Assembly (NCBI GenBank): GCA_025934635.1
Contig: JAICWX010000070.1
Coordinates: 1-32,669 of the forward strand
Source: Streptosporangiaceae bacterium
GTDB taxonomy: Bacteria; Actinomycetota; Actinomycetes; Streptosporangiales; Streptosporangiaceae
Reading direction: 5' to 3'
DNA length: 32,669 nucleotides
Part shown: in pieces, positions 1-32,669 of the stretch
Position numbering within the stretch: the first letter of the stretch is position 1
How the letters are laid out: each line of letters starts with the position of its first letter
Made by a program: the position numbers and the translations under genes
Notes under the pieces: model-generated
Database searches by the model: none
What the model was told of the DNA's origin: nothing
Seen by the model: the letters and a program-made list of their open reading frames with translations, nothing else

Positions 1-37
1 GGCGGAAGGGCAGGTGCGCCGCTGGTTCTAGCTGGTG

Positions 38-1225
38 TCAGTGCTGGCTTATAGCGTGATCGACGAGGGCGTATTCGGCCACCAGGACCGGGTCGTCGAC
101 GTTGGAGTTGATGGACAGGACGACCGTGGTCTTCCCGTCGCTGCTGACGGCGCCGATGGTGTTGTAGCCGGGGACATCACCCTCGTGTGACCAGTAGCTG
201 CCGCCGCCGGTGAGCGGGATGTTGAAGATACCCAGCCCGTACCGGGAGCCCGGCACGCTAGCGCTGTCCCCGCCGGTGGCGGGCACCGTCTGCTGCATCT
301 CTCGAATCTGGGCCGGGGGCAGCAGCTCGCCGCGCCCGATCGCGCTCCAGAACCGGGTCAGGTCACCGGCGGTGCTGATCAGCGCGCCGGCCGAGCTGGC
401 CCAGGACATGTTCTCGGCGGTGGTGTCGACCCGGGCGGTCTTGCTGAAGATCAGGTACCCGGTGGCGTGCGGCCGGGGGAGCGCGGTGCTGTTGCCCGGT
501 GCGAAGGTGTGGTGCAGGCCGAGCGGCTTGATGATCCGGCGGGTGACCTGGTCTTCCCAGGAGCGGTGGGTCACCTTCTCGATGATCAGCCCGAGCAGGA
601 CGTAGTTGGTGTTGGAGTAGTGAAAGCCGGTGCCGGGGGCGAAGTACGGCTTGTGGGCAAGCGCGATGTTCAGCAGCTCCGGCCGGCTGAACTGCTCGAA
701 TTCCAGCTTGCGGTACGCCTCGGGCGAGGTGATGCGCGCCTGCAGGTCCTCGGTGTAGTTCTCCAGGCCGCTGGTGTGCTGCAGCAGCTCGCGGACGGTG
801 ATCTTGCCGCCGTCGTTGCCGTGGCCGTGCACCACGCCGGGCAGCCAGCGTCCCACGGTGTCGTTCAGCGACAGCCGGTGCTCCGCGACCAGTTGCAGCA
901 CCACGACCGAGATGAACGTCTTGGTGTTGCTGCCGATCCGGAAGTACCCGTTCTCGTTCACCGGCTTGCCGCTGTCCAGGTTGGCCACGCCGCTGGTCCC
1001 GCGTAGTACCTGGCCTCCGCTGCGCACTTCCGCCAGCACCCCCGGCACTCCGGTCGCGACGATCGCGTTCAGGTCATGCTGCAGGTCTTGCTTCGTGTAG
1101 GCATGCGGAGCCGGCGCCGTGGCCGGCATCGGGGCCGCCGTGGCGGCGGTGACGGTGACGGTGGCGGCGGTCGCGATCGCGGCGACGGCAGCCAGGCTGC
1201 TGGCGATCCATCTGCGAGTTTTCAT
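38..1225 (-). CDS. Secreted serine hydrolase, beta-lactamase class C / D-Ala-D-Ala carboxypeptidase family (S12)
   Basis: This is a 395-aa penicillin-binding-type serine hydrolase, probably acting outside the membrane on D-amino-acid peptides or related amides or esters. It has a signal peptide (KTRR followed by an Ala/Val-rich hydrophobic stretch to about residue 31). The catalytic set is visible: SxxK (Ser99-Asn-Thr-Lys102), YxN (Tyr203-Ser-Asn205) and an HxG motif (His347-Glu-Gly349) in place of KTG, as in the EstB/DD-peptidase branch of the class C family. The frame stays open for 75 more codons upstream, but that stretch runs into the divergent gene's promoter and start, and the ATG at 1225 directly precedes the signal peptide, so I chose it. 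It faces the ABM monooxygenase across about 210 bp. The natural substrate cannot be told from sequence, and a true beta-lactamase is less likely. Confidence 0.88.
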   Translation of the reverse strand: MKTRRWIASSLAAVAAIATAATVTVTAATAAPMPATAPAPHAYTKQDLQHDLNAIVATGVPGVLAEVRSGGQVLRGTSGVANLDSGKPVNENGYFRIGSNTKTFISVVVLQLVAEHRLSLNDTVGRWLPGVVHGHGNDGGKITVRELLQHTSGLENYTEDLQARITSPEAYRKLEFEQFSRPELLNIALAHKPYFAPGTGFHYSNTNYVLLGLIIEKVTHRSWEDQVTRRIIKPLGLHHTFAPGNSTALPRPHATGYLIFSKTARVDTTAENMSWASSAGALISTAGDLTRFWSAIGRGELLPPAQIREMQQTVPATGGDSASVPGSRYGLGIFNIPLTGGGSYWSHEGDVPGYNTIGAVSSDGKTTVVLSINSNVDDPVLVAEYALVDHAISQH

Positions 1226-1434
1226 AACCACCACACTGCCGACCAGGGCGCCCGCTGCCATTGGGGCGCTCCGTCCGCTGACCGTGTGGTGATCCGGCCG
1301 GCCAGGGTGGGGTTTCCCCCACGCCGCCTGACAGGGAGGGGCGGTGCCGGCCGCCCGACCCCGGCTGGGCGAAACTTGAACCACACGACTAGTGACATGT
1401 CTCTGCTGATCACCGTGTTCACAAGGAGCAGCCC

Positions 1435-1731
1435 ATGGCGACCACCGCAATTCTCGAACTGCAGCTCAAGCCCGGCTCGCTGGAAACCGCGCACGAAGTC
1501 ATCCACGCGACGCTCACCGCCACCCGCGCGTTCCCCGGCTGCCTGAGCGTCACGACCCTGGTCGACAGCGCCGACCCGGCCCACATCGCCATCTACGAAA
1601 CCTGGGAATCGATCGAGCACGACCAGGCCTACCGCGCCTGGCGGGCCACCCCCGAGGGCGCGTCCGGCCTCGGCCCGATCCTGGCCGCCCCGCTCAAGCT
1701 CACCCAGTACACCGTCGCCGAAGGCGTCTAG
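1435..1731 (+). CDS. Putative quinol monooxygenase / antibiotic biosynthesis monooxygenase (ABM) domain protein
   Basis: This 98-aa single-domain protein of the dimeric alpha/beta-barrel ABM superfamily resembles YgiN-type enzymes, which oxidise quinols or polyphenols without a cofactor. The fold is suggested by the N-terminal strand (AILELQLKPGS), the helix with HEVIHATLTATRAFPGC, the central strand IAIYETWESIEHDQAYRAW and the C-terminal LTQYTV strand. An AGGAG ribosome-binding site lies 8 nt before the ATG. The gene diverges from the serine hydrolase and converges on SelO, whose stop lies only 5 bp away, so it is probably monocistronic. The substrate is unknown, and a non-enzymatic small-molecule-binding role is possible. 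Confidence 0.85.
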   Translation: MATTAILELQLKPGSLETAHEVIHATLTATRAFPGCLSVTTLVDSADPAHIAIYETWESIEHDQAYRAWRATPEGASGLGPILAAPLKLTQYTVAEGV

Positions 1732-1736
1732 CGCCT

Positions 1737-3173
<1,437 letters not shown>

Positions 3174-3333
3174 ACTCCCGAGCCTACGGTCAGGCCGCCG
3201 TACAGCAAGTCCCGGCTCACAGCATCCGTTCGGCTTCGTCTAGGCCAGCCCGAATACTGCCTGGGTCCAGCGGGGTGCCCCGGCCGTCATGGTCCACGGC
3301 GGGCTACGCCTACCCGATGCTGCCCGCCCGGGA

Positions 3334-3995
3334 TCATGGCCGGAGCAGGCTCCTCAGGATGCCGATCTCGGGCTCGGTGAGCCCGTTCGCCATCAGGTAG
3401 GCGCTGACGTCGAACGCCCGGATCCACTCGCGCAGGGCAGCTTCTCGCTCGGCCAGCTGGCGCCGCGCCATCCGTCGGCGTAGTCATCGGCGATGGCGTC
3501 GGCGGTGGCTCCGGCCAGTGTCAGCAGCATCGCGCAGATCATGCCGGTCCGGTCCCGACCGCCAGAGCAATGCACGAGTACCGCGCCGTCCGCGCTGGCG
3601 ATGGTGCGCATGACGATCGTGATCCGCGCTGGGGCCAGGCGCGCATTGTCGGCCCATGAGCAGGGATGATCTAGCCAGGGACCGCACACCCGCAGGAACT
3701 CGGCGTCCTCGGGATCCTCGGTCGGTGCCGGGATGAAAACCAGCCCGCTCAGCGACTCCGGCCGGATAGCCGGGTGGTCTGGGGCGCGCCTGGTCTCGGC
3801 GGGAGCATTGCGCAGGTCGATTATGGTCTGCAGCCCCGCTTCCCTGGCCTGCTGCCAGCCCTCGTCGGTCAGGTACTCCCGCGCTCCGGAGCGGAACACC
3901 CGCCCGAAAGCGGTGACCCCGCCATCGCGAAGTGCCCGGCCACCCAGGTCACGCAGGTTACGGGCACCGGGCCAGCCTGGCTCACCCGCCGGCAC
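3334..3995 (-). pseudogene. Tyrosine-protein phosphatase (PTP/DSP-like), apparently frameshifted
   Basis: The gene encodes a small protein tyrosine/serine phosphatase of the actinobacterial type. The N-terminal signature GARNLRDLGG is followed by the catalytic P-loop HCSGGRDRTG (HCx5R-T). The frame holding the active site ends at 3393 with an unnatural tail after DDYADG. A second frame, 3471 down to 3334, instead gives MARRQLAEREAALREW and then YLMANGLTEPEIGILRSLL, which looks like the normal C-terminus of this family, so a one- or two-base indel near 3472-3476 is likely. The start is also unclear. The in-frame GTG at 3995 abuts an AAGGAGGT motif, while the well-spaced GTG at 3985 is out of frame, hinting at a second frameshift. 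The unshifted product would still be a roughly 200-aa protein with an intact P-loop. It overlaps the 3' end of the LysR frame. Confidence 0.72.
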
Positions 3996-5059
3996 CTCCT
4001 TCCCGAGGGATCCGACACGGCAATCTTCCCAGCCTGGTTGCCCCGTTGCAGTACGGATTCGGCGTCGGGGAAGGCCAGTAATCCTTTGACCGGGCGCGAC
4101 CTTACCGGATCGCCTGTCATATCCGGGGCGCGCCCGGGTGTCTCGCCTGGCGGCCGTTGCGCGGCTTGGCCGCGTCGTTCGCTGATGTCGGCGACGAGCA
4201 GGTCGAGCAGGGCTTGGGCGGTTCCGGTGGGCGGCTGCGTCGCGGCGGTGACTGCGCTGATGTCGCGGCGCAGCGGCGGCGTGATGCGGATGGTGGCGAC
4301 CTGGGCGGTGACCGAGCGCACGCTCATCGGGGGCAGGACCGCAATGCCGAGCCCGTGCTGGACGAGTTCGGCGAGGTACTGCATGTTCTGCGCTTCGCAA
4401 ACGGTGCGCCGGGCGAGACCGGCGGCGGCGCAGGCGACGTCGATCTGGGCGCGGAGCGCGGAGTCGGCGCGGTAGTCGACGAAGTCGCGCTCGCGCAACG
4501 CCGGATCGCCGAGTTCGATGCTGCCCCGTCCAGTGAGCGGGTCGTTGTGCGGGACGGCGAGGACCAGGTCGTCATGGCCGATCTCGACGCGGGTCAGCCG
4601 TCCGGGGTCGGTGGGGCCGTCGATGAAGGCGATGTCCAGCTGAGCGTCGGCGGCCGCGGCGGCGAGGACCGAGGCGGCGTCGTGACTGAGCCGGATGGTG
4701 ACGCCGGGATGGGCGCGCCGGAAGCCGGCCAGCAGGGCCGGCAGGTCGATTACCCCCAGGGTCTGGATCGCGCCCACGTGCAGCCGGCCGCGCAGGACGC
4801 CGCGGACGCCGGCTACGGCGTCGCGGCCCTCGTCGGCGGCGGTGAGCGCGCGGCGGGCCGCCGGCAGCAGCGCGCGGCCCGCCTGGGTGAGCACTACGTG
4901 GCGGCTGTCCCGTACGAACAGCGCGGCGCCTACCTCGTGCTCGAGCGCGCGAACGGACGCGCTCAGGCTGGACTGAACCACGTGGACCCTGGCCGCGGCC
5001 CGGGTGAAGTGCAGCTCCTCGGCCACCGCGACGAAATAGGCCAGCTGCCGGAGTTCCAT
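3869..5059 (-). CDS. LysR-family transcriptional regulator with unusual C-terminal extension
   Basis: This is a LysR-type regulator. The N-terminal winged helix-turn-helix begins MELRQLAYFVAVAEELHFTRAAARVHVVQSSLSASVRALE (as shown in parts at residues 1-20 and 21-40), and a LysR substrate-binding domain follows (about 90-295, for example the FIDGPTDPGRL and LVQHGLGIAVLPPM stretches). Family members are about 300 aa long. Here the frame runs to 396 aa, and the last 90 or so residues look non-coding and overlap the phosphatase in another frame, so the true stop may have been lost or shifted near 4160. An ATCGAT-gct-ATCGAT motif sits immediately upstream of the start and may be an autoregulatory site. 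The effector and targets are unknown. Confidence 0.88.
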   Translation of the reverse strand: MELRQLAYFVAVAEELHFTRAAARVHVVQSSLSASVRALEHEVGAALFVRDSRHVVLTQAGRALLPAARRALTAADEGRDAVAGVRGVLRGRLHVGAIQTLGVIDLPALLAGFRRAHPGVTIRLSHDAASVLAAAAADAQLDIAFIDGPTDPGRLTRVEIGHDDLVLAVPHNDPLTGRGSIELGDPALRERDFVDYRADSALRAQIDVACAAAGLARRTVCEAQNMQYLAELVQHGLGIAVLPPMSVRSVTAQVATIRITPPLRRDISAVTAATQPPTGTAQALLDLLVADISERRGQAAQRPPGETPGRAPDMTGDPVRSRPVKGLLAFPDAESVLQRGNQAGKIAVSDPSGRRCRRVSQAGPVPVTCVTWVAGHFAMAGSPLSGGCSAPERGST

Positions 5060-5061
5060 TA

Positions 5062-5076
5062 ATCGATGCTATCGAT
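5062..5076. promoter_or_regulatory. ATCGAT-N3-ATCGAT repeat upstream of lysR, possible LTTR site
   Basis: Two copies of the palindromic hexamer ATCGAT are separated by GCT, 2 bp upstream of the LysR start codon. Because the hexamer is self-complementary, the arrangement is both a direct and an inverted repeat. LysR regulators often bind dyads near their own promoter, so autoregulation is a reasonable inference. The position is close to the start codon for an activator site and fits repression better. Confidence 0.35.
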
Positions 5077-5118
5077 GATGATCAGTGAATCAAAGTGTTG
5101 GACCGATGTTCGGGCCTG

Positions 5119-6528
5119 TCAGGCAGACTGCGCGAGTACGGCGGTGAGTCGCTCGACTGCCCCGGTAAAGGCATGTTCGTGCGGTGTGCCGTAGCCGACC
5201 ACCAGGGCCGGCGGATCTGTACTGGGGGCTCTCCGGTAGGAGCTGAGTCCTTCGAGAGCGAGGCCGCGGCGGGCGGCACGCGTGATGATGTCGAGTTCAG
5301 TCTGACTGTCTGGTAGCTCGAGCAGCAGGTGAAGGCCAGCCGCGATGCCGACGACGCGCACCCAGGGGGTGTGCTGGCGCAGGGCGTCGACGAGCCGGTC
5401 GCGCCTCCGCCGGTAGGCAAGCCGGGAGCGGCGGACCTGCCGGTCGTAGTGACCGGAATTAATGAACTCGGCCAGCGTGAGCTGGTTGAGGCTGCTGGTG
5501 TTACGGTCCGTGAGAACCTTGACGGCGACGACATCGTTGACGAGCGCGGCAGGGAGTACGAGCCATCCGAGCCGTAGACCGGGAACAAGAGCCTTGCTGA
5601 CGGTGCCGACGTAGGCGACCCGCTCGGGGGCGAGCGCCTGGACGGCGCCGACCGGCTGGCGATCGTAACGGAACTCGCCGTCGTAGTCGTCTTCGATGAC
5701 CAGCCCGCTGGTGGTGTCGGCCCAGGCGACTACACGGCTGCGCCGCTGCGGCGCGAGCGCCGCACCCAGCGGGAACTGATGGGCCGGGGTCAAGAGCACG
5801 GCGTCCGCGTCCGCGAGCCCGTCGACCATGGCCCCGTGACCATCGACCGGAACGGTGGTGGTGGACAACCCGGCGGCCGCGGCGATGTCACGGTGCCGGG
5901 GCTGGCCGTGCACCTCCATCGCCAGCGTCTTGGCGCCGCGGCTCCGCAGTACCTGGCAGATCAGCCCGAGCCCCTGGGTGAAGCCGGAACAGATGACGAT
6001 GCGGTCGGGTGTGAGCCGGACGCCACGAGCGCGGGCGAGGTAGCCGGCCAGTGCCTGGCGAAGTTCAGGTCGTCCCTGCGGTTCGGTGTAGCCCAGGGCT
6101 TCCGCGGGCGCGGCGGTCAGGGCCCTGCGGGTAGCGGCCAGCCATGCCGCCCGCGGGAAGGCAGCGGTATCCGGTGACCCGGCCCGCAGGTCGTACTGAG
6201 GCCGGCTGGCGGGCGGGGCGGTGGTCGTGGCGGCTTCCTCGGCCGGAGACCGGTCGGCGACACGGGTACTTGCCCCCTGCCGGGCCGTCAGCCAGCCCTC
6301 GGCGATGAGCTGGCCATAGGTGTCGGCCACGGTGTTACGGGCAATACCCAGGTCCGCTGCCAGGGCGCGGGAAGACGGCAGTTGCAGGCCGGGAGCCAGC
6401 CGCCCGGTGCGCACGGCGTCGCGGAGTGCCCGTTCAAGAGCTTCCCGGACCCGGGAACCGGTCAGGTCGAGATGGAGATCTACCGAGGCACTGGCCCAAG
6501 TTTCTGCCACGAAACTGGACCTTACCAC
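5119..6528 (-). CDS. MocR/PdxR-type transcriptional regulator (GntR winged helix fused to aminotransferase fold)
   Basis: This 469-aa fusion regulator carries a GntR winged helix at about residues 23-92 (LERALRDAVRTGRLAPG, LPSSRALAADLGIARNTV, LIAEGWLTARQG) and then a class-I aminotransferase-like domain. The PLP-binding lysine is present (VGTVSKAL, Lys312), and so is the family signature EDDYDGEFRYD (about 279-289). PLP-dependent aminotransferases themselves lack the DNA-binding part, so this is a regulator that senses PLP or an amino compound. The start is GTG, with TAGGAG about 12 nt upstream. It diverges from the YceI gene over only 72 bp. Repeats in that gap (TACCACTG twice, GGTCAGT/ACTGACC) fit the repeated sites MocR proteins use, so control of itself and yceI is likely. 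No pdxST genes are nearby, so PdxR itself is not supported. Confidence 0.9.
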   Translation of the reverse strand: MVRSSFVAETWASASVDLHLDLTGSRVREALERALRDAVRTGRLAPGLQLPSSRALAADLGIARNTVADTYGQLIAEGWLTARQGASTRVADRSPAEEAATTTAPPASRPQYDLRAGSPDTAAFPRAAWLAATRRALTAAPAEALGYTEPQGRPELRQALAGYLARARGVRLTPDRIVICSGFTQGLGLICQVLRSRGAKTLAMEVHGQPRHRDIAAAAGLSTTTVPVDGHGAMVDGLADADAVLLTPAHQFPLGAALAPQRRSRVVAWADTTSGLVIEDDYDGEFRYDRQPVGAVQALAPERVAYVGTVSKALVPGLRLGWLVLPAALVNDVVAVKVLTDRNTSSLNQLTLAEFINSGHYDRQVRRSRLAYRRRRDRLVDALRQHTPWVRVVGIAAGLHLLLELPDSQTELDIITRAARRGLALEGLSSYRRAPSTDPPALVVGYGTPHEHAFTGAVERLTAVLAQSA

Positions 6529-6579
6529 TGGGTCAGTTAGCTCCTACTGTCAATCTTGCGACCACATCTACCACTGACC
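6523..6579. promoter_or_regulatory. Repeated motifs between mocR and yceI, candidate MocR operator
   Basis: TACCACTG occurs at 6523-6530 and again at 6569-6576. In addition, GGTCAGT at 6531-6537 and ACTGACC at 6573-6579 form an inverted pair. The first copy overlaps the mocR start codon, and the second lies about 20 bp before the yceI ATG, just ahead of its AGGAG ribosome-binding site. MocR dimers characteristically recognise repeated half-sites in divergent promoters. The assignment is by position and repetition only. Confidence 0.4.
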
Positions 6580-6600
6580 ATCCAAGTAGGAGAAAGCCTG

Positions 6601-7191
6601 ATGACTGCCGCTACCGATCTCGTCACCCCCGGCCGCTCTGTTCCTGACGGCTGGATCGCGGGAACGTGGACGATCGACACGGCCCACACCACGGTGAGCT
6701 TCGCGGTCCGTCACCTGATGAGCCGGGTACGCGGAACCTTCAGCGAAGTTAATGGGCAGATCATCACTCACCCTGACCTGTCCGGGTCCACCGCTGCCGC
6801 CACCATCGCGGTGCCGTCGGTCAGCACCGGCAACGAGATGCGCGATAACCACCTGCGGTCGGCCGATTTCTTCGAGGCCGAACGCTACCCGGTGATGCGC
6901 TTCGCCAGTACCGGGCTGCGTCCGGTGGACGGCTCGTGGCTGATGTCCGGTGACTTGACGATCCGGGATGTCACCCGGCCGGTTGACCTCGAGGTCGAGT
7001 TTCTCGGCACCGATCCGACCGGGCTGCAAGGAGAAGCGCGGATCGGCTTTTCCGCCCGGGGAACGATCAGCCGCCGCGACTTCGGCATCACCTTCGGCCT
7101 GGCCGCCGACGGTACCAAGATCGTCCTCGCGGATAAGGTCGACATCATTCTGGACATCCAGGCGTTCCTCGATGCCCAAGCGGCGGGATGA
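6601..7191 (+). CDS. YceI family lipid/isoprenoid-binding protein
   Basis: This is a 196-aa YceI-like protein, a lipocalin-type beta-barrel that binds polyisoprenoid or other amphiphilic molecules. Family features are the N-terminal GTWTIDTAHTTVSFAVRHLM, the middle EMRDNHLRSADFFEAERYP and the GDLTIRDVTRPVDLEVEF and RRDFGI stretches. No signal peptide is visible, so unlike E. coli YceI this one is probably cytoplasmic, as is usual for actinobacterial members. The start at 6601 has AGGAG 9 nt upstream, and extending to a TTG at 6556 would cross that site. The stop codon overlaps the ATG of the decayed antitoxin reading frame (ATGA). Control by the divergent MocR regulator is inferred from the shared 72-bp promoter region. 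Confidence 0.93.
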   Translation: MTAATDLVTPGRSVPDGWIAGTWTIDTAHTTVSFAVRHLMSRVRGTFSEVNGQIITHPDLSGSTAAATIAVPSVSTGNEMRDNHLRSADFFEAERYPVMRFASTGLRPVDGSWLMSGDLTIRDVTRPVDLEVEFLGTDPTGLQGEARIGFSARGTISRRDFGITFGLAADGTKIVLADKVDIILDIQAFLDAQAAG

Positions 7192-7430
7192 GGCTGCCCC
7201 TGCTCAGGCCCGAGCCGCGTGAAAGGCCGTCCGCCCTCGGCGGGCAAGGTCCGCCCCCCCGCGGCAGCCATCCGGTCGCAGAGACAGGCCCGGCTCATCG
7301 GCGGACCGGTGCCAGCCTCCGCGCCGCACTCGCCGACGTGCCTCCGCCAGATGACGCGTTCAGCCGGGACATAGCATCAGCTATCGCCTTGCTCGACTCG
7401 GAGGTAGGCGACCCGTGGGCCGACGCCTGA
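7188..7430 (+). pseudogene. VapB-like antitoxin remnant
   Basis: Only the C-terminal part looks coding: LRAALADVPPPDDAFSRDI, then ASAIALLDSEVGDPWADA, which resembles the toxin-binding tail of VapB-type antitoxins, including the frequent DPW ending. The first 40 or so residues are rich in Pro/Arg/Gly and look like untranslated sequence, and no AbrB or ribbon-helix-helix DNA-binding domain is present. Its stop overlaps the GTG start of a truncated VapC frame, the usual operon arrangement for these pairs. I read it as the 3' end of a decayed antitoxin gene. The recognition rests on a short stretch plus the neighbour. Confidence 0.5.
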
Positions 7431-7630
7431 TCCTCGACGCCGAGTACCGTGTCGGGATCGAACTGGCCGACACGGCCAGCCGGGCCGCCGAGCGGCCCCG
7501 GGCACTGGTCGCCATAACGTCTGCCGTTGACGTCCTTGACTACACGCAGGCGACAGCAGCCCATCATGGTCGGCGCGTCGCCCCAGTGCCTTCCCTGACA
7601 GTCGCCTGGCATCCGAGCCCCGTGGGATGA
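7415..7630 (+). pseudogene. VapC (PIN-domain) toxin remnant with internal deletion and lost C-terminus
   Basis: VapC toxins are PIN-domain RNases of about 130 aa. This 71-aa frame starts like one (RRLILD, the first strand with its metal-binding Asp) but jumps straight to AEYRVGIELADTASRAAER, which in the family lies roughly 30 residues further on, after the ITVAE strand. It continues with ITSAVDVLDYTQATAAHH. After that the similarity stops, so the acidic residues of the C-terminal half are missing. The internal deletion and truncation should destroy nuclease activity. The GTG start overlaps the antitoxin stop. Together with the antitoxin remnant this marks a dead type II toxin-antitoxin locus. 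Confidence 0.62.
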
Positions 7631-7637
7631 TCTGGCG

Positions 7638-8117
7638 GTGCGGACCTGGCACGTTATCGCGTTCTCCACCGTGGCCCTAATCGCGGCGGCGTGCACGTCC
7701 TCGACGAGGACTGCCGGACCATGGGGCTACTCGGTCCCGCTTGGTCGTATCGTCGCCGACGCGAACGCCCAGAACCAGGGCAACCCTTTCTATCGCCTCG
7801 CCCCGCGGGGCACGAAAGTCCCGATGTCAGAGGCAACCGCGGCGCGGGCCGTCATCAGCGAGTGCAACGAAGGCCGCGGCACGCGAGTGCTTGTTGCCGG
7901 ACTCGTCACCGGACCTGTGGCCTCTGGATCGTCGATTTACTGGGCAGTCTTCGTGGACCCGCCAGGCAAGCACATCGCTCCATCGGCCGAGCCGTTGCCC
8001 AAGCCCGTAATCCTCAACTGGATCGGGGCGTTCGTATCAGTGAAGACAACGCAACAGCCGTTCTGCGACTTCGGCCGCGCTGACGACCTCCCGCCGCTTC
8101 CGGTATTCGGCTCGTGA
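7638..8117 (+). CDS. Putative lipoprotein of unknown function
   Basis: This is a 159-aa protein with a clear lipoprotein signal: MRTWHVIAFSTVALIAAACTSS, that is, a short basic N-terminus, a hydrophobic core and a lipobox ending AAAC with Cys at residue 19. The mature part has no family I recognise. It contains two more cysteines (in ISECNEGRG and PFCDFGR) that could form a disulfide outside the membrane. The start is GTG, with a weak Shine-Dalgarno. It stands 7 bp after the VapC remnant and is followed by a possible terminator hairpin. It is predicted to be anchored to the outer face of the cytoplasmic membrane. Confidence 0.68.
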   Translation: MRTWHVIAFSTVALIAAACTSSTRTAGPWGYSVPLGRIVADANAQNQGNPFYRLAPRGTKVPMSEATAARAVISECNEGRGTRVLVAGLVTGPVASGSSIYWAVFVDPPGKHIAPSAEPLPKPVILNWIGAFVSVKTTQQPFCDFGRADDLPPLPVFGS

Positions 8118-8865
8118 GAACGTGAATCAAGATCGTTCGCCGGTGCCCGCGAGTTATACGGCGGCGCACCCGCCAAACGGGTCGTGTCAGGTGGGTGGTG
8201 GCCCGCAGCTGCTAACGCCCCGCGGGCTTTTGTCCCGTAAACCGCCGGTACCAGTGGGGTATGCTCTCGCGCAATTTGGCCCACTGGGCACGGAGCTGAG
8301 CACGGGTGATCGCCGCGTTCGTAAAGCGATCACGGTCTCGCTGAGGATTTGGTTGTCCGAACATGACTACCTCTTGATCGGCGCCGTACGTTCTGACAGC
8401 GCCATTGCTGGTGTAGTGCCGATGATCTCACTTCATACAGACATCGGGCTACTCTTCAGCCGCGACCTTCTGATCCGTAGAGATCTACAGTCGCGTCGGC
8501 TGCCTGCACAATACCCGTTGAGCTGCGGCTGCGGCCCGCCGCCTGCGAGCCGCGCCATCCATTCCGTGTCACCGATGATCACGTGATGCCGCGTTGTCTG
8601 TTGTCGGCGAACAGGTGCCAGGCCGCCGGGTACCGGAGCAGCGCCGCGCCCTGGCTCGTTCAGCACGATCGCGGGTGACGCCAAAATCGCCGGCCGCGAT
8701 CTGGCTGGGCAGTCATGGCCTGGGGGAGCTGCGCGGCATCTGCTAGAGTCCTGGCCAAGCTGGCTTAACGCGATACCGCACGCCCGGCATGGCCAGGCGC
8801 ACGCGAGCGGCCCGTTGGCTCCGTTCCGGTCGGCGTGAGCTGTCTGCGATGTGGAAGATCCTGTG
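8118..8865. other. 748 bp without a recognisable gene
   Basis: No frame on either strand here has convincing codon bias or a recognisable domain. Base composition is somewhat less GC-rich than the flanks around 8300-8500. The stretch contains the terminator-like hairpin at 8201-8231 and presumably the promoter of the AhpD-like pair near 8780-8850. Decayed coding sequence is possible, given the dead VapBC locus just upstream, but nothing can be named. Confidence 0.5.
8201..8231 (+). terminator. Terminator-like hairpin after the lipoprotein gene
   Basis: GCCCGC (8201-8206) pairs with GCGGGC (8222-8227) around a 15-nt loop and is followed directly by TTTT. The stem is short but all G/C, and it lies about 85 bp after the lipoprotein stop in the right orientation for an intrinsic terminator. 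The loop is long, so confidence is low. Confidence 0.35.
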
Positions 8866-9216
8866 ATGCTGAAGCCAGGGGAACCAGTGGCGGCCGCGGA
8901 CCGCCACGCCAAGCAGATCGCCCGGCTTCGCCGGGCGGTCTTCGATTCTCCCGGCCTGTCCGACCGGGCCGTGCGCGCCGCGGCAGCCTCAGGCGAAGGG
9001 GTGCCGCCCCCGCTGGGCGCCTACGTCGCGAAGGTCAGCGATGCGGCTTACCGCATCACCGACGCCGACGTCGCCGGCCTGAAGGCCGCAGGTTACAGCG
9101 AGGATGCGATCTTTGAGGTTACGGTGGCGGCCGCTGCCGGCGCCGCGCTGCGCAGCCTGGATGCGGGCATGCGCGCGGCGGGCTGGGGGTCTGGGGATGC
9201 GGCTGGGAATCCTTGA
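8866..9216 (+). CDS. Carboxymuconolactone decarboxylase/AhpD-like helical protein, cysteine-free partner
   Basis: This 116-aa all-helical protein resembles the C-terminal repeat of AhpD/CMD-type proteins (GVPPPLGAYVAKVSDAAYRI, then DADVAGLKAAGYSEDAIFEV and a Gly/Ala-rich helix). It lacks the CxxC pair, so it should not be a peroxidase on its own. It overlaps the next gene, a CPFC-bearing AhpD-like protein, by 20 bp, which suggests the two act together, perhaps as a heteromer in thiol-dependent redox chemistry. The ATG at 8866 has GGAAG 9 nt upstream and is preferred over the GTG five codons earlier. Confidence 0.7.
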   Translation: MLKPGEPVAAADRHAKQIARLRRAVFDSPGLSDRAVRAAAASGEGVPPPLGAYVAKVSDAAYRITDADVAGLKAAGYSEDAIFEVTVAAAAGAALRSLDAGMRAAGWGSGDAAGNP

Positions 9217-9784
9217 CCACGGGCACCGGACACGCGCCCGGATCTTCCTGCGCTTGATCCGGCTGGTTACCCGGCACCCGATCGATCCGGTCGCCCAGCT
9301 GGCACTGTACCGTCCGGGGTTCTTCGGAGATCCTTTCCTCGCCCTGGCCGGCGAGGTCCTGCGAGGGCCCTCCTTCTGGACCGCCGCCGAACGGGAGTAC
9401 CTGGCCGTCTTCAGCTCCCAGCTCAACCAGTGCCCGTTCTGCGTGCGCATGCATACCGAGGTGGCCGGCATCGAGTCTCGCGGGGAGATCGACGTGCACC
9501 ACCCGCAATCGGCGCGGCCGGAACTGCTCGCTGTGCTGCCGCTGCTGGAGCGGGTCAGCCGAAGCCCGGCGCAGCTCACTCACGCCGACGTCGGCGCGGT
9601 CCGTGCGGCCGGCGTGCCAGATGCGGCCATCGTCGATGCCCTGCACGTGAACCTGATCTTCAACTGCATCAACCGGCTGGCGAACGCGTTCGGCTTCGCC
9701 TGGGAGTCCGACCATCATGTGCGCCTGGGCGCAAAGGTAATCCACCGGATCAGCTACCGGCTCCCCAGAATCTTCATGCGCTAG
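9197..9784 (+). CDS. AhpD-like carboxymuconolactone decarboxylase family protein
   Basis: This 195-aa protein has the AhpD-type redox motif QCPFCVRMHTEV (CxxC followed by His three residues after the second Cys), the active site of alkylhydroperoxidase-D-like enzymes that reduce peroxides or relay electrons from dihydrolipoyl proteins. The following helices (ADVGAVRAAGVPDAAIVDAL, NLIFNCINRLANAFGF) match the family's DXXAXXXAG-type repeat. The start ATG lies inside the 3' end of the preceding CMD-like gene, implying translational coupling. A role in peroxide or organic oxidant removal is likely, but the true substrate is unknown. Confidence 0.83.
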   Translation: MRLGILDHGHRTRARIFLRLIRLVTRHPIDPVAQLALYRPGFFGDPFLALAGEVLRGPSFWTAAEREYLAVFSSQLNQCPFCVRMHTEVAGIESRGEIDVHHPQSARPELLAVLPLLERVSRSPAQLTHADVGAVRAAGVPDAAIVDALHVNLIFNCINRLANAFGFAWESDHHVRLGAKVIHRISYRLPRIFMR

Positions 9785-9878
9785 GCGGCGTGCCGTGCTG
9801 AGGCGACATTGCCGCCTCGCGACGTCTGTCGGCGGGTACCGGTGGCCGGCAGGTGGAGCGCTCGCCGACAGCACCGCA

Positions 9879-11102
9879 CTATGACGAGCCTGTCCTTCCA
9901 CTGCCTGCTGACGTTACCCCACGGTCAGCGTGGCGGCTGGTGGTGGTGGTGATGATGATGGCCGCGGCGGCGGCAGCAGCGCCCAGCAGGAAGGGCGCCC
10001 GCGGCCCGGCCATGGTTGCCACCGATTCGGCGATCGGGCCGCCCGCTGAGGTGCCGCCGAGCAGGACAACCGCGAACAGGGACATGACGCGGCCCAGCAT
10101 GTGCGGGTCGGCGGACTGCAGGACGGCGATCACCGAGACGAGAACGAGTGACCAGGCGAGCCCGACGCCGGCCAGCCCGGCGAGCGCGGTCGGCACGTTC
10201 GGTGCCACGGCGGTGACGGCCATCGACCCCGCCATGATTGCCGCCGCAGGCGCGATGGTCCGCGGGCCGGGCGCGCCGCGGGCGGCGGCGATGACTGCTC
10301 CGGCCAGGCTGCCTGCGGTGACCGCCGTGAACGCGGTGCCGATCAGCGATGGGCCGCCGCCGAAGGATGCGCGGATGAGGGTCGGCACGGATACCTGCAT
10401 GGTGAAGGCGAGCGTCCCGATCACGGCGAGCGCGAGCAGCGGTGCCCGCAGGACCGGGGTGTGCCACACGTAGCTCAGGCCCTCACGTACCTGGCGTGGC
10501 GCCCGCCTTACCAGGGGTGAGATGCCGGGCCGGATCGTGTGCAGCAGGATGACGTCAGCCAGGAACGAGGCCGCGTTCACCGCGAAGGCGACGGTGGCGC
10601 CCGAGGTGGCGACCAGCATCCCGCCGAGCGCCGATCCGGCTGTCATGCCGGTCAGCTGCACGGCGCCGGCCAGGGCAGAGGCGCTGGCCGCCCGGTCCGG
10701 CGTGACCAGCATCGGCAGCAGTGCCCGCCGGGCCGGCGTGTCGAGCGCGTTGATGACCCCCCAGGCCGTCGCCAGTAGGTAGATCAGCGGCATGGTGAGC
10801 ACGTCCGCCGCGGACGCGAGGGTGTACGCCAGCGCGACCAGCCCGAGCCCGGATTCCGCGAGCATTAGCAGTCGGCGGCGGTCGCGGCGGTCGGCTACTG
10901 CGCCGAACCACGGTCCGAGCACCAGGCTGGGGAGGAACTGCAGTGCGACGACCCAGCCCAGCGCCCGCCGGTCGAGCTCGACGACCACCCAGGACAGCGC
11001 GACGACCTGCGCCCAGGAGCACGTCACCGATGGCAGCTGGCCGGCCAGGTACCGGCGGAACGCGGACGAGCCCAGCGGGGCGGCCGCCGCGCGGATGCCC
11101 AT
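9879..11102 (-). CDS. MFS transporter, EntS/MFS_3-like exporter
   Basis: This is a 407-aa integral membrane protein of the major facilitator superfamily with about 10-12 hydrophobic helices. The N-half loop GPWFGAVADRRDRRRLL is the MFS motif A (GxxxDRxxRR). Overall layout and motifs (SSAFRRYLAGQLPS, ALDTPARRALLPMLV, LSYVWHTPVLR) resemble the enterobactin-exporter-like EntS/MFS_3 group. The start ATG shares one base with the MAPEG stop (TGATG), so it is the last gene of the ligase-gshB-MAPEG operon. From context it may export a glutathione conjugate or another thiol product; this is inference. The C-terminal tail is unusually Ala/Thr-rich. Confidence 0.88.
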   Translation of the reverse strand: MGIRAAAAPLGSSAFRRYLAGQLPSVTCSWAQVVALSWVVVELDRRALGWVVALQFLPSLVLGPWFGAVADRRDRRRLLMLAESGLGLVALAYTLASAADVLTMPLIYLLATAWGVINALDTPARRALLPMLVTPDRAASASALAGAVQLTGMTAGSALGGMLVATSGATVAFAVNAASFLADVILLHTIRPGISPLVRRAPRQVREGLSYVWHTPVLRAPLLALAVIGTLAFTMQVSVPTLIRASFGGGPSLIGTAFTAVTAGSLAGAVIAAARGAPGPRTIAPAAAIMAGSMAVTAVAPNVPTALAGLAGVGLAWSLVLVSVIAVLQSADPHMLGRVMSLFAVVLLGGTSAGGPIAESVATMAGPRAPFLLGAAAAAAAIIITTTTSRHADRGVTSAGSGRTGSS

Positions 11103-11497
11103 CAGAGGGAGAAGGCCGCGGCCGCGGCCAAGGCGACTCCGAGCACGTAGGTGCCCATCGCGCCGGCCAGCCGTCCCGTGGTCTGGGCCGCCATGCTCGG
11201 CGCGGTCAGCAGGCCGTAGGCATGCACGACCCGGGCCGCTGTCGCTCCGACGATCAGCGGGATGGCCACCGCGGCGGGGCTGCGTGCACCGACCAGCAGG
11301 AACAGGAGGATCAAGGTAGGTATGTACTCCGCGGCGTTGCCGTGGGCCCTGATCGCGATCAGCAGCGGGCTGGCGGGATCGTCCGGGAACTGTGAGCCGC
11401 CGGCCTTGGCCGTCACGCCGCGCATCCGCGAGACGTTGAGCCCGAGCAGGAACAGCATCGCGGCCAGGATGGCGGTGCAGATGATGGCGGTGGTCAT
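11102..11497 (-). CDS. MAPEG family membrane protein (glutathione S-transferase/eicosanoid-type)
   Basis: This 131-aa protein has four predicted transmembrane helices and the MAPEG signature RAHGNAAEYIP (about residues 50-60), the glutathione-binding region of microsomal glutathione transferases. MAPEG enzymes conjugate or reduce lipophilic electrophiles and peroxides using glutathione at the membrane. It overlaps gshB by 4 bp (ATGA) and the MFS gene by 1 bp, so it belongs to the same operon as the glutathione biosynthesis genes, which makes a glutathione-dependent function unusually well supported for an actinobacterium. Confidence 0.88.
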   Translation of the reverse strand: MTTAIICTAILAAMLFLLGLNVSRMRGVTAKAGGSQFPDDPASPLLIAIRAHGNAAEYIPTLILLFLLVGARSPAAVAIPLIVGATAARVVHAYGLLTAPSMAAQTTGRLAGAMGTYVLGVALAAAAAFSL

Positions 11498-12465
11498 GCC
11501 GATTTCCTCTTCTCTTGTAGGTTGAGCGCGCTGTCGAGCAGGTCCGCGCAGAGCGTCCAGCCGAGCAGCGCGTCGGCTTTGCGGAGCGCGCCGACGCTGG
11601 TGACGTTCACCTCGATGAGGTATGGCCCGATCACGTCCAGGCCAGCCAGGTGGATGCCGTGGCGCCGTAGCGTCGGCGCCAGCCGCGCGCAGATCTCGCG
11701 GTCCCGCGCGGTGACCGGCGCCTCGGCGGCCGGGTTGCCGATCCGGAAGTCACCCGCCTGCGGGAAGCGGTAGACCGCCCCCGCGGGTTCGCCCTTGATG
11801 ACGAAGACCCGCTTGTTGCCCGCCGAGACCTCGCGCAGGAAACGCTGAACGACAACGGCGCGTGCGCCGCCATGGGTCGAGATCTCGATCAGCGACCCCA
11901 GATTCGGATCGTGGCGGTCGAGGCGCAGGACCCCGTGGCCGGAGAAGCCGTCGACGGGCTTGATCACCGCCGTCGGGTGATCGGCGAGGAAGGACCTGAC
12001 CGTGCGCGCGTCGGCAGTGACGATCGTGGGCGGGATGAGATCGGCAAACCGGAGCGGGAGCAGGTGCTCGCTGCAGGCGCGCAGCCCGCCCGGGTCGTTG
12101 ATCAGGGCGGTGCGTTCCCGATCGATGAGGTCCAGGATCAGCGTCGCGGTGATGAAGGTCTGGTCGACCGGTGGCTCGGTGCGCATGAAGACCGCCGTCA
12201 TCTCATCCAGCCATACTCGCTGCGGCCGGGCGGCGGTGAACCACCGCCGCGCCGCGGTCCACCGGTGACCGTCTAGCGTCCGGGACGGCGCGAGCCGCAC
12301 CCGGCAGGCTTCCGCCCGGGCCCGGCCATGCGCGGCTTCGAGTAGCCGCGCCTGCGTGACCCAGACCTCGGCGCCACGGTCTTGGGCCGCGTGCATGAGG
12401 CCGACGGTGGTGTCGATCGACGGATCGAGGGATTCCAGCGGGTCGGCCACGAACGCGATCTTCAT
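11494..12465 (-). CDS. gshB: Glutathione synthetase (GshB-type ATP-grasp ligase)
   Basis: This 323-aa enzyme is predicted to join gamma-glutamylcysteine and glycine with ATP (EC 6.3.2.3). It has the GshB N-domain (MKIAFVADPLESLDPSIDTT, then FMRTEPPVD and INDPGGLRACSEHL) and the ATP-grasp core (AVIKPVDGFSGHGVLRL, VVQRFLREVSAGNKRVFV and GEPAGAVYRFPQAGDFRIG). The metal and product end is GLDVIGPYLIEVNVTSV. Length matches E. coli GshB (about 315 aa). It overlaps the upstream ligase by 4 bp and the MAPEG gene by 4 bp, indicating coupled translation. Actinobacteria usually lack this enzyme and make mycothiol instead, so horizontal acquisition is likely. Confidence 0.92.
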   Translation of the reverse strand: MKIAFVADPLESLDPSIDTTVGLMHAAQDRGAEVWVTQARLLEAAHGRARAEACRVRLAPSRTLDGHRWTAARRWFTAARPQRVWLDEMTAVFMRTEPPVDQTFITATLILDLIDRERTALINDPGGLRACSEHLLPLRFADLIPPTIVTADARTVRSFLADHPTAVIKPVDGFSGHGVLRLDRHDPNLGSLIEISTHGGARAVVVQRFLREVSAGNKRVFVIKGEPAGAVYRFPQAGDFRIGNPAAEAPVTARDREICARLAPTLRRHGIHLAGLDVIGPYLIEVNVTSVGALRKADALLGWTLCADLLDSALNLQEKRKSA

Positions 12466-13487
12466 GACACGCCTCCGCGGGCCAGCACCAGGTCGGCTTC
12501 CTGCCGCGCCGCGTCGGCGATCGACAGCAGGGCGTCAGCTTCGGGGGAGCATCCGGTGACCGCCTCGGTCCACGCGCGCTGCTGGTCCCCCGCGCGCGGC
12601 AGCAGCAGGTCGAGCGCGTCGTGCCGGGCCCGGGTGTCGTACAGCAGCGCGGCCACGGTCGCGATGGCCTCGCCGATACGCTGGCGCGGCTGCGCGTCGA
12701 GGTAGCGCACCTCGAGGTATCCGCCGCGGGGCCGCACGGGAGGGAACAGCGTCGACAGGTGAAACGACGGGTGCTCGGCCGCCGGGATGGGGAACCGGGG
12801 GGCCGCCGCCGCGAACGCCGTATACGCGCCGACCGGATCGAGCAAGTCGAGGTGGCGCCCGTCGTACCCGGTGCGGCGCAGGTCGGCGTTTTGCCAGATC
12901 CGGGTTCGGGCACCTGCGACTCCGGCCGGGCGTCCCTCAGCCCGGCCGGAATTGGCGAAGGAGGCCGCGAGGGCCGGGCCGGCCAGGTTGGCGACCAGCC
13001 ACTGCTCCCGCCCGGCTCGGCCGGGAAGCAGGTCGACTGTGACCTGCAGCGAGGCCGTGAGCCGCATCATCCGCCGCCCGTCCGGACCCTCTTCGTCGAA
13101 CATCGCCTGCATCGCGAGGTAACGCGCCGTCGGGAATCGCAGCGGGACATCCTCGCAGGAATGGTACGGGTTGAGCCCGGTGGCCTCCAGCCGGACACCG
13201 CGCGCCGAAGCGATCGCGGCGGCGTGCTGCAGCATCCAGCTGAGGTCACGGGCAAGGGCCCCGGCGGTTGGCCGGGGCGCCGGGCTCAGTTCGAGCTGGC
13301 CGCCGGGCTCGAAGGTCGGGACCGCCGCCCGGGCAAAGGCCGCGTCGAATCCGGCTGCCAGCACCGCCGGGTCAACTGGGCGCGGCCGCGCGGTGTCGGT
13401 CACCGGGATCAGTTCGACCTCGGCTCCCACCCGCCCAGGCCGCCGTGCCGGGGCGAACAACCGCTCCACCGCCGTGTCCATGTCCAT
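12462..13487 (-). CDS. Glutamate-cysteine ligase, GCS2/EgtA-like
   Basis: This 341-aa enzyme of the GCS2 family should make gamma-glutamylcysteine from Glu, Cys and ATP (EC 6.3.2.2). Family elements are GAEVELIP (residues 21-28), EPGGQLELS (60-68), the LTASLQVTVDL strand and GYLEVRYLDAQP near the C-terminus. The closest characterised actinobacterial relative in type is EgtA, which feeds ergothioneine synthesis. Here no other egt genes are adjacent, and gshB follows with a 4-bp overlap, so the product most likely goes to glutathione. It starts the four-gene operon and diverges from the LuxR/LAL gene over about 100 bp carrying repeated GGTAC motifs. Confidence 0.88.
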   Translation of the reverse strand: MDMDTAVERLFAPARRPGRVGAEVELIPVTDTARPRPVDPAVLAAGFDAAFARAAVPTFEPGGQLELSPAPRPTAGALARDLSWMLQHAAAIASARGVRLEATGLNPYHSCEDVPLRFPTARYLAMQAMFDEEGPDGRRMMRLTASLQVTVDLLPGRAGREQWLVANLAGPALAASFANSGRAEGRPAGVAGARTRIWQNADLRRTGYDGRHLDLLDPVGAYTAFAAAAPRFPIPAAEHPSFHLSTLFPPVRPRGGYLEVRYLDAQPRQRIGEAIATVAALLYDTRARHDALDLLLPRAGDQQRAWTEAVTGCSPEADALLSIADAARQEADLVLARGGVS

Positions 13488-13529
13488 GCCGCCAGGCTCG
13501 CCCGTGCCCGCCGCCGCGGCATCAGTGCT

Positions 13530-13560
13530 GGTACCGAACCGGGTACTGAACCTGTACCGG
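13530..13560. promoter_or_regulatory. GGTAC-type repeats in the divergent glutathione-operon/LAL promoter region
   Basis: GGTACCGAACC (13530-13540) is followed 12 bp later by GGTACTGAACC (13542-13552), a 10 of 11 match, and then by TGTACCGG (13553-13560), which supplies an inverted GTACC half. The block lies between the start of the glutamate-cysteine ligase and the LAL regulator, just upstream of the regulator's predicted -10 box. It is a good candidate operator for the LuxR-type protein or another regulator of the thiol operon. Confidence 0.45.
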
Positions 13561-13575
13561 ATCTTGCGGGGCGGC

Positions 13576-13581
13576 GATACT
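13576..13581 (+). promoter_or_regulatory. Candidate -10 box (GATACT) for leaderless LAL transcript
   Basis: GATACT lies exactly 12 to 7 bases before the ATG at 13588, the position a -10 hexamer takes when transcription starts at the first base of the start codon. No Shine-Dalgarno sequence is present, which fits a leaderless mRNA, a common arrangement in actinobacteria. The -35 region is weak, so activation by a protein bound at the adjacent repeats is plausible. Confidence 0.4.
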
Positions 13582-13587
13582 ACCGGT

Positions 13588-16422
13588 ATGGCGACGCCGC
13601 GGGACCCGCTGGTCGGCCGGCGCCAGGAACTAGCGTTCCTGCGGGACCGGCTCGCTGATGCACGCTCGGGCTCGGGTCATGTGGTCCTGGTCTGCGGCCC
13701 GGCCGGGATCGGCAAGACCCGCCTGGTGGAGGAACTGGCCGCCGCCGCGGACGGCATGCAGGTCAGCTGGGGCGGTGCGGTCGACGACGCCGGAATGCCG
13801 CCGCTGTGGCCCTGGATCCGGGCTGTCCGCGATCTCCCGGCACCGCGCACCGCTGTGGCCTCCATGGCCGCCGGCGCCGCCCAGCGCGAGTACAGCTCGG
13901 CCGAGGACACCGTTGCCGCGACCTTCGCCGCGGACACCGGCGTGGTCGACGCGTTTGAGGAGCAGTCCCGGTCGGGGCCGGGACTGCTGGTTGTGCTCGA
14001 TGACCTGCAGTGGGCCGACGGAGCAACGCTCCGCCTGCTCGGGCGCGTCGCATCGGCGTCCAGGCGGCTACCGCTGCTGGTCGTCGGAATGCACCGGGAT
14101 CCGGCGGGCGGATCGCTGCCTGGATCGATCGCGCACCGCGCGGAAGTGCTGAGCCTGCGGCCGCTCACGCAAAACGAGGCTGCCGCGGTTCTGTCCGCCG
14201 CCGTCGAAGAGGCCGACCCCGCCGCAGTGCGCCGGGCGGCCGAGCTGTCCGGCGGCAGCCCCTTGTACCTGACGACCCTGACCAGGGTCGCGGCCGAGCA
14301 GCTTCGCGGCCGTGCGTCCTGGGACGACGCCATCGGAGAGGCGCCCGAACTACGCCACCTGGTCGCCGCCGCGATGCGCGCCGCCGGCCCGGACGCCGCC
14401 CACGCGGTAGAGGCGCTGAGCGTTCTCGGGCTCGAGGCGGAACTGGACCTGGTGGCGCGGCTGCTCGGTGCCAGCTCGCCGGGCGCGGCGGTTGAACTGC
14501 TGCTGCCGGCGGTGCCGGCCGGGCTGGTACAGCACGTGTCGCCAGCGAGCAGTCAGGTCCGCCTCGCCCACGCCCTGATCCGGAGCGCGGCCTACGCGGC
14601 GCTCTCGCCGCAGCGCCGCGCCATCCTCCACCGTAAGGCCGCTGAGCTGCTCGAGCCACTCGCCATCGCCCGCGACGAGCGCGCCGGCGCGGTTGTCCGG
14701 CACTGGGATCGCGCCGGCGAACCCGGCCGGGCCGTCGACTGGGCGGTACGCGCCGCCGACGCCGCCCGGGCCGCGGGCGGCCACGACGAGGCTGTGTCCT
14801 ACCTTCAGCTTGCACTCGACACCATCGACAGGGGGGCCGACGACGGCGAGGTTCACGTAAACCGTGGCGAGTTGCTGCTCAACCTCGCCAGGGCGGAGTA
14901 CCTGGCCGGGCGCGTCGAGAAGAGCCTGAACGCCTGCGAGCGGGCGGCCGGCGAGGGTGAGCGTACCGGCTGCGCAGAGATCGTCGCCAGATCCGCCGTC
15001 ATCGTCCAGGGGATTGGTGATCCGGCGGTCAATCTCCGGCTTGAGGATCTATGCCGACGGGCGCTGTTGGTGCTGGGCGATGATGCCCCGCCGGAGCTGC
15101 GAGCCAAAGTCGAGGCCCAGATGGCCTGCGCGCTCAGCGAGACCGGCGCCTTCGATGAGGCAGCCAACTGGTCGCGAAGCGCACTCGCCAACGCGGCCGC
15201 CAGTGCCGATCCGGACGCGGAACTCGACGCCATCAGGGCTCGCGCCACCCTCAAATGGCTGCCGGGCTTCGACGCCGAAATGTCCGAACTGGGGCGGAGA
15301 GCGATCTCGCTGGCCGGCCCGGCCGGACGACCGCTGGCGCAGTTGTGGGGGCACGTGTGGCGTTCCGACAGCGCTATCCACATGGGGGACATGCCCGCCG
15401 CTCAGGCAGAGATCAGCGCGCTGCAGGCGCTCGCCGACCGAACCGGCCTGCCGCTCGTGCGATGGCATACCCTACGCAGGCGAGCGTCAGTAGCCGCCCT
15501 CACCGGCAGTTTCGCCAGCTGCCGACGGCTGGCAGCCCAGGCGGCTGAGATCGCCGCGAACTGGCACGACGACTCCGTGCGGGGCATCGAGTTCGGCCAA
15601 TCGGTCTGCCTGGCGCTAGTCCGGGGCGACCCGGCGGATCTGACTCCCGGCTGGACGGGCTATCTCGGCGATTTCAGTAGCTTGCCGTTGCCAGCTCGCG
15701 CCAGTCTCGCGTCCGCCCTGATGCTGGCCGGAGATCTCGACCAGGCGCGGGTGCTCTACCAGCCCCTGATCACTGCCATTGCCAAGATGCAGCATGACCT
15801 CCTGGTGTCCTCCGTGTTCAACCTGGCCGCGCTCGCTCCGGGCCTGAACGACCCGGCCGGGTGCCGGGTCCTGCGTGAGGTGATCAGCGCGGTGTTCGGA
15901 CGGTCGCCGGCCATTGGCGCCGGAACCGTGTTCTATGGAGGCTCGGTCGCCCGCATGACGGCTGAACTTGATCTTGGCTGCGGCGAGCCCGATGCGGCGG
16001 TACCGCACTTCGGCGAGGGATTGCGGGTCGACTCCCTGCTCGGCGCGTGGCCCTATGTGGCGCAGGGACGCCTGGGCCTGGCTCGCGCCCTGGGTGCGTC
16101 CGGTGACCTCGCGAGGGCGATGGAACTCGCCCGCGCGGCCGCGGCCGGCGCCCGCCGCCTGGACATGCCCGGGCTGCTCCATGCCGCGGACGCATTCCTC
16201 GCCAATGCCGCCGCCAAGGCACGCGCCGAGGACCCGCTCACCGCCCGCGAACGTGAGGTCGCCGAGCTCGTCGCCCAGGCGCTGTCCAACCGCGAGGTCG
16301 CGCACACGCTCGTGCTGTCCGAGCGGACAGTGGAAAGCCACGTCCGGAGTATTCTCGCCAAAACCGGCCTCACGTCCCGGACCGAACTAACCCGCTGGTA
16401 TCTCCAGCAGCCACCGCGCTGA
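13588..16422 (+). CDS. LuxR-family regulator with AAA ATPase domain (LAL type)
   Basis: This is a 944-aa large ATP-binding LuxR-like regulator. It opens with DPLVGRRQELAFLRD and a Walker A motif GPAGIGKT (residues 37-44), followed by Walker B LLVVLDDLQWAD (about 133-144). A long TPR-like helical middle and a C-terminal LuxR helix-turn-helix follow (LTAREREVAELVAQALSN, then VLSERTVESHVRSILAKTGL). LAL proteins are usually pathway-specific activators. The ATG at 13588 immediately precedes the P-loop domain; the frame is open much further upstream, but that sequence is the antisense of the glutamate-cysteine ligase. Its divergent placement makes the glutathione operon the most likely target. Confidence 0.93.
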   Translation: MATPRDPLVGRRQELAFLRDRLADARSGSGHVVLVCGPAGIGKTRLVEELAAAADGMQVSWGGAVDDAGMPPLWPWIRAVRDLPAPRTAVASMAAGAAQREYSSAEDTVAATFAADTGVVDAFEEQSRSGPGLLVVLDDLQWADGATLRLLGRVASASRRLPLLVVGMHRDPAGGSLPGSIAHRAEVLSLRPLTQNEAAAVLSAAVEEADPAAVRRAAELSGGSPLYLTTLTRVAAEQLRGRASWDDAIGEAPELRHLVAAAMRAAGPDAAHAVEALSVLGLEAELDLVARLLGASSPGAAVELLLPAVPAGLVQHVSPASSQVRLAHALIRSAAYAALSPQRRAILHRKAAELLEPLAIARDERAGAVVRHWDRAGEPGRAVDWAVRAADAARAAGGHDEAVSYLQLALDTIDRGADDGEVHVNRGELLLNLARAEYLAGRVEKSLNACERAAGEGERTGCAEIVARSAVIVQGIGDPAVNLRLEDLCRRALLVLGDDAPPELRAKVEAQMACALSETGAFDEAANWSRSALANAAASADPDAELDAIRARATLKWLPGFDAEMSELGRRAISLAGPAGRPLAQLWGHVWRSDSAIHMGDMPAAQAEISALQALADRTGLPLVRWHTLRRRASVAALTGSFASCRRLAAQAAEIAANWHDDSVRGIEFGQSVCLALVRGDPADLTPGWTGYLGDFSSLPLPARASLASALMLAGDLDQARVLYQPLITAIAKMQHDLLVSSVFNLAALAPGLNDPAGCRVLREVISAVFGRSPAIGAGTVFYGGSVARMTAELDLGCGEPDAAVPHFGEGLRVDSLLGAWPYVAQGRLGLARALGASGDLARAMELARAAAAGARRLDMPGLLHAADAFLANAAAKARAEDPLTAREREVAELVAQALSNREVAHTLVLSERTVESHVRSILAKTGLTSRTELTRWYLQQPPR

Positions 16423-16722
16423 CCGGTAGCGGTGCCACCACTGAGGCGGCCGACCAGCTCAACCCACACCCGGGCCGCGGTACTCCCTGGACCCATCGTG
16501 CGGGCCACCGCCTTCATGGAGACCTTGGGCGCCATCACGGGCGGACCTCTGGGTGCGGTTGGAAGCTGTCTGGTCCCACCAGGGTCCGTACCTTTCCGCC
16601 GCCAGGACTCGGCGCTGTAGCGGTACGGGGCATGGTGGATGATGAACTAGACCGCTCGGCCGCGGTCCTCGGCTAGCAGTGCAGGCCATGATAGTCAGGG
16701 TGTAACCCGCAACGCTCTGACC
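16423..16722. other. 300 bp without a supported gene between the LAL regulator and tRNA-Arg
   Basis: This stretch lies downstream of both the LAL gene (plus strand) and the tRNA (minus strand). Frames crossing it have no recognisable domain apart from a faint LacI helix-turn-helix resemblance on the minus strand that I did not accept. No U-tracted hairpin was found for either flanking transcript, and no direct repeat of the tRNA 3' end (an att site) was seen. Confidence 0.5.
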
Positions 16723-16799
16723 TGGCGCGCCCGGCAGGATTCGAACCCGCGACCCGCTGCTTAGAAGGCAGCTGCTCTGTCCGGCTGAGCTACGGGCGC
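16723..16799 (-). tRNA. tRNA-Arg (anticodon TCT), CCA encoded
   Basis: The complementary strand folds as a tRNA. The acceptor arms GCGCCCG and CGGGCGC are followed by discriminator G and a genomically encoded CCA. The D arm is GCTC...GAGC, the anticodon stem GCTGC/GCAGC encloses the loop CTTCTAA, and the T arm GCGGG/CCTGC encloses TTCGAAT. The anticodon TCT reads AGA and AGG, which are rare codons in such a GC-rich genome. No intron is present and the variable loop is of class I size. Confidence 0.95.
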
Positions 16800-17017
16800 T
16801 CAAGGGTTAGTTTGCACGGCGAAGATCACACGTAGGCCACACGAAGGTTCCAGTGTGTCAGCCCTTGACGCCGTGCCACCTCGGGAAATGACGAAGCCGA
16901 CCGCCCGAGGACCCCCAACGGCCCGAGCGTACCTCAACCTGCCGTCAGGCGCAGAGCACCTGCGGTCCTGCCAGCAGAATCGCCGGCACCCGAGGACGCC
17001 GGCGAGCGTAGAGAAGC

Positions 17018-17034
17018 ACGCACCTTAGGTGCGT
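17018..17034. promoter_or_regulatory. 17-bp near-perfect palindrome, possible operator
   Basis: ACGCACCT (17018-17025) and AGGTGCGT (17027-17034) are exact inverted repeats around a single T. The spacing suits a dimeric DNA-binding protein better than an RNA hairpin, because there is no room for a loop. No gene start is within 100 bp, so its target is unclear. Confidence 0.35.
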
Positions 17035-17077
17035 AGACCTTAATTGTGTAGTTCTGCACCCGCCGGGCGCATCAGAA

Positions 17078-17130
17078 CATGATCGCGGGCAGAAGCGGCC
17101 GCATACCAGCCGAAACTGCCCGTGATCATG
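17078..17130. repeat. Inverted repeat, 15-bp arms with one mismatch, 23-bp spacer
   Basis: CATGATCGCGGGCAG (17078-17092) and CTGCCCGTGATCATG (17116-17130) pair at 14 of 15 positions. The single mismatch suggests either an RNA-level structure or a decaying mobile-element end. No T-tract follows on either strand, so it is not a typical intrinsic terminator. It lies in non-coding DNA. Confidence 0.6.
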
Positions 17131-17187
17131 CCCTAGCAGCGGAACCAGCCCGAGTGTCAATGGCCAAGTTAGCAACGCGAAGGCCAG

Positions 17188-17250
17188 GAAGACCTCAACG
17201 TGAAGACCCGAAGACCTCAACGCGAAGACCGGAAGACCCGAAGGCCTCAG
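17188..17250. repeat. 22-bp tandem repeat built on GAAGACC
   Basis: A 22-bp unit beginning GAAGACCTCAACG and ending with another GAAGACC occurs at 17188-17209 and 17210-17231, differing at two positions. A partial third unit runs to 17250, into the stop codon of the aldo/keto reductase gene. A related GCGAAGRCC array lies at the other end of the same gene (18316-18387). Confidence 0.75.
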
Positions 17251-18278
17251 CCCGCCGCGTCCAGCCGCGCCCGCTGCTCCGCGGAAAGCTCCAGGTCCAC
17301 CGCCCCCAGGCTCTCCTCGAGCTGCGCCACCGAGGACGCCCCGACCAGCGGGATCACCGGCAGGTCCCCGCCGATCATCCACGCCAGCACCACCTGGTTG
17401 ACCGTCGCCCCGGTCTCGGCGGCCACCGCCCGCAGCGCGACCAGCCGCCGCTCCGTCCCCGGATGATCGAACTCCGCCCCCAGCGGCTTGTCCGAACGGA
17501 CGTACCCGCCGCCGATCAGCGGCGAATACGCCACCAGCGTCATCCCAGAACCAGAGCCAGAACCAGAACCAGAACCGGCCGAGTCACGCAGGTAACTCAG
17601 CAGATCCCCGCCCGCCACCCCCAGATCGCCATCCGGCGACAGCCAGATGGGCTGCGTCGTGAGCGGCCGCAGGTACGTGTAGCTGTACTGCAGCACCTCA
17701 TACCCCGGCAGCCCCGCCGCCGCCAGCGAACGCGCCCGTTCCACCTTCCACGACCAGGTATTACTCACCCCGAGCAGCCCCACCATGCCGTCGGAAACAA
17801 GCTCCGCGAATCCCTCCACCGTCTCGGCCAGCGGCACCGAAGAATCATCGACGTGCGCGTACATCAGGTCCAGCCGCGACAGCCCCATGCGCGACATGCT
17901 GCGCTCCGCCGACTCCCTGATCGCCTTGGCCGACAGGCCGTCCATAGAGATGAGCGATCCATCCGGCCGAACAAAGGCAGCCGAAGCCGCCAGCGGCCGC
18001 GCCCCCACCTTCGTGGCGATGACGATCTCGTCCCCGATGCCGCGGCTGCGCCGCCAGCGCCCGAGCAGTTCCTCGCTCTCCCCGCCCTGAGTGCCATTGA
18101 CCCAGAACGCGTAGTTGCCCGAGGTGTCGATGAACGTGCCGCCGGCCTCGACGAACCGGTCCAGGATGGCGAACGAGGTCGCCTCGTCGGTCCGGCTGCC
18201 CATCAGCATCGCGCCCAGGCTCAGCACGCTCACCTCGCGCCTGGTCGCCGGGTTGCTTCCAATGGTTCGGTATCTCAT
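17247..18278 (-). CDS. Aldo/keto reductase with polymorphic Gly-Ser insert
   Basis: This is a 343-aa NAD(P)H-dependent aldo/keto reductase (TIM barrel). The catalytic tetrad is recognisable: Asp in FIDTSGNYAFW, Tyr a few residues on, Lys in IATKVGAR and His in LMYAHVDDS. The C-terminal cofactor motif follows as IPLVGASSVAQLEE. A (Gly-Ser)n stretch at about residues 235-244 is encoded by five tandem CCAGAA-like hexamers and falls between YLRDSAG and MTLVAYSPLIGGG, a loop region. GGAG lies 9 nt before the ATG. A 14-bp palindrome immediately upstream suggests repression by a TetR-type protein. It follows the split transketolase genes on the same strand, but about 110 bp separates them, so co-transcription is uncertain. 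The substrate is unknown. Confidence 0.92.
   Translation of the reverse strand: MRYRTIGSNPATRREVSVLSLGAMLMGSRTDEATSFAILDRFVEAGGTFIDTSGNYAFWVNGTQGGESEELLGRWRRSRGIGDEIVIATKVGARPLAASAAFVRPDGSLISMDGLSAKAIRESAERSMSRMGLSRLDLMYAHVDDSSVPLAETVEGFAELVSDGMVGLLGVSNTWSWKVERARSLAAAGLPGYEVLQYSYTYLRPLTTQPIWLSPDGDLGVAGGDLLSYLRDSAGSGSGSGSGSGMTLVAYSPLIGGGYVRSDKPLGAEFDHPGTERRLVALRAVAAETGATVNQVVLAWMIGGDLPVIPLVGASSVAQLEESLGAVDLELSAEQRARLDAAG
17545..17574. repeat. Hexanucleotide microsatellite (CCAGAA x5) inside the aldo/keto reductase gene
   Basis: Five consecutive hexamers (CCAGAA, CCAGAG, CCAGAA, CCAGAA, CCAGAA) encode alternating Gly and Ser on the minus strand. Because the unit is a multiple of three, slippage would change linker length without breaking the frame. 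Confidence 0.85.
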
Positions 18279-18295
18279 AAGAAGAGTCTCCGAAA

Positions 18296-18309
18296 TAGAG
18301 CACGCTCTA
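18296..18309. promoter_or_regulatory. 14-bp perfect palindrome TAGAGC-AC-GCTCTA, candidate TetR-type operator
   Basis: The two hexamer arms are exact inverted repeats, located about 18-31 bp upstream of the aldo/keto reductase ATG and next to a TTGACT that could act as its -35 box on the minus strand. Palindromes of the form AGAGC-N2-GCTCT are commonly bound by TetR-family repressors. No TetR gene is in the window. Confidence 0.5.
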
Positions 18310-18315
18310 AGTCAA

Positions 18316-18387
18316 GCCGCGAAGACCGCGAAAGCCGGGAAGACCGCGAAGGCCGCGAAGGCCGCGAAGGCCGCGAAGGCCGCGAAG
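18316..18387. repeat. Tandem 9-bp repeat (GCCGCGAAG-like, 8 copies)
   Basis: Eight contiguous 9-bp units fill the interval between the transketolase stop and the aldo/keto reductase promoter. The last four are identical GCCGCGAAG and the earlier ones differ at one or two bases. The array lies in non-coding DNA and ends 1 bp before the transketolase stop codon at 18389. Confidence 0.9.
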
Positions 18388-18388
18388 C

Positions 18389-19294
18389 TCAGGCCAACCC
18401 GAGGAACCTCGTCACCGAACGCCGGATCCCCGCCGCGTCGAGCCCGTGAGCCGCCGCATGATCAGCAGGCTTGCCGTACCGGCGCAGCTCCGAACGCGGC
18501 ACCCCCAGGCTGAGCAGCCGGTGCGGCCGCGACGCCAGCGCCGACGATACCGCGAACGCGGACGTCCCGGCCAGGTACGGCTCCACCAGCACCACCGCCC
18601 CCGATGACCCCTCCAAAGCACGCAGCCCCGCAGCATCGAACGGCCGCACCGTCGTCGCGTACGCCACGGTCACATCCAGATCAGAGACGGCCGAGAGCAC
18701 CGGCGACAGCATCGGCCCCACCGCGACCACCACCGCCCGCTTCCCGGACCGCACAGCCTGCAGCGACCGGGAAACCGGCCGCGCCGCCGCATTGCGACCG
18801 GAAGAAAGCCGCAGGTAAGCAGACCCCGACGCCAAGGAGCTAACCGCCGAACGCAGCAGCCCGGGCACCTCACCCGGGTGCCCCGGCACCAGCACCGAGA
18901 ACCCCGGCACGCTGTCGATCAGCGCCACGTCCTCCGGCGCCTGGTGCGTCCGCCCGGCCGACGCCGCGTCGTACGACGCCCCGATGCTGACCAGCACGGC
19001 ATGCGCGTCCTGGTGCCCCAGATCCAGCTTGACCTGCTCGAAGGCCCGCTCCAGCAGGAACGGCGCGTAGGTGTGCACGATCGGCCGCATGCCGGTCAGC
19101 GCCAGGCCCCCGGCCACGCTGACCATCAGCTGTTCCCTGATGCCCACGTTGAGCACCCGCTCCGGGTAACGGGCCGCGTCCTTGGCGAACATGTCGGCCG
19201 AGATCTCCGCCAGCACCACCGCCGCCAGCGGATCCGAATCGAGCAGCGCCGAGGCCGTCTCGGCGAACACGGTACGCATATCCGTCACCGCCAT
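18389..19294 (-). CDS. Transketolase C-terminal subunit (Pyr and C domains)
   Basis: This 301-aa protein corresponds to the second half of transketolase. The pyrimidine-binding domain includes LNVGIREQLMVSVAGGLALTG (shown by its core NVGIREQ with the conserved Glu that activates thiamine diphosphate), HTYAPFLLERAFEQVKLD and GRTHQAPEDVALIDSVPG, followed by the C-terminal transketolase domain. It must pair with the N-terminal subunit encoded immediately upstream, whose stop shares one base with this ATG (TGATG). Together they would transfer two-carbon ketol units between sugar phosphates, in pentose phosphate metabolism or a specialised sugar pathway. Confidence 0.9.
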   Translation of the reverse strand: MAVTDMRTVFAETASALLDSDPLAAVVLAEISADMFAKDAARYPERVLNVGIREQLMVSVAGGLALTGMRPIVHTYAPFLLERAFEQVKLDLGHQDAHAVLVSIGASYDAASAGRTHQAPEDVALIDSVPGFSVLVPGHPGEVPGLLRSAVSSLASGSAYLRLSSGRNAAARPVSRSLQAVRSGKRAVVVAVGPMLSPVLSAVSDLDVTVAYATTVRPFDAAGLRALEGSSGAVVLVEPYLAGTSAFAVSSALASRPHRLLSLGVPRSELRRYGKPADHAAAHGLDAAGIRRSVTRFLGLA

Positions 19295-19992
19295 CACCCC
19301 TTCCTCTCGACAGTGGCCACCACGAGCTGCGGGCCGCCCGAACCGGAGCCCGCTCCCGCCGACGTCACCCGGAATGCCGCCGCCAGCGCAGCATGGTCGC
19401 GCCCGGACACCCGGGTCGCCGACCACCCGGCCGCCGCGAAGTGCGCCTCGATCCCGCCCGGTCCCCAGCCCCAGGACGAGGACTGGTTGTCCACCGCGAC
19501 CACGGTGAGGTTGGGCAGCGCGGCCGCCCCGGCGTACACGATCGCCTCGCTGTTGCTGCCCTCGTCCAGCTCCGCGTCCCCGACCAGCACGTATACCCGC
19601 GGCGCAACCAGGCCCCGGGCCAGCAGTCCGTGCGCCACACCGACCCCGAGAGGCAGCCCATGCCCCAGCGACCCGCTGGCGATCTCCACCCCCGGCACCA
19701 GCGAACGGTCCGGGTGATACCCGAGCGGCGACGAGGCCGCGCCAAAATCGGCCAGCCACGATTCCGGGATGAACCCCTTGGCCGCCAGCACCGCGTAGTA
19801 GGCGGCCGGCCCGTGCCCCTTGGACAGCAGGAACCGGTCCCGCCCGGGGTCGTCCACCGACGCAGGCGTCACCCGCAGGATCTGGTCGTACAGGACCCAG
19901 AGCACATCGAGCGTCGACGTCGCGCTCGCGTCGTGCTTCTCGTCCCCGGTCATGAGCGTCATCAGCCCGGGGAGCTCCGAATAAGTTCTCAT
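19294..19992 (-). CDS. Transketolase N-terminal subunit (thiamine diphosphate-binding)
   Basis: This 232-aa protein corresponds to the PP domain of transketolase. It has FLLSKGHGPAAYYAVLAAKG, SGSLGHGLPLGVGVAHG, and the thiamine diphosphate/Mg motif GDAELDEGSNSEA followed by AVDNQ. The ATG at 19992 (MRTYSELPGLMTLMTGDEKH) fits family N-termini; the frame is open to 20088, but that would overlap the divergent cobD start. Translation is coupled to the C-terminal subunit by a TGATG overlap. Split transketolases often serve special pathways rather than housekeeping, though which one cannot be told here. Confidence 0.9.
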   Translation of the reverse strand: MRTYSELPGLMTLMTGDEKHDASATSTLDVLWVLYDQILRVTPASVDDPGRDRFLLSKGHGPAAYYAVLAAKGFIPESWLADFGAASSPLGYHPDRSLVPGVEIASGSLGHGLPLGVGVAHGLLARGLVAPRVYVLVGDAELDEGSNSEAIVYAGAAALPNLTVVAVDNQSSSWGWGPGGIEAHFAAAGWSATRVSGRDHAALAAAFRVTSAGAGSGSGGPQLVVATVERKG

Positions 19993-20072
19993 GCCAAAAG
20001 CCTGCCCGAGCACCCCGGAAAGCGCATCGGCCGCCCGCCCCACCCCGCCTAAGCCGATGGTCCTAGGCAACA

Positions 20073-21035
20073 ATGGCTCAGATGCCAAGACGATCCGCGA
20101 GCTTGCCGCTGGCCGCCGGCCTGGCCGCCGGGGTAGCCCTCGACGCCCTGCTCGGCGATCCCCGCCGCGGCCATCCGGTGGCCGCGTTCGGCCGGGCCGC
20201 TTCCGCGCTGGAGGCCCGCGACTACGGCGACAGCCGCGTGCGCGGCGCTGCGCACGCGGCCGCCTGCTTGCTGGCCGTAACCGTCCCCGGTGCTGCGCTG
20301 CATCGCCGCACCCGGGGACGGCCGCTAGGGAGGGCGGCCGCGACCGCGCTCGCGGTCTGGGCCGTCACCGGTGCCCGCTCCCTGCACCATGAGGCCGAAC
20401 GGGTTCGCGTTCCCCTCATCGGCCACGATCTCGCCTCGGCGCGGGAAGTGCTGCCGAACCTCTGCGGTCGCGATCCGTCCCGGCTGGACGAGACGGAGAT
20501 CACCCGGGCGGTGATCGAGTCGGTCGCCGAGAATACGTCGGACGCCGTGGTAGCGCCCCTGCTGTGGGGAGCTGTCGCGGGGCTACCCGGCCTGGTCGCC
20601 TACCGGGCGGTCAACACGCTCGACGCCATGGTGGGGTACCGGTCGGACCGGTACCTGAATTACGGCTGGGCCTCGGCCCGGCTCGATGACGCGGCCAACT
20701 GGGTCCCCGCCCGCGTCACCGCCGCGCTGACCGCGGCCTGCGCCCCCCTGGTCACCAGGGCCAGCCCTCGGAAGGTCATGGATGCAGTGCGCCGCGATGG
20801 CGGGCACCACCCCAGTCCCAACGCGGGCCAGTGCGAGGCCGCCTTCGCGGCCGCGCTCGGCGTGCGCCTCGGCGGTACGAATGTCTACGGTGGCGTGGCC
20901 GAGACGCGCCCTGGGCTGGGGGAGGGGCGCGTCCCGGATCCTGGGGACATCCGCCACGCGATCGTGCTCTCCAGGGCGGTAACCGTCTGCGCGACCGCCC
21001 TGGCCGTGCTGATTGCCGTCGCTACCGGCGCATGA
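20073..21035 (+). CDS. cobD: Adenosylcobinamide-phosphate synthase CobD/CbiB
   Basis: This is a 320-aa multi-pass membrane enzyme of the cobalamin pathway. It attaches the aminopropanol arm to adenosylcobyric acid. Family motifs are ALLGDPRRGHPVAAFGR near the start, VIESVAENTSDAVVAPLLW, YRAVNTLDAMVGYRSDRY and RDGGHHPSPNAGQCEAAFA. Several hydrophobic segments are present. The start could also be the ATG three codons later. It diverges from the transketolase genes, and its 3' end overlaps a tiny convergent membrane-protein gene by 14 bp. cobQ, the preceding step in the pathway, lies 400 bp downstream. No cobalamin riboswitch was recognised upstream. Confidence 0.94.
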   Translation: MAQMPRRSASLPLAAGLAAGVALDALLGDPRRGHPVAAFGRAASALEARDYGDSRVRGAAHAAACLLAVTVPGAALHRRTRGRPLGRAAATALAVWAVTGARSLHHEAERVRVPLIGHDLASAREVLPNLCGRDPSRLDETEITRAVIESVAENTSDAVVAPLLWGAVAGLPGLVAYRAVNTLDAMVGYRSDRYLNYGWASARLDDAANWVPARVTAALTAACAPLVTRASPRKVMDAVRRDGGHHPSPNAGQCEAAFAAALGVRLGGTNVYGGVAETRPGLGEGRVPDPGDIRHAIVLSRAVTVCATALAVLIAVATGA

Positions 21036-21150
21036 AGAAGCTGATGAGCCAGATAACGAGCGCCGCGATGGCGATCCACCACAGCAGGTGCAGGGCGAAA
21101 CCCGCGCCGGCGACGATCAAGATGATCAGCAGAGCGAGCAGGAACAGCAT
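21022..21150 (-). CDS. Small hydrophobic membrane protein (DUF5670/Lmo0937-like)
   Basis: This 42-aa protein is almost entirely two hydrophobic helices: MLFLLALLIILIVAGAGFAL, then HLLWWIAIAALVIWLISFFM, ending in two arginines. It resembles the small Lmo0937-type hydrophobic proteins often induced by envelope stress. It is strongly supported as a real gene by an AAGGAGG ribosome-binding site 8 nt before the ATG. It runs convergently into the last 14 bp of cobD and diverges from the YqaE-like gene. Confidence 0.78.
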   Translation of the reverse strand: MLFLLALLIILIVAGAGFALHLLWWIAIAALVIWLISFFMRR

Positions 21151-21241
21151 TTCTCGGACCTCCTTCTCAAGCCTGAACTGTTCGTGCAACTACCCGGTGG
21201 TGGTTTGTTAAACATCGCTCTGGCGTGGTACCGAGAGAACC

Positions 21242-21421
21242 ATGGGCAAGCTACTGCTGATAATCCTGTGCTTCTTCTTCCCGTTCCTGGCCGTGCTGAT
21301 CAAGTACGGGCCGTGCATGAAGGTGGTGTGGGCGATCGTGCTGCAGCTGATCGGTCACTTCCCCGGCGTGATCTACGGCATCTACCAGGTCACCCGCAAC
21401 ACCGGGCCGACGTCCTACTAG
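21242..21421 (+). CDS. YqaE/Pmp3 family small membrane protein
   Basis: This 59-aa, two-helix membrane protein of the YqaE/Pmp3 (UPF0057) family shows the typical ILCFFFPFLAVLIKYGP first helix and the LQLIGHFPGVIYGIYQ second helix. Members are stress-induced in bacteria, plants and yeast and are thought to affect membrane potential or lipid order. The stop lies 9 bp before the cobQ start, so the two may share a transcript. It is paired head-to-head with another tiny membrane-protein gene. Confidence 0.9.
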   Translation: MGKLLLIILCFFFPFLAVLIKYGPCMKVVWAIVLQLIGHFPGVIYGIYQVTRNTGPTSY

Positions 21422-21430
21422 CCTCGTCCC

Positions 21431-22936
21431 GTGCGAGGAACGCTGCTGGTCGCCGGGACGGCCTCGGACGCCGGCAAGAGCGTGCTGGTGGCCGGGCTGT
21501 GCCGGTGGCTGGCCCGGCAGGGCGTGAAGGTGGCGCCGTTCAAGGCGCAGAACATGTCCCTGAACTCGTTCGTGACGATGGACGGCGCCGAGATCGGCCG
21601 CGCGCAGGTCATGCAGGCGGCCGCGGCGGGCATCGAGCCGACCGCCGACATGAACCCGGTCCTGCTCAAGCCGGGCAGCGACCGGCGCAGCCAGGTCGTG
21701 GTGCTCGGCCACCCCGAGGCCGAGGCCGACGCGCTGGGCTACCGCGCGCACGCGCCGCGGCTGCGCCAGGTCGCGGTGGACAGCCTGAACCGGCTGCGGG
21801 ACGCCTACGACGTGGTCATCTGCGAGGGCGCGGGCAGCCCGGCCGAGATCAACCTGCGCGCGACCGACGTGGCCAACATGGGCCTGGCCCGGGCGGCCGG
21901 CCTGCCGGTCATCGTGACCGGGGACATCGACCGCGGCGGGGTGTTCGCCGCCATGTACGGCACGCTGGCCCTGCTCGAGCCCGAAGACCAGGCGCTGATC
22001 TGCGGCTTCGTGATCAATAAGTTCCGCGGCGCCGCCGAGCTGCTGGACAGCGGCCTGACCATGCTGCACCAGCTCACCGGCCGCCCCGTCCTCGGTGTGC
22101 TGCCCTGGCGCGACGGCCTCTGGGGCGACGCCGAAGACTCCCTCTCGCTCGACACCCGCGCGTTCCCGCCCACTCCGTTCGGCACCAATGGTCTTCTCCG
22201 GGTGGCGGTGGTCCGGTTCCCGCGGATCAGCAACTTCACCGACGCCGACGCGCTGGCGGCCGAGCCCGGCGTGCTGGTCCGGCTGGCCACCAGCCCGGCC
22301 GACCTGGCCGACGCGGACCTGGTGGTGCTGCCCGGCACCCGGGCCACCGTCGCCGACCTGGCCTGGCTGCGGGACCGCGGCCTGGCCGCCGCGGTCGCCG
22401 AGCGGGTCCGGGCCGGCCGCCCCGTCCTCGGCATCTGCGGCGGCTACCAGATGCTGGCCAGCCAGATCGACGACCCGGTGGAGTCGCGTCGCGGGACCGT
22501 CGACGGGCTCGGGCTGCTGCCGGTGCGGGTCCGGTTCGGCGCCGAGAAGATCCTGGGCCGCCCGCGCGGGAGCGCGCTCGGCGCGCCGGTCACCGGGTAC
22601 GAGATCCACCACGGCGTCGCCGAGCTCACCGATCCCACCGTGGAACCGTTCCTGGACGGCTGCCGCCGCGGCGCCCTGTGGGGCACCAGCTGGCACGGCG
22701 CCCTGGAGAACGACGAGTTCAGGCGCGCGTTCCTGGCCGAGGTGGCGGCGCTGGCCGGCCGGGACTTCCGGCCCGCGCCGGACACCAGCTTCGCTGCCAT
22801 CCGGGAGGCGCGCCTCGACGTGCTCGGCGACCTGGTCGCCGGGCACCTCGACACCGGGGCGCTGACCCGGCTGATCGAGGACGGCCCGGTGCCCGGTTTG
22901 CCCGTGCTTGCCACCACACTCAACCACTATCGGTAA
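21431..22936 (+). CDS. cobQ: Cobyric acid synthase CobQ (CbiP)
   Basis: This 501-aa amidotransferase amidates four side chains of adenosylcobyrinic acid a,c-diamide using glutamine. The N-terminal P-loop-like domain has [19 protein letters not shown] and [14 protein letters not shown], then [13 protein letters not shown] and [12 protein letters not shown]. The C-terminal class-I-like glutaminase domain has [14 protein letters not shown] and the nucleophile loop GICGGYQML, with the His of GYEIHHG later. The start is GTG. Length matches the family. It is followed 9 bp later by the ohr gene on the same strand. Confidence 0.96.
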
Positions 22937-22945
22937 GGTCTGCTC

Positions 22946-23365
22946 ATGCCCGACAAGGTCCTTTACTGCGCGAAGGCCACGTCGACGGGGGATGGCCGCA
23001 ACGGCCACGTCGTTACGTCCGACCAGCGCCTCGATCTCGACCTCGCCCTGCCCGAGTCGATGGGCGGCGACGGCAACGGCACCAACCCCGAGCAGCTGTT
23101 CGCGGCCGGGTACGCGGCCTGCTTCCACAGCGCGCTGCGGATCGTGGCCCGCCGCGCCAAGACCGATCCCGGCCAGTCCACCGTGTCCGCCGAGGTCGGC
23201 ATCGGCCCCGAGGGCGACGCCTTCGGCCTGGTGGTCACGTTGATCATCAGCATTCCCGGGCTCGAGCGCGAGCAGGTGCGGGAGCTGGCCGAGGCGGCCC
23301 ACCAGGTATGCCCGTACTCCCGCGCCACCCGCGGCAACATCAGCGTCGAGCTGCGAGTTCCCTAG
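22946..23365 (+). CDS. Organic hydroperoxide resistance protein (Ohr/OsmC family)
   Basis: This 139-aa thiol peroxidase of the Ohr subgroup reduces organic hydroperoxides, with electrons from lipoylated proteins. The two catalytic cysteines are in YAACFHSAL (peroxidatic) and AHQVCPYSRATRGN (resolving), and the Ohr-type GTNPEQLFAAGYAA precedes the first. The C-terminal NISVELRV strand is typical. It follows cobQ with a 9-bp gap and precedes the VOC gene with 25 bp. No OhrR repressor gene is adjacent. Confidence 0.93.
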   Translation: MPDKVLYCAKATSTGDGRNGHVVTSDQRLDLDLALPESMGGDGNGTNPEQLFAAGYAACFHSALRIVARRAKTDPGQSTVSAEVGIGPEGDAFGLVVTLIISIPGLEREQVRELAEAAHQVCPYSRATRGNISVELRVP

Positions 23366-23390
23366 CGTTCGGCTGCGTTACGCTCAGGGA

Positions 23391-23873
23391 ATGGATCTCG
23401 CCGCCATCGAAGCCGAACGCGCCCGCCTGCACGCCGCGTACGTCAAGGACAGCCGGCCGGACAGCAGCGCCCGCGGTATCCACCACACCGCGCTGCTCAG
23501 CTCCGACGTGGAGCGGACGATCCGCTTCTACCAGGGCGTCCTGGAGTTCCCGCTGACCGAGATCATCGAGAACCGCGACTACGAGGGCTCCAGCCACTTC
23601 TTCTTCGACGTCGGCAACGGCAACCTGCTCGCCTTCTTCGACTTCCCCGGCCTCGACCTTGGCCCGTACGCCGAGGTCCTCGGCGGCCTGCACCACCTCG
23701 CGATCTCGGTCTCGCCCGAGAAATGGTCCGCGCTGCGCGCCAACCTCGAGGCCGCCAACGTCGAGTACATGGAAGAAAGCGGCACCAGCCTCTACTTCCG
23801 CGACCCCGACGGCGCCCGCCTGGAACTCCTCGCCGACCCCCTCGGCGAGATGTACGGCCAGACCGTCCTCTGA
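23391..23873 (+). CDS. VOC (glyoxalase/dioxygenase-fold) family protein
   Basis: This 160-aa vicinal-oxygen-chelate fold protein has two beta-alpha-beta modules: GIHHTALLSSDVERTIRFYQ with VLEFPLTEI, and LHHLAISVSPEKWSALRANL with YFRDPDGARLELL. Possible metal ligands are His in GIHHTA and HHLAI and Glu in RLELL. Such proteins include glyoxalases, dioxygenases and antibiotic-binding proteins, and the reaction here is unknown. CAGGGA precedes the ATG. It is closely followed (6 bp) by the ADP-ribosylglycohydrolase gene. Confidence 0.9.
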   Translation: MDLAAIEAERARLHAAYVKDSRPDSSARGIHHTALLSSDVERTIRFYQGVLEFPLTEIIENRDYEGSSHFFFDVGNGNLLAFFDFPGLDLGPYAEVLGGLHHLAISVSPEKWSALRANLEAANVEYMEESGTSLYFRDPDGARLELLADPLGEMYGQTVL

Positions 23874-23879
23874 CCCGGC

Positions 23880-24884
23880 TTGGATGCGGCGAGCCGCGCC
23901 CGGGGCGCGCTGTACGGGCTGGCGATCGGGGATGCACTCGGCATGCCGACGCAAATGCTCTCCCGCCCGGAGATCCGCGCTCGCTGGGGCGACCTGCTGA
24001 CCGGCTTCGAACCCGCCCCGCCCGGTCACCCCATCGCCGCGGGCATGCCCGCCGGGACGGTCACCGACGACACCGAGCAGGCCGTCCTCCTCGGCCGCCT
24101 GCTGGTCAGCGGACACGGAATAATCGATCCGAACGAGTTCGCCGCTGCCCTCGTCAGCTGGGAACGCGACATGGCCGGGCGCGGTTCGCTGGACTTGCTC
24201 GGCCCCTCCACCAAGCGCGCCGTCGCCGCCGTCCTGGCCGGCACCCCGCCCGGGGAAGCCGGCTCCGCCGGCGACACCAACGGCGCCGCCATGCGGATAG
24301 CCCCGGTGGGCATCGCGGTTTCCCCCGATGACCTCCCGATGCTCGTCGGCCAGGTTGTGATGGCGAGCCGCGTCACCCATAACACCGGGATCGCGCTGGC
24401 CGGCGCCGCGGCGGTGGCCGCCGCGGTGAGCGCGGGCGTTTCCGGTGCCACCGTCGCCGACGCCACCATCCTGGGCGCTGACGCTGCGTCCATCGCGAAG
24501 CGCTGCGGCCACTGGGTGGCTGGCGCGGACGTCGCGGCGCGCATCGGGTGGGCGACTGGCCTGGTCACTGATCGCTCCCCACGCGATGCGGCCGATCTGA
24601 TCTATCGTTTGGTCGGTACCAGCCTGGCCACCCAGGAATCGGTGCCGGCCGCGTTCGCCGTGCTGGCCGCGATCCCCGATGACCCGTGGCGGGCCTGCCT
24701 GCTGGCCGCCTCACTCGGCGGCGACTGCGACACGATCGCGGCCATGGCCGGCGCGATCACCGGTGCCTGCCACGGTATCGAGGCCTTCCCGCCCGGGGCC
24801 ATCGCCGTCATCGACGCCCAGGACCTGGGCCTCGCTTCCCTGGCCGACGACCTGCTCGCCCTGCGATCCGGGCCGGTTCAGTAG
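23880..24884 (+). CDS. ADP-ribosylglycohydrolase family protein (DraG-like)
   Basis: This 334-aa all-helical hydrolase uses two metal ions to cleave ADP-ribose linkages or related N-glycosides. Metal-binding motifs are visible: ARGALYGLAIGDALGMP at the N-terminus, GTVTDDTEQAVLL (about 59-71), GDTNGAAMRIAPVGIA, and GGDCDTIAAMAGAITGA near the C-terminus. The start appears to be TTG at 23880, because family N-termini begin just before the RARGALxGLAxGDALG segment. A PfkB sugar kinase lies 750 bp downstream on the same strand, separated by a toxin-antitoxin pair on the other strand; DraG/PfkB pairs are a recurring arrangement in actinobacteria and suggest processing of an ADP-ribosyl or nucleoside-derived sugar. 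Confidence 0.92.
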   Translation: MDAASRARGALYGLAIGDALGMPTQMLSRPEIRARWGDLLTGFEPAPPGHPIAAGMPAGTVTDDTEQAVLLGRLLVSGHGIIDPNEFAAALVSWERDMAGRGSLDLLGPSTKRAVAAVLAGTPPGEAGSAGDTNGAAMRIAPVGIAVSPDDLPMLVGQVVMASRVTHNTGIALAGAAAVAAAVSAGVSGATVADATILGADAASIAKRCGHWVAGADVAARIGWATGLVTDRSPRDAADLIYRLVGTSLATQESVPAAFAVLAAIPDDPWRACLLAASLGGDCDTIAAMAGAITGACHGIEAFPPGAIAVIDAQDLGLASLADDLLALRSGPVQ

Positions 24885-24889
24885 CCCCG

Positions 24890-25216
24890 TCACTCAATCA
24901 TGCCCAGGGCCGCCCGCAAGCCGGCCTCGATGCGCCGCATCGCGGGTGCCGTGATCGCGCCGACATCCGCCCGCACTTCGTCGTCATAGATCGTCTCGAT
25001 GTCGTCGCAGGAAACCCAGCCGGTCATGACTTCCTCGGACCCCAGCGGCACCATCGCAGGCCGCTCAGCCTTGGGCGGCGTTGTCGTCAGCCGGGCCGCG
25101 AGCACTTGCTCGAATGCGCGGTTGCGCCGGTTATTGGAGACCACCAGGAAGAACTTGTCGTCGCCGATGTGAGTCAGGTGAGCACGGTAGATGCGGCCGC
25201 GCAGCATGTCCGTCAT
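24890..25216 (-). CDS. MazF/PemK-type endoribonuclease toxin
   Basis: This 108-aa MazF-fold toxin is predicted to cleave RNA. It opens MLRGRIYRAHLTHIGDDKFFLVVSNNRRN in family fashion (seen as GRIYRA and FLVVSNNRRN), followed by VLAARLTTT and VMTGWVSCDDIETI. The order of strands and the late DDI-type segment match PemK/MazF proteins. It lies 12 bp downstream of the antitoxin gene and ends 5 bp from the convergent DraG gene. No damage to the frame is seen, so the pair may be functional. Confidence 0.83.
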   Translation of the reverse strand: MTDMLRGRIYRAHLTHIGDDKFFLVVSNNRRNRAFEQVLAARLTTTPPKAERPAMVPLGSEEVMTGWVSCDDIETIYDDEVRADVGAITAPAMRRIEAGLRAALGMIE

Positions 25217-25228
25217 GGCTGAATGCCG

Positions 25229-25549
25229 TCAGTCCTCGTCGGCCCAGGCGGGACGCCTGCGTCGCGCAATCCGCCGGTACTCCGCCGCCTCGCCGCTGGC
25301 CAGCCTGTCGGCGGCCGCACTGGCGTAGGCATCCTCCTCGGCCTTCTCCCGGATCGCCCGTAGGCCCGCGGTAAAGATCATGTGCAGGAGTGCCGCCTCG
25401 GTGACTGTCTCCACGGCGACGCCAGCGAGGGCGGCAAGTGCATCGCGCTCGGGGGTGTGCCCCCGAAGGCGTTCCAAGTCGGCAAGATCTCGCTCGGTGA
25501 GCGGCAAACTCTTACGGGCCTTGGCTGGCTGGTTGAGCCTGGTGGCCAC
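25229..25549 (-). CDS. Antitoxin partner of the MazF-type toxin
   Basis: This 106-aa, charged, mostly helical protein (LTERDLADLERLRGHTPERD, then LAALAGVAVETVTEAALLHM and a Lys/Glu/Arg-rich C-terminus ending AWADED) lies directly upstream of the toxin. The part around residues 15-60 could be a ribbon-helix-helix or similar DNA-binding unit, and the acidic tail likely wraps the toxin. GTG at 25549 has GGGAGG about 10 nt upstream and is preferred; the frame is open to an ATG at 25606, but that lies inside the palindromic operator. I do not recognise a named antitoxin family with certainty. Confidence 0.75.
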   Translation of the reverse strand: MATRLNQPAKARKSLPLTERDLADLERLRGHTPERDALAALAGVAVETVTEAALLHMIFTAGLRAIREKAEEDAYASAAADRLASGEAAEYRRIARRRRPAWADED

Positions 25550-25582
25550 CGTCCCCGTACCTCCCGGATATGTGCGGCACTC

Positions 25583-25603
25583 TGTGCATAATATTATGCC
25601 ACA
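25583..25603. promoter_or_regulatory. AT-rich palindrome between antitoxin and pfkB, candidate TA operator
   Basis: GCATAATATTATGC (25586-25599) is a perfect 14-bp palindrome flanked by TGTG and CACA halves. It is strikingly AT-rich in a very GC-rich region and lies about 35 bp upstream of the antitoxin start and 30 bp upstream of the PfkB start. TATAAT-like bases inside it could serve as -10 elements in both directions. Autorepression by the antitoxin, with the kinase under the same control, is the natural reading. Confidence 0.6.
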
Positions 25604-25631
25604 CATAGTGCTGCATCATTGCGAGGCTCAA

Positions 25632-26615
25632 GTGAGTGGTCCGGTTAGCCGTCTCGTCTTCGCCGGCGAGGCGATCGTCGACCTGTTGATGCGAGTGCCC
25701 GCGCTGCCCGGCCGCGGCGGCGACATGCTCGCGGAATCGGCGTCCGTCGAGGTCGGCGGCGGGTTCAACATCATGGCCGCGGCCGTCAGGCAGGGCCTGC
25801 CCGTGGTCTACGCGGGCGGCCACGGCACCGGGCCGTGGGGCGACAAGGTGCGTGCCGCCCTGGCCGCCGAAGGCATCGGGCTGCTCCGCCCGCCCCACCC
25901 GGACGCGGATACCGGCTTCACCGTGGGCCTGGTCGAGCCGGACGGCGAGCGGACGTTCGTCACCGCGCTGGGCGCCGAATCACTGGGCGCCGACTGGGAC
26001 CTGATCCGGCTCCGGGCCGGGGACGCGGTCTACGTCTCCGGCTACGGCCTGGTCCCGGACGGCTCGGGCCCGGTCCTCGGCGCCTGGGCGGCCGGCCTGC
26101 CGGCCGGGGTCCTGCTGTTCACTGACCCGGGCCCGCTGGCCGCCGACATCCCCGCGGCCGTGCTCGACCCGGTGCTGGCCCGCTGCGACTGGTGGAGCTG
26201 CAACCGGCGCGAGGCCGCCTTGCTCACCGGCAGCGACGACCTGGCCGAGGCGGCCCGCCACCTGGCCCGCCGGACCGGGCGGGCCAGTGTGATCGTCCGT
26301 TCCGGCCCCGACGGCTGCGTGCTGGCCCTGCGGGTACCCGGCCCAGCGCAGGAGGACGACCCAGCGCAGGAGGACGACCCAGCGCCAGAGCACGCCCTGT
26401 CCCTCAGCCACATCACGGCGCCCGCCGTGATCGCGGTCGACACCACCGGTGCGGGCGACGCCCACTCCGGGGTGTTCCTGGCCGCCCTGGCCGCCGGGCT
26501 GGCGCCCGGCGAAGCCGCCCGCCGGGCCAACGCGGCCGCCGCCCTGGCCGTCACCCGGCCCGGGGCGGCCACATCGCCCACCCGGGCCGAGCTCGACCGG
26601 TTCCTGGCCGTCTAA
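25632..26615 (+). CDS. PfkB-family carbohydrate kinase
   Basis: This 327-aa ribokinase-fold enzyme phosphorylates a sugar or nucleoside with ATP. The N-terminal substrate region is EVGGGFNIMAAAVRQGLPV with GGHGTGPWGDKV, and the C-terminal signature DTTGAGDAHSGVFLAAL carries the catalytic base Asp and anion hole. Between about residues 235 and 250 there is an acidic repeat (AQEDDP twice, then APEH) from an 18-bp tandem duplication, in a surface loop. GTG at 25632 is preceded by GAGG. It probably belongs functionally with the DraG-like gene upstream; ribose or an ADP-ribose-derived sugar is a possible substrate, by inference only. Confidence 0.9.
   Translation: MSGPVSRLVFAGEAIVDLLMRVPALPGRGGDMLAESASVEVGGGFNIMAAAVRQGLPVVYAGGHGTGPWGDKVRAALAAEGIGLLRPPHPDADTGFTVGLVEPDGERTFVTALGAESLGADWDLIRLRAGDAVYVSGYGLVPDGSGPVLGAWAAGLPAGVLLFTDPGPLAADIPAAVLDPVLARCDWWSCNRREAALLTGSDDLAEAARHLARRTGRASVIVRSGPDGCVLALRVPGPAQEDDPAQEDDPAPEHALSLSHITAPAVIAVDTTGAGDAHSGVFLAALAAGLAPGEAARRANAAAALAVTRPGAATSPTRAELDRFLAV
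26342..26377. repeat. 18-bp tandem duplication within pfkB
   Basis: CCCAGCGCAGGAGGACGA occurs twice in direct succession (26342-26359, 26360-26377), and a third, diverged unit begins at 26378. It keeps the frame and adds six residues (AQEDDP-type) per copy. Confidence 0.85.
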
Positions 26616-26632
26616 CCGCCGCCGCGCCCGCC

Positions 26633-27814
26633 TCAAGAAGTGGGCGTGGGGCTCGGCTTCGGTTTCGGCGTGGGCTTGGGCGCGGGCTTGGGCTTGTAGA
26701 CCACCGTGACGGAGACGCTGTTCGGCCCCACCACGACGTGGGTGGTCAGCGCGACCTTGCTGGTTACCGTCACCGTCACGGTCGCGATCCCGTTGACCGG
26801 CAGGGACCCGGCGGCCGGCGAGACGCTGACCCTGCCGGCGTTAGCGGTGACCTGGACGGTGTAGTGCGGGACCGGCCCGTTCACCGCGGTGAGCTCGAAG
26901 GACCCGCTGACCGGTGCCCCGGCCTTCGAGGTGAGCGACAGGCTGACTGGTGCCACCAGCAGGTAGCCCGGGCCGGGCGAGCTCGATGGCGACGGCGACG
27001 CCGATGTCGGCGACGGCGAGGGCGAGGGCGGCGTCCCGCGGCCCGTGGGGAAGGCGGGGCTCGACGCCGTCGCGGGCACCGACGCGGACGCGGACGGCGT
27101 TGCGTTCGCCGTGGCCGTGACCTGGCGCGCCGGGACGACCCGGGGCGTGCGGCCCGGGCCCGCGCTGGAAGCCGGGGCCGATACTTCCGTGCCCGGCGCG
27201 GCCGTAGCGGTGGCCCCGGGCGCGGGCGCCGCCGGCCGGTGCGAGCCGCCGCCCGCTACCAGTGCCGCGGCAACGCCAAGCGACACGACCAGCGGCACCA
27301 GCAAGCCGGCCGCCGAGGCCAGGCCAGGATGCCGTTGCAGCCGCTGCCACCAGCGCGGTCCGGACGGGCCGATCACCCGCGGGAATCCTGCCTGGTCGAA
27401 CGCGCCCGCGCGGTGCGCCACGCTCGCCCGCTGGGCGCGGCCCGTCGGGGTGTTGTCCGTGCAGGCCGCCAGCACTTTCCCCCGGAGCCCGGCCGGCAGC
27501 GTGACCGCCGCGAGCTCGTCGCCGGCGTCCGCTGACTCTGGGGCAGCCGCCCCGGCCCCGGCCGGACCGAGCCGCCGCAGGCACTCGTTCCGCGCGACCG
27601 CCTCCAGCCAGGCGCCGAGCCGGTCAGGATCGCCGAGCCCGTCCAGCTTGGCGGCCGCGATGAGGAATGTATCGAGCAGCGCCTCGGAAGCGTCGCCTTC
27701 CGGCAGCACCGAGCGGCAGGAGGCGTAGAGCGACGCGGCGTACTGGTCGTACGCCGCACCGAACCCGTCCGCGTCACCAGCGATGACGTCGGCTACTAGC
27801 GCACGATCCTGCAT
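26633..27814 (-). CDS. Membrane protein with degenerate sigma-70 region 2, TM helix and outer beta-sandwich-like domain
   Basis: This 393-aa protein keeps a region-2-like N-terminus (ALVADVIAGDADGFGAAYDQ, LYASCRSVL and LDTFLIAAAKLDGLGDPDRL with WLEAVARNECLRRL), but the acidic DAxDxxQ core is altered to DASEALLD, and region 4 and the zinc-finger motif are absent. One TM helix (about 165-187) is followed by a Pro/Ser/Thr/Ala-rich stalk. A segment of about 90 residues then looks like an Ig/BACON-type beta-sandwich (LLVAPVSLSLTSKAGAPVSG ... VSVSPAAGSLPVNGIATVTV), and the tail is Pro/Lys-rich. It starts 3 bp after the sigma/anti-sigma fusion gene, so the two are co-transcribed. It may be a sensor or decoy that evolved from a sigma factor and is unlikely to act as one. 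Confidence 0.82.
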   Translation of the reverse strand: MQDRALVADVIAGDADGFGAAYDQYAASLYASCRSVLPEGDASEALLDTFLIAAAKLDGLGDPDRLGAWLEAVARNECLRRLGPAGAGAAAPESADAGDELAAVTLPAGLRGKVLAACTDNTPTGRAQRASVAHRAGAFDQAGFPRVIGPSGPRWWQRLQRHPGLASAAGLLVPLVVSLGVAAALVAGGGSHRPAAPAPGATATAAPGTEVSAPASSAGPGRTPRVVPARQVTATANATPSASASVPATASSPAFPTGRGTPPSPSPSPTSASPSPSSSPGPGYLLVAPVSLSLTSKAGAPVSGSFELTAVNGPVPHYTVQVTANAGRVSVSPAAGSLPVNGIATVTVTVTSKVALTTHVVVGPNSVSVTVVYKPKPAPKPTPKPKPSPTPTS

Positions 27815-27817
27815 GGC

Positions 27818-29086
27818 CTAGCCCGGCGGGGTGGTGCTGGGGGTGGATGGGGGAACGGTGGGCGTAGCGGTGGGGCTGAACGTGAACTTAGGCCGGGACG
27901 GAGTCGGCGCCGCGGACGTGGCCGGATGCGACGGCGACGGCTTGGGCCTGGCCGTGGCGGTGGCGGACGGGGTCGGCGCCGGCGGCGCGGTGCTGGTCGC
28001 CGTCGCCGCCACGCTGATGGTCGGCTGCGCGCCGCTGGGCAGCCCGCTGGGCAGGTCGGTGCTGGCCGGCAGCGTGCCGCTCATCGCGGCACTCGACTGG
28101 CTCGACTGGGCGGCCGCGGCCGCGGGGTGCTTGGGATGGCCGGTAAGCGCGATGGCCGCGACGATGCCGGTCGCCGCGATCGCGATCACGACGGCGGCCA
28201 CCGCCGCCGTCATGCCGGATAGCGCGAGCCCCCGCCGCCTGGGCGGCCTGATCGGCTCGGGGAAGCCGTTCTCCCGGAACGGCCCGGCCCGCTGCGTCAC
28301 CTCCCGCCGGTACGACAGCGCCCCCGGGCTGGAACTCGTGCACAGCTGCAGGACCTCGTCCCGCAGCTCGAGCGGCGGCCCGAACAGCGGGACCATGCCA
28401 TGCTGCATGGCAGGCCGCAGCGCGCCCTCGATGCGGTCGGCACAGACGTCGCACTGGTCGACATGGCGGTCGATCAGCTTGCGGTCCGGCGGAGTCAGCT
28501 CGCCGTCCCAGCCGTCCAGCAGCATGTCCAGGTCGGGACACGCCCGCCGGCCGGTCCGGGCCACCAGCAGGGCACCGAGTCCCCGCTCCAGCTGGCCGCG
28601 GGCCCCGGTGGCCAGCTCGTGCGCCTGGTTCCGGGGCACGCCGAGCACCGCCGCCAGGTCGGCGCCCTGCAGCTCGTGCCGGAGGTCGAGCTCGATGACC
28701 TCGCGCTCAGCCGGCTTCAGCCCGCCCAGGGCGGTCCGGACGGACTCGCGCAGCTCGGCTTGATCCGGCCGGCCCGCCGGGTCGGGGTACGGGTCGTCCA
28801 GGTCCCCGGCGTCGTCCAGGCCCGGTTCCGTCCCGTCCAGCCGCAGCTGGCATTCGTTGCGGCCGACCGCGTAGAGCCAGGGCCGGAGCTTCCTCGCGTC
28901 GCTCAGGTCGCCGAGCCGGGAGGCGGCGACGACGAACGTGTCCTGGACCGCGTCCGAGGCGTCGTCGGGATCGCCCAGCATCCAGTGGCAGTAACCGTAC
29001 AGGGACCCAGCGTATTCGTCGTAGGCATGAGCCAGGCCGGCTGGGTCGCCTGCCGCGATGGTCGTGACGATCTCCCGGTCGTCCAT
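27818..29086 (-). CDS. ECF-type sigma factor fused to zinc-finger anti-sigma motif, TM helix and outer stalk
   Basis: This protein of about 422 aa has, in order, sigma region 2 (AYDEYAGSLYGYCHWML, PDDASDAVQDTFVVAASRL, LRPWLYAVGRNECQLRL), region 4 (ALGGLKPAEREVIELDLRHE, ADLAAVLGVPRNQAHELATG) and a zinc-finger anti-sigma motif HVDQCDVC near residue 207 with an upstream Cys. One TM helix follows (about 288-314), then a Pro/Ser/Thr-rich extracellular tail of about 105 residues. The core-binding and DNA-binding regions look intact, making it the likely active member of the trio. ATG at 29086 has TACGGT 12 to 7 bases upstream, fitting a leaderless start; a TTG two codons earlier is possible. Membrane-fused ECF groups with zinc finger and TM are known in Actinobacteria, and release by proteolysis or conformational change is inferred. 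Confidence 0.88.
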   Translation of the reverse strand: MDDREIVTTIAAGDPAGLAHAYDEYAGSLYGYCHWMLGDPDDASDAVQDTFVVAASRLGDLSDARKLRPWLYAVGRNECQLRLDGTEPGLDDAGDLDDPYPDPAGRPDQAELRESVRTALGGLKPAEREVIELDLRHELQGADLAAVLGVPRNQAHELATGARGQLERGLGALLVARTGRRACPDLDMLLDGWDGELTPPDRKLIDRHVDQCDVCADRIEGALRPAMQHGMVPLFGPPLELRDEVLQLCTSSSPGALSYRREVTQRAGPFRENGFPEPIRPPRRRGLALSGMTAAVAAVVIAIAATGIVAAIALTGHPKHPAAAAAQSSQSSAAMSGTLPASTDLPSGLPSGAQPTISVAATATSTAPPAPTPSATATARPKPSPSHPATSAAPTPSRPKFTFSPTATPTVPPSTPSTTPPG

Positions 29087-29165
29087 CCCCAAACCGTAGT
29101 TGAAACACCAGCGTATGGGCGGAATGTCAGCAAATTTCGACCGGGTGGCGGCCCGATCCGCCCCG

Positions 29166-30536
29166 TTACGAGGGGGTGGGGGTCGGCGTATCGGTCGGCG
29201 TGTCCGTCGGCGTCGGTGTCGGCGTCGGGGTGGGAGTCGGCTTGCGCGTATGCGTCGGGGCCGGGGTCGGCGTATCGGTCGAGCTGTCCGTCGGCGACGC
29301 GGACGGGGAAGCCGGCGCCGAGGACGTGGCCGACGCCGAGGTGGCCGGCGTGGCCGACGCCGACGCCAGCGCCGTCGGCGTGTACGCGAACGTGGGCGCC
29401 AGGGCCGGCGCGACCGTGGAGGTCGCGCTGGGCGATGGCAGGCGGCTCGGGCTGGCGCCGGCCGGCTGCGAGCTGCCGGCCGCCGGGGTGCCCGGGGACG
29501 TGGCCGAATTGGAGGACTGAGCCGCCAGGGCCCCGGTGCCGTGCAGGCCGGTGACCGTGATCAGCGTGGCGCTCATCGCCGCCACCACCCACAGCGCCAC
29601 CGCCGCCACCGCCGTGATGGCCCCCGGGTTGCCCCGCAGCCGGCCCCAGCTGAAACCCCCGCCGAAGCCTCCGTCGAGCAGCCCGGAGCCGGCCGCCGCC
29701 CGGCGGTCGCGGGACGGCACGGGGATCAGGTCAATCGAGGTTTCCGAATCCCCGTCGGGCGGGAGCAGCGGGGCCGTAGCCGTCCAGGAGGGCGACCGGG
29801 AGGCGGCCCGCTCCAGTACCGGCTCCCGTAGCCCGGCCGGCAGCGCGGGCAGCGGCAGCAGCCGGGCCAGCACCTCCGGGCGCAGTGACCCGTGCCGGCT
29901 CCCGGCGCAGATCTCGCAGGTCTCGATGTGCTGGGCGGCAATCTTCCCGGTCTGGACGGTCAGCTTCCCGTCCCAGCCGGCCAGCAAGGTGCCGAGTTCG
30001 GGGCACGCCTGCCGCCCCGTGCGCGCGATGAGCAGCGCGTCAATGGCCTTTTCCAGGTGCTCGCGAGCCTGCGAGGCCAGGGTGTGCGCCCGGCTCCAGG
30101 AGACCTCGAGCACGGTCGCGAGCTCCGACTCATCCAGGCCGTGCCGGACGCTCAGCTCGATGACCTCGTGCTCCTCCGGCTTGAGCTCGGAGAGAATGGC
30201 GCGCAGGACACGGCGCACCACCGCCTGCTCGGCGCCGGCGGCGGGCCCGCCGTCGCCGGCCCCCTCGTCGAAGCCCGGCTCGGCCGTGCGCAGCCGCCGG
30301 TAGCAGTCATCCCGCGCGATGGCGTAGAGCCGGGCGCGCAGCTGGCCGGCGTCCTTCAGGCCGCCCAGCCTGGCGGCCGCCGCGAAGGTCTCCGCCAGGG
30401 CCCCCGCGGCCAGCCGGGGATCACGCAGCATCCAGCGGCAGTACCCGTACAGGGACGCCGCGTACGTGTCGTACGCGGCGGCCAGCCCGCCCGGGTCGCC
30501 CGCCGCTAGGGCTGCGACAACCTCGCCGTCGTCCAT
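29166..30536 (-). CDS. Sigma/anti-sigma-like membrane fusion protein with Thr-Pro repeat tail
   Basis: This 456-aa paralogue of the next gene downstream has region 2-like (AYDTYAASLYGYCRWMLRDP, LRARLYAIARDDCYRRLR) and region 4-like (LSELKPEEHEVIELSVRHGL, ATVLEVSWSRAHTLASQARE) segments. A zinc-finger motif follows (His203-xxx-Cys207-xx-Cys210, Cys178 upstream), then one TM helix (about 306-329) and a 125-residue outer tail rich in Ser/Ala/Thr/Pro that ends in Thr-Pro and Thr-Asp-Thr-Pro repeats. In region 2.2 the usual DAxDxxQ acidic patch is replaced by LAAGALAETF, so core RNA polymerase binding is doubtful. ATG at 30536 is chosen over an upstream in-frame start at 30581 by alignment with the paralogue. 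It is first in the trio, behind the histidine kinase. Confidence 0.86.
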   Translation of the reverse strand: MDDGEVVAALAAGDPGGLAAAYDTYAASLYGYCRWMLRDPRLAAGALAETFAAAARLGGLKDAGQLRARLYAIARDDCYRRLRTAEPGFDEGAGDGGPAAGAEQAVVRRVLRAILSELKPEEHEVIELSVRHGLDESELATVLEVSWSRAHTLASQAREHLEKAIDALLIARTGRQACPELGTLLAGWDGKLTVQTGKIAAQHIETCEICAGSRHGSLRPEVLARLLPLPALPAGLREPVLERAASRSPSWTATAPLLPPDGDSETSIDLIPVPSRDRRAAAGSGLLDGGFGGGFSWGRLRGNPGAITAVAAVALWVVAAMSATLITVTGLHGTGALAAQSSNSATSPGTPAAGSSQPAGASPSRLPSPSATSTVAPALAPTFAYTPTALASASATPATSASATSSAPASPSASPTDSSTDTPTPAPTHTRKPTPTPTPTPTPTDTPTDTPTPTPS

Positions 30537-30563
30537 GTGCACACCGTCTGTGAGTCGCCCGTT

Positions 30564-30569
30564 ATACCC
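30564..30569 (-). promoter_or_regulatory. GGGTAT -10-like element upstream of the first sigma-fusion gene
   Basis: On the minus strand GGGTATAAC lies about 28 nt before the ATG at 30536. GGGTAT matches the -10 box of stress-type (SigB-like) promoters, and TATAAC within it also suits the housekeeping sigma. The -35 region is poor in both readings, so activator-dependent transcription is possible, in keeping with the 11-bp repeats about 75 bp upstream. Confidence 0.35.
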
Positions 30570-30639
30570 AGATCGTCGCAACCGATCATAAGTAACAGCT
30601 CAGGCGCATATGACATCAATCGCCCCAACGGCGTGACCT

Positions 30640-30672
30640 GCACCCCAGTTGCACCTCGGCCGCACCTCAGTT
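30640..30672. promoter_or_regulatory. Three contiguous 11-bp direct repeats, candidate OmpR-family binding site
   Basis: GCACCCCAGTT (30640-30650), GCACCTCGGCC (30651-30661) and GCACCTCAGTT (30662-30672) repeat with an exact 11-bp period. OmpR/PhoP-family winged-helix regulators bind tandem 11-bp direct repeats of this kind. The array overlaps the kinase stop codon and lies about 100 bp upstream of the first sigma-fusion gene on the same strand, in a plausible activator position. The adjacent two-component response regulator belongs to the OmpR family. Confidence 0.55.
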
Positions 30673-32172
30673 GTACGTCGTGCCCGGCGGCTGGGCCCGC
30701 TCGACGGCCTGCGCCGGCGGGTAGAACGGGATCCATACCTGCACGCTCGTGCCGACTCCGGCCGCCGACTTGAGCATGGCGTGACCGCCGTGCGCGATCG
30801 CGATGGCCTGGACGATGGCCAGCCCGAGGCCGCTGCCGTGGCCGTCCTTGCCGTTGTGCCCGCCCCGGTAGAAACGGTCGAACGCGCGCGTGGCCGCGTC
30901 GGCGTCCATGCCCTGGCCGGAGTCGGTCACCTCGAGCAGGGCGCCCTGCCCGGCCTCGGAGAGCCGGACGGCGACCGGGGTGTCCGTCGCGGTGTGCTCG
31001 CGGACGTTGCCGAGCAGGTTGGCCAGCACCTGCCTGATCCGGGGCTCGTCGGCCACGACCAGCAGGCTGTGCGGTGTCCGGGCGCTGACCGGACGGCTCG
31101 GCTCGACCGCCTGGGCGTCGGCGACCGCGTCCGCCACCAGGGCCGACAGGTCGGTCTCGGTCAGGTCGAGGGAGGAGTCGCGGTCCAGCCGGGCCAGCTC
31201 GAGCAGCTCGGCGACCAGGCTGGACATCCGGTCGGCCTCCTGCTCGATGCGGCGCATGGCGTTCGGCAGCCGGTCCTCGCCCAGCGCGCCCTGCCGGTAC
31301 AGCTCGGCGTACCCGCGGATGGTGGTGAGCGGCGTGCGCAGCTCGTGCGAGGCGTCCGCGGCGAACTGCCGCACCTTCTGCTCGGAGTCCCAGCGGGCGC
31401 CGAACGCCTGCTGGATCCGGTCCAGCATCGTGTTGATCGCCCTGGCCAGCCGGCCCGCCTCGGCGTGGTCGCCCGGGTCGGGCATCCGGGCGGTCAGGTC
31501 ACCCCGGCTGGTGATGATGTCGGCGGTGCTCGCCATCCGGTCGAGCGGAGCCAGTCCCCGGCTGATCAGCCAGCGGCCGCCCACCGCGAGCAGGGCGAGC
31601 AGGATCGCCCCGGTGATCAGCTCGGCCAGGACCAGGCCGCGGACCTCGCTGCCGACCGCGCTGTTCGGCCGCGCGATCACCAGGATGCTCTTGCCGGGCA
31701 GCATCGACTCGTTGCTGCGCTGCGCCTCGGTCGAGGTGACGATGCGCCAGACCGCGGTCATCGCCGGGCCCGACTGCGCGATGGGGAACAGCTGGCTCGC
31801 CGGGTACTGGGTCAGGAAGGTCTTCCACCGCCTGCTGGCGACCAGCTCGTTGAGGAAGGCCGTCAGCTCCCGCAGGGCGGGCGACGGCGGGCTGGACAGC
31901 ACCTGCACCGAGCGGGTCGGGCCGTTGTAGTAGGCGACCGCGTACCCGCCCGGCAGGCTGCTGAGCTCGCTCAGCTTGAGCCGGGCGGTCAGCGAGAGGT
32001 CGGAGTTGAACTGGTCCTGCTCGGAGTTGCCCAGCACCACGGTGGTGACCACGCCCATGATGATCAGGAACAGGGCGGTCACCGTGATCAGCCCGGCCAG
32101 CAACCGCGACCGCAGCGACAGCCTGCCGCGGCCAGGGCCGAGCCGCCGCGTCAGGTTCAGCGCCGCATTCAC
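30667..32172 (-). CDS. Sensor histidine kinase (HAMP, HisKA, HATPase)
   Basis: This 501-aa membrane kinase has two TM helices (about 24-47 and 178-199) enclosing an outer sensor domain of about 130 residues. A HAMP linker (RGLAPLDRMASTADII) follows. The H-box is FAADASHELRTPLTTIRGY with His276, the N-box is NLLGNVREHT, and the G-boxes are DSGQGMD and GSGLGLAI. Length and order match actinobacterial OmpR-partner kinases such as TrcS. Its ATG overlaps the response-regulator stop by 4 bp (ATGA). The signal is not known; the sensor domain contains no recognised ligand-binding family. The tandem sigma-fusion genes follow on the same strand. Confidence 0.95.
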   Translation of the reverse strand: MNAALNLTRRLGPGRGRLSLRSRLLAGLITVTALFLIIMGVVTTVVLGNSEQDQFNSDLSLTARLKLSELSSLPGGYAVAYYNGPTRSVQVLSSPPSPALRELTAFLNELVASRRWKTFLTQYPASQLFPIAQSGPAMTAVWRIVTSTEAQRSNESMLPGKSILVIARPNSAVGSEVRGLVLAELITGAILLALLAVGGRWLISRGLAPLDRMASTADIITSRGDLTARMPDPGDHAEAGRLARAINTMLDRIQQAFGARWDSEQKVRQFAADASHELRTPLTTIRGYAELYRQGALGEDRLPNAMRRIEQEADRMSSLVAELLELARLDRDSSLDLTETDLSALVADAVADAQAVEPSRPVSARTPHSLLVVADEPRIRQVLANLLGNVREHTATDTPVAVRLSEAGQGALLEVTDSGQGMDADAATRAFDRFYRGGHNGKDGHGSGLGLAIVQAIAIAHGGHAMLKSAAGVGTSVQVWIPFYPPAQAVERAQPPGTTYN

Positions 32173-32669
32173 CTGGTCGCGCGCTCGGTTTCCGGCGGCG
32201 GCCGCAGGCTGTAGCCGACGCCGCGCTGGGTGTGGATCAGCGGCGGCCCGAGCGGGTCGAGCTTACGGCGCAGGTAGCTGACGTACGTCTCCACCACCTG
32301 GGACTGGCCGGCGAACTCCCAGCCCCACACGTTCTCCAGCAGCTGCTGCCTGGTCAGCATCCGGCCCTGGTTGCGCATCAGGTAGGCGAGCAGCCGGAAC
32401 TCCGTCGGCGAGAGCTCCACCGCGGTCCCGTTGCGCCGTACCGCCCAGTGCTCCTCGTCCAGCTCCAGGTCGCCCACGGTCAGCAGCGCCGCGTCGTCGC
32501 TCGGGCCGTCGCCGCCGGGCGCGCGGGTGGTGCGGCGCAGCACCGCCCGGACCCGGGCCACCAGCGCCTCGACCGAGAACGGCTTGGTCACGTAGTCGTC
32601 GCCGCCCAGGGTCAGCCCGCGGATCGTGTCCGACGTGGTGTCCCGCGCGGTCAGGAAGATGACCGGGAC
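32169..32669 (-). CDS. OmpR-family response regulator (partial; N-terminus beyond the window)
   Basis: The last 166 residues are visible. The end of the receiver domain includes PVIFLTARD (with the switch Thr), GGDDYVTKPF (conserved Lys) and ARVRAVLRR. The winged-helix DNA-binding domain follows: VELSPTEFRLLAYLMRNQG, LTRQQLLENVWGW, VVETYVSYLRRKLD and IHTQRGVGYSL. The phospho-acceptor Asp and start lie past position 32669. It is encoded just upstream of its cognate kinase with a 4-bp overlap. OmpR-type proteins bind 11-bp direct repeats such as those at 30640-30672. Confidence 0.95.
   Translation of the reverse strand, partial: VPVIFLTARDTTSDTIRGLTLGGDDYVTKPFSVEALVARVRAVLRRTTRAPGGDGPSDDAALLTVGDLELDEEHWAVRRNGTAVELSPTEFRLLAYLMRNQGRMLTRQQLLENVWGWEFAGQSQVVETYVSYLRRKLDPLGPPLIHTQRGVGYSLRPPPETERATR

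Follow-up and report, generated by a model that had tools for sequence, protein, structure and literature searches.

Three consecutive minus-strand genes of a Streptosporangiaceae bacterium, here called A, B, and C, are best explained as a whole by an arrangement in which B is an active sigma factor with a cis lock, C a half-sigma that is coupled to B and tunes it, and A an altered sigma. We put the probability of this reading at about one half. It draws on the domains, gene layout, ancestry, and constraint of the three genes and on a predicted closed fold of B; proteolytic release, the contacts of C, and the role of A are what we infer. The genes lie in a stretch of 32,669 nucleotides (contig JAICWX010000070.1), referred to as the window.

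Gene A (29166–30536, 456 residues) encodes sigma-2, sigma-4, a zinc anti-sigma (ZAS) domain, a transmembrane segment, and a tail rich in Pro, Ser, and Thr. Gene B (27818–29086, 422 residues) encodes a complete ECF sigma and a ZAS domain, followed by a helix-4-like segment, a transmembrane segment, and the same kind of tail. Gene C (26633–27814, 393 residues) encodes sigma-2, a helix-4-like segment, a transmembrane segment, a Pro/Ser/Thr-rich linker, and an Ig-like outer domain. A histidine kinase gene (HK, 30667–32172) lies directly upstream of A, and a response regulator gene (32169–32669, cut by the window end) lies upstream of HK, both also on the minus strand. The original prediction described three consecutive paralogues, each with a sigma-70-like N-terminus, one transmembrane helix, and such a tail, and the open reading frames, alignments, and hydrophobicity bear this out. 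A matches B at 49% over 254 residues (E 4e-73), and C matches B at 49% over the first 83 residues (E 5e-21) and A at 52% over 83 residues (E 3e-17); judged by sequence, the likeness is far beyond chance. By hydrophobicity, each protein has a lone prominent segment, at residues 303–331 of A (29544–29630), 285–318 of B (28133–28234), and 163–191 of C (27242–27328), numbered from the starts given here. C starts 3 nt past the stop of B, both in the window and in L001, the corresponding locus of a close relative. Upstream of A and B, no clear ECF −35/−10 pair was apparent by eye; blocks conserved between the window and L001 are present.

Gene B had been described as intact, and its domains agree. 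Sigma-2 (28832–29086) and the zinc anti-sigma core (28442–28540) score above the Pfam cut-offs (Sigma70_r2, 2.5e-9; zf-HC2, 1.1e-4), and sigma-4 (28553–28768), also seen in the predicted structure, scores below (r4_2, 0.0028). The NCBIfam sigma70-ECF profile gives 51.3 bits (cut-off 42.9). The DAxD...QD motif is whole at residues 42–49 (DASDAVQD), and the zinc ligands C183, H208, C212, and C215 are all invariant in 64 aligned rows. Along B, profile matches to sigma precede those to anti-sigma, the order of SigW–RsiW, a pair with a class I (zinc) anti-sigma. The ZAS part aligns ungapped to RsiW 9–71 (E 0.011), the remainder of helix 4 being unaligned; the RsiW matches are weak (E 0.006–0.011) and end where helix 4 begins. 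Helices are predicted at 184–189, 199–211, 213–230, and 239–250. The features of a class I anti-sigma, that is, the ligands, helices 1–3, and helix 4, can thus be recognized in the B sequence, helix 4 being aligned at its start only. The juxtamembrane stretch (28256–28372) carries a helix-4-like LRxxVL followed by RAGxFxxxGFPxP.

In the AF2 model, B is predicted to adopt a closed sigma arrangement resembling that of SigW in the SigW–RsiW complex (structure comparison, VIA), a form that AF2 may favour for any ECF. Other inhibited sigmas do not superpose on the model over both domains: SigK–RskA gives an rmsd of 8.2, and sigmaE–RseA, AlgU–MucA, and SigE–ChrR each superpose on one domain only. 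The VIA list contains no anti-sigma chain over the ZAS part, and residues past 178 are barely covered. From its sequence, B is an ECF sigma that continues into a zinc anti-sigma domain and a transmembrane anchor, SigW and RsiW in one chain, as it were. C, unlike either B or the SigW–RsiW pair, has the sigma-2 and helix-4-like parts only.

By domain layout, B is of a kind already known, the ECF48/52/53 type; its homologues number at least 1871 among the matches listed. The available text of PMC8999054 and PMC5826349 describes ECF52 (SCO4117 of Streptomyces coelicolor), ECF48, and ECF53 as an ECF sigma with a zinc finger, one or two transmembrane helices, and a Pro-rich outer extension, for which release by proteolysis is proposed. 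The layout of a ZAS domain and one or two transmembrane helices after the sigma is seen in B (Pfam and ligands) and in A (four ligands only), and not in C, which differs from these groups in its Ig-like outer domain and in being without sigma-4 and the zinc finger. ECF52 has a carbohydrate-binding module in its outer part, whereas A, B, and C gave no Pfam match for one up to E 1; among the relatives, there is one weak carbohydrate-binding tail match (P0286, F5_F8_type_C_2, E 0.017).

The only Pfam match in C is to r2 (0.0021, below cut-off), at the sigma-2 segment (27563–27814). As predicted, sigma-4 and the zinc finger were found in C neither by Pfam nor by profiles nor in the model. The original prediction also took the degenerate N-termini of A and C to be sigma-related, and the profiles of both indeed match sigma chains of solved structures (for A, SigL and SigW). 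The juxtamembrane segment of C (27371–27499), which includes an RAGxFxxxGFP motif, can be aligned to the first part of helix 4, by which an anti-sigma binds sigma-2. Further out, residues 284–376 of the tail (26687–26968) are modelled as an Ig-like domain (PapD/ASH/MSP-like). VIA structure matches for C are almost confined to residues 279–378; it follows that the sigma-2 fold of C is predicted from sequence profiles and AF2 confidence. The outer domain had been thought a gain of C, but no gain is needed, as its profile also matches the tails of full-length sigma relatives (e.g., L084, both of L085, L086, L089, and L158).

Sigma-2 is the slowest-evolving and best-conserved part of C, which has at least 119 relatives at 59–91% identity among the matches listed. 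In a set of 111 sequences, E45, L48, and D49 (B numbering), all found in C itself, are kept in 102, 105, and 106, respectively, and 104 have no residue at position 42. W70, R76, N77, E78, and R82 are kept in 11/11 rows. The DAxD motif, kept by B, is mostly absent from the A and C lineages. For a single pair, dN/dS in C is high, 0.61 in the juxtamembrane segment and 1.06 in the Ig part.

A scan of genome contigs gave 16 loci; L001 alone is a close relative, and the other 15 (25–36%) were not used. The order HK-A-B-C recurs in L001, the one close relative found. Conservation of the trio order across relatives, as predicted, holds this far but no further, the trio being found in none of 18 other loci (L083–L100, several of them short contigs); L083 is the sole case among these with B and a C relative. 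The predicted set of one sigma with two altered partners stands insofar as B is apparently intact, A is altered, C is missing parts, and the order in L001 is the same; the 18 other loci speak against a general trio. In one genome (G014), a C relative with a different tail lies 2.8 kb from B, and thus tight B–C coupling is not universal. The genome searches scored the best first-look candidates, at most 13–21 per genome, so that absences are soft. Equal-sized contigs in the B/C and B/A relatives suggest linkage: among the matches listed, there are six such sizes for B–C (3355, 9255, 7752, 626744, 38272, and 69547) and seven for B–A, with 1701 taken as chance. HK relatives sit upstream of A in L001 and upstream of B in L083. 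A kinase–sigma operon everywhere was rejected, as an HK relative (E ≤ 1e-10) occurs only in these two among L001 and L083–L102.

The rarity of the trio speaks for the alternative that survives best, possible though rather unlikely, in which A, B, and C are ordinary tandem-duplicated paralogues. That is, they would be three independent one-component membrane sigmas or sensors, A and C having their own targets, with no joint complex. Elsewhere, too, two or three such genes stand in tandem (L085 of G003, L121 of G021, and L122 of G091), which fits this alternative and also means that homologues do not, outright, occur only singly. However, C without sigma-4 cannot work as a normal sigma, the 3-nt gap between B and C is found in two genomes, and DAxD is mostly gone from A and C.

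Gene A retains sigma-4 and the ZAS part (29907–30224), as predicted, with zinc ligands C178, H203, C207, and C210 invariant in 13 rows. In Pfam, Sigma70_r4_2 passes the cut-off (1.8e-6), r2 reaches only 0.061, and zf-HC2 gives no match; the NCBIfam sigma70-ECF profile gives 39.6 bits over 19–164, just below the 42.9 cut-off. In sigma-2 (30285–30536), the DAED-type motif is changed to LAAGALAE, with D42, D45, and Q48 of B replaced by L, G, and A. The acidic patch had been called lost, but E49 stays. Its sigma-4 and zinc ligands are intact, but its core-binding residues are changed, and A is therefore probably poorly active alone.

An improbable alternative is a split sigma like SigO–RsoA of Bacillus subtilis, with C giving sigma-2 and A (or freed B sigma-4) giving sigma-4, both released from the membrane. 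The precedent, in the available text of PMC8103513, is that two proteins can carry sigma-2 and sigma-4 separately, and C is likewise a sigma-2 protein without sigma-4 beside sigma-4-bearing proteins. The five residues kept throughout in C sigma-2 and the retention of sigma-4 and ZAS by A (one-pair dN/dS 0.10 there vs 0.55 in sigma-2) would also fit. Unlike SigO–RsoA, C is anchored in the membrane and has an outer domain as well as an anti-sigma helix-4-like segment, and A and B, the neighbours that bear sigma-4, also hold sigma-2. Core-facing position 48 of C is mostly L, position 42 is mostly empty, and the coupling of C is to B, not A. Furthermore, the median sigma-2/sigma-4 distance ratio is 1.08 both in A (1100 pairs, 48 sequences) and in B (5002 pairs, 107 sequences), leaving out pairs that had too many gaps or that differed by less than 5% in sigma-4; A has thus not handed sigma-2 over.

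No better supported is the proposal that A is a dormant DAED-less sigma activated by phosphorylation, C being a separate membrane sensor. In the available text of PMC8999054, ECF43 is without DAED, and its member EcfP is silent until phosphorylated by a Ser/Thr kinase; A and C, too, mostly lack this region 2.2 motif. However, the kinase upstream of A is a histidine kinase, a scan of six neighbours in the window gave no Ser/Thr kinase domain, and the A lineage mostly keeps E or D at positions 45 (43/57 sequences) and 49 (50/57). Unlike EcfP, there is a transmembrane anchor, and A has a cis anti-sigma part. That A and C are decaying copies heading for loss is very improbable, for although conserved residues and domains are changed or missing and single-pair dN/dS is raised in some parts, the equal distance ratios speak against the decay of A that dN/dS had suggested, C has many relatives with positions 45, 48, and 49 kept, and A, B, and C form separate, well-supported clades. 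Given this and the slow evolution of C sigma-2, the "graded decay" of the original prediction is not supported.

In the tree, incomplete rows (L097–L100) were left out, and juxtamembrane columns were blanked for all A rows, L086, and L087, which are unaligned there. A, B, and C as one clade is borderline (AU p = 0.051). The reduced C-like layout is also found in proteins of about 200 residues beside ppa/dacB, with near-full-span matches in 45/150 genomes from this order. That C and these short proteins share one origin was rejected (AU p = 3.06e-5), the groups having been defined once the layouts were already in view. In the literature searched, at search-result level and mostly without subscription journals, no description of sigma-2-only membrane proteins was found; the ppa/dacB-adjacent membrane protein family, common in one order, is apparently undescribed.

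We return to the reading of B as a cis-locked sigma tuned by C. B would be a one-component transmembrane ECF sigma factor, whose C-terminal anti-sigma part, with the zinc domain on sigma-4 and helix 4 on sigma-2, may keep B closed and free of core at the membrane; release would follow an outer signal, most likely via regulated proteolysis. C would be a specialised paralogue, its gene tightly coupled to that of B, which is without sigma-4 and its zinc-domain partner and appears to retain sigma-2, the matching helix-4-like segment, a transmembrane segment, and an outer domain. Through partner switching at the membrane, C and B may swap contacts between sigma-2 and helix 4, such that the outer domain of C could tune the tightness of the hold on B. 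Like PhyR, the sigma-like domain of C, its core contacts changed, could titrate an anti-sigma element; unlike PhyR, C is a membrane protein with no receiver domain match in Pfam and no sigma-4.

Sigma/anti-sigma locks are usually viewed as a single unit. Here, half of the lock, one matched pair, was apparently dropped twice, and selection retained the other one. We suggest, tentatively, that membrane half-sigmas are a real class that keeps the sigma-2:helix-4 half and drops the sigma-4:zinc half, that they have two or more origins in this actinobacterial order, and that they may act in trans as partner-switching subunits: by lending or borrowing helix 4 or sigma-2, they would control either a full membrane sigma or even RNA polymerase. 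If true, they would serve as a natural test case for the two class I anti-sigma interfaces being separable modules, and B and C, 3 nt apart, would be a simple system for the partner tuning of a membrane-held sigma.

Three minus-strand genes lie in a row in the window, A (29166–30536, 456 aa), B (27818–29086, 422 aa) and C (26633–27814, 393 aa), and they encode mutually similar proteins, each with a transmembrane (TM) helix, as the original prediction had rightly observed. Pairwise, A and B are 49% identical over 254 aa, and C is about 50% identical to each over its first 83 aa. B begins with sigma-2 and sigma-4, followed by a zinc anti-sigma (ZAS) domain, a juxtamembrane segment that is conserved, a single TM helix and a tail rich in Pro, Ser and Thr (PST). 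The domains of A follow the same order; residues of its region 2.2 are changed, and its juxtamembrane motif lacks the second half. C consists of sigma-2, the juxtamembrane segment, TM, a PST linker and an Ig-like domain. Histidine kinase (HK) and response regulator (RR) genes lie upstream of the three.

The B stop and the C start are 3 nt apart, both here and in L001, a locus from another genome. Between these two loci, non-coding blocks upstream of A (30537–30610, minus) and B (29087–29120, minus) are well conserved and are possible promoters or operator sites. Past the end of C are plus-strand genes for a PfkB sugar kinase (25644–26615, E 3.7e-36) and an ADP-ribosylglycohydrolase (23880–24884, E 4.3e-63). 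A MazF/PemK-like toxin gene occupies 24890–25606 (minus, E 2.8e-11); the small ORF upstream of it, without a Pfam match, is perhaps its antitoxin.

B combines a sigma factor with its own anti-sigma in a single chain. RsiW is the anti-sigma of SigW, and a profile of B relatives (64 rows) matches SigW (1.6e-14) and then, further along, RsiW (0.0063). A 13-row profile of the ZAS and juxtamembrane parts aligns without gaps to RsiW 9–71 (E 0.011), an alignment that, on our reading, reaches the first turns of helix 4. All four zinc ligands are invariant in 64/64 rows. The AF2 model of B (pLDDT 83.3, pTM 0.78) superposes on the sigmas of the inhibited complexes SigW–RsiW, CnrH–CnrY and RpoE–NepR with an rmsd of 2.9–3.1 over 153–155 residues, versus 21–28 for RNAP-bound ECFs with both domains aligned; B is thus predicted to adopt a SigW-like closed form. 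The rmsd to SigK–RskA, also an inhibited sigma, is 8.2, and for sigmaE–RseA, AlgU–MucA and SigE–ChrR one domain only superposes. The sigma-2 cysteines C33 (28988–28990) and C79 (28850–28852), nearly or fully invariant in B and likewise in C and in the short proteins described below, may serve as a redox or metal pair. Since ECF48, 52 and 53 are among the sigma factors described as carrying such extensions (PMC8999054), and SCO4117 is the studied case (PMC5826349), B alone is ordinary and known in kind.

The new point of this analysis is the half-sigma layout. C as query also found proteins of about 200 aa with sigma-2, a C-like LRxRVLSG...RADxFDRxGFPxPP segment and a TM helix, and without sigma-4, ZAS or long tail. 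Their Pfam sigma-2 matches are sub-threshold at best (none, 0.025 and 0.0013 in the three scanned). These short proteins (L101:5505–6107; others in L102–L118) have homologues of the L101 ppa (inorganic pyrophosphatase) and dacB (D-Ala-D-Ala carboxypeptidase) within a few kb in 18/18 loci, and a third, weakly NERD-like gene in 16/18, all names being assigned by Pfam. Profiles of sigma-4 and ZAS matched nothing in the 18 loci; an additional sigma-like ORF is present in L109 (8856–9473). In the order, 45 of 150 genomes have matches of at least 175 bits that span at least positions 2–177 of 203, the layout being inspected individually in the loci read. In the phylum (198 genomes), no listed match extends beyond position 123, C of genome G001 excepted.

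In other genomes, a full-length sigma–ZAS–TM protein occupies the ppa/dacB place (19 of the 20 loci retrieved and also L119, all picked for resemblance). In an 88-row tree, A, B, C, the short proteins and these full-length proteins each make up one side of a starred branch; the short proteins group with the full-length ppa/dacB proteins, and C falls together with A, B and other rows (99/96). A topology with all 30 reduced proteins (C and the short ones) in a single clade has an lnL lower by 55 and is rejected (p-AU 3.06e-5); the tree requires two changes. The reduced layout thus arose at least twice. Judged from the usual ECF layout, it probably arose by loss rather than gain of sigma-4 and ZAS.

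The core-binding residues of region 2.2 differ among the three proteins. Positions 45, 48 and 49 (B numbering) presumably correspond to sigma-70 D403, Q406 and E407. At position 48, 107/111 B sequences have Q or E, 105/111 C sequences have L, and 49/57 A sequences have R (36) or L (13); position 42 holds D in 107/111 B sequences and is missing from 104/111 C sequences. The full-length ppa/dacB proteins also lack the DAED motif (R at position 48 in 19/20), and therefore reduced proteins are not the only ones to have lost it. EcfP, described in PMC8999054, has no DAED motif and is inactive until phosphorylated. With this precedent, the changed or absent residues suggest that A and C alone are probably weak core binders.

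The idea that A and C are decaying is not borne out. Sigma-2 is the least divergent part of C (mean pairwise distance 0.16, n = 108), followed by the juxtamembrane segment (0.21), Ig (0.30), TM (0.40) and PST (0.43), and the median sigma-2/sigma-4 distance ratio is 1.08 for both A (1100 pairs of 48 sequences) and B (5002 pairs of 107 sequences). In the single pair window–L001, dN/dS is 0.23 for C sigma-2, 0.19–0.23 for the parts of B, tail excepted, and 0.55 and 0.10 for A sigma-2 and sigma-4/ZAS; values of 0.61 (juxtamembrane) and 1.06 (Ig) in C argue against strong constraint there.

The original prediction had proposed a survey of the order of the trio in related genomes. L001, a 5.2-kb MAG contig, has an HK end, A, B and C in the same order; the trio is absent from the 18 other loci read (L083–L100), several of which are contig ends. 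One of these, from genome G014, has RR, HK and B, with a C relative bearing another tail 2.8 kb further and no A on its 17-kb contig. The L001 MAG is labelled Nocardiopsis sp., which may be wrong; the few relatives of these proteins that carry a name come from Trebonia and Streptosporangiaceae. Among the matches listed for 150 family genomes, C itself (span 1–377) is in G001 and a relative (2–275) in G014, the remainder being short ppa/dacB proteins or, within longer proteins, sigma-2 parts or tails. Relatives of B at E ≤ 1e-30 are present in 72/100 genomes, and protein collections hold at least 1871 B, 195 C and 227 A relatives at E ≤ 1e-3, other paralogues included. Full-length membrane sigma genes adjoin elsewhere, three at L122:3615–10231 and two at L121:3777–7049, and tandem arrays of the family therefore recur. 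P0286, an A relative, has a tail with a weak match (E 0.017) to an F5/8-type domain, which binds galactose; this is reminiscent of ECF52 and its carbohydrate-binding tail.

Most likely, B would be kept closed at the membrane and freed by proteolysis upon an outer signal, a proposal already made for ECF52. C, encoded directly behind B, resembles it in the sigma-2:helix-4 pair and bears an outer domain of its own, so the simplest way for it to act would be for B and C to swap the parts of this pair. We infer this exchange, the outer signal and a role for A, which differs in its sigma-4 and has altered core contacts; the three proteins may also form a complex.
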